Source of the DNA: Candidatus Gastranaerophilales bacterium
GTDB taxonomy: Bacteria > Cyanobacteriota > Vampirovibrionia > Gastranaerophilales > Gastranaerophilaceae
Assembly: GCA_944323735.1 (NCBI GenBank)
Contig: CALUTO010000019.1
Coordinates: 1-36,538, forward strand
Direction of reading: 5' to 3'
DNA length: 36,538 bases
Part shown: positions 1 to 36,538 of the stretch, in pieces
Position numbering within the stretch: the first letter of the stretch is position 1
Layout of the letters: every line of letters starts with the position of its first letter
Translations under genes and position numbers: made by a program
Notes under the pieces: model-generated
Told to the model about the DNA's origin: nothing
The model's input: only the letters and a program-made list of their open reading frames with translations
The model's database searches: none

Positions 1-289
1 GCTCACCATTTTTATACTTTACCTCCTGCGGGTCATGCCTGCAAGCCGCCTCATTAAGACAGAAAGATGTCATCCTGAAGCGTTGAATGGTGAATGAGTG
101 CAATAATCGCTGATGTTCAGGATCTTAAAAGCAGTGAGAGAATTAAATAATCATTGCGAATAAAAATGCACCTTGATTTAAACAATTTTACCCAAATTGT
201 AAGATGCTGAATATCCACACCTGCCGCACACATCCCCAGCCCTGCGCTTCAGCATGACAAATTTTAGCCTCCGGCGGGTCATCCCCGCC
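1..289. repeat. Direct repeat, left copy
   Basis: This copy matches 617-905 at a constant offset of 616 bases. By hand I count about 11 substitutions and no gaps over 289 positions. The copy begins at the window edge, so it may extend further left. Inside are several short motifs of the type TTCAGCATGACA and its near-inverse GTCATCCTGAA (for example near 69-80 and 248-259). These resemble the dispersed 'CAGCATGACA / TCATCCTGA' intergenic repeats seen in many bacteria. No convincing ORF lies in it. Confidence 0.85.
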
Positions 290-349
290 TGACACACACA
301 TCCCCAGCCCTGCGCTTCAGCATGACAGAAAGATGTCATCCTGAAGAGT

Positions 350-557
350 TGAATAAAAAATTCGGGCATTGTGAAATGAATTACAGAAAGTTAATTAAAC
401 AACGATTAGTCTCATCTGTCCGAGCAGCCCTTAATTATTTCCAAGATTATTGAAATATATGCAACAATTTATGCGGCAATCTGGGCTGCGAGTTATGAGA
501 CAAAGGTTTAATTTACTTTCTGTATGAGTGGAACAGCAGCCCGAAAAATTTCTTCGG
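350..557 (-). ncRNA. Candidate long-hairpin RNA, 6S-like shape
   Basis: The segment folds on itself. TTCGGGC at 361-367 pairs with GCCCGAA at 539-545. 383-396 pairs with 510-523 with one mismatch. 409-415 (GTCTCAT) pairs with 495-501. 424-430 (GCAGCCC) pairs with 483-489, and 444-448 with 478-482. Between the outer and next stems is a symmetrical 15/15-nt bubble (368-382 and 524-538). A rod of about 200 nt with a large bubble is the general shape of 6S RNA, but I cannot match 6S sequence consensus, so the identity is inference. The minus strand is favoured because the closing stem is then followed by six T (360-355) and a TATGAT box lies upstream (608-603). The alternative is a fold-back repeat with no RNA function. 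Confidence 0.3.
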
Positions 558-558
558 C

Positions 559-589
559 TCCACCCGTTCTTTTTAAAAGAATGGGTGGA
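559..589. repeat. Short inverted repeat (hairpin)
   Basis: CCACCCGTTCTTTT at the left arm and AAAAGAATGGGTGG at the right arm form an almost perfect hairpin with one G-T type mismatch. It lies immediately beside the long hairpin block and just before the right direct repeat. There is no clear T-run on either side, so a simple intrinsic terminator is unlikely on present evidence. It may be part of the same structured RNA as 350-557. Confidence 0.55.
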
Positions 590-616
590 ATAAAAAGCAA
601 AAATCATATTGTTGAA

Positions 617-905
617 GCTCACCATTTTTATACTTTACCTCCGGCGGGTCATGCCTGCAAGCCGCCTCATTAAGACAGAAAGATGTCATCCTGAAGCGTT
701 GAATGGTGAATGAGTGCAATAATCGCTGATGTTCAGGATCTTAAAAGCAGTGCGGGAATTAAATATTCATTGCGAATAAAAATGCACCTTGATTTAAACA
801 ATTTTGCCCAAATGGTAAGATGCTGAACATCCCCGCCTGCCGCACACATCCCCCGCCCTGTGCTTCAGCATGACAAATTTTAGCCTCCGGCGGGTCATCC
901 CCGCC
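617..905. repeat. Direct repeat, right copy
   Basis: Right copy of the 289-bp repeat at 1-289. Similarity becomes patchy after 905, although another TTCAGCATGACAG-type motif occurs at about 941-952, as it does after the left copy at about 317-328. The two copies flank the 290-616 block, which contains the inverted-repeat structure. The arrangement could be a duplicated intergenic repeat or the ends of a small non-autonomous element; no transposase or target-site duplication is visible. Confidence 0.85.
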
Positions 906-1188
906 GGTCGCATACATCCCCTCCGGTCACACCCCCGCATTTCAGCATGACAGGTTTATATTGCGGTGGAGCGGATGAGAATATCTTTGGGATATGATTT
1001 TTATGCTGAATAGTTGTTTAATTCACCATAGTATAAGTGTAACAAAATGTAAATTTGTTTTTATGGGTGTAAACACTGTGATAGACTGGTTTTATAAAAT
1101 TTGACCCGATTTTTTAGCAACCCGGGTAGCAAAAAAATTTTTTAGGGGTCTTATTATAATAGGAATTTAACGTGATCTGAAGGGGAAA
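906..1188. other. Non-coding upstream region of the 1189 operon
   Basis: No gene is supported here. The segment contains one more CAGCATGACA motif at about 943-952 and an AT-rich leader before the operon. AATAGTTGTTTAATT at about 1010-1024 is close to the inverse of 391-405 in the hairpin block. A G+C pocket (CCCGGG at 1121-1126) precedes the presumed operon promoter. Nothing else is recognised. Confidence 0.5.
1155..1160 (+). promoter_or_regulatory. Probable -10 box for the 1189 operon
   Basis: A perfect TATAAT lies within TTATTATAAT, 28 bases before the start codon at 1189. The region 17 bases upstream is an A/T tract without a recognisable -35 box. A purine-rich ribosome site (AAGGGG, about 1180-1184) sits close to the ATG. 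Confidence 0.45.
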
Positions 1189-2277
1189 ATGGTTAATTTA
1201 GTACAGAGTTTAGAACCTAGATACAATACTGCAGCGTCACATAGAGGCATGCCGGAAACATCTTTTAAGAAAAAAGAAAAAAAGAAAAAAGCGGCAGTCA
1301 AAGAAGAAGACAAAATTTTGCCAAATGATGTATTCAGCAAAATGAAATACAACATTAAAAAGACCAAAGATATTGCACTCACCCATTTTCCAAGAGGTCT
1401 TTACGGAGCACCGGATTATACGTTTTTTGAATATCTGCAAACTGCAAAATTCCCTTATTACGTAGGAGGACCTATTCTGGCTGCTTTATTCTATGCAGGA
1501 GTTAAATACGACAATCTGCTTTCCGGTAATTCCGCTAAAAAAGTTGCAAAACACATGGCACTCGGGGTAGGGCTTTACTATGCAGCTGCAGCTCTTGCTA
1601 AAGGTATTATAAACACTACTGTCCAGCTGACAAGAGGTATGGACTTAAACCATCCTTATCAGAGAGTTATTTCAAAAACTCCGGGATACAGCGGTATCTT
1701 TAAAAAGGGGTTTGAAATTCAAAAAGTATATGGCAGCAATGAATTTACCCGCTGGGATGTCCTGTACAAAAAAGAAGGAAAAACCCTCGCTGAAATTAAT
1801 GAACGATATACAGAACTGGCTAAAAAATTTAAAATCAAAGCCGAAACAGAAGATCCTGACGGAACTCTAAAACACCTTATCAAAAAAACAATTATCATGT
1901 CAAAAGCATGGCAGTATGCTCTGACGGCTCTGTTTGTTCCAATAGGAATCGGTATTGCAAACCAGAAAGCATGGGATAGAGAAAATACACAGGAATTTAA
2001 AGGTCTCATTAGAAACGGTATATTAAATGACCATTTAGATGTTAAATCACGTATAGAAAATGCAAAAACCCTTATAAAAGATTATGCAACTAAGCCATTT
2101 ATCGACAGTATTAAACAGTTCTGGCACGGAAACAGTACTGCTTCGTCGATTGCAGGAAAAACATTTATTTCGGCTGCAGTACTGGGTACTATTACCGCTA
2201 TCGGACTAATCACAACTCAAACTACAGCAAAAAATTACAAAGTGGAAAATACACAAAAATCAGATGGAGTTAAATAA
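1189..2277 (+). CDS. Unknown multi-pass membrane protein
   Basis: I do not recognise this 362-aa protein. Residues 27-60 form a very basic segment (run of Lys), right after a short TSFKK motif at 24-28. Hydrophobic stretches that could cross the membrane lie at about 90-107, 122-142, 241-258 and 324-343, with a polar, helix-rich region between the second and third. There is no classical signal peptide. It is the first gene of a three-gene operon: its stop is 2 bases before the next start, and the next two genes overlap. Its role is therefore probably tied to the 1089-aa membrane protein and the GH13 protein downstream. AAGGGG just before the ATG supports the start. Confidence 0.85.
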   Translation: MVNLVQSLEPRYNTAASHRGMPETSFKKKEKKKKAAVKEEDKILPNDVFSKMKYNIKKTKDIALTHFPRGLYGAPDYTFFEYLQTAKFPYYVGGPILAALFYAGVKYDNLLSGNSAKKVAKHMALGVGLYYAAAALAKGIINTTVQLTRGMDLNHPYQRVISKTPGYSGIFKKGFEIQKVYGSNEFTRWDVLYKKEGKTLAEINERYTELAKKFKIKAETEDPDGTLKHLIKKTIIMSKAWQYALTALFVPIGIGIANQKAWDRENTQEFKGLIRNGILNDHLDVKSRIENAKTLIKDYATKPFIDSIKQFWHGNSTASSIAGKTFISAAVLGTITAIGLITTQTTAKNYKVENTQKSDGVK

Positions 2278-2279
2278 TT

Positions 2280-5200
2280 ATGACCGGCAATCTTTTCACT
2301 AAAATTCAAATACCGGTAAGGCCGCAGATACAAACACACCAAAATAATACATCTGTGCCTGCTCCTTCTTTGTTTAAACAAAATGATACGTTTTCAAAAT
2401 TTGATTATCCTGCAGCTATTCCCCTCAGCAAGCCTAACACTACACCGAAAGGAATTACCCAGGATCCACCGAGAGGTAGACTTGTTAACGAAACATTTTT
2501 GCAATCTATGAAAAGCACTGTAAAAAGCTATGGCGACTATTGCAAGTACTTTTACAATGCAGGTTTTAAAGGTACCGGCACTGACTACAGCGTTGGAAAA
2601 ATTAACGACCTCGCTATCAGGGTCGGCAGTTTGGGGATTGCTGTTACGCTGGCTTCTTCAAAATTTTTCCCCTTTGCAAGAGGCATGGAGTTTGTCGGAC
2701 TCGGTACCTGGTTTGCTGCAATGGCAGCCTGGCCAAAACTTCTTGCTATGCCTATAAAAGCAAAAACCGGCATAGATCCTTCTTTGAAATATGAAGATTC
2801 TCAGGGAAGAAGAAAATCCTTCTTCGAGGACAGGCAGTATCTATGTTTTGATTTATTTAAACATGTTGATAAAAACGGAAACTATAATCCGAATGCACCT
2901 GAATATGAACTCTTCGATCTTATCGGTGACAAACTCGGAATTCCCAGAAATATTCCAAACAGGCGTGAAGCTATCCAGAACAAAGTTGCACAGTACGGAG
3001 TACAATACAATACACTTACGATGTTGACTGCAGGAGTCATGACACCGGTTCTTTCTTCACTCGTTGCTGACCAGCTTCAGATGCCTCTGGGGAAAGCTCT
3101 GGAGGTGGCAAGAGTTAAAAAATCAGGTTTCTCAATAAACAATATCTCTAATAAAATTGATAAGCTGCTTTCTATGGACAAACTTACTCCGGACAAAGCA
3201 ATCGACATGCTTGGGGTAAGCGTAAATTCTAAATTTGCATCAAAACTTGATAAACTGACAACAACGGCTGAAAAAGACAGTGCTATTTATCTTAACCACA
3301 AACAAGAACAAGAGTTGTCAAAACTTTTTGAAAACCGGTATTTCGGTACAGGATTCGGTACTGGAATTATTCAGGAATTGAATACAGAATCCGTTATTGT
3401 CAGAAATTCTGTTCCGATAAACCATGAGCTGGGGGTTGATGTCGGAAATGTCTCAAAAACAATCTCTGAAAAAGCCAAAGAAATAGAAATAAACAGTCTG
3501 AAAGAAAAATTTGCGGCAGTTGAATCAGCTTATAAAAAATTAAATACTCAGCCTGTAGAAAATCCTGAATCTCTCAAAATTTCAGATATGATAAATACCT
3601 TAAAAACAAGCAAAAAGGGACATACTGCAAGTATCAGAGCATTGATTGCAACGGTAAGCGAGTTTGAAAATCTTGGAGTTTCTGAATTCAAAACAGCATT
3701 ATCCGAAGCAGACATAACAAAATTAAAACTTGAACATTTGAATATTGATACAACTTTATCACTGCAGGAAATCTGGCGGGCTCTTGATGATGCAAAAAAA
3801 TGTCTTGAGTACCCGACATATTTCACTCCAATCGGTCAAAAATATGCAACTGCCCAGCTTCAAATTGTTTTTTCTGAAAAATTAAAATCTCTTAATCTTC
3901 CCGACAAAGATATATCATTATTCAACAAAGTTTTTGAAACAGAATTAACAAATTACTTTAATACAACACGCAATACACTAATCAGACCGCAGCAGGCAAA
4001 AAATTTATTCAAAATTGCAGAAATTAATTTGGAGCTGAAAAAAAGAATTGACAGTTACAAAGCGGCCACGATAAAAGACGTAGCTGAATCTATTACGGCA
4101 AGATCCTGGGATAAAATTCCCAAACAGTATTTCAGCGCAATCGGGTTTACTCCGGAAGAAATAGAAAGCCTCGCTACTGTTGAAACAAACAGGGCTTCGG
4201 AAATTCTCTCAAATCGATTGAGCGAACTTGTTAAAGATGAAGCAAAACTCAACAAAGCCGTCACTGAAATGGCAAAACATGCAAATACAGCTATTACAAA
4301 AGAACAAAAAGCACTTCAGACTTTGCTCGGTACGCCTGACAGACCCGGAATACTGGTAAAAACAGAAAACCTGACAAAAAAACTTATTGCGCAGAATTCA
4401 TTTACTGATGAACTCAAGTTAGGTTTTGAAAGATATTTTATTTCGAATATGAAAACAGTAAGACAAAAAGTTGCAAATACTATTGACTCTTTCTGTAGAC
4501 CTATTCAGATTCTTGATATCTTTAAATCGTTGAATGTGACTCTTGAACCTATTATGGAAAATAATGTTGCTGTCGGTGAAAAAATGGTTTCATCAGGAAA
4601 AATACCTTTTATTCTTGAAGATTTTCTCGGCACAACGTCAAAAGAGTTTATGGACAAAATGTCAGTAGATTCTACTAAAAAATACAATGAAATACCAAAC
4701 CCCCGCTACGGTAAATACTATACATTCAATGAGGCATATGATGAAGCAGGTGCTTACAAAAAAGCATTTAATTCGCTGATTGATTACATAAAAGATATTG
4801 CTCTGCAAAAAAATGATATAAGCGATTGGATAACTAAACATGAAGCACAGCCTGAAGGTTTTTCAAAAGGCATAAAGCACAGCAAGCACATGGTCGGTGT
4901 AATGGCTGATACAATTTTTGCCAAATTTTCTAATGAAACAAGAAATGCAATAGAGCAGGGTGCAGAAGGCCTCGCTGATATACTTGAAAATCAGAAAGCT
5001 GAAATGAAAAGATGCTTCCTCGGTGCAGACAGCGTTATCGTTAGACATTCCAACTTCGACGGTTATGAAGCAAATAAATGTTCAGGAAAAGATATCAGCA
5101 GAATCGTTGATGAATTTTTCAATGCTGCCGGTGCTGCAGATGCTGAACAAAAATCAACAAATCTTTTACAGCTAGTGGAAAACAGACGGCTTGAAAATGA

Positions 5201-5549
5201 ATCGTTTAAAAATATTCAAGATGCAAAAAATATAATTTTCGGATACATAAATCACCTGAAAAACGGCGGCGGATTTGATAAACAACCGGCAAAAAATTTC
5301 CTTAACGGTATACTAAACGGAAAATGTTCAAATAAAGATATCGGAGAGATGACCGGAAAAAATACTGTTGATTTTATGGTTCGTGCAGCTCAAAATATCC
5401 GCTCCAGAAATAAGTGGAAGCTGCTTGTATGGTCATTATTTGCAGCTACTGTAGGCATTTCACTGGTAACTATTGCTAATATGGGTCATACAAATTCCTT
5501 CAATCCTGATCACTGGAAAAAAGCTAACAAGAATGGAGATAAAAAATGA
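2280..5549 (+). CDS. Large unknown helical membrane-anchored protein
   Basis: No family is recognised for this 1089-aa protein. The first ~70 residues are polar, Pro/Thr/Gln-rich and probably disordered. Two hydrophobic stretches follow at about 111-130 and 136-160, another at about 245-265, and one clear C-terminal membrane segment at about 1048-1068 with a basic tail. The ~780 residues between are Lys/Glu-rich and look mainly helical or coiled, suggesting a long scaffold-like domain. A degenerate EF-hand-like loop (DKNGN) starts at 197. GGAG lies 11 bases before the ATG, and the stop overlaps the next start by four bases (ATGA at 5546-5549). Membrane anchoring at both ends is inferred from hydrophobicity only. 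Confidence 0.85.
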   Translation: MTGNLFTKIQIPVRPQIQTHQNNTSVPAPSLFKQNDTFSKFDYPAAIPLSKPNTTPKGITQDPPRGRLVNETFLQSMKSTVKSYGDYCKYFYNAGFKGTGTDYSVGKINDLAIRVGSLGIAVTLASSKFFPFARGMEFVGLGTWFAAMAAWPKLLAMPIKAKTGIDPSLKYEDSQGRRKSFFEDRQYLCFDLFKHVDKNGNYNPNAPEYELFDLIGDKLGIPRNIPNRREAIQNKVAQYGVQYNTLTMLTAGVMTPVLSSLVADQLQMPLGKALEVARVKKSGFSINNISNKIDKLLSMDKLTPDKAIDMLGVSVNSKFASKLDKLTTTAEKDSAIYLNHKQEQELSKLFENRYFGTGFGTGIIQELNTESVIVRNSVPINHELGVDVGNVSKTISEKAKEIEINSLKEKFAAVESAYKKLNTQPVENPESLKISDMINTLKTSKKGHTASIRALIATVSEFENLGVSEFKTALSEADITKLKLEHLNIDTTLSLQEIWRALDDAKKCLEYPTYFTPIGQKYATAQLQIVFSEKLKSLNLPDKDISLFNKVFETELTNYFNTTRNTLIRPQQAKNLFKIAEINLELKKRIDSYKAATIKDVAESITARSWDKIPKQYFSAIGFTPEEIESLATVETNRASEILSNRLSELVKDEAKLNKAVTEMAKHANTAITKEQKALQTLLGTPDRPGILVKTENLTKKLIAQNSFTDELKLGFERYFISNMKTVRQKVANTIDSFCRPIQILDIFKSLNVTLEPIMENNVAVGEKMVSSGKIPFILEDFLGTTSKEFMDKMSVDSTKKYNEIPNPRYGKYYTFNEAYDEAGAYKKAFNSLIDYIKDIALQKNDISDWITKHEAQPEGFSKGIKHSKHMVGVMADTIFAKFSNETRNAIEQGAEGLADILENQKAEMKRCFLGADSVIVRHSNFDGYEANKCSGKDISRIVDEFFNAAGAADAEQKSTNLLQLVENRRLENESFKNIQDAKNIIFGYINHLKNGGGFDKQPAKNFLNGILNGKCSNKDIGEMTGKNTVDFMVRAAQNIRSRNKWKLLVWSLFAATVGISLVTIANMGHTNSFNPDHWKKANKNGDKK

Positions 5550-7642
5550 AGATTAATAACACAATAAATAATCAATATACACAAAAAACTTCATTTAAAG
5601 CTTCATTGCTTGATATAATGAATAACAAATATCCTAAAATAGCAGCACAGCCTGTTTCTTCTACGAACACAATGCTGCCCGGAGCATATGCGCCGGTATC
5701 AACTCCAGTGGCAACAAATTATAATAAAACCGGAAATCTTTTCACGTTGATGATGGGAAGAATGACGGCTTCTGCCTCAACTGCAGCTGCACCGGTACAA
5801 ACTACAGCTGTAGATAACAATCTCAAAACACCAAAGCTGGAAGGATACAAAAATAATCTCCGCTCAATGTTTCAGAACAATCAGGCCGTCATTTATGCAA
5901 TGGTTCCGAGAACATTTAATGCAAAAGACACTGACGGAAACGGACTTATTGAAGGCAATGAAGAAAGCGGTACGTTTATTAATATGATAGAACGGCTGGA
6001 TGAACTTAAAAGCTATGGAGTAAATACTCTTCACTGGCTGCCCATAAATCCTCCCGGTGTTTTTTCGGCAAAAGGTGATTCCGGTTCTGTTTATGCACCG
6101 GCTGATTATCTTTCTATAGACCCGCTTCTTGATGATCCGAAAAATCAGAAAAATGTTTACGAAGAAGCCAAAGAAGCTATAAATGAATGTCACAAACGCG
6201 GCATTAGAGTTATGGTGGATCTTCCGAGCTGTATGTCCTCTGATTTGTATGCGGAGAGATTTAATGATTTAAGCGCAGTTGACGCAGACGGAAAACCCAA
6301 AACACCGGAAGGCTGGGAAGATATCAAAATGTTCAAAGTCTGGGAAGATGCAGATAAAAAAATATTGAATCCTGCTCTTGTTGATTATCACAAAAAATTT
6401 GTCGATATGTGTATAGACTTAGGAATTGACGGGATAAGAGCCGATGTATCAAGAGCAAAATCACCGGAATTCTGGGATATAATAATTGCTTACGCAAGAA
6501 GCAAAGATCCTGAATTTGCAATGCTTGCAGAAACATACACTTATGAAGATGCGTCTCCTATGAAAAACATGCCGGCTGACAGACCTGAAGAAGCATTGAA
6601 AGCAGGTTTTGATTCTTATTACGGGCAATATCATATATTTCCTATATGGAAGGCCTCAGATTTCCATAAATTTGTTACAGAAAACCTTGAAATGACTCAT
6701 AAATCAGGTTTTGACAAAGGAAAATCAATAATCGGTTCATTCGCTACACACGATGACAAAAGTGCAATGTCAAACGGAGGTGCTGAATATTGTATGCTGA
6801 CAAACATTGCACAGGCCACTCTGCCTATGCTTAATCCGTACATAGTTTCGGGGTTTGAATCAGGTGACAGATATATTTACGATTACGCAAACAAAATGCT
6901 GGATGTCAGCTTTAATGATTTGATGAAAAAACCGAGATACAACAAAGTAATCAATGCAATTATGGCAGAACAAAATTCACCTAAATTTATTGAACTGGAA
7001 AAGAAATTGGAAGTAAATAAAGATGAAGTTATACCCTATACGAAAATTGAAGCCTTAATGAAAAGCCCGAAAGCAAATATGAAACTCAAGGATTTGCAAA
7101 AAGATGAGGAATTCGGTGAGGTAATAGACTTTTTAAGCACATTTAAACTGACAAAAGACAGTATTATTCATTATGCGCATAACGAACAGATTGACATCTT
7201 TAACCGTTCAAGAAAGCCAGGCGGACACAATCCTGAAATAGGAAAACACTTCGGAAAATTAATGAATGAATTCAGAAAACAGTACTACGATGTTGTCGGG
7301 GCTAAAGGTTCTTCATACATGCCATTAAAAGTAAAGGGCGATGACAGAGATGATGTAATAGCTTATGCAAGACACAATCACGGAAAAACTCTTGTGGTTG
7401 TTATGAATAAAAATGTACATTCAGGTCATAGAGTAAAAGTCATTGTACCCGGACTTAAAGCTTCACAGATATTGACAGATCTTTCTCCTGAATACGGACA
7501 AAAAAGTGTATGGAAAGCTGAAAATGGAGCAATAGATATGGAACTCGGAATGGCAAGAGGTCACATTTTTGAAATAGATGACCCGAATATTGAACAGCTT
7601 GTTCTAGAATCCGGCGGAAAAGTCTACAAACAAAATATGTAA
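5546..7642 (+). CDS. GH13 alpha-amylase-family protein
   Basis: This 698-aa protein has a low-complexity N-terminus (about 1-100, with a TSFKA motif at 15-19), then a (beta/alpha)8 alpha-amylase-family barrel and a C-terminal beta domain (about 590-690). Visible GH13 hallmarks are the Ca-type loop DTDGNG (128-133), region I ending VMVDLP (222-227) without the usual Asn-His, region II GIRAD with nucleophile D300, region III AET with acid/base E329, and region IV THDD with D403. All three catalytic acids are kept, so glycoside hydrolysis or transglycosylation on alpha-glucans is likely; the exact substrate is not deducible. There is no signal peptide. It is coupled to the preceding membrane protein by a 4-base overlap, so it may act at the membrane or on storage glucan. 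Confidence 0.9.
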   Translation: MKINNTINNQYTQKTSFKASLLDIMNNKYPKIAAQPVSSTNTMLPGAYAPVSTPVATNYNKTGNLFTLMMGRMTASASTAAAPVQTTAVDNNLKTPKLEGYKNNLRSMFQNNQAVIYAMVPRTFNAKDTDGNGLIEGNEESGTFINMIERLDELKSYGVNTLHWLPINPPGVFSAKGDSGSVYAPADYLSIDPLLDDPKNQKNVYEEAKEAINECHKRGIRVMVDLPSCMSSDLYAERFNDLSAVDADGKPKTPEGWEDIKMFKVWEDADKKILNPALVDYHKKFVDMCIDLGIDGIRADVSRAKSPEFWDIIIAYARSKDPEFAMLAETYTYEDASPMKNMPADRPEEALKAGFDSYYGQYHIFPIWKASDFHKFVTENLEMTHKSGFDKGKSIIGSFATHDDKSAMSNGGAEYCMLTNIAQATLPMLNPYIVSGFESGDRYIYDYANKMLDVSFNDLMKKPRYNKVINAIMAEQNSPKFIELEKKLEVNKDEVIPYTKIEALMKSPKANMKLKDLQKDEEFGEVIDFLSTFKLTKDSIIHYAHNEQIDIFNRSRKPGGHNPEIGKHFGKLMNEFRKQYYDVVGAKGSSYMPLKVKGDDRDDVIAYARHNHGKTLVVVMNKNVHSGHRVKVIVPGLKASQILTDLSPEYGQKSVWKAENGAIDMELGMARGHIFEIDDPNIEQLVLESGGKVYKQNM

Positions 7643-7662
7643 ACACTTAAATATCCAGTCTA

Positions 7663-8028
7663 CTAGTATGCGGCAAGTGTTTTTGAAAAACACTTGCCGC
7701 TCATTATGCAATAATCTCCGACTCTGGATGCCTTTTTTGTTCCCGGATTAATAATCAAAACAAAAGGAACGGACTCTATATTCCATTTTTCTATCAGTTT
7801 TGAAGAAAGTCCCGAGTCTGCATTTTGGCGTACAAAATTAAATTTCGATGAATATTTTTTCTGTGCCTTACTATAAATATCATCAAAATATTTACATGCT
7901 GAACACCCGTTCTGATACATATAGAAAACAAAAGGTTTTTGTTTATTCATTGCCTCATCAAAAGACAAAGATATTGCGGGCGAAACAAAAACGAAGAAAA
8001 AAAATAAAACAAGAGAATATTTCATCAT
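7663..8028 (-). CDS. Secreted thioredoxin-like protein
   Basis: This 121-aa protein has an N-terminal hydrophobic signal sequence (about 4-20, cleavage perhaps after the SPAIS stretch) and a short thioredoxin fold. The redox pair is C42-S-A-C45, and the cis-proline loop is S87-P88 (VPFVLI). Two more cysteines (C107, C113) near the end could form a second disulfide. It probably acts outside the cytoplasmic membrane in disulfide exchange, or as a thioredoxin-like SoxW/DsbE-type protein; the exact partner is unknown. The start overlaps the stop of the upstream gene by one base (TAATG), so translation is coupled; a second ATG follows directly. Its last codons coincide with the 7670-7700 palindrome. 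Confidence 0.85.
   Translation of the reverse strand: MMKYSLVLFFFFVFVSPAISLSFDEAMNKQKPFVFYMYQNGCSACKYFDDIYSKAQKKYSSKFNFVRQNADSGLSSKLIEKWNIESVPFVLIINPGTKKASRVGDYCIMSGKCFSKTLAAY
7670..7700. repeat. Perfect 31-bp palindrome
   Basis: GCGGCAAGTGTTTTT and its exact reverse complement are separated by one base. It lies 27 bases after the stop of the GH13 gene and inside the last codons of the minus-strand thioredoxin-like gene. It can form a strong hairpin in both convergent transcripts. There is no T-run after it on either strand, so a terminator or 3'-end stabiliser role is plausible but not shown. Confidence 0.8.
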
Positions 8029-8612
8029 TATAACAGTGTTTCACCGTTTTTTTTGACATACAGTCCGAGACCTATGGTTTTGTATTTGCTCAGCTCGTTT
8101 TTCAGATTGTAATTTTCTTTATTCAACTCATTCATTTTGTACCTTAGAGTTTCATTTTCAGTTTTACATCTGACAAGCTCAACAACAACCTCATCCATAC
8201 CGTCCAATTTTTCATCAATCATTTTTGAAAGTTTTGAAGCAATGTTATCCTCTAAAGATTCCAGTGTTGAAATCATTTTTTGAACAGCAGTGGAAGCAGG
8301 CTGCTTAACCGGTGCAATGTTTTCCATGGGTTTGGCAACTGTTCTGTCCTGTAATTTTTGTGCATTTTCGTGCAATGCTTTTACCTTTCTGAGAATTTCT
8401 ACATCATCTCTTGAAAAATAAGTTCTGCCATGAGCATCTTTTTTGGGCATTAATGAAACTTTAGCGCATAATTTAGCAATTCCTTTATTGTCCATGTTAA
8501 GAAGATTTCTGACTGTTTCCACAGAGAAATTTTGTATTTTATTGTCAAAATCCACAAACTGATTTATTTGTTGTCTTCTTTGCGGTTGTCGACCGTTTAA
8601 CACAGTAGCCAA
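8028..8612 (-). CDS. MerR-like DNA-binding protein with coiled coil
   Basis: Residues about 30-80 resemble a MerR-type winged helix: a helix-turn-helix (SVETVRNLL...GIAKLC), then a 'wing' containing GRTYFSRDDVEILRKV. The central part (about 85-115) is Pro/Ala-rich linker, and about 115-180 is a predicted coiled coil with a heptad-like run of Leu/Glu/Asn. That layout (DNA-binding head, long coil) is seen in chromosome-organising or regulatory proteins, but a role cannot be assigned. The start is TTG at 8612-8610, preceded by GAGGAG at good spacing; no ATG fits. It is the first gene of a two-gene operon with the thioredoxin-like protein, and its own promoter is proposed just upstream. Confidence 0.8.
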   Translation of the reverse strand: MATVLNGRQPQRRQQINQFVDFDNKIQNFSVETVRNLLNMDNKGIAKLCAKVSLMPKKDAHGRTYFSRDDVEILRKVKALHENAQKLQDRTVAKPMENIAPVKQPASTAVQKMISTLESLEDNIASKLSKMIDEKLDGMDEVVVELVRCKTENETLRYKMNELNKENYNLKNELSKYKTIGLGLYVKKNGETLL

Positions 8613-8651
8613 AATTACTCCTCACAATAAAGATAAAGTTCCAATGACAAT

Positions 8652-8680
8652 ATTATATTTTAAATTTCATATAATGAAAA
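8652..8680 (-). promoter_or_regulatory. Probable promoter of the MerR-like/thioredoxin operon
   Basis: Reading the minus strand, TTTTCA (8680-8675) and TATAAT (8657-8652) are separated by 17 bases. A start near 8645 would leave a leader of about 33 nt containing the GAGGAG site. Confidence 0.45.
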
Positions 8681-8743
8681 CATGTTATAACCTTTTCTTT
8701 ACAATAGGTTAAATTTATATATTTTTTACAGCCACAAAGACGG

Positions 8744-10060
8744 CTAAACTATTTCACCGCGCAAATGCCAGACACTTGCGCCGGTGATTTTCACATTGAC
8801 AAACTGTCCGATTAGAGATTCATTACCGTTAAAGTGTACAATTTTGTTATTTCTTGCACGTCCGGCCAGAATACAAACGCCGTTTTTATTTTCTGATGAC
8901 TCCACAAGAATTTCCTGAACTTTGCCCACAAATTTTTTGTTGGATTTAAGGCAAGCTTCTTTGACTTTTTCATTTAAAATGGCAAGTCTTTTAAATTTTG
9001 TTTCTTCGTCTATAAATTTATCCACCCATCTGGCAGCTTTTGTATACTCACGTGGAGAATATGCAGCCGTATTAGAATAATCGAGTTTGAATTCATCGAT
9101 AGCACTCAAAGTATCGAGAAACTGTTCTTCTGACTCACCCGGGAAACCTGCAATAAAATCAGAGGTAATGGTAACATCAGGAAACCTCTCACGTATTTTT
9201 TTTACAATAGTTCCGTACTGTTCTCTGTTGTATCTTCTGTTCATAGCAGCCAGAATTTCGGAATTTCCTGACTGCATGGGGATATGGAAGTATTCACAGA
9301 CTTTGTCGCACTCATCTACCGCATTTATCAAATCATCCGTAATGTCAGTAGGGTAAGAAGTAACGAATCTTATGCGGAATTTTCCATCGATTTTGTTTAA
9401 TTCTCTCAATAAATTCGCAAGTGTAATATTTTTTCCCAGGGTTTTTCCATAGCTGTCGACATTTTGCCCGAGGAGAGTAATTTCCTTAAATCCTTGTTTT
9501 ACAGCAATTTCAGCTTCTTTGATAATTTTTTCCGGTTCTCTGCTGCGTTCACGTCCTCGTGTGAAGGGAACAATGCAGTATGTGCAGAAATTGTCACACC
9601 CTTCTGTGATAGGTATCCAGGCATTGAGCATGTCTTTTCTTTTTATTTCATACTGAGATTCATCAACTACATAGGGTTTTTGAGTAATCGCACACACTCT
9701 CTCACCCTGATATATTTTTTTTATAAGCTCAGGGAGCTGATAGATATTGTGCGTACCGAAAACCAGATCCAGATATGGAAATCTTTTGAGTAATTTTTCC
9801 CTATCCTGTTGGGCAACGCAGCCGCAGAAGGCAATTTTCAGACTGCGGTTTTTTTGTTTCCATTTCCCCCAGACTCCGACACGGCTGTATGCCTTGTCAG
9901 CTGAGAGCTGCCTTATGCTGCATGTGTTTATAATGAGAAAATCGGCATCTTCTGCCCTTTCAGCTTCGACAAAGCCGAAATGCGAGAGCATGCCGAGAAT
10001 TCTTTCCGAGTCAGACTTATTCATCTGACAGCCGAGTGTTTCAACAAAAACCTTTTTCAT
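8744..10060 (-). CDS. miaB: tRNA-2-methylthio-N6-dimethylallyladenosine synthase
   Basis: MiaB is a radical-SAM methylthiotransferase that adds the 2-methylthio group to i6A37 of tRNAs. The 438-aa length is typical. The N-terminal UPF0004 domain carries the cluster cysteines C11, C47 and C81, and the radical SAM motif CxxxCxxC is C155, C159, C162. A TRAM-like RNA-binding domain occupies about 375-437. The opening LGCQMNKSDSE is characteristic of MiaB rather than RimO or MtaB. The gene follows the BI-1-like gene by 37 bases and has no visible ribosome site; a TATAAT sits six bases before the ATG, suggesting a leaderless transcript. Confidence 0.96.
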   Translation of the reverse strand: MKKVFVETLGCQMNKSDSERILGMLSHFGFVEAERAEDADFLIINTCSIRQLSADKAYSRVGVWGKWKQKNRSLKIAFCGCVAQQDREKLLKRFPYLDLVFGTHNIYQLPELIKKIYQGERVCAITQKPYVVDESQYEIKRKDMLNAWIPITEGCDNFCTYCIVPFTRGRERSREPEKIIKEAEIAVKQGFKEITLLGQNVDSYGKTLGKNITLANLLRELNKIDGKFRIRFVTSYPTDITDDLINAVDECDKVCEYFHIPMQSGNSEILAAMNRRYNREQYGTIVKKIRERFPDVTITSDFIAGFPGESEEQFLDTLSAIDEFKLDYSNTAAYSPREYTKAARWVDKFIDEETKFKRLAILNEKVKEACLKSNKKFVGKVQEILVESSENKNGVCILAGRARNNKIVHFNGNESLIGQFVNVKITGASVWHLRGEIV

Positions 10061-10066
10061 AAGGTT

Positions 10067-10095
10067 ATTATACTGAAAACATAATTAAAACAAAA
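10067..10095 (-). promoter_or_regulatory. Probable leaderless promoter of miaB
   Basis: On the minus strand TTTTGT (10095-10090) and a perfect TATAAT (10072-10067) are separated by 17 bases, and the ATG begins at 10060. With normal spacing transcription would start at or next to the A of ATG. No Shine-Dalgarno-like sequence is present in the six bases between (AACCTT). Confidence 0.45.
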
Positions 10096-10097
10096 TG

Positions 10098-10829
10098 CTA
10101 TTCGTTGCTTCTGAGAATAGCGATAAGTCTCAAGATTTCCATATACAGCCAAACAAGGGTAAGCATAAGCCCGAAAGCGGTATACCACTCATAATATTTA
10201 GGAAGCATGCCTGCGGCGCATTTTTCAATAACATCGAAATCGAGAATGAGGTTGAGAGCCGCAACTATGACAACGATTACACTGAATGCAATCCCGATTA
10301 TCCCTCCGCCGTATACAAACGGAATTTGGACACCGAAAAATGAAGCAATAAAGGAGCCGAGGTATACAAGCATAATGGCAAAAGTAGCGGCAAGAATAAC
10401 GCTTCTTAATTTTTCCGTAGCTCTGATGAGCTTCATTCTGTATAAAGCCAGCATAACGAAAAGGACGACGAAGGTAGCACCTACAGCCTGAACAGCAATA
10501 CCGGGATAAATTTTTTCAATAGCAGCGGAGAGTCCGCCGAGAAAAGCTCCTTCCGCAAAAGCATAAACAGGTGCAAGATACGGTGCAAGATTATTTTTAA
10601 AAATAATAACAAAAGCACAAACAGCCCCTATTATCAAACCGGCAGTCATAATAATATTGACTTTGTCGGTATAACCGAGCATAGCCTGATACCAGGCAGC
10701 AGCGGCGGGTATCAAAGCGCAAAATAAAAGTGCGAAAGTTTTATTTACAGCTCCGGACACGGTCATAGGTGCACCGTCCAGAACCTGTGTTTCTATCTCT
10801 CTGTTAAAAACAGGATTGGTCGTTTTCAT
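10098..10829 (-). CDS. Bax inhibitor-1/YccA family membrane protein
   Basis: The N-terminus MKTTNPVFNRE matches the Bax1-I family (YccA/YbhL relatives), which often begin with an 'S/T-NPVF' stretch. About seven hydrophobic segments are visible across the 243 residues, ending with a helix around 215-238. Related proteins are linked to Ca/H leak or protease modulation; the function here is unknown. I chose the ATG at 10829 because GGAGGA precedes it at about 6-base spacing; the in-frame ATG at 10862 would overlap the promoter box and has no ribosome site. miaB follows 37 bases downstream. Confidence 0.88.
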   Translation of the reverse strand: MKTTNPVFNREIETQVLDGAPMTVSGAVNKTFALLFCALIPAAAAWYQAMLGYTDKVNIIMTAGLIIGAVCAFVIIFKNNLAPYLAPVYAFAEGAFLGGLSAAIEKIYPGIAVQAVGATFVVLFVMLALYRMKLIRATEKLRSVILAATFAIMLVYLGSFIASFFGVQIPFVYGGGIIGIAFSVIVVIVAALNLILDFDVIEKCAAGMLPKYYEWYTAFGLMLTLVWLYMEILRLIAILRSNE

Positions 10830-10860
10830 AAAAATTCCTCCAATAATACAAACAAAATAC

Positions 10861-10889
10861 ATTATACTACATTATTAAAAGAATATCAT
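10861..10889 (-). promoter_or_regulatory. Probable promoter of the BI-1-like gene
   Basis: A perfect TATAAT (10866-10861) lies 31 bases before the chosen start. ATGATA (10889-10884) at 17-base spacing is a weak -35 candidate. Confidence 0.4.
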
Positions 10890-10953
10890 TCATAAATTTT
10901 CTACCGCTATCCGGAGACTGTCAATAAAAACTTAAGAGCCGGCATTTTAAAAA

Positions 10954-10983
10954 TAGAAAAAGCCGCCGGCCTTTGCCGGCGGC
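10954..10983 (-). terminator. Rho-independent terminator after the pilin operon
   Basis: GCCGCCGGC and GCCGGCGGC (10962-10970 and 10975-10983) form a perfect 9-bp G+C stem with a four-base loop. On the minus strand it is followed at once by TTTTTC and an AT-rich tail. It sits 15 bases after the stop of the 286-aa pseudopilin gene and closes the pilin operon. Confidence 0.9.
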
Positions 10984-10998
10984 AATTGTCGCACGAAA

Positions 10999-11859
10999 TT
11001 ATTCCTGAATTTCGACCGTACATATAGAAAATTCTGAAGCATCCGGATTGTTGGGATCTTTGCACTGCTCAATCATATCAAATTTTTTAGACGTATCTAA
11101 GTCTGATTTTTTGATAGAAAGAGCACCGCTGCCGAACTCGGTACTGCCTTGATAGCTGAAAGTGTCATACTGAAAGACTTTTCCGCCATATGCAAGCTGC
11201 TGTGCATTATAGAAAGAATACAGCCCTGTCAAACTACCGTCGCCGTAGGTAGAGTCTTCGTCACCGGTACTGGGCACATAGACACGAGCGACCATGTATC
11301 TTTCATCAATTCTCGGATAACCGAGCGGGATAACTTCGCCGTAGTCAACGACCGCAAAAGCTACGATATCAGCGGGTCTGCGTTTTGTCCATTCTGCAGT
11401 ATTCGGGCCTCTCTGGCCGTTTATGTCAATCCATACAATACGCAAAAGTCCGAGATCCGGATCGTTTATATCGGGTGAAAAATAGAAAATCATACCGTTA
11501 CTGGCAACGTACTGTATGCCTGCTTCCGTAAAAGAATTTCCCAGAATAGAAACTCTTGTTCCTTTGCAGCGGTCAGATGAAGGGGTAGAAGTATTCATAT
11601 AGAAGAGCAAATCTTCGCAGAACTGCGTGCCCGTAGCGATTTTTGTTGTCGGATCAGTTCTGTTAAGCCCGTCCATATACAGGTTATACGTAGCAGTAGC
11701 CAGTAAGTGATAAGCCTTGTAATACTGGTGTTTCAATTCCTTGTCAGACGGTCGTATAATCGCCATCATCGCCAGAATAATGAAGCTGGCAATCCCGAGT
11801 ACGACTATGATTTCCGCCAGAGTAAAGGCTTTTAATGATTTTTGTTTTTTATTAGTCAT
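10999..11859 (-). CDS. Type IV pilin-like protein (prepilin)
   Basis: The N-terminus has the prepilin signature: a basic leader, then A11|F12-TLAE with the conserved Glu at mature position 5, and a hydrophobic helix to about residue 36. Unusually the residue before the cut is Ala, not Gly. The remaining ~250 residues are a globular head with four cysteines (CEDLL..., RCKG, QCKDPN, ICTVE) likely to make two disulfides. It lacks the glycine-rich repeats of its three neighbours, so it may be a core or minor subunit of the same pilus or pseudopilus. GGAG precedes the ATG by about 10 bases. It is the last gene of the minus-strand group, 22 bases after the 512-aa pilin. Confidence 0.88.
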   Translation of the reverse strand: MTNKKQKSLKAFTLAEIIVVLGIASFIILAMMAIIRPSDKELKHQYYKAYHLLATATYNLYMDGLNRTDPTTKIATGTQFCEDLLFYMNTSTPSSDRCKGTRVSILGNSFTEAGIQYVASNGMIFYFSPDINDPDLGLLRIVWIDINGQRGPNTAEWTKRRPADIVAFAVVDYGEVIPLGYPRIDERYMVARVYVPSTGDEDSTYGDGSLTGLYSFYNAQQLAYGGKVFQYDTFSYQGSTEFGSGALSIKKSDLDTSKKFDMIEQCKDPNNPDASEFSICTVEIQE

Positions 11860-11881
11860 ATATTAGTATCTCCAAATTGAA

Positions 11882-13420
11882 CTACCAGGATATGATGATG
11901 GCACCCGGGCCGCCCATACCGCCTTGACCTTTGGTTGTTTTGCTCATGATAGTTTCTTTGTCATCACCTTTTGCAGATTTGACTTCATCTTTAGACATAT
12001 TGATAGCGAGACCGCCGCCGCCGCCGCCGGAGCCGAAGCCGCCGCCGTCTGTGCCGTCACCGGCTTGTTCGAGGTTATATCCGCCTTTGCCGCCTTTACC
12101 TGCAACAGAGTCGGTTTTTGTATAAGTTGAAGCTTCACCGCCGTCAGAGCCGTAGCCGATACGATCGCCAAAACCTATTTCCGTATACGAAGAACAGCCT
12201 CTGCCGCCTTTTGCTGTTATGTAGTTAAAGACGGTAGTTCCGCCGTTTTCACCGGACATACCCGGTTTTCCGACAGTGATTTCGCCTTCTTCATGTCTTC
12301 TCGGGAAGATTGCAGTGTTAACTGAACCCGGTGCACCTCCGCAGCCGCCTCTGATTTCAACACCGACAGAGGTGACGTTGACGTTGCTGCCCGTGCCGCC
12401 CGGTGTAATTTCCAGACTGCCTGCTGTGATATTGTCGGGTTGTTTGGTAACAAGAGCCTGATATCCTTCAGTGTTGTAGTTACGAAGTACTGGAATATAT
12501 CTCTGGCAGTGGAGGTAGTTGCAGCCCTGAGGGTCGAGGTTGTTGGTATAAGCTCCTCCAGAGGTTCCCTGTATGATTGCAACGACATTTTCTGCTCCTG
12601 TGTCATAAATTTTTTCCATCAGATATACATCGTCGCCGTTTTTCCCCGGAACTTTTGTATATGTAGAGAAATCCATATTAATGTCATAGCTCGTGCCATC
12701 ACTGAATATACCGGTCATGAGATGAGTACCGCCGTTTGTTTCCTGAGGACAGTCTTTGATAGTAGTGGTCATTCTGGTATTTTTAACAGGTCTGAGCCAT
12801 ATCTGGTCGCCTGCCTTGTATTCTTTTTTAAATCTGATAGAGGCGTTCGAGGTGTCGGGTTCTGCACCGGGGAACGGGCAGATGTCCTTTACATAGCCTT
12901 CAACAGAGAAAACCATACCCGGAGGGTTCAGAGTGCCTTTTTCTCCCAGTCTGCCTGCGAATGAAATTTCATACTCTCCGTCAGCAGGGAGTTCCAGTGT
13001 TCCTTCTTCTTCATCAGGTATAGTGTAGTCATCGTCCATGGAAACAAAATTCAAAGTCGGGGGACCGCCCGGAGTATTGCCTCCGGCGCCGCCACCTACA
13101 GCCTGTACAAGAACGTAAGGAACATTACTTGGCAGTATAGGGAAGGAACAACCCGGCTTCCATTTTCCGGAATCGAGAGCCGGCATAGCCGCACTCTGGT
13201 TTGCTGCGGTTGCTGAATGCTGGACACCGTTAATCAAAGTGCAGACCCATTTTCCGTGAGGTCCTCTGGTCGGGAGAAGCAGATGTTTTCTTGTGATAAC
13301 CGGCATTGTAGCTGCGAGTATCAATGCGGCTATCAAAAGCATAATCATAGCTTCTGCCAGAGAGAATGCCTGACTCTTTTTTACATTTCTAAAAAAACTT
13401 TTTCCCGTTGCATATTTCAT
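11882..13420 (-). CDS. Large glycine-rich pilin-like protein
   Basis: Prepilin N-terminus with a basic leader, A18|F19-SLAE and a hydrophobic helix to about 42. Next comes a module shared with the 480- and 714-aa neighbours: HGKWVC (C60), an INGxxxSA stretch, then WKPGC (C91) and a segment leading to GGGAGG near 109-114. The C-terminal half is glycine-rich (several GGxGG clusters) and ends GAIIISW. This resembles bacterial glycine-rich surface domains attached to a pilin stalk; adhesion or surface display is an inference. AAGGA lies about 9 bases before the ATG. It is the middle gene of a presumed operon with the 480-aa gene upstream and the 286-aa gene downstream. Confidence 0.87.
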   Translation of the reverse strand: MKYATGKSFFRNVKKSQAFSLAEAMIMLLIAALILAATMPVITRKHLLLPTRGPHGKWVCTLINGVQHSATAANQSAAMPALDSGKWKPGCSFPILPSNVPYVLVQAVGGGAGGNTPGGPPTLNFVSMDDDYTIPDEEEGTLELPADGEYEISFAGRLGEKGTLNPPGMVFSVEGYVKDICPFPGAEPDTSNASIRFKKEYKAGDQIWLRPVKNTRMTTTIKDCPQETNGGTHLMTGIFSDGTSYDINMDFSTYTKVPGKNGDDVYLMEKIYDTGAENVVAIIQGTSGGAYTNNLDPQGCNYLHCQRYIPVLRNYNTEGYQALVTKQPDNITAGSLEITPGGTGSNVNVTSVGVEIRGGCGGAPGSVNTAIFPRRHEEGEITVGKPGMSGENGGTTVFNYITAKGGRGCSSYTEIGFGDRIGYGSDGGEASTYTKTDSVAGKGGKGGYNLEQAGDGTDGGGFGSGGGGGGLAINMSKDEVKSAKGDDKETIMSKTTKGQGGMGGPGAIIISW

Positions 13421-13471
13421 TTTTTATATCCTTACTAAATATATAGATTCATAAATTTCTAACAGTAAAAA

Positions 13472-14914
13472 CTACCATGTTATTACTACTATACCGTTTG
13501 TGCCGTTACCGCCGTTGCCCTGATACCATCTGCGGTTTCCGCCGATAACAGGCTGTTTATTCTCTTCAGCAGTCAGGTAGTTGATATAGGAGGGAGTGCT
13601 GTTGTAGAAGATTGAGCCGCCGCCGCCGCCGGCACCGAAGCCTTTACCTGCTTCACCGTTGACTTTTGATGCGGAAGCACCTGATTCTCCCTTGCCCTTT
13701 GCACCGGCTCCGCCGGTTGACGGCAAATCTTTATATCCTGTAGCAGCTTCTCCGTCAGCCCCGCTTGTTGCTGCGACATCTGCGCATGCTGTTCCGTTAC
13801 GTCCGCCCGGTGCGGGGAAGGTTCCGAACATGGTAGCTGTGGCTGCAGTGGTCTGTGTACCGCCCAGACCGATAGTTATTGAGGGGATTTCTGCTCTGAT
13901 AATAGGATACAATGTGGCATTTGTTGCGCCGGCTTCACCGCCGCAGCCTCCGTTTGCCGTAAACTCTCTGTTCGATTCATTCATTGTTTCCGAATATGAT
14001 ATATCGACACGTCCGTCATTCAGCTCCAGAACCTGAGCGGACGGATTTGTCGCAGGATCAAGCACAACAAGGTTCGAAAAACCTGTAGGAGGAACAATAG
14101 CTTTTCCCGGTTCGCCCTGATAAGCGTCATATCTGTTTACGCATTCGTTGTTGAGCGGGTTGCATCTGATATATCCTGCACCGCTGCCCTGAATGTTGGC
14201 AATAACAGATGAATTCAGTTTTAAAATAGTGTTGCCGCCGTCTTTGCCTATGTAATACTCACCGTCACCCGGAATAAAACGACCGTCCGTGCATGCGAAA
14301 CTTGTCATGATATTGTCCAGTTTTTCAGTGAGCTCGAGAGTGAGTTTGTCCCCTCTTTTGAGTTTTATATCACCTTCGAACCTGTAGGTATATCCGCCCT
14401 GAGGGCTTTCTGTGAAACAGTCTCCGTTTCTCCACGGAGTTCTGTGGGTCTGTTCTCCTCTTTGACCGTACATTTTTATGTGATACCAGCCGTCATACTC
14501 GACGCTGTATGAATCACCGTCAACAATCAGATGTCCGTCAGGGATGTCTTTTTCTTTATCCCAGATAACAGAGCCGTTTTTTCCGGCACCGCCGCCGCCA
14601 ATCATCGTAACCATCAGCATATTGGCGTATTTAGGGACATCAAAGTTTTCTTTACAGTTTCCGGATTTCCATTTTGAAGAGTCAGGTTCGGGGATTTCTG
14701 CATTCATGTCATTAGATTCAAAGTAATGCTGCTGGCCTGCTATCACAGTGCAGGCAAATAGCCCGTGCTGTTGCTGGGCAGCTTTTGATTTCATTTTTCT
14801 CGGGAGCAAAACGCCTGAGCCGAGAGCCAGTATAGCTACGAAAAGTAATATCAAAATCATTTCCGCAAGTGAAAATGCGTCATATTTTTTCCGGAGAGAA
14901 CTATTTTTTGCCAT
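13472..14914 (-). CDS. Large glycine-rich pilin-like protein
   Basis: 480 aa. Prepilin signature A13|F14-SLAE and a hydrophobic helix to about 37. The shared module is present as HGLFAC (C55), AGQQHYF, then KWKSGNC (C87) and MIGGGGAGKNG at 104-114. A middle region is predicted beta-rich; the last ~200 residues are Gly/Ala-rich and end GIVVITW. It is paralogous to the 512- and 714-aa proteins, with the same order of parts and the same final Trp. AAGGTAG lies about nine bases before the ATG. It starts 145 bases after the 714-aa gene, with an intrinsic terminator in between, so it probably begins its own transcript (480-, 512-, 286-aa genes). Confidence 0.87.
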   Translation of the reverse strand: MAKNSSLRKKYDAFSLAEMILILLFVAILALGSGVLLPRKMKSKAAQQQHGLFACTVIAGQQHYFESNDMNAEIPEPDSSKWKSGNCKENFDVPKYANMLMVTMIGGGGAGKNGSVIWDKEKDIPDGHLIVDGDSYSVEYDGWYHIKMYGQRGEQTHRTPWRNGDCFTESPQGGYTYRFEGDIKLKRGDKLTLELTEKLDNIMTSFACTDGRFIPGDGEYYIGKDGGNTILKLNSSVIANIQGSGAGYIRCNPLNNECVNRYDAYQGEPGKAIVPPTGFSNLVVLDPATNPSAQVLELNDGRVDISYSETMNESNREFTANGGCGGEAGATNATLYPIIRAEIPSITIGLGGTQTTAATATMFGTFPAPGGRNGTACADVAATSGADGEAATGYKDLPSTGGAGAKGKGESGASASKVNGEAGKGFGAGGGGGSIFYNSTPSYINYLTAEENKQPVIGGNRRWYQGNGGNGTNGIVVITW

Positions 14915-15009
14915 TTAATTTATCTACCTTTTCATATTTTTTATATTTAAAAACTTTAGTTTATCTGTCACATGATTGCAATACATTAAAAAACACATAG
15001 AAATATATG

Positions 15010-15049
15010 GTAAAAGTATAAGCCACGAATAGAAATCCGTGACTTATAC
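15010..15049 (-). terminator. Intrinsic terminator after the 714-aa pilin gene
   Basis: GTATAAGCCACG (15016-15027) and CGTGACTTATAC (15038-15049) form a 12-bp stem with one G-U/A-C mismatch and a ten-base loop. On the minus strand TTTT follows directly. It lies 11 bases after the stop codon and separates the 714-aa gene from the three-gene pilin operon. Confidence 0.85.
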
Positions 15050-15059
15050 CGTTTAGATT

Positions 15060-17204
15060 TTACCAGCTGACTACGACCATACCGGTGGAGCCTTCTGTTT
15101 TGGAGTTGTCATAGCCCCATCTGCCGTTGGGTTCTTTGTCCGCTTCTCTCGGGATTTCATAGTTTCTGAGAGGCAGACCGTATTTGTCCAGTGTGAGTCC
15201 GTCGCCGTAGATTATGATATCACCGGCGATACCGCCGTTTCCGACATTGTCTGTGCCGACAGTGTTGAGTCTCTTGTCAGTGTTTACAACTGACGGGCTG
15301 TTTACATCAGTCGTGTCAGAATAGCATCCTTCATTTGCACCCAGACCGCCCATGGCTCTAATCCAGCCGAATGAGGATTCACCGCCCTGTTTGTTGACTT
15401 TTCCGCCTTTACCGACTTCGAACTTAAATCCTCTGGTTCCGGTAGAGGGGAACATAGCGGCTTTTACTTCGCCTGCCTGACCGTGGCAGCCTACGTAGTA
15501 TGTGAATTTGTCAAGGTTTATATATAGTCCTTCTTCTTTCGGAAGGGTGGTTATTGTAGTGAAATTAGGATGGTTTAATATAGTTTGCCCGTCCGTACCG
15601 TTTTGTGTACAGTGAGGTGCTGTGCCGGCAGAATTTGCGAATTCCGGCTGGTGTCTTGCGTCGCAGTCATAGCAGCAACTGCCGACACCTGATGAATTCA
15701 TTTTTCCGGCTTTTCCGCCGTTCATAACAGCGATCAGATTGTCATGTTCGACAGGGGTTCCGCCGTTCCAGGTTACGCTTCTGTAGACGTATCTGTAACT
15801 TTCTGCGTCATTTGATGCAGTGACGGGATATCCGTTTACGGTTGTTTCGGGATATTCTTTGTATGTATCAGGTTCAACTCTGTTTTTGAAGATTTTTTCA
15901 CCCTGCTGCATATTCAAAGTTCCGTGTGCACCGGGTGCAGGGTCGCCGTTCGTTGCATTCAGGAGTTTTCCTGATATGTCGCTTACACACCATGCTTCTT
16001 CCAGCGAAGTATAGTCATAGACATCATGTTCAGTATTACACACTTCATCGTAATAGCTGCAGTCATATGAATTATCGCAGGTTTCGCATGTTCTGGTGCA
16101 GTCAGGGTTTTTTACTGTAACTGTTGTCGTTGCAAAACCGGTGAACACACCGCTTGTGAACGGGAACCATCTGAAAGGCCAGCCGACAGAACCGCTCGGT
16201 GTTCCGCCTCCGGAATTGCTGGAGCTGTTGCTTGAGCTTGGTTTTGAAGAACTTGAGCTAGAGCTTGGTTTTGAAGAACTTGAGCTTGAGCTTGGTTTTG
16301 AAGAACTTGAGCTTGAGCTTGGTTTTGAAGAACTAGAACTAGAACTTGAGCTTGAGCTGTAGCTTGAGCTCGGTTTTGAAGAACTAGAACTAGAACTAGA
16401 ACTAGAACTTGAGCTAGAACTTGAGCTAGAACTTGAGCTAGAACTTGAGCTAGAACTTGAGCTCGGTGGGGTCGGCTCCGGATCAGGAACTTCTACTTCC
16501 TGTTCAATGTATTCAGAGCATTCATTACCTGCACTGTCCAGCCATTTACAGTTACACTCTGCTTCAGCATCTCCGCAGGTCTTTTCAACAAGCACGTTTT
16601 CACAGGTTGTTACATCTTTTGTGTGATCAACAGGCTGTTTGCAGCCGATAGCCGGAGAGAAGGTATATTTGTTATACCTGTCATATCCGGGATAATGTGT
16701 TTCTTTATAGAAATACCCGAGGTTTCCGTTATGGTATGTAGTCGGTGTATAAACACTCTGACCGAGTGCCCATGCCGGAGAAACGGCTGTGGAGGTTCCT
16801 CCGAGATAGACATTATAGTCGCCATGTATAGGAACAGGCTCTCCGAATTTTATATGCTCGGTATATGCCACCCACGGCACTGTATAAGCCGGGCTTCCGC
16901 CGCCGCCTCCGCCGTATACTTCAACGTACATATACTTAACAGTGTTTCCGATACCTTTGAACACACAGCCTTTTACCCACTCTTCATCAGGCGGGAGAGG
17001 TGTGTCGATATCTTTTGCACGTGCCGAGTACAGTTCGCCGTTAATGTATTTACACGCCCATTTGCCGTGCTCGGCGTTTTTGTCTATCACTCTGTGCTTT
17101 TTCGTGAACACAGGGATAGTTGCGGCTACCAGCAAAGCCACAACAAGCATTGTTACTAAAGCTTCTGCCATAGAAAATGCGGATTTGCAGTTTTTTCTGT
17201 CCAT
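15060..17204 (-). CDS. Very large Cys-rich pilin-like protein with poly-Ser linker
   Basis: 714 aa. Prepilin signature A9|F10-SMAE, hydrophobic helix to about 33. The shared module follows: HGKWAC (C51), an ING motif, EEWVKGC (C80), then YGGGGGG at 97-103. Residues about 188-230 are Cys-rich (C188, C201, C210 and a cluster to C229). Residues about 247-334 are nearly all Ser, interrupted by Lys-Pro pairs. A second Cys-rich section follows, then a glycine-containing C-terminus ending GMVVVSW. I read it as a pilus-tip or surface protein in which an extended Ser linker separates two disulfide-bonded domains. AAGGA precedes the ATG. It is transcribed alone, with its own terminator. Confidence 0.87.
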   Translation of the reverse strand: MDRKNCKSAFSMAEALVTMLVVALLVAATIPVFTKKHRVIDKNAEHGKWACKYINGELYSARAKDIDTPLPPDEEWVKGCVFKGIGNTVKYMYVEVYGGGGGGSPAYTVPWVAYTEHIKFGEPVPIHGDYNVYLGGTSTAVSPAWALGQSVYTPTTYHNGNLGYFYKETHYPGYDRYNKYTFSPAIGCKQPVDHTKDVTTCENVLVEKTCGDAEAECNCKWLDSAGNECSEYIEQEVEVPDPEPTPPSSSSSSSSSSSSSSSSSSSSSSSSSSSSSKPSSSYSSSSSSSSSSSKPSSSSSSSKPSSSSSSSKPSSSSSSSKPSSSNSSSNSGGGTPSGSVGWPFRWFPFTSGVFTGFATTTVTVKNPDCTRTCETCDNSYDCSYYDEVCNTEHDVYDYTSLEEAWCVSDISGKLLNATNGDPAPGAHGTLNMQQGEKIFKNRVEPDTYKEYPETTVNGYPVTASNDAESYRYVYRSVTWNGGTPVEHDNLIAVMNGGKAGKMNSSGVGSCCYDCDARHQPEFANSAGTAPHCTQNGTDGQTILNHPNFTTITTLPKEEGLYINLDKFTYYVGCHGQAGEVKAAMFPSTGTRGFKFEVGKGGKVNKQGGESSFGWIRAMGGLGANEGCYSDTTDVNSPSVVNTDKRLNTVGTDNVGNGGIAGDIIIYGDGLTLDKYGLPLRNYEIPREADKEPNGRWGYDNSKTEGSTGMVVVSW
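16234..16341 (-). repeat. 27-bp tandem repeats encoding SSSSSKPSS
   Basis: About four copies of a 27-bp unit (starts at 16234, 16261, 16288, 16315) inside the 714-aa pilin gene. The first three differ by a single base at the unit end and the fourth diverges after about 20 bases. The unit keeps the reading frame, so copy-number change would lengthen or shorten the protein by nine residues. Confidence 0.9.
16381..16464 (-). repeat. 6-bp and 12-bp tandem serine-codon repeats
   Basis: Four copies of GAACTA (16381-16404) are followed by five copies of GAACTTGAGCTA or GAACTTGAGCTC (16405-16464). On the coding strand the 12-bp unit reads AGC TCA AGT TCT, four serine codons in fixed rotation. Both unit lengths are multiples of three, so slippage would change length without frameshift. 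Confidence 0.92.
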
Positions 17205-17501
17205 AAATTATCCTTATTTTGCTAACACTCGAGTAATAATTTCTATTTAACAAAAAATCTTTTTTTATATCGGCATTTTTTAAAAAAAACTTTAACAAAT
17301 AACGCACTTTTGTAAAGTTATGTAAATGCGAATTTTTAAAATCTTTTTCAAAATATACCTATCCGTCTATTATCTTAATTTCTATCTATCTTATTTTAAT
17401 CATACAAACACAGTATGTATTACTATATAGATAAAACATCTGCTTTATATTAATATAATTATACAATTTTGAAAAACTATTATCAACAGGACGCATTTAT
17501 T
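17205..17501. other. Divergent AT-rich intergenic region
   Basis: About 297 bases separate the 714-aa pilin gene (-) from der (+). The sequence is very AT-rich, with long T and A tracts. A TATAAT at 17454-17459 is a possible -10 for der, without a good -35. For the minus strand TATAAA at about 17268-17263 is possible. No RNA gene or ORF is recognised. Confidence 0.45.
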
Positions 17502-18833
17502 ATGGCTAAACTCCCAATCGTCGCCATCGTCGGCAGACCAAATACGGGCAAATCAACCTTCGTGAACAGGCTAACCGGTGCCAGACAGTCAATCGTCGAT
17601 GACCTCCCCGGAGTCACCAGAGACAGAATTTATTTTGATGTCGAATGGCAGAACAAAAATTTCACCGTCATCGATACGGGCGGTATCATCCCCGACAGCG
17701 ATGACGAAATTATGCTCAACATCTTTTCGCAGGCCCAAATAGCCTGCGACGAGGCTGATGTTATTATTTTTATGGTAGATGGTAAAGAAGGCATAAATCC
17801 TGTTGACTACGACATTGCAAATATATTAAGACGCAGCAAAAAGTCAGTATATCTCGCTGTGAACAAAATTGACTCGCCTGAAAGATTCTCCATGACTGCT
17901 GATTTTTATGAGCTTGCTCTGGGCGAACCGTTCCCTATCTCTGCGCTGCACGGCTCCGGCGGGGTCGGCGATTTGCTCGATGAAATAACAAAAGACTTTG
18001 AACAAAATCAGGACAAATACACTGACGACAACATTAAAATCGCTATTGTCGGAAAACCAAACGCCGGTAAATCCTCCATAACAAACGCTCTCCTCGGAGA
18101 GGACAGGGTAATCGTCAGCGATGTCTCCGGAACTACAAGAGACAGCATAGACTCAAAAGTTAAATACGAGGGTGAAGAGTTTACTCTCGTTGACACTGCC
18201 GGTATCAGAAAAAAATCGAAAGTCGACTGGGGTGTTGAAAAATTCGCTGTGGACAGGGCTATCCGTGCTATCAGAGACTGTGATATTGCGCTTTTGATTG
18301 TCGATGCAACTGAAGGAATTACAGATCAGGACAAAAAAATATCACAAATCATCATTGAAGCTGGAAAAGGTATAATTATTGCTGTTAACAAGTGGGATTT
18401 AATCGAAGACAAACAGGCAAATTCTACCGTTAAATATGAAGAAAAGCTAAGGCATGAGGCTCCATTTTTGAGTTTTGCACCGGTTATCTTTATCAGTGCA
18501 AAAACAAAACAACGGCTCGTCAGTATTTACAAAAAATCAAAAGAAGTTTTCGAACAGTGCCGGAAACGTGTTTCTACAAGTTTATTGAACAAAATTATCA
18601 TAGAAGCACTCGCAATGAATCCTCCAACCTCCAAAAAGGGCAAAAAACTCCGTGTGCTCTATGCTACACAGATTAAAACGGCTCCGCCCTCGTTTGTCCT
18701 CTTTGTTAACAACGAAGATTTGATACAGGACAGCTACAAAAGATATCTCGAAAACAAAATGAGAGAAGCTTTCGGTTTCTCAGGCACGCCCGTAAGGCTC
18801 TTGTTCAGAGAGCGAAAAGAAAAACAACAATAG
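17502..18833 (+). CDS. der: Ribosome-associated GTPase Der (EngA)
   Basis: Der is the double-GTPase ribosome biogenesis factor for the 50S subunit. Two G domains in tandem are visible: the first with P-loop GRPNTGKS (11-18), DTGG and NKID; the second with GKPNAGKS (184-191), DTAG and NKWD. A C-terminal KH-like domain follows. The 443-aa length is normal. I take the ATG at 17502 rather than the in-frame TTG at 17469, because the Der N-terminus begins right at the first beta strand and AGGA lies 10 bases before it. plsY follows 8 bases later and the malic enzyme overlaps plsY, so the three are probably co-transcribed. Confidence 0.96.
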   Translation: MAKLPIVAIVGRPNTGKSTFVNRLTGARQSIVDDLPGVTRDRIYFDVEWQNKNFTVIDTGGIIPDSDDEIMLNIFSQAQIACDEADVIIFMVDGKEGINPVDYDIANILRRSKKSVYLAVNKIDSPERFSMTADFYELALGEPFPISALHGSGGVGDLLDEITKDFEQNQDKYTDDNIKIAIVGKPNAGKSSITNALLGEDRVIVSDVSGTTRDSIDSKVKYEGEEFTLVDTAGIRKKSKVDWGVEKFAVDRAIRAIRDCDIALLIVDATEGITDQDKKISQIIIEAGKGIIIAVNKWDLIEDKQANSTVKYEEKLRHEAPFLSFAPVIFISAKTKQRLVSIYKKSKEVFEQCRKRVSTSLLNKIIIEALAMNPPTSKKGKKLRVLYATQIKTAPPSFVLFVNNEDLIQDSYKRYLENKMREAFGFSGTPVRLLFRERKEKQQ

Positions 18834-18841
18834 GAGTAAGT

Positions 18842-19441
18842 ATGATACAAATTCTTTTAGCCGCAATTCTCGGCTACTTAATCGGCTCAATACCTACAGG
18901 CTACATAATTGTCAGGCTCAAAACCGGTCAGGATATCAGAAAAATCGGCTCCGGTTCCACAGGGGCAACTAATGTTAAAAGGGTGCTCGGTAAAAAATGG
19001 TTCTTTATTGTTATGTTCCTCGATGCACTTAAAGGTGCTATCCCTGTTGTGCTTGCTATTGTGTTCCTGAAAGCATATGCACAGTACGGTGTCACGCCCG
19101 TTATCGCAGCAATCTCAGTTCTGCTCGGGCACAGCAAATCAATATTCCTGAAATTTACCGGCGGAAAATCGGTTGCGTCAGGAGTGGGCACGATACTTGC
19201 GCTATGTTTCCCTGCAGGTATATGTATTGCTTTAATATGGGGCATAATTACCTACATCTCAAAATATGTCTCTCTCGGCTCTATCATTGCACTTGCACTT
19301 TCACCGCTCCTTATGTTCATCTTTAAGCAACCCGCCGGATACATTGTTTACTGTGCTATCGGTGCTGTTTATATAATCTGGCTGCACAGGGAAAATATTA
19401 AAAGACTTTTAAAAGGGGAAGAAAATAAGGTGCGTGAATAA
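18842..19441 (+). CDS. plsY: Acyl-phosphate:glycerol-3-phosphate acyltransferase PlsY
   Basis: PlsY is the integral membrane enzyme that makes lysophosphatidic acid from acyl-phosphate and glycerol-3-phosphate. Family hallmarks are GSIPTGY (15-21), GSGSTGATNVKR (37-48) and GHSKSIFLKFTGGKSVASG (96-114). About five membrane helices fill the 199 residues, the usual length. AGGAG precedes the ATG, and the stop overlaps the next start by one base (TAATG), indicating coupling. The pair der-plsY is common in bacteria. Confidence 0.96.
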   Translation: MIQILLAAILGYLIGSIPTGYIIVRLKTGQDIRKIGSGSTGATNVKRVLGKKWFFIVMFLDALKGAIPVVLAIVFLKAYAQYGVTPVIAAISVLLGHSKSIFLKFTGGKSVASGVGTILALCFPAGICIALIWGIITYISKYVSLGSIIALALSPLLMFIFKQPAGYIVYCAIGAVYIIWLHRENIKRLLKGEENKVRE

Positions 19442-20949
19442 TGGTTTACTATAAGGGTGTTAAAGTTGTTCCGAAAATAGAAATTAAAAACAAAGAAATA
19501 CTTTCACTTGTTTATACTCCCGGTGTCGGCTCATCGTGTCTCAAAATTAAAGAAAATATTGAGGCAGAAAAAATTTACACCAACAAAATAGACTCCGTTG
19601 CTGTGATTTCTTTTGATTATGAAAAATCACTGAAACGGGCTGTGTTCCTCAAAAGTTCACTGCTTATTGATGCTTATCCTCTTTGCATTAAGCAAACAAC
19701 AGCAGAGGATTTGAAATTTGCGGTCGAAAATATTGAGCCTAATTTTTGCGGTATTGATTTGAGCCTCATTTCAGATTTTGTAAAAGATATTGAATTCAAG
19801 GTCGACATTCCGGTTTTAAAAGGGATTGTGCCTGATATAAAAGAATTTTTCGGCACTATCTCCAGAAATGTCTTTATGTTCAGTCCTGATAAGCTTAAAG
19901 GAAATGTTTCCGAAAAATCTCTGCAGCTTCATGAACTTGCAGGAGGGGTGATTGAGACAGAACTGAGCGAAGTTGAGTGCAAAAAAATGGTCGCCATAGT
20001 CTCTGACGGCACTGCTGTTCTCGGTTTCGGAAACATCGGTGCAGATGCAGCCCTGCCCGTTATGGAGGGCAAAGCCGCTTTATATGCTGCCCTTGCCGGC
20101 GTTAGTTCTATGCCGTTTTGTATAAAAACTCAAAACGCAGATGAGGTTATAAAAATTGTGCAGCTGTTTGAAAACTCCTTCTCCGGTATACACATGGAGG
20201 ATATTTCCGCTCCGGACTGTTTCAAAATTGAAAATACTTTGATAGAGTCGCTCAAAATTCCTGTGTTCCACGATGATCAGCACGGAACGGCCATTATTGT
20301 GCTGGCTGCAATTTTAAATGCTCTTACTCTTGTTAAAAAAGAACTTTCTGACGTGAAAATCGTTATTAACGGTGCGGGTGCAGCAGGAAGTGCTGTTGCC
20401 AGGCTGTTGATTTTTGCTGGTGTGAAAAACTTAATCATGCTCGACAAAGACGGAACAATTTACAAAGGTCGTCCGCAAAATAATGAAAACCTTGAAAAAC
20501 TCGCACAACAAACAAATCCAAATCAGGAAAAAGGACAGCTTGCTGATGAAATAAAAGGTGCAGACATCTTCATCGGACTTTCTAAAGGAAATCTTGTCAC
20601 CCCTGATATGATTAAGTCAATGAATAACAGGCCGATAGTCTTTGCGCTTGCAAATCCGGTGCCGGAAATTATGCCGGATGATGCGAAAAAAGCAGGTGCA
20701 TACATTGTTGGTACGGGACGCAGCGATTTTCCAAACCAGATTAACAATTCACTTGCCTTTCCGGGTGTGTTTAAAGGTGCCATAGACAACAATATCCACA
20801 AAATTACCGATGAAATAAAGCTCAACTGTGCCGTGGCTCTCGCTTCTATCGTGAGCAATGATGAACTTTCAGTTGAAAAAATCCTGCCCGAGCCTCTTGA
20901 TCCGGGAGTTGTACAAAGAATTACGGAAGTTATGGCATCTAAGCTTTAA
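19441..20949 (+). CDS. Malic enzyme with internal insert
   Basis: Malic enzyme oxidatively decarboxylates malate to pyruvate with NAD(P). Clear signatures are YTPGVG (25-30, catalytic Tyr), SDGTAVLGFGNIG (188-200), MEGKAALY (208-215, catalytic Lys K211), MEDISAPDC (252-260), HDDQHGTA (277-284) and the dinucleotide motif NGAGAAG (310-316). At 502 aa it is about 100-120 residues longer than the usual ~390-410 aa short bacterial form, without a phosphotransacetylase tail. The extra ~130 residues sit between the N-terminal YTNK region and SDGTAVLG. Part of that insert resembles the following segment (see findings), so it looks like a degenerate internal duplication. Frame is open throughout. Cofactor choice is not clear. 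Confidence 0.9.
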   Translation: MVYYKGVKVVPKIEIKNKEILSLVYTPGVGSSCLKIKENIEAEKIYTNKIDSVAVISFDYEKSLKRAVFLKSSLLIDAYPLCIKQTTAEDLKFAVENIEPNFCGIDLSLISDFVKDIEFKVDIPVLKGIVPDIKEFFGTISRNVFMFSPDKLKGNVSEKSLQLHELAGGVIETELSEVECKKMVAIVSDGTAVLGFGNIGADAALPVMEGKAALYAALAGVSSMPFCIKTQNADEVIKIVQLFENSFSGIHMEDISAPDCFKIENTLIESLKIPVFHDDQHGTAIIVLAAILNALTLVKKELSDVKIVINGAGAAGSAVARLLIFAGVKNLIMLDKDGTIYKGRPQNNENLEKLAQQTNPNQEKGQLADEIKGADIFIGLSKGNLVTPDMIKSMNNRPIVFALANPVPEIMPDDAKKAGAYIVGTGRSDFPNQINNSLAFPGVFKGAIDNNIHKITDEIKLNCAVALASIVSNDELSVEKILPEPLDPGVVQRITEVMASKL

Positions 20950-21364
20950 ATAAATTCAAAAACTTTTGATACCACGGGCTGCCTGCCGGTGCCTGCGGTA
21001 CGGTCGTTCCTTTAATCATTCTGACACCTTTCGCAAGCAGCAATGAAGCACCGACAGAAAGAATTAATGTCATTGCAATACTTTTCCAGATGTTGTTATT
21101 TTTCGGATTATGGGAATGCAAAGTCGGTGCCTGCGGCGGAGTTTGGGACGCAGGCTTTTGATAAACATCCGGTTGTACCGGCTGCTGCAATACTGCACCG
21201 GAAGGAGCAGCCGTCTGAGACATGACAGGTGCGGCTGCGCCTTTTCGGGCTGCATACTGCTGAAGATACGGCGACGGGGTTCCCGTAACATATCCGACAA
21301 GGTCATTATGGATAATACCATGCGTTGTTAACATATCAAAACAATTAGGATAGATAGGCTGCAT
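20939..21364 (-). CDS. Small single-membrane-span protein, unknown
   Basis: I do not recognise a family. The protein (141 aa from the ATG) has a Pro/Ala/Gln-rich region in the middle (about 40-90) and one membrane segment at about 93-112 (a run like SIAMTLILSVGASLLLA), then a short tail with KGVRMIKG. The soluble N-terminus would be a flexible, perhaps disordered, stretch. An upstream in-frame GTG at 21376 would add four residues; neither start has a strong ribosome site. The 3' end overlaps the malic-enzyme gene by 11 bases tail to tail. Being expressed is likely given its coherent composition, but no function is inferred. Confidence 0.65.
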   Translation of the reverse strand: MQPIYPNCFDMLTTHGIIHNDLVGYVTGTPSPYLQQYAARKGAAAPVMSQTAAPSGAVLQQPVQPDVYQKPASQTPPQAPTLHSHNPKNNNIWKSIAMTLILSVGASLLLAKGVRMIKGTTVPQAPAGSPWYQKFLNLFKA

Positions 21365-21483
21365 AAAATTTCTCACACTACTTTTTACTTCACATGTTAT
21401 TAAAGTATTTTTGTGAAAAATAATTGCCTGTTTGTTAAGGTTTTTAACAATCTGCAGGGTCTGTTTCGCTCATGCAGATATAT

Positions 21484-22467
21484 TTATTCAAACAAAGCTC
21501 TCACAAACTCTTTTGAATCAAAATCTTTTAAGTCTTCCATCTTTTCGCCAACTCCGATGAGTTTTACCGGAAGTCCCATCTCTCCGGCAATCGCAATGAT
21601 TATTCCGCCTTTTGCAGAGCCGTCTAATTTCGTAAGCGCAACAGAAGTAAGATTTACGCATTCAGAAAAAACTTTTGCCTGTGCAAGACCGTTTTGACCT
21701 GTATTTGCATCCAGCACAAGAATTGCCTCTCTTAGCATTTCAGGTGCGTTTTTATCAATTACGTTTTTGACCTTTTGTAATTCCTGCATAAGGTTATATT
21801 TGTTTTGCAGACGTCCGGCTGTGTCGACAAGTATCACGTCATAATGCTCATTTTTCGCCTTTTTTATTGCGTCAAAAACAACAGAGCCCGGATCTGCACC
21901 GTCATTTCTGACTATATCTGCTCCTGCCCTGTCGCTCCATATATTAAGCTGTTCTTCAGCTGCGGCACGAAAAGTGTCAGCTGCGGCAACCAGAACCTTC
22001 TTGCCCTGCTGTTTAAATCTGTTTGCCAGTTTCCCGATAAGTGTAGTTTTTCCGGCTCCGTTAACACCTGTTATAAAATATATATTTATTTCATTTTCAT
22101 GATAAGAAAGTTCGTTACTGCCGGCAGAAAGAAGTATTTTGCTAAATTCTTCCTGAAGGTAATTTTTTACTCCTGATGGTTTCATAAGGCTTTGCTTCCG
22201 GAGTTTGTCGACTATTTCAGATGCTGTATTCACTCCTATATCAGCTTTTATAAGCAGCTCTTCCATGTCGTCAAGAATAAATTCATCAAACTCTTCGTTC
22301 TGTTCAACCTGTTTTACTACATTGCCGACAAGTGATTCACCGGTTTTTGCAAGAGTTTTTTTAAGACCTTCAAAGGTTAATGAAAACAGTCCTTTTCTTT
22401 CGGTCTGTTCTTCATGTGGCCTGGTTTTTGTTTCTTTTTCCTGTTTCTTCTTAAAAAAATCAAACAT
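21484..22467 (-). CDS. ftsY: Signal recognition particle receptor FtsY
   Basis: FtsY docks SRP-ribosome complexes at the membrane. 327 aa, with a charged N-terminal A-like region (1-28), the helical N domain, then the NG GTPase: GVNGAGKT (134-141), [11 protein letters not shown] (164-174), DTAGR (215-219), and [10 protein letters not shown] (279-288). The short acidic region is like that of other compact FtsY proteins. It follows nusB by 11 bases on the minus strand; GGAA lies about 7 bases before the ATG. Confidence 0.97.
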
Positions 22468-22478
22468 AAAATTTCCGG

Positions 22479-23144
22479 TTATTTTCTTGATAGTTTATTC
22501 TCTTCAATTATTTTGCCTAAAATTCCGTTTATAAAAGAGGAGGAATCATCTGTAGAATACTTTTTCGCAAGTTCAAGTGCTTCATCGACCACAACTTTTA
22601 TCGGTGTTCCTTTAATAAACAGCATTTCTGTTATAGCTATTCGCAGAATGTCTTTGTCTATTTTGACCAGTCTGTCAATATCCCAGCCTTTTGCATATTT
22701 TTTGACCAGCCCGTCCACTTCGGAGGAATGTTCTTTAAAAGTATTTGCTATCTGGAATACGTAGTTTTTTACATCTCCTGTGTGCTCAAGCGCAGTCATT
22801 TCTGCGATTTCCAGCGCAAGTACAACACGTTCTGCTATATTGGTCAGCTCTTCCAGTCTGCCTGTCATATCAGAAGTCATTGGAACAGGTACCGGTACGT
22901 TATTAGAATCTATAGGTCTTTCGAGGTTTACCGGATGCTCGGATTCATAATTGTTTATAAACTCTTTCATTTCCAGAAGAGCTCCGAGACTGACTTTTAA
23001 GTCCTCTGCTGCGTTATTAGTGAGTGTTCTTACTGATTTTAAAACTATATCTTCAAATTCAGTCTGTGTATACTGTGTAATCTTTTTGTCAAATTGTGAA
23101 AATAATATAAGTGCTAATTCTCTTGCTGCCCGTCTAGCTTGCAT
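22479..23144 (-). CDS. nusB: Transcription antitermination factor NusB
   Basis: NusB binds boxA RNA with NusE (S10) to prevent premature termination of rRNA transcripts. The start MQARRAARELALILFSQFD is the classic NusB N-terminus, and the C-terminal IDKDILRIAITEML...VVVDEALELAKKYSTDDSSSFINGILGKI is the characteristic second half. At 221 aa it is longer than the ~140 aa of E. coli NusB; the extra ~80 residues lie in the middle (about 45-135). Cyanobacterial NusB proteins are similarly long. I use the ATG at 23144; an ATG six codons earlier lacks a ribosome site, whereas GAAGGG lies just before this one. It is followed by ftsY. Confidence 0.95.
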   Translation of the reverse strand: MQARRAARELALILFSQFDKKITQYTQTEFEDIVLKSVRTLTNNAAEDLKVSLGALLEMKEFINNYESEHPVNLERPIDSNNVPVPVPMTSDMTGRLEELTNIAERVVLALEIAEMTALEHTGDVKNYVFQIANTFKEHSSEVDGLVKKYAKGWDIDRLVKIDKDILRIAITEMLFIKGTPIKVVVDEALELAKKYSTDDSSSFINGILGKIIEENKLSRK

Positions 23145-23234
23145 AATATTTTTACCCTTCATTTTTTATCTAACTGTCAACGCTGTTAGAACAAACTATT
23201 TTTTATATATTAAGACACAAAAGCACAAAAAAAA

Positions 23235-23441
23235 CTAGAACTTGTTTACGGAAGTTTTTTCAAATAATGTCCGGCTCTGTACAAGAGCAATATTTTTTAA
23301 TGCGCATAAGCCGTTCCCCTTATCAAATGCGCCTATGCTGGATAATCTGTTTACAACAAGCTCATTCAGTTCATCCGGCGAAATAAATAATGCGCAAAAA
23401 TCTCCGCATTCATCGTGATTAAAAGGACATTTTTTTACCAT
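23235..23441 (-). CDS. Small Cys-rich protein, possibly metal-binding
   Basis: 68 aa from the ATG at 23441 (an in-frame TTG lies two codons upstream). The N-terminus has a CPFN-HDEC-GDFC cluster (C5, C12, C16) and a later Cys in LCALKNI; this spacing resembles small Zn- or Fe-S-binding proteins and the short 'CP...C..C' proteins found in phages and gut bacteria. No specific family is recognised. It precedes nusB by 90 bases on the same strand, and no good ribosome site is visible, so expression is uncertain. Confidence 0.55.
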   Translation of the reverse strand: MVKKCPFNHDECGDFCALFISPDELNELVVNRLSSIGAFDKGNGLCALKNIALVQSRTLFEKTSVNKF

Positions 23442-23542
23442 ACTCAAATTTTGACAGATTATTAAAAATATTCATATACACAAAACAGTGTATTTTTCTT
23501 TTAAAATACTTTAATATTTTTTAATAAAATATTATAATAATT

Positions 23543-23570
23543 ATGACAAGTTGTTTTTGTTTATTATATA
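23543..23570 (+). promoter_or_regulatory. Possible promoter of the 75-aa gene
   Basis: ATGACA (23543-23548) and TATATA (23565-23570) are separated by 16 bases and are followed by a leader of about 27 nt. A second possibility is TTGACA (23451-23456) with TATACA (23475-23480), spaced by 18 bases, which would give a leader of about 115 nt. Confidence 0.35.
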
Positions 23571-23603
23571 GTAAAAAGTGAAGGCAATCAGGAAAGGAAA
23601 AGT

Positions 23604-23831
23604 ATGGTAACAAGCCTCGTCTCTCTTTTAAATAAAGCACTTATGCCGGCGCAGGTTAATCCCGTTCAGGCACGTCCTCAATCCGCAAATCCGTTTGCCA
23701 ATCCTTTTGTATCCAATAACACTTCTTCAAATTTTTACGGAAAAAATAATCCGGTCAGAGGCGGTTATTTTGCCGGTTATTATAACGGAAAACCGAATAT
23801 CGTCGGAAAACGCCTTTTTATAGAAGTTTAA
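23604..23831 (+). CDS. Small protein, unknown
   Basis: 75 aa. AGGAAAGGAAAAG precedes the ATG, a strong ribosome site, so it is likely real. The N-terminal ~15 residues form an amphipathic helix-like stretch; residues 20-40 are Asn/Pro-rich (PFANPFVSNN), and the rest is Gly/Tyr/Asn-rich (GGYFAGYYNGK) ending in a short basic strand. No domain is recognised. Its stop abuts the stop of the convergent glycosyltransferase without a spacer, so there is no terminator between them. Confidence 0.65.
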   Translation: MVTSLVSLLNKALMPAQVNPVQARPQSANPFANPFVSNNTSSNFYGKNNPVRGGYFAGYYNGKPNIVGKRLFIEV

Positions 23832-25625
23832 TTATTCCGGTATTGTCTGTAAATTATTATATTCGGACTTTAATTTGTATATGTAAAATTCGAGTTCGCT
23901 GTTTGTATATAATTTTAAATCATAGTTTGCTTCAATAAAATCGCACAATGCTTTTGCATAAGAGCAAATATGAGTAACATTATAAGGTGAATAGGAGACA
24001 TTGTTCACGATAAAATAATCCGGCGGATGTTTTTTGAAATCCGAAACGATATTCTCTACTCCGAAAAGCTGTGAATTTACCGGTATAAGATAATAATATT
24101 TGTTGTGTGATTTGCGTCCGGTAAGAAAGTTTATCATTACGCCTTCCGGTATAGATACCACGACATCATCCTTATTTGTATTTTTTTCTATATAAGAAAC
24201 AATAGCACCCGCATCTTTTATATATCCGGGTACAAGTATCAGCCCTCTGTCTGTTCTTACCGGATAAAGTCTGTTTTGTGCCAGTTTTTTTATGTTTAAT
24301 GCAAAAAATAAAATTACTATAATAAGGCAAATATTTCCGACTGTTTTGTAATAAACTTTTTTGTTTCGGAATTTTAGTATTCTGTGTAAATATTTAACAG
24401 CAAAAATAATAAATGGAATTATCAAAGCAGTTATAGTAAAAGTTCCGTAGCATTCTGCTGTTATTCCTGATATTCCTTTCAAAGAAACAGAAACTGCTGA
24501 TAAAATCAAAAACAAAAACATGATATTTGTTTTATTTATTTTTCTTTTTTTATAAAACTCAAATCCAGCATAACAGCAAAAACCTGCCAGAATAAACAGT
24601 GAAACTATTCCTAGCCAGCAGAAAAATTTATTGTCCAGAAGAAGGAAATATTTAAAGAATTGAACAGAAATAAAGAAGCAAAAAACAATCATTGCAAAAT
24701 TAAAAATTGTTTTTGTCAGCTTATTTTTTAAAAATTTAAAATCCAGATAATTCAATCCGGCAAAAAGAAGAAATACAGGCATAAGTGCCAGAACAGAACA
24801 GCCGAGAACTTTCATTGAAGTAACAAAATTTTCACTATTCCAGTACAATCCGTAATCTTTATAAAAATAAGCAAGTGCCGGAGTATTTACCATATTTTTC
24901 ACAAGCAAAAACGCATTCCAAAAATCCGAAAATTCTGCACCCTGAAGCAGCAGCACAGAAAATGAAGCAGCAGGAAAGACAAAAAATCCCGGAATACATA
25001 CAAAAATATCCTTGATTTTTGGTTTTAAAAAAAACAAAGACAGAAATAAAAGTATGAAATACGGCACGTATTCAATCTTATTAGCAAAGCAAAAACCGGC
25101 ACAAATAAATGAGGAATACAAAAATTTTTTATTTCCGTGTTTTAAATAAAGCAGAAACGACAGAACAGACAACAAATATCCGCTCAAAGCATAAACTGCA
25201 GCATAAGAATACGGGAATACAAAATTAAAAAAAGTTTTTATAAAAAGGCAGGAGCCCATAACTAAAAATGATGTATAAAGCGCAAACTTCCTGCCTGTAA
25301 AAATTTTAGTCACAAAGAATGTTAAAACAAGAATAAAAAAAGCATTTAAATATCCGGCAATGTACATTGTCGACAGTTTAGTACCGAATAACATATACAT
25401 AAGACTGTTTATCTGATATGAAAGGGGACCGTATACATTAAATATGTCTTTGTATAAAACTTCTCCGTTCAGCATTTGCCACGGAATATAGGCTTCTCTT
25501 CCAACATCTACCAGAAATGACTCTGATTTGCCATAGAACAACAAAAGCATAAATGCTGATACAAAGAAAAGTACAAGAATTTCTTTTAAACAGTACTTTT
25601 TATAAATTTTTTTTATTTTTTCCAT
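23832..25625 (-). CDS. Multi-pass membrane glycosyltransferase (GT-C type)
   Basis: 597 aa with about 10-12 hydrophobic helices up to about 465 and a soluble C-terminal domain of ~130 residues. The first external loop contains DVGREAYIPWQML, then an NVYGPLSY stretch, as in PMT/ArnT-like GT39/GT83 enzymes that use polyprenyl-phosphate sugars; the acidic D/E pair of the loop fits a GT-C active site. It probably adds a sugar to a surface glycan, glycolipid or protein at the outer face of the membrane; the acceptor is unknown. It stands divergent from the GT2 gene, 67 bases away, and the ribosome site is weak. Confidence 0.82.
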   Translation of the reverse strand: MEKIKKIYKKYCLKEILVLFFVSAFMLLLFYGKSESFLVDVGREAYIPWQMLNGEVLYKDIFNVYGPLSYQINSLMYMLFGTKLSTMYIAGYLNAFFILVLTFFVTKIFTGRKFALYTSFLVMGSCLFIKTFFNFVFPYSYAAVYALSGYLLSVLSFLLYLKHGNKKFLYSSFICAGFCFANKIEYVPYFILLFLSLFFLKPKIKDIFVCIPGFFVFPAASFSVLLLQGAEFSDFWNAFLLVKNMVNTPALAYFYKDYGLYWNSENFVTSMKVLGCSVLALMPVFLLFAGLNYLDFKFLKNKLTKTIFNFAMIVFCFFISVQFFKYFLLLDNKFFCWLGIVSLFILAGFCCYAGFEFYKKRKINKTNIMFLFLILSAVSVSLKGISGITAECYGTFTITALIIPFIIFAVKYLHRILKFRNKKVYYKTVGNICLIIVILFFALNIKKLAQNRLYPVRTDRGLILVPGYIKDAGAIVSYIEKNTNKDDVVVSIPEGVMINFLTGRKSHNKYYYLIPVNSQLFGVENIVSDFKKHPPDYFIVNNVSYSPYNVTHICSYAKALCDFIEANYDLKLYTNSELEFYIYKLKSEYNNLQTIPE

Positions 25626-25692
25626 TTTTTGTTGTGTTCTCCATCCGTTTTAATTATACTATAAACATTGGAAGTTTGAGGATGACGGGGAA

Positions 25693-26481
25693 ATGATTAA
25701 TAATAAAAAAGTTGTTGTGATAATGCCTGCATATAATGCAGAAAAAACGCTTGAACAAACTTATAATGAACTTTACAAAGATATTGTGGATGAAATAATT
25801 CTTGTGGATGACAATTCATCAGACAAAACAAAAGAAGTCGCAAAAAAGCTGGGAATAACTACTATTGTGCACGATGTAAATAAAGGCTACGGCGGAAACC
25901 AGAAAACCTGTTACACTGCAGCACTAAAAACCGGAGCTGATATAGTTATTATGGTTCATCCGGATTATCAATACACACCGAAACTTGTGCCTGCAATGGC
26001 GTCTATGATTGCATTCGGGGAATACGATGCAGCTATAGCTTCGAGATTTATCGGCAAGGGGGCACTTGAGGGAGGAATGCCTTTATATAAATTTGTAGCG
26101 AACAAATTTCTTACACTGTTCCAGAATTTTATGATAGGAGAACGTCTTACTGAATATCATACAGGATTCAGGGCATTTAGCAGGGAGGTGCTAGAAACAC
26201 TGCCGTTAAAAGACTGTGATGACGATTTTATTTTTGACAATGAAATGCTTGCGTTGCTGTTCTACAAAGGGTTTAATGCCGGTCAGATAAGCTGTCCGAC
26301 AAAATATTTTCCCGATGCTTCTTCAATTAATTTTATGAGAAGCTGCAAATACGGTTTCGGGGTTTTGAAAGTCAGCATACTCTTTATGCTCGCAAAACTC
26401 GGTTTTTACAAATCCAGGATTTTCAAAAACAATGCGAAAACATTGGATTTGAATGAGGATTTGCCGTATTATGCAAAATAA
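25693..26481 (+). CDS. GT2 family glycosyltransferase (DPM1-like)
   Basis: 262 aa GT-A fold enzyme. Visible motifs are MPAYNAE (11-17), LVDDNSSDKT (37-45; D39, D40), and HPDYQY (89-94), typical of dolichol- or polyprenyl-phosphate mannose/glucose synthase-like GT2 proteins. A single hydrophobic segment near the C-terminus (about 218-236) may associate it with the membrane. Such enzymes make polyprenyl-phosphate sugars, which are the donors for GT-C enzymes like the three that follow. GGGG precedes the ATG. It overlaps the next gene by 11 bases. The sugar is not deducible. Confidence 0.9.
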   Translation: MINNKKVVVIMPAYNAEKTLEQTYNELYKDIVDEIILVDDNSSDKTKEVAKKLGITTIVHDVNKGYGGNQKTCYTAALKTGADIVIMVHPDYQYTPKLVPAMASMIAFGEYDAAIASRFIGKGALEGGMPLYKFVANKFLTLFQNFMIGERLTEYHTGFRAFSREVLETLPLKDCDDDFIFDNEMLALLFYKGFNAGQISCPTKYFPDASSINFMRSCKYGFGVLKVSILFMLAKLGFYKSRIFKNNAKTLDLNEDLPYYAK

Positions 26482-27928
26482 ATATTTTGATTATTTTAAA
26501 ACAGATAAATTTAACAAAATATTCAACACAGTTCTTTTTTGCATATATATTATTCTTATTTTGACAACAATATTTCACCATGAATTGTGGAGGGATGAGG
26601 CGCAGGCCTGGCTTGTTGTCAGAGATTTAAACATATCGGGCATAATACATCACGTAAAAACAGAAGGACATCCTCTGTTATGGTATGTTTTACTTTTCCC
26701 TCTTGCAAAGCTTCACCTGCCTGTTTTTTCAATGCAGCTGCTGAGTTTTCTGCTTGCAGCTGCAGGTGCTGCAATATTTTTATTCTTATCTCCGTTTAAT
26801 AAACCTGTAAAAATTTCTGTTATTTTCAGTGCCGGTTTTCTCTACTGGTATTCGGTAATCGCAAGAAGCTATTCTCTAATTGTACCCCTGCTGCTTTTGT
26901 GTGCATATTTTTATCCAGAACGTATCAAAAAACCTTATATTTATACAATCCTGCTAATATTGCTTTCAAATACGCATGTACTCATGTTCGGTTTTTCCGT
27001 AATACTTTCAGTATTGTTTATTTTTGAACTGTTCAGAAGCAAACATATCCTCACAAAAACAAATGTAATTTTTCTGCCGGCAGTTTACTTTATAAATTTT
27101 TTGTTGATAACAATTTATATTTTAGCAGGCAAACAGGAAAATCTGCTTGTTCAAACTTTTATAAATACGGATATTACAGGAAAAAATATAATAAATACAT
27201 TTTTATCCGTTTTTTTTAATATTTATGCATACACGCCCATATTATTTATTATTTTATTAATTGTTTTTTTCTTTATATTGCTCGCAATACTGCTTAAAAA
27301 TGACAAAAAAATATTTCTGACGGTTTTTGCGGGAATTGCATTCCAGCTGGCAGTCTACAGATATATCTGGCACACAAGTCCGGAGAAAGCTTCTCTGGTT
27401 CTTCTCATTTTGCTTTTCGGTTTCTGGATAATTTTTGCCGGTAAAAATATTCCGGACAAAAAAAGGAGGCTCTGGAGCATATTAATAACACCTGTCTTTC
27501 TTTTCACATGGATTACATCATTTGCTGTAGTAAAAAATGATATAAAAAAAGACTATTCGGGAAGCAAAAAAGCAGCGGAATTTATACTTAAAAATACGGG
27601 AAAAAATGCTGTTTTTATATCTAACTATAACCTCACCACAGCAGGCATTTCGGCATATCTGCCGCAGCAAAAATTTTACTTTCCGCAGGAAAAATCGTTC
27701 TACACATATTCAAAATGGAACAACGGGCTGATGAAACCGTTCAATTCTTTTGTTGATTACTCCGGTTTCAAAAAACAGTTCAACAATAAAAAAATATATT
27801 TTATCTTCAGCTTTGGTATTTATATACCCTATCCTCCGGCTGAAATAAAAAAAGTCTATGAATCACCTGCAGATGTTTTAATTAATACGGAAAAATTTTA
27901 CATATATGAGCTTCAAAATAATGAATAA
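26471..27928 (+). CDS. Multi-pass membrane GT-C-like protein, paralog 1 of 3
   Basis: 485 aa from the ATG at 26471 (GAGGA upstream; an in-frame ATG at 26453 would overlap the GT2 gene further). About ten membrane helices follow a first-loop motif HHELWRDEAQAW (36-47), with TEGHPLLWY further on. The D-E pair in the first extracytoplasmic loop is the type of acidic motif used by GT-C glycosyltransferases. The C-terminal ~130 residues are a soluble domain. It is a paralog of the next two genes. Overlaps GT2 by 11 bases and the next gene by 8, indicating one operon. Confidence 0.82.
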   Translation: MQNKYFDYFKTDKFNKIFNTVLFCIYIILILTTIFHHELWRDEAQAWLVVRDLNISGIIHHVKTEGHPLLWYVLLFPLAKLHLPVFSMQLLSFLLAAAGAAIFLFLSPFNKPVKISVIFSAGFLYWYSVIARSYSLIVPLLLLCAYFYPERIKKPYIYTILLILLSNTHVLMFGFSVILSVLFIFELFRSKHILTKTNVIFLPAVYFINFLLITIYILAGKQENLLVQTFINTDITGKNIINTFLSVFFNIYAYTPILFIILLIVFFFILLAILLKNDKKIFLTVFAGIAFQLAVYRYIWHTSPEKASLVLLILLFGFWIIFAGKNIPDKKRRLWSILITPVFLFTWITSFAVVKNDIKKDYSGSKKAAEFILKNTGKNAVFISNYNLTTAGISAYLPQQKFYFPQEKSFYTYSKWNNGLMKPFNSFVDYSGFKKQFNNKKIYFIFSFGIYIPYPPAEIKKVYESPADVLINTEKFYIYELQNNE

Positions 27929-29312
27929 AAAATCAATACTCTTAATTATCGTTTTATTAATATATGCACTGATAACTTTTGTAATTATGATGCATCATGA
28001 AATATGGGGCGATGAAGCACAGGCATGGCTTGTATCCAGAGATTTAGACTTCGCTGGAATAATAAAACATGTCAGGACAGAAGGGCATCCTCTGCTGTGG
28101 TATTTTGTTATTCTGCCTTTTGCGAAACTCAATTTGCCGGTTGTTTCAATGAAAATTATTAACTGGCTTATCGTTCTGGCAGGTGCAGGTATTTTTATGT
28201 GGAAAGCACCGTTCTCTATTTTCTCAAAGATTTCAGTACTCATCAGTTCAGCTTTCTTGTACTGGTTTCCGGCACTCGCAAGAAGCTACTGTCTTGTCCC
28301 CCTGCTCTTATTCCTGCTGGCTGCTTTTTATAAAAAGCAAAAAGAACATCCATATTTATATGCAGTTCTTGTAATTTTACTTGCCCAGACACACGTTATT
28401 ATGTTTGCCTTTTGTTGTGCCCTGTTTGTGCTTTTTGTTCTGGAAAACAGGAAAAAAGAATTTGTATTTTCGTCTGTAATAATATTCTGCGGTTTATTAT
28501 CGGTATTTTTATATTTGTGTGGAAGCAGGGCAGAGAATAGCATAGTGCAGAGCTATCATAATGGTTTTAGTCCAGAACTTTTAAATTTAATATACAAAAA
28601 TGTTGTTTTCAATATATACAATTCAGTATCTGTTTTCTACACTGTTATTTTTACTGCATTTTGCACTTTCTGTGCTGTATTGCTTTTTATAAAGGACAGA
28701 AAATTACTGTTTGTATGGGCATTTCATCACTTATACCAGTTTTTTATTTTCGTTTTTATCTGGGGAATAATTGCCCAGAGAGCTTATACGCTGCTTTTTG
28801 TATCACTCTTCTGTCTGTGGATTATATATGAAAAATTCGAAACAAAAATATCAAAAATAGTGATAAACACATTTATCTCACTGACATTTTTGGCAACACT
28901 GCCAGCGTGTGCAAATATAATAACAAGAGATTGGATTTTCACATTTTCAGACGGAAAAAATGCAGCGGAATTTATAAAAAACAATATACCGGAAAATGCA
29001 TTCATTATGACAAACACACCGGTTACCACAGCAGCAATAAGTGTTTATCTTCCTGCGGATAAATGGAAATTTTATAATCCTAAATACAACAGCTATTATA
29101 CTTTTGCTGTGTGGAATAAAGGTATACCGAATCCGACAGACCCTCTGCCGGTAAAAGAAAAAACAGACAAATACAAGACCATATATGTAATTATGAGCGG
29201 AAGTTATTTTGCCGGCAAGCAGCCTTTCTACCAATCAAATGACGATGTTATGCTCATTCAGGAAAAATATTATATTTACAAAATCGGAGATAAAAACAGC
29301 AATGGAAAATAG
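27921..29312 (+). CDS. Multi-pass membrane GT-C-like protein, paralog 2 of 3
   Basis: 463 aa from the ATG at 27921 (an in-frame ATG at 27906 is possible). Same layout as the flanking genes: a first transmembrane helix, HHEIWGDEAQAW (25-36), VRTEGHPLLWY, several helices, then a soluble C-terminal part beginning around 340 with SDGKNAAEFIKNN. The N-terminal ~150 residues are closely alike to paralog 1 (for example QAWLV, ARSY, THV). Divergence is larger in the later helices and the C-terminal domain, suggesting duplication followed by change in donor or acceptor. Confidence 0.82.
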   Translation: MNKKSILLIIVLLIYALITFVIMMHHEIWGDEAQAWLVSRDLDFAGIIKHVRTEGHPLLWYFVILPFAKLNLPVVSMKIINWLIVLAGAGIFMWKAPFSIFSKISVLISSAFLYWFPALARSYCLVPLLLFLLAAFYKKQKEHPYLYAVLVILLAQTHVIMFAFCCALFVLFVLENRKKEFVFSSVIIFCGLLSVFLYLCGSRAENSIVQSYHNGFSPELLNLIYKNVVFNIYNSVSVFYTVIFTAFCTFCAVLLFIKDRKLLFVWAFHHLYQFFIFVFIWGIIAQRAYTLLFVSLFCLWIIYEKFETKISKIVINTFISLTFLATLPACANIITRDWIFTFSDGKNAAEFIKNNIPENAFIMTNTPVTTAAISVYLPADKWKFYNPKYNSYYTFAVWNKGIPNPTDPLPVKEKTDKYKTIYVIMSGSYFAGKQPFYQSNDDVMLIQEKYYIYKIGDKNSNGK

Positions 29313-30699
29313 AAAAAAACTTGCACTAAATATTTTTTGGACAATTTTATATGCGATTATTACCCTGTTTCTGGTGTTGCATCATGAAATATGGGCTGAT
29401 GAAGCACAGGTCTGGCTTTTAAGTAAAAACCTTTCAGTGTTCGGGCTGTTTGAACATCTTGTTCAGGAAGGACATCCGTCATTTTTTTATCTTCTTATGA
29501 TGCCTTTTGCAAAAACCGGTTGTTCTGTTTTTATTATGCAGATATTCTGCTGGCTGTGTGCGTGTGCGGCGGTTTTTATTTTGCTGCAGTTTTCTCCGTT
29601 TTCGAGATTTGAAAAAACCTCTATAATTCTGAGTTCAGGTTTTTTGTACTTTTTTCCTGTCATTGCAAGAAGTTATTCAATGATACCTCTTTTAATTTTC
29701 ATAGCAGCAATTTTATATAAAAAACAGAAAGAATATCCTGTTTTTTATGCCATTATACTCGCACTTATCGCAAACACTCATATAATAATGTTTATGTTTT
29801 CGGCAACTCTCGGCGGTTATTTTATTTACGATAATTTAATTAAAGAAAAACAAAAAAACAAAAAAAATATAATTTCTGCTGCTCTGGTTTTACTGGGGCT
29901 GTTTGCAGTGATATTGCAGCTTGCCGCAACACCGTTCGGAAAGAGCTGCGCAATAAAGTATGATTTGCATAATTTTGTACAAAATATACTATCTACATTC
30001 ACACAGTTTTTCGGATTTTCATTCGGTGCATCATCCGCTGCTATGCTTATGTTTCTGGGCGGAATATTTTTGACACTTCTTGTTTACATTTTCCTGAAAG
30101 ACAAAAAACTTTTTTCTGTTGCGCTGTCCGGTATTTTATTTCAGCTGTTTATTTATATAACAAGCTACAGCCTTCATATATACGGTACAAAAAGTTTTTG
30201 TGCACTTTTGATTATCTTATTCTGTTTCTGGCAAATAGAACAGGGGAAATATATAAAAATAATACTGAGCATATTTTTTCTGATGAGTACGTTGTATGGA
30301 CTGAGTTTTGCTCTGTCTGATGTTTTCAACAATTATTCAAGCGGAAAAGAAACGGCAGAGTATATAAGAAAAAATCTTCCGGAGGATTCTGTCCTTATTC
30401 CGATACCGGAACCATACGCACTGTCAGTTATGCTCTATCTTCCGGACAGAAAATTCTGGTCAGGAACACATTCAAAATATGTAAATTACATGCACTGGAG
30501 CTGCAATGCTGAAAATAATAAATCATTTGTATTTGATTACAGAAACGTTAAAGAAAAAAATATTTATTTTATAGTTTCAATGCCAAATCCGTATATAGAC
30601 AAAATATTCAACGGAAAAATAGAAGTCCTTTTTCAGTCAAAACCGTCGATTGCGGAAGGTGAAAGTTTCAGGGTGATTAAATATATTTTAAACGAATAA
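29302..30699 (+). CDS. Multi-pass membrane GT-C-like protein, paralog 3 of 3
   Basis: 465 aa from the ATG at 29302, which overlaps paralog 2 by 11 bases; a longer reading frame from 29209 is less likely because it lies wholly within the upstream gene. GGAG sits about 12 bases before the ATG. The first-loop motif HHEIWADEAQVW (27-38) and QEGHPSFFY match the paralogs; the conserved ARSY tract occurs after the third or fourth helix. The C-terminal soluble domain contains SSGKETAEYIRKNLPEDSV, like the corresponding region of paralogs 1 and 2. The last gene of the run; groES follows 87 bases later with its own expected promoter. Confidence 0.82.
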   Translation: MENRKKLALNIFWTILYAIITLFLVLHHEIWADEAQVWLLSKNLSVFGLFEHLVQEGHPSFFYLLMMPFAKTGCSVFIMQIFCWLCACAAVFILLQFSPFSRFEKTSIILSSGFLYFFPVIARSYSMIPLLIFIAAILYKKQKEYPVFYAIILALIANTHIIMFMFSATLGGYFIYDNLIKEKQKNKKNIISAALVLLGLFAVILQLAATPFGKSCAIKYDLHNFVQNILSTFTQFFGFSFGASSAAMLMFLGGIFLTLLVYIFLKDKKLFSVALSGILFQLFIYITSYSLHIYGTKSFCALLIILFCFWQIEQGKYIKIILSIFFLMSTLYGLSFALSDVFNNYSSGKETAEYIRKNLPEDSVLIPIPEPYALSVMLYLPDRKFWSGTHSKYVNYMHWSCNAENNKSFVFDYRNVKEKNIYFIVSMPNPYIDKIFNGKIEVLFQSKPSIAEGESFRVIKYILNE

Positions 30700-30786
30700 T
30701 TAATTTTTCATTAACATTTATAAGAAAAAAAAAAGTTAATGGTATAAAAGAGTAGTATTGAGAAATTAGAAAACTAGGAGGCTATT

Positions 30787-31077
30787 ATGGCAATCAGACC
30801 TTTATCAGACAAATTGGTTATTAAAATCATTGACGATACAGAACAGACATCAGGCGGTATCTTCATTCCCGATTCAGCAAAAGAAAAACCCCAGAAAGGC
30901 GAAGTTATCGCTGTAGGCCCTGGAAAAACTCTGGAAGACGGTAAGAAAGAAGATATGGAAGTTAAAGTAGGAGATATCGTTCTTTTTGCAAAATATGCAG
31001 GAACAGATATTAAATTAAACGATGAAAACCTGAAAATTCTTTCAGAAAAAGAAGTTTTAGGTATTTTAGAAGCATAA
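30787..31077 (+). CDS. groES: Co-chaperonin GroES
   Basis: 96 aa, the usual length. MAIRPLSDKLVIKI, GGIFIPDSAKEKP and the mobile-loop and dome motifs of GroES are present. It caps the GroEL ring during ATP-driven protein folding in the cytoplasm. AGGAGG lies five bases before the ATG. groEL follows 39 bases later. The leader (30700-30786) contains no CIRCE inverted repeat (TTAGCACTC...GAGTGCTAA), so HrcA control is not indicated; TATAAA at 30743-30748 is a possible -10. Confidence 0.98.
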   Translation: MAIRPLSDKLVIKIIDDTEQTSGGIFIPDSAKEKPQKGEVIAVGPGKTLEDGKKEDMEVKVGDIVLFAKYAGTDIKLNDENLKILSEKEVLGILEA

Positions 31078-32757
<1,680 letters not shown>

Positions 32758-32783
32758 TCATAACGCAAAAAACAAACAAAAAA

Positions 32784-32809
32784 GGGAGAATATTTTGTTC
32801 TCCCTTTTT
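32784..32809. terminator. Bidirectional intrinsic terminator
   Basis: GGGAGAA (32784-32790) and TTCTCCC (32798-32804) form a 7-bp stem with a seven-base loop, followed on the plus strand by TTTTT (32805-32809) and on the minus strand by six T. It serves groESL on one side and the convergent EF-hand gene on the other. Confidence 0.92.
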
Positions 32810-32844
32810 GCTGCAATATAAAAGATTTATTGAAGTGTTATTTC

Positions 32845-33411
32845 TTAATAAAGACGATAATCATAATTAGGCTTATATTGTTCCAGTTGTTGTTTTATTT
32901 TTCCAAAATCAATATCTGATAAATCTAATTTTGGAGCTGTTGTCATATTTGTATATTCATCGATGTTCAGTTTACCGTCTTTATTCTGGTCATATTTTTC
33001 AAATTTTTCCATCTGGTCTGCAATATAATCACCGATGTTGTCATATCCTTCGGGAAGTTTTCCTGTTTCTTTGTATTCTGCAATTATTTTATCAGCAATT
33101 TCCTGTTTGTTAACTTTTAAATCACCGTCTTTGTCTGTTGCTTTGAATGCATCTGCGATTTCTTTTTCTTTTTCCGGGTCTAATTCTTGTTTAAGCGGCA
33201 ATTCCGGTAATTTAATTTCTGCAGGCTCTTTCTTTCCAAAAATACCACCCGGCAATACCTTAGAAGGAAGCGGATAGGGTAATATTTGCGGCTTGTCTCC
33301 ATGAATCGGCAGCTGCATAATAGGAAGAGCTTCTTTGGTTTCGCCGTTTACTTTTTCCAGTACAGTTTTTACAAAATAAGGTAAAGTGTTTGTGTTTTGA
33401 ATAGATGTCAT
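32845..33411 (-). CDS. EF-hand calcium-binding protein
   Basis: 188 aa with two EF-hand loops: DKDGDLKVNKQE (93-104), in which position 6 is Leu and not Gly, and DQNKDGKLNIDE (141-152), which fits the canonical loop exactly. The first ~75 residues are Pro-rich and unstructured in appearance; no signal peptide or membrane segment is seen, so it is probably cytoplasmic or exported by an unknown route. It may buffer or sense calcium; the target is unknown. GAGGAG lies 6 bases before the ATG. The gene converges on groEL and shares its terminator. Confidence 0.88.
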   Translation of the reverse strand: MTSIQNTNTLPYFVKTVLEKVNGETKEALPIMQLPIHGDKPQILPYPLPSKVLPGGIFGKKEPAEIKLPELPLKQELDPEKEKEIADAFKATDKDGDLKVNKQEIADKIIAEYKETGKLPEGYDNIGDYIADQMEKFEKYDQNKDGKLNIDEYTNMTTAPKLDLSDIDFGKIKQQLEQYKPNYDYRLY

Positions 33412-33700
33412 GTTTTTCTCCTCTCTAGATTTTTTTAAATAAAAAATATAATTCCTCGTAGTTTTATAAAAACAAACATGACGAAAAAATTGCTTTTTCT
33501 GACATATAACATCTTGCCTCTGAAAAGAAAAATTCAGCTATAAACAAAGCTATAAACAATATTTTGGGCAATAAGAAATAATTTAATATTTTGTTACAAA
33601 AATACAAGTTTTGTGTAAATTTTTATTATCAATAAACATTATCCAACACCGGCTTTAATTTTGTGCTAGATTAAAATAAATAAGAAATCCGGAGGCAAAA

Positions 33701-35221
33701 ATGAAAAAAAGAGCATTGTTGAGTGTATTCGACAAAACAGGAATCGTTGAACTGGCAAAAGAACTGGTTGAAAAATATGAATATGAAATCGTATCCACCG
33801 GTCAAACATCAGAGCTTTTGAAGAAAAATAATATACCCGCCATAGAAGTCAGTGAAATTACAAGTTTTCCCGAAATGCTCTCCGGAAAAGTAAAAACGCT
33901 GCATCCGAATATCCATGCCGGTATCCTCGCCGATACTAAAAACACCGAAGAGCTTAAAGAAATTACGGACAAAAATATAAAACCGTTCGATATTGTTGTT
34001 GTAAATTTATACCCTTTTGAAAAAGTTGCAAAAGAAGAGCATGACGAAGATTTGCTCATAAAAAATATTGATATAGGCGGGGTTACGCTGCTTAGAGCAG
34101 CTGCAAAAAATAATAAAAACGTGACCGTTGTATCAAGCCCCGATGAATACGAAAAACTGCTCGAAAATCTTTCACAAAATAACGGTCAGACGGGAGATGA
34201 CTTAAGAAAAGAATTTGCGCTCAAAGCTTTTGAAATTACATCAAAATATGATTCGGAAATTATGAGAGAGCTTTCTGAAAATAAGGATTATGAAACACTT
34301 TATCTGAAAAATAAAAAAGAACTCAGATATGGCGAAAATCCGCATCAGAAAGCATTTATTTACGAATACAAAAACACTGCAGACTTTGATATCTTAAACG
34401 GCAAGGAGCTTTCTTACAACAATATTCTTGATGTCACAGCTGCGGTCAATATTGTCAGCGAGTTTTACGATGTTCCTGCCTGTGCTGTTGTGAAACATAC
34501 AACACCTTGCGGTGTGGCTCTGGGAAAAACTCTCAATGAAGCCTATTTGAAAGCCTTTGACGCAGATCCTGTCAGTGCATTCGGCGGTATAATTGCTTTT
34601 TCAAGAACAGTTGATGAAGAAATAGCAAAACATGCTTCATCTATATTTTTAGAAGTTTTGGTTGCGCCTGATTACACGGAGGAAGCCCTTAACCTTTTGA
34701 CAAAAAAGAAAAATCTCAGGATTATAAAACTGAATACACCGTTAAGAGTTTACAAAAATCTTATCAATAAAGAAATAAAAATTACTCCGTTTGGCACATT
34801 AATGCAGGATGTTGACAACAAAGAACTGGACAAAGATACATTTAAAGTAGTAACAAAAAACAAGCCTACCACCGAAATGATAGAGGATATGGTGTTTGCA
34901 TGGAAGGTTGCAAAACATGTCAAATCGAACGCAATCGTAATTGCAAAAGATTTCAAGACGCTTGGTATCTGCGGCGGTCAAACAAGCAGAATCGATGCGA
35001 TGGAAACGGCATTGAACAAAGCCTGTGACGGTGCAAAAGACGCTGTCGCAGCCTCAGACGGATTTTTCCCTGCTATAGACAACATACAGGCGGCTGCACA
35101 ATGCAGAATAGCCGGTATAATCCAGCCCGGAGGCAGTATAAAAGACAATGATGTAATAGAACAGGCAGACAAATACAATATAGTAATGGTAACAACAGGT
35201 GTCAGACATTTCAAACATTAA
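33701..35221 (+). CDS. purH: Bifunctional AICAR formyltransferase/IMP cyclohydrolase
   Basis: PurH catalyses the last two steps of IMP synthesis. 506 aa, normal length. The N-terminal cyclohydrolase (MGS-like) domain shows SVFDKTG (8-14), STGQT and KTLHPNIHAGIL; the C-terminal AICARFT domain shows LRYGENPHQ, VKHTTPCGVA, DPVSAFGG and a terminal VRHFKH. CCGGAGG lies about 6 bases before the ATG. The 289-base region upstream (33412-33700) is AT-rich and contains a 12-bp direct repeat AGCTATAAACAA (about 33536-33559); no riboswitch was recognised. The next gene starts inside its end. Confidence 0.97.
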   Translation: MKKRALLSVFDKTGIVELAKELVEKYEYEIVSTGQTSELLKKNNIPAIEVSEITSFPEMLSGKVKTLHPNIHAGILADTKNTEELKEITDKNIKPFDIVVVNLYPFEKVAKEEHDEDLLIKNIDIGGVTLLRAAAKNNKNVTVVSSPDEYEKLLENLSQNNGQTGDDLRKEFALKAFEITSKYDSEIMRELSENKDYETLYLKNKKELRYGENPHQKAFIYEYKNTADFDILNGKELSYNNILDVTAAVNIVSEFYDVPACAVVKHTTPCGVALGKTLNEAYLKAFDADPVSAFGGIIAFSRTVDEEIAKHASSIFLEVLVAPDYTEEALNLLTKKKNLRIIKLNTPLRVYKNLINKEIKITPFGTLMQDVDNKELDKDTFKVVTKNKPTTEMIEDMVFAWKVAKHVKSNAIVIAKDFKTLGICGGQTSRIDAMETALNKACDGAKDAVAASDGFFPAIDNIQAAAQCRIAGIIQPGGSIKDNDVIEQADKYNIVMVTTGVRHFKH

Positions 35222-36398
35222 TACAAATATTAAAGATAACAAAGAAGAGAACAAAAAGGCAGTGGCGTGGTTGACGCTCGGGCATGGTGTTGCTGATTGT
35301 TATTCCGGATTTATAAATCCGATATTGCCTTTTATTACTGCGAATATAGGAATTACTCTCGGGATTGCGACATGTGCTTTGAGTATTGCACAGCTGTTTT
35401 CTTCTATGATGCAGCCGGTATTCGGGTTTATTGCCGACAAATGCAGCAAAAGATTTTTCATATTCTGGGGAATATTAATTGCCTCAACGTTTTTATCACT
35501 GACGGGTATAGTGGCTAATTTCTGGCAGCTCGCAGCATGTCTTGTGCTCGGAAGTGTGGGGGTGGGTTTTTATCATCCGCAAGCAACAGGGCTTGTGCCT
35601 AGATACAGCGGAAAAAATACAGCACGCAATATGAGTATATTCATTGCTGCAGGCACAATAGGTTTTTCGATTGGTCCTTTGATTTCATCATTCATAACAG
35701 GAAAATTCGGGCTTCATGCAATGCCATATACCTCCGTAGCCGGAATTATTTTTGCAATGCTTGTTTTTGTTTGCGTGCCAAAGGTTGATGAATGTAATTT
35801 TGTTAAAAATGAAAATACCTTCAAAAAAACACTGACAGATATTTTAAAAAACAAAACAATGTGTCTTTTGATAATGGTATCTGTGCTGAAATCTTTGACA
35901 ACCTCGAGTTTTACGGTGCTTATGCCTTTTTTCTGGAAAAGTCACGGATACAGTCCGTATGAAATAGGCGGAGCAATGTTTTTGTTTCTTACTATAGGGG
36001 CTTTAGGTACATATTTGAGTACAAAATTCGAAAAGTATGTCGGTTACAAAAAAGTTTTTGCATTTTCTCTAATTATGCCGTTTATTCTGACTGGATTTTT
36101 TGCGTATCTTGTGGAAAAAACAACAGTCATTTCTTTTATTGTATTTATTCTTATCGGGTTTATTGCAATGCTTTCTGTTTCTATAAACATGGTTATGGCG
36201 CAGAAAGTCATGCCGCAGTATAAAAGTATGATATCGGGATTTATAGGCGGTTTTAGCTGGGGTGTGATAGGTGTTTTGTTTCCGGTAATAGGTTTTAGTG
36301 CAGAACGTATAGGTATACCGGTTACATTACTGATAATTTCATTTATACCTTTTGTTCTGTCTTATTTCGTAAGATTTTTGCCTGAGAAAAAGGAATAA
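35199..36398 (+). CDS. MFS transporter, fosmidomycin-resistance type
   Basis: 399 aa, about 12 hydrophobic helices. LTLGHGVADCYSGFINPILP near the start resembles the Fsr branch of the major facilitator superfamily, and the A motif GFIADKCSKR follows helix 2. It likely exports a small hydrophilic or drug-like compound by proton antiport; the substrate is not known. The start is GTG at 35199, 23 bases inside purH; no later in-frame Met precedes the first helix, but the ribosome site is weak, so a different non-ATG start is possible. A promoter for a downstream RNA overlaps its last codons. Confidence 0.85.
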   Translation: MSDISNINTNIKDNKEENKKAVAWLTLGHGVADCYSGFINPILPFITANIGITLGIATCALSIAQLFSSMMQPVFGFIADKCSKRFFIFWGILIASTFLSLTGIVANFWQLAACLVLGSVGVGFYHPQATGLVPRYSGKNTARNMSIFIAAGTIGFSIGPLISSFITGKFGLHAMPYTSVAGIIFAMLVFVCVPKVDECNFVKNENTFKKTLTDILKNKTMCLLIMVSVLKSLTTSSFTVLMPFFWKSHGYSPYEIGGAMFLFLTIGALGTYLSTKFEKYVGYKKVFAFSLIMPFILTGFFAYLVEKTTVISFIVFILIGFIAMLSVSINMVMAQKVMPQYKSMISGFIGGFSWGVIGVLFPVIGFSAERIGIPVTLLIISFIPFVLSYFVRFLPEKKE

Positions 36399-36407
36399 GT
36401 ATATAAT
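36378..36407 (+). promoter_or_regulatory. Probable promoter of the right-edge RNA element
   Basis: TTGCCT (36378-36383) and a perfect TATAAT (36402-36407) are separated by 18 bases. Start of transcription would fall near 36413-36414, at the first base of the GCGGTT closing stem of the element that follows. Confidence 0.45.
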
Positions 36408-36412
36408 CTTTA

Positions 36413-36526
36413 GCGGTTGTGGCAAGATGAAATCTTGTCCGTCCGTTGGTGGAAAAATAGAAAAAAATCGGGATGATAGGCTGACGTAGGCGAGTAAGGA
36501 GCCGTACGGCAGCGAATCAGAACCGC
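36413..36526 (+). ncRNA. Candidate structured RNA or leader
   Basis: GCGGTT (36413-36418) pairs with AACCGC (36521-36526), and the pairing continues outward as ATCTTT (36406-36411) with AAAGAT (36529-36534). Inside, CAAGAT/ATCTTG (36423-36437) makes a small hairpin, and GCTG-A-CGTA-GGC (36480-36491) pairs with GCC-G-TACG-G-CAGC (36501-36513). Thus about 25 base pairs are supported by sequence within 130 nt. I cannot match tmRNA, RNase P RNA, SRP RNA, T-box or a known riboswitch. It may be a small RNA, a leader for the next gene outside the window, or an intergenic repeat. Confidence 0.4.
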
Positions 36527-36538
36527 AAAAAGATAGCG

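Follow-up and report, generated by a model that had tools for sequence, protein, structure and literature searches.

Two homologous membrane-anchored proteins and a GH13-type enzyme encoded by a conserved operon of the Gastranaerophilales

We describe an operon of three adjacent genes, O1, O2, and O3, that is kept by almost all members of the Gastranaerophilales and, in the material searched, is confined to this order. O1 and O2 encode related proteins of no recognised family, each with a probable C-terminal membrane anchor, and O3 encodes a GH13-type enzyme with an intact catalytic triad. Our preferred reading, which we put at a little below even odds (about 0.45), is that the three products form a membrane-anchored complex on the cytoplasmic side that carries out alpha-glucan transglycosylation and is auxiliary to ordinary glycogen synthesis. 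A first-pass annotation of this DNA had proposed a membrane-tethered alpha-glucan-processing complex, and this is still the best reading, but it was incomplete, having overlooked the homology between O1 and O2, a tail motif common to O2 and O3, and the membership of a fourth gene, O4.

Organization of the operon

The window, by which we mean the whole 36,538-nucleotide stretch analysed, makes up a single contig of genome G000 (2.06 Mb), the relatives of which are named Gastranaerophilales. Its operon consists of three genes:

1189..2277, + strand: O1, 362 aa, ATG start; membrane-anchored, no recognised family
2280..5549, + strand: O2, 1089 aa, ATG start; O1-like domain, helical insert of ~780 residues, C-terminal anchor
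5546..7642, + strand: O3, 698 aa, ATG start; GH13-type, without signal-like N-terminus or anchor

O1 and O2 are separated by 2 bases and O2 overlaps O3 by 4, so that the spacing first described matches the open reading frame coordinates; the caller takes the first start codon, and some overlaps are overstated and some N-termini shifted. Predicted promoters and terminators are no more frequent than in shuffled sequences, and it is thus the spacing and the conservation of the genes that argue for co-transcription. Upstream of the operon lies a 300-base direct repeat (window 1-300 and 617-916, 95% identical) accompanied by further short repeats, and it is followed by convergent genes (7663-8612), one for a thioredoxin-like product and one for a MerR-like product that contains a coiled coil.

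Conservation and distribution

We compared the window's genome with 58 relatives; of these 59 genomes, 47 have a match to O1, 48 to O2, and 55 to O3 or one of its paralogues. All three genes are present at 45 of 49 operon loci (48 from the relatives plus the window), and the remaining four have contig ends within or adjoining the operon. A scan of named genomes gave 370 stretches encoding an O3 relative, and in the best 80 of these 370 the three genes occur together at 73 loci, the other seven being cut by contig ends. The order O1-O2-O3 is found in 72 of the 73 complete loci, where the gaps have medians of 0 and -1 bases; the single exception is O3-O1-O2 in Candidatus Caenarcanum. The co-occurrence is far above chance, with the qualification that related species among the counted genomes are not independent samples, and it bears out the conserved neighbourhood across Gastranaerophilales that had been set as a check on the first reading. 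In a phylum-wide sample of 156 genomes O1 is present in 67/67 members of the family to which the window belongs and in 0/89 others; within the order it is present in most sampled families and absent from one, f2. The genes upstream and downstream differ between clades and yield no pathway clue. We found no description of the operon in the literature covered, subscription papers being largely outside that coverage.

O1 and O2 are homologous and membrane-anchored

The features of the two proteins are as follows:

1303..1986, + strand: O1 domain homologous to the O2 N-terminal part (residues 39-266; hhalign)
2469..3101, + strand: O2 domain homologous to O1 (residues 64-274; hhalign)
2161..2217, + strand: O1 C-terminal hydrophobic segment, probable anchor (residues 325-343; Kyte-Doolittle 1.73)
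5421..5477, + strand: O2 C-terminal hydrophobic segment, probable anchor (residues 1048-1066; Kyte-Doolittle 2.14)
3069..5420, + strand: O2 helical insert (residues 264-1047, 784 residues; mostly helical in the AF2 model)

By profile comparison O1 is homologous to the start of O2, a relationship new to this analysis: hhalign with two separate alignments (A2/A3; 74 O1 and 73 O2 sequences as input) gives a probability of 94.9 and an E-value of 4.3e-8 over 195 columns. O2 can thus be viewed as an O1-type protein with some 780 helical residues inserted. The description of such a helical stretch between the hydrophobic segments of O2 holds up well in the AF2 model, which has a mean pLDDT of 84.2 (77.9 for O1), with low-confidence N-terminal tails. 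A member of the same family may exist elsewhere, as a 631-aa protein on another contig of G039 (L090:1763-3658) matches the O1 and O2 profiles about equally and is a possible third representative.

Neither protein could be assigned to a recognised family, as had been noted at first: O1 is without a Pfam match at E<=1 and O2 has matches below cut-offs only. Pfam scans of 74 O1 orthologues gave only weak single matches, none taken as real, and among 10 further O2 sequences, of several dozen, the best was DUF445 (18.5 bits, cut-off 33.8). PDB sequence searches with the O1 and O2 profiles returned nothing significant, PDB structure searches with the two models gave no match at E<=0.001, and neither protein matches the PADLOC anti-phage models. 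In the fold search the best Z-scores (5.7 and 7.6) are within noise for helical proteins, and vinculin-like and rhodopsin-like rows were rejected on the same grounds, as within noise for helical bundles.

The membrane segments first ascribed to O1 and O2 are upheld in part. The C-terminal one exceeds the usual Kyte-Doolittle membrane threshold of 1.6 in 64/74 O1 and 53/77 O2 orthologues, and in the window it is the only segment of either protein to do so, the N-terminal helices there being marginal (1.02-1.56). A charge bias toward the N-terminal side is seen in 5/8 hydrophobic helices of the two proteins, a pattern that fits no simple alternating topology, and a positive-inside assignment was dropped because of this inconsistency.

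The sidedness of the complex bears on an alternative that we consider unlikely, namely that it works in or across the envelope, with the O2 insert in the periplasm and the module making or exporting a surface alpha-glucan that O3 and O4 produce inside. An N-in orientation with three crossings would place the O2 insert outside, and many genomes have UppP-like and KdsC-like genes (named from sequence by eye) beside the operon. In M. tuberculosis, the glucan made by GlgE is reported to be exported by an unknown route (PMC11046441). Against this, O3 is without a hydrophobic segment, and the UppP/KdsC neighbourhood is clade-specific, with flagellar-type genes (also named by eye) in its place in the window's clade. 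The residues just before the last O2 anchor are positively charged, which speaks against an external insert, although those after it are charged likewise.

A tail motif common to O2 and O3

The N-terminal tails of O2 and O3 in the window contain an identical hexamer:

2283..2300, + strand: O2 N-terminal tail motif TGNLFT (residues 2-7)
5729..5746, + strand: second TGNLFT, in the O3 tail before the barrel (residues 62-67)

The family form of this hydrophobic motif is TNLIQxYI; O2 typically starts with it and continues into a low-complexity linker, and similar motifs lie in the disordered O3 tail. The pattern used for counting was composed after the sequences had been seen and does not match the O2 of the window itself; it occurs in 29/73 O2 tails (shuffled mean 0.2, maximum 2) and 59/73 O3 tails (mean 3.0, maximum 9), and in 2/73 O1 tails (mean 1.6, maximum 7) it is not above chance. 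In a held-out set of 14 genomes from one family only (20 newly fetched, less 6 already seen) the motif is present in 13/14 O2, 13/14 O3, and 0/14 O1 tails. Gene-specific covariation between O2 and O3 is not evident: mean tail similarity is 23.4 for own pairs, only marginally above the 22.2 for other-locus pairs, against 20.2 for shuffled tails. We interpret the motif as a docking element that the two proteins have in common: because the same motif is carried on flexible linkers in both proteins, both probably dock on a common site.

There is also an N-terminal leader, F-x-[G/A/S/K], which is carried by 52/73 O1 and 41/73 O3 proteins, more than in shuffled sequences. Short Asn/Ser-rich leaders ending SFK[G/A]-like, for which the overall N-terminal excess among 403 sampled proteins is weak, are seen on many O1, O3, and O4 proteins and also start unrelated ones, including CheR-like proteins, AAA ATPases, a DSHCT-type helicase, and unknowns (L230:9821-14205, L231:2753-4985, L227:9546-11948, and L234:10542-10850).

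The O2 and O3 tails resemble the encapsulation peptides of bacterial microcompartments (BMC), described as short helical motifs on disordered linkers (PMC12339742). O1 and O2 might accordingly build an internal structure or membrane domain for which O3 is one cargo of several and the motif a general docking tag. This is a minority reading, to which we give about the same weight as to an envelope function. The short hydrophobic motif common to O2 and O3 and the occurrence of similar leaders on unrelated proteins are both in keeping with it, but BMC shell proteins (PF00936) are absent from 59/59 genomes, a search in which E. coli and Synechococcus controls were positive.

O3 is a GH13-type protein related to transglycosylases and amylases

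The predicted catalytic features of O3 are:

6218..6232, + strand: region I, DLPSC replacing DxxxNH (residues 225-229)
6443..6445, + strand: predicted nucleophile D300, invariant in alignment A1
6530..6532, + strand: predicted acid/base E329, invariant in alignment A1
6752..6754, + strand: predicted transition-state stabiliser D403, invariant in alignment A1

O3 passes the GH13 catalytic-domain model PF00128 weakly (26.7 bits, gathering cut-off 22). The first reading had been staked on the barrel not belonging to a well-characterised subfamily, and it lies outside any curated GH13 equivalog, with no NCBIfam model near its cut-off. The three acidic residues and the changed region I are as first described: alignment A1, of 25 sequences, shows no variation at D225, P227, C229, D300, E329, H402, and D403, and the triad is at least 95% conserved in 46 orthologues. 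Region I does not have the DxxxNH form expected of GH13, but GlgE and the Thermotoga maltosyltransferase depart from it likewise, and this is thus not disqualifying. Ahead of the barrel are ~100 mostly disordered residues.

The solved structures closest to O3 are those of the Thermotoga maltosyltransferase, GlgE, and two alpha-amylases. The region I Asn-His is absent from the maltosyltransferase and GlgE in our alignments and kept in both amylases, and its absence from O3 hints at transfer rather than hydrolysis. The top-scoring profile match, 4gkl, is annotated as an alpha-amylase and keeps the Asn-His, so that hydrolysis is a possible activity as well.

The Thermotoga maritima maltosyltransferase (PDB 1gju) is the best single-sequence match (E 1.4e-15) and has in common with O3 the opening of the barrel and a region I without Asn-His. 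Their alignment (E 2.1e-23) is broken into three stretches, two of which are weak, and a long part of 1gju between these stretches is unmatched; O3 also differs in having membrane-anchored operon partners. GlgE (e.g. PDB 3zss) likewise has a GH13 barrel (profile E 1.1e-15) and a region I without Asn-His, and Lys-Pro and Phe-Trp follow the nucleophile at similar positions in both; the main alignment covers profile positions 123-313 only and is limited to the barrel. The residue after the nucleophile is Asn in GlgE (RVDN), where it has a role in donor binding, but Val in O3 (RADV). GlgE has domains preceding its barrel, whereas O3 has a disordered tail, and O1 and O2 as operon partners. By these sequence comparisons O3 resembles both transferases but is not GlgE (GH13_3), and we have not filed it as such because the post-nucleophile residue and the pre-barrel part differ.

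A paralogue of O3 is encoded elsewhere in the same genomes (e.g. L104:9123-10664), 44% identical over the barrel and with the same triad and a DLPxC region I. It has a signal-like N-terminus in 9/9 fetched sequences and is without the long tail of O3, and no constant partner gene was found near it in the 9 loci. No hydrophobic segment above 1.6 is present in any of 80 O3 orthologues, in agreement with the first description of O3 as lacking an obvious signal peptide, and the 9/9 paralogues make this a real difference; the operon copy has presumably lost export or never had it.

O3 could instead be a plain enzyme of maltodextrin breakdown whose gene shares a transcript with those of two membrane proteins of unrelated function. 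This would suit its full triad and the alpha-amylases among its best profile matches, but is improbable given that the trio is conserved across the order while its flanks change and that O2 and O3 have a tail motif in common.

O4, a second GH13-type protein of the module

O4 is a protein of 1257-1449 aa (full-length set) with an alpha-amylase domain interrupted by inserts and a catalytic triad conserved in 13/13 full-length sequences. In 11 of the 46 genomes with O4 (G005, G024, G026, G029, G039, G041, G046, G049, G055, G056, and G057) its gene comes immediately after O3 in the same orientation; the window's genome has it on a different contig (C4). Of the 59 genomes, 46 have both O1-O3 and O4, ten have neither, and three lack only O4, two of the latter being 75% and 63% complete. 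All ten genomes without O1-O3 are thus also without O4, and the association has a Fisher p of 5e-9, ignoring phylogeny and with presence scored by reading matches. O4 was scored absent in G044 (E 2.7e-8), G047 (6.2e-10), G052 (4.3e-6), and G054 (2.0e-11) because the matches fall in other GH13-like frames. By adjacency and shared absence, O4 belongs to the O1-O3 module. At one locus (L149:15922-18273) a further GH13 gene follows O4; its product has an amylase domain, an amylase C-terminal domain, and a weak match to CBM48, a branching-enzyme-like composition.

Relationship to glycogen metabolism

Glycogen storage or use in the order is noted in two reports (PMC5877343; PMC4040986). A GlgA-type GT5 is present in 58/59 genomes, including complete ones without the operon, and phosphorylase-like matches are found in 57, GH57 in 59, and GH77 in 58; CBM48 is present in only 19/59 genomes, G000 not among them. 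Since complete genomes without the operon have GlgA, basic glycogen synthesis does not require the module, and from gene content the operon appears to supplement glycogen metabolism rather than form its core. Both O3 and O4 match the PADLOC GlgB model weakly (19.7 and 15.7 bits), and the idea that O3 is a missing branching enzyme was set aside, as GH57, a possible branching enzyme, and GH77 occur in operon-less genomes too. Many relatives have long GT5-like frames (~650-1100 aa) besides a normal GlgA (G000:C2:119875-120903).

A model for the complex and its implications

In the membrane-anchored transglycosylation complex that we favour, O1 and O2 would act as homologous scaffold proteins, with O2 presenting a long helical platform beside the membrane. 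O3 would be a retaining GH13 enzyme that acts on alpha-glucan in the cytoplasm and is more likely to be a transglycosylase (a maltosyl- or oligoglucosyl-transferase) than a plain amylase. The common site on which the O2 and O3 motifs probably dock could be on O1/O2 or on a shared partner, and this docking would hold O3 at the membrane. O4 would act in the same pathway, and the module would be auxiliary to GlgC, GlgA, GH57, and GH77, perhaps in membrane-proximal priming, remodelling, or mobilisation of alpha-glucan. A more speculative extension, which we regard as doubtful, is an order-specific, membrane-attached glucan assembly site in the form of a shell-free body, where a duplicated O1/O2 scaffold recruits two divergent GH13 transglycosylases, O4 and, through its docking peptide, O3.

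The glycogen enzymes of bacteria are generally regarded as soluble. A conserved system in which new scaffold families hold GH13 enzymes at the membrane would show that alpha-glucan metabolism is spatially organised in this order of widespread, mostly uncultured, non-photosynthetic gut cyanobacteria, and O1 and O2, as families of unknown function, gain a testable role.

Follow-up and report, generated by a model that had tools for sequence, protein, structure and literature searches.

The window, that is, the whole 36,538-nucleotide stretch of DNA analysed here, is a contig of a Candidatus Gastranaerophilales bacterium (order Gastranaerophilales, class Vampirovibrionia in GTDB). Its positions 19441-20949 on the forward strand encode a malic enzyme (ME) of 502 aa, the sole Malic_M match retrieved in a genome-wide search of the source genome. 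Pfam assigns to the protein PF00390 (malic, in two stretches; 89.9 bits vs a gathering score of 23.1) and PF03949 (Malic_M; 87.1 bits vs 23.5), and no other convincing domain, generic Rossmann matches falling within the NAD domain only. In particular, Pfam detected neither an N-terminal ACT domain, residues 1-141 matching the ME N-domain instead, nor the C-terminal phosphotransacetylase (PTA) domain of hybrid MaeB enzymes, as the chain stops at the ME C-terminus. Immediately upstream lie genes for a Der-like GTPase and PlsY (17469-19441), the end of plsY and the ME start sharing one base. In the window's family, most members have PlsY adjacent to the ME; in the fetched stretches of the other families PlsY was not found. 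On the reverse strand, the window also encodes (15060-17204) a 714-aa protein whose N-terminus resembles that of a prepilin and which contains long poly-Ser/Lys-Pro-Ser tracts.

The ME chain contains the entire catalytic set (Y25, K211, E253, D254, D278/D279, N405, N435/N436), split over two homologous copies. The YTPGV and VMEGK motifs, found together in one copy of single-copy small NAD-MEs, are separated here, the former occurring in copy 1 only and the latter in copy 2 only. As in single-chain pseudo-dimer enzymes, homologous copies are fused in tandem and one of the two sites is degenerate. The features are the following.

19441-20949, forward strand: whole gene, eroded tandem-fusion malic enzyme of 502 aa (HMM pieces; genome-wide search)
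19441-19863, forward strand: copy 1 (residues 1-141), degenerate malic N-domain and putative Tyr-motif donor that has lost the Rossmann domain and the C-terminal helices (HMM, hhalign)
19513-19527, forward strand: YTPGV (residues 25-29), catalytic Tyr motif, preserved in the first copy of each of the 65 fused sequences (motif comparison)
19612-19830, forward strand: degenerate beta-alpha part of copy 1 (residues 58-130), with SDG, Lys and metal motifs lost (hhalign, motifs, predicted secondary structure parallel to copy 2)
19636-19638, forward strand: Arg66 of copy 1 where the catalytic Lys belongs, invariant in aligned members of the window's family (alignment)
19753-19767, forward strand: IDLSL (residues 105-109), equivalent in position to the NLED motif that binds metal, with other residues in place of both acidic ligands (alignment)
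19831-19896, forward strand: linker between the copies (residues 131-152), where the NAD domain and C-terminus of copy 1 were deleted (comparison with the 698-aa and 849-889-aa forms)
19897-19983, forward strand: remnant of the copy 2 N-terminus (residues 153-181, SLQLHELAGGVIE), Tyr-motif segment deleted (superposes on the 5CEE and 1VL6 N-termini; segment present in longer relatives)
19984-20946, forward strand: complete catalytic and NAD-binding part of copy 2 (residues 182-502; copy 2 overall spans about 153-502) (HMM, similarity to 5CEE)
20056-20073, forward strand: PVMEGK with catalytic Lys211 (motif comparison)
20197-20202, forward strand: metal ligands Glu253-Asp254 (motif comparison)
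20266-20289, forward strand: FHDDQHGT (residues 276-283), metal/catalytic Asp motif (motif comparison)
20371-20388, forward strand: GAGAAG dinucleotide-binding loop (residues 311-316) (motif comparison)

Two malic enzyme copies in one chain

The initial annotation of this gene, made from the sequence, had proposed a degenerate internal duplication. Using an HMM built from 77 canonical MEs, we could match the chain in three pieces: residues 7-57 to HMM positions 26-76, residues 67-112 to positions 100-145 (E-value 7e-6) and residues 180-499 to positions 68-387 (1e-147), so that positions 68-76 and 100-145 occur twice. When compared with the canonical ME profile by hhalign, the insert alone (residues 58-141, 37 orthologues) gave an E-value of 4e-9 (probability 96%) and the whole of copy 1 an E-value of 1.7e-24. 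As a single sequence the insert scored 22.0 bits, the best of 2000 shuffles reaching 8.2 bits. BLASTP of one half against the other also detected the similarity, albeit weakly (33% over 36 residues, E-value 2e-4). In a phmmer search against solved structures, residues 7-49 and then 182-495 aligned to 5CEE, leaving about 50-181 unmatched, the part previously taken for an insert.

The HMM pieces, hhalign and the shuffles thus bear out the duplication; the profile match reaches the IPV motif pointed out before, and motif comparison agrees that SDGTAVLG and GNIG are absent from copy 1 and present in copy 2. The limits given for the repeated unit, residues 51-127, do not hold, since the real unit runs from about 7 to about 130 and includes the YTPGV segment. 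Nor was an insert placed within the N-terminal malic domain: residues 1-57 are part of the degenerate copy, the equivalent segment of copy 2 having been lost, and therefore the extra DNA represents a whole second enzyme, trimmed. The duplication is larger than first described: two whole MEs were fused head to tail, and the present chain is what erosion has left of them.

For the full 502-aa chain, AF2 modelling gave a pLDDT of 90.9 and a pTM of 0.89. Blocks over residues 51-130 reach a pLDDT of 94-97, with four sequences in the input alignment over the insert; copy 1 modelled alone from four sequences has a pLDDT of 30. Secondary-structure elements predicted for copy 1 (E52-57, H60-74, E77-82, H88-97, E104-106, H108-114) follow the same order as those of copy 2 (E183-188, H202-219, E223-227, H233-242, E247-252, H259-270).

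Relatives of graded length and complementary losses

We looked for fusions across the order and the class. Every full-length match in the 192 genomes of Gastranaerophilales searched has the same architecture as the window's ME, and homologues of the same length, which the initial annotation had suggested looking for, are among them: most fused forms are 482-514 aa long, others 535, 565-572, 669-671 and 698 aa. Copy 1 of the 698-aa form aligns to HMM positions 14-165 (E-value 3e-42) and, with its C-terminal helices, to 321-397 (4e-8), the Rossmann part being missing; copy 2 aligns to positions 7-397. The class-wide search revealed ORFs of 849-889 aa in three further families; in the 16 that were fetched, both copies match the canonical HMM essentially end to end. 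In the other members of the class and phylum that we checked, the ME is single and canonical, though often extended at its N-terminus. In maximum likelihood trees, computed with and without the truncated copies, copy 1 sequences form one clade (support 1.0 for full-length copies, 0.977 with truncated copies included), as do copy 2 sequences (0.957). Therefore, a single fusion predates the order and took place before these families diverged. Two complete small bacterial MEs joined in tandem gave rise to the protein, and copy 1 has been eroding since that event. An assembly artefact is ruled out by the presence of the architecture in dozens of genomes, and a frameshifted pseudogene by the open frame and low dN/dS.

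Several observations concern ME distribution in these bacteria. No ME match was obtained in 143 of the 192 genomes of the order, and most sampled Gastranaerophilaceae lack any ME, several of these genomes being 99% complete. One locus (L114, with L173/L174; genome G226, contig C334, positions 6971-9129, minus strand) carries two unfused ME genes side by side, whose decay is in part complementary: the first has YNPGA and intact Lys/metal motifs, the second YSPGV and GGFDDLNTMTN instead of GRSDFPNQINN. In the tree, the two genes are sisters (0.85) and cluster with the fused copies (0.943); the pair could be a parallel heterodimer, in a genome with 9% contamination. The only ME of a different type in the family is a fragment with WHDDQQGT (L150; G159, contig C104, positions 1-903), which runs off the contig start and is possibly a contamination or a transfer.

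Motifs were counted in 65 sequences, namely, 49 from the order (48 distinct, one duplicate) and the 16 full-length fusions. All 65 have an intact YTPGV in copy 1 (49/49 and 16/16), and none has one in copy 2, where the motif is degraded or deleted, reading YSPEA, YSPHA, HSPNA or SAPHS in the full-length fusions. Conversely, copy 2 retains SDG, the catalytic Lys, NLED, FHDDQ, the GxGAxx loop, ANP and NN in essentially all sequences, and the FHDDQ metal site of copy 1 is broken in 65/65. The copy 1 version of FHDDQHGT has become FHADQ, FHSDQ or MHG-E in the full-length fusions; in the short forms it can no longer be recognised or is absent. At the level of motifs, then, the losses of the two copies are strictly complementary, although the 65/65 counts represent one evolutionary pattern and not 65 independent events, because all fused sequences share one ancestor. 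Since both motifs are already decayed in the full-length fusions, the asymmetry was present before either copy was truncated. In six members of the window's family, FHDDQHGT of copy 2 reads (L/I/V)HDDQHCT, with Cys for Gly beside the catalytic loop.

What is left of copy 1 is constrained: mean column conservation is 0.71 for residues 58-130 vs 0.77 for the N-domain of copy 2, and most dN/dS values for copy 1 fall within 0.02-0.1, one close pair having 0.2. These values indicate that copy 1 is under purifying selection and is not decaying freely, which fits a structural and catalytic-donor role without proving it.

A putative composite active site

In the structure of B. bacteriovorus MaeB, a swapped helix gives Y52 to the opposing active site (PMC7902834). 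Likewise, the E. histolytica ME has Tyr65 of one protomer at a distance of 2.8 A from Lys120 of its partner; its authors called the entangled dimer a general feature of dimeric prokaryotic MEs (PMC11944484). We propose that in the ancestors of the window's ME, as in ordinary prokaryotic MEs, the YTPGV helix would have crossed to the partner, its Tyr acting as the general acid at the partner's site. After fusion, the Tyr segment of copy 1 would serve the site of copy 2 in the same chain, and that of copy 2 would be useful to the copy 1 site only. One of the two sites being dispensable, the Lys, metal and NAD parts of copy 1 could then decay together with the Tyr segment of copy 2. To the present site, copy 1 would contribute Tyr25, and copy 2 would contribute Lys211, Glu253, Asp254, Asp279, Asn405, Asn436 and its NAD domain; copy 1 would be retained as the Tyr donor and half of the dimer scaffold. 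The enzyme is predicted to be a normal malate-oxidising decarboxylase. The published Tyr swap predicts which parts are needed (Tyr of copy 1; Lys, metal and NAD parts of copy 2), and the observed distribution of losses matches; from these structures and the sequence pattern we infer the step from losses to a composite site. Taken together, the sequences make it quite probable that tandem fusion with complementary loss has produced a one-chain pseudo-dimer with a single composite site, a putative malate-oxidising decarboxylase.

Placement of the Tyr segment in the model was judged by the first and last residues of structural alignments. Against one chain of entangled prokaryotic MEs, only model residues from about 146-159 onwards superpose (for 5CEE, about 156-502, 344 residues, Z 42.5, rmsd 1.7), whereas against unentangled eukaryotic MEs the superposition starts at about residue 10-12 and extends to 502 (for 1GZ3, 10-502 on 96-535, Z 28.3). 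These starts are consistent with the modelled Tyr segment of copy 1 covering the copy 2 site in cis, a placement partly built into the AF2 input because the canonical rows carry the inter-chain Tyr/Lys signal. Alternatively, composite sites might form in trans, copy 1 of one fused chain completing copy 2 of another in an obligate dimer. The parent enzymes are entangled dimers and the linker at residues 131-152 could permit such an exchange, but we consider it unlikely given that the monomer model is compact and confident, with the N-terminus predicted to lie over copy 2 as in an unswapped eukaryotic ME.

Phosphofructokinase and the pseudo-site of mammalian adenylyl cyclase provide precedents for an old active site turned into an allosteric one. 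The initial annotation had suggested a regulatory site for a dicarboxylate or acyl ligand, in which the former active-site pocket of copy 1 would now be allosteric. The constraint on copy 1 and the invariant non-canonical residues around the old site (Arg66 at the Lys position, Tyr60, Asp106, Ser108) speak for it; yet Arg66 may equally be structural, and the pocket is not conserved across families, f5, f6 and f7 carrying unrelated residues there. Moreover, with the NAD domain of copy 1 and the Tyr segment of copy 2 gone, little of the pocket is left. YTPGV is the only catalytic motif kept in copy 1 of every family and has been lost precisely from copy 2, which favours active-site completion over regulation, and the regulatory proposal, so far unsupported, appears improbable. 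The two functions could also be combined, copy 1 donating Tyr25 while its collapsed site (Arg66/Tyr60/Asp106/Ser108) now senses a ligand and thereby shifts the Tyr segment into or out of the copy 2 site. We give this little credence; if true, an adenylyl-cyclase-like pseudo-site would have evolved within malic enzyme, the path from a symmetric dimer being preserved in living lineages. Finally, although some MEs of cyanobacteria and related classes have N-terminal ACT-like extensions (e.g. L112 and L169, by eye), insertion into the malic domain of junk or of an unrelated regulatory domain such as ACT, resembling ME by chance, has a negligible probability in view of the hhalign match, the shuffles, the tree and the Pfam result, and is refuted by the 698-889-aa intermediates.

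Relation to known enzymes

The closest counterparts are small prokaryotic NAD-MEs (Ca. Phytoplasma 5CEE, T. maritima 1VL6/2HAE, S. pyogenes 2A9F, P. horikoshii 1WW8/2DVM), to which copy 2 is 42-49% identical (Z 36.5-42.5). It has all their catalytic motifs except YTPGV, which is supplied by copy 1. Those enzymes are homodimers of about 390-440-aa chains with two composite sites, whereas in the window's ME the two are fused, one copy is eroded and one site per chain is expected. Hybrid MaeB enzymes of B. bacteriovorus and E. coli share the ME domain and the documented Tyr swap (PMC7902834), but what they carry in addition is an acetyl-CoA-sensing phosphotransacetylase domain at the C-terminus, not a second, N-terminal ME. 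In eukaryotic MEs (human ME2 etc.), Tyr and Lys come from one chain, as proposed here; they avoid entanglement via loop insertions (PMC11944484), and the window's ME would do so by fusing and eroding a second copy. In the literature searched, we found no description of the fused architecture.

Outside this family, the mammalian adenylyl cyclase C1/C2 pair is comparable, a single-chain pseudo-dimer in which one site is live and the other dead. There too, an active site at the interface is kept once and the other is degenerate, but the enzyme is unrelated, and the dead half of the window's ME has lost most of its fold, with living intermediates spanning the path.

Annotation as a plain 'NAD-dependent malic enzyme' hides this different architecture. 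The relatives constitute a natural graded series, 849-889 to 698 to about 670 to about 570 to about 500 aa, from a homodimer with shared sites towards an asymmetric single chain. The domain swap predicts which parts each copy may lose, and the losses agree with that prediction.
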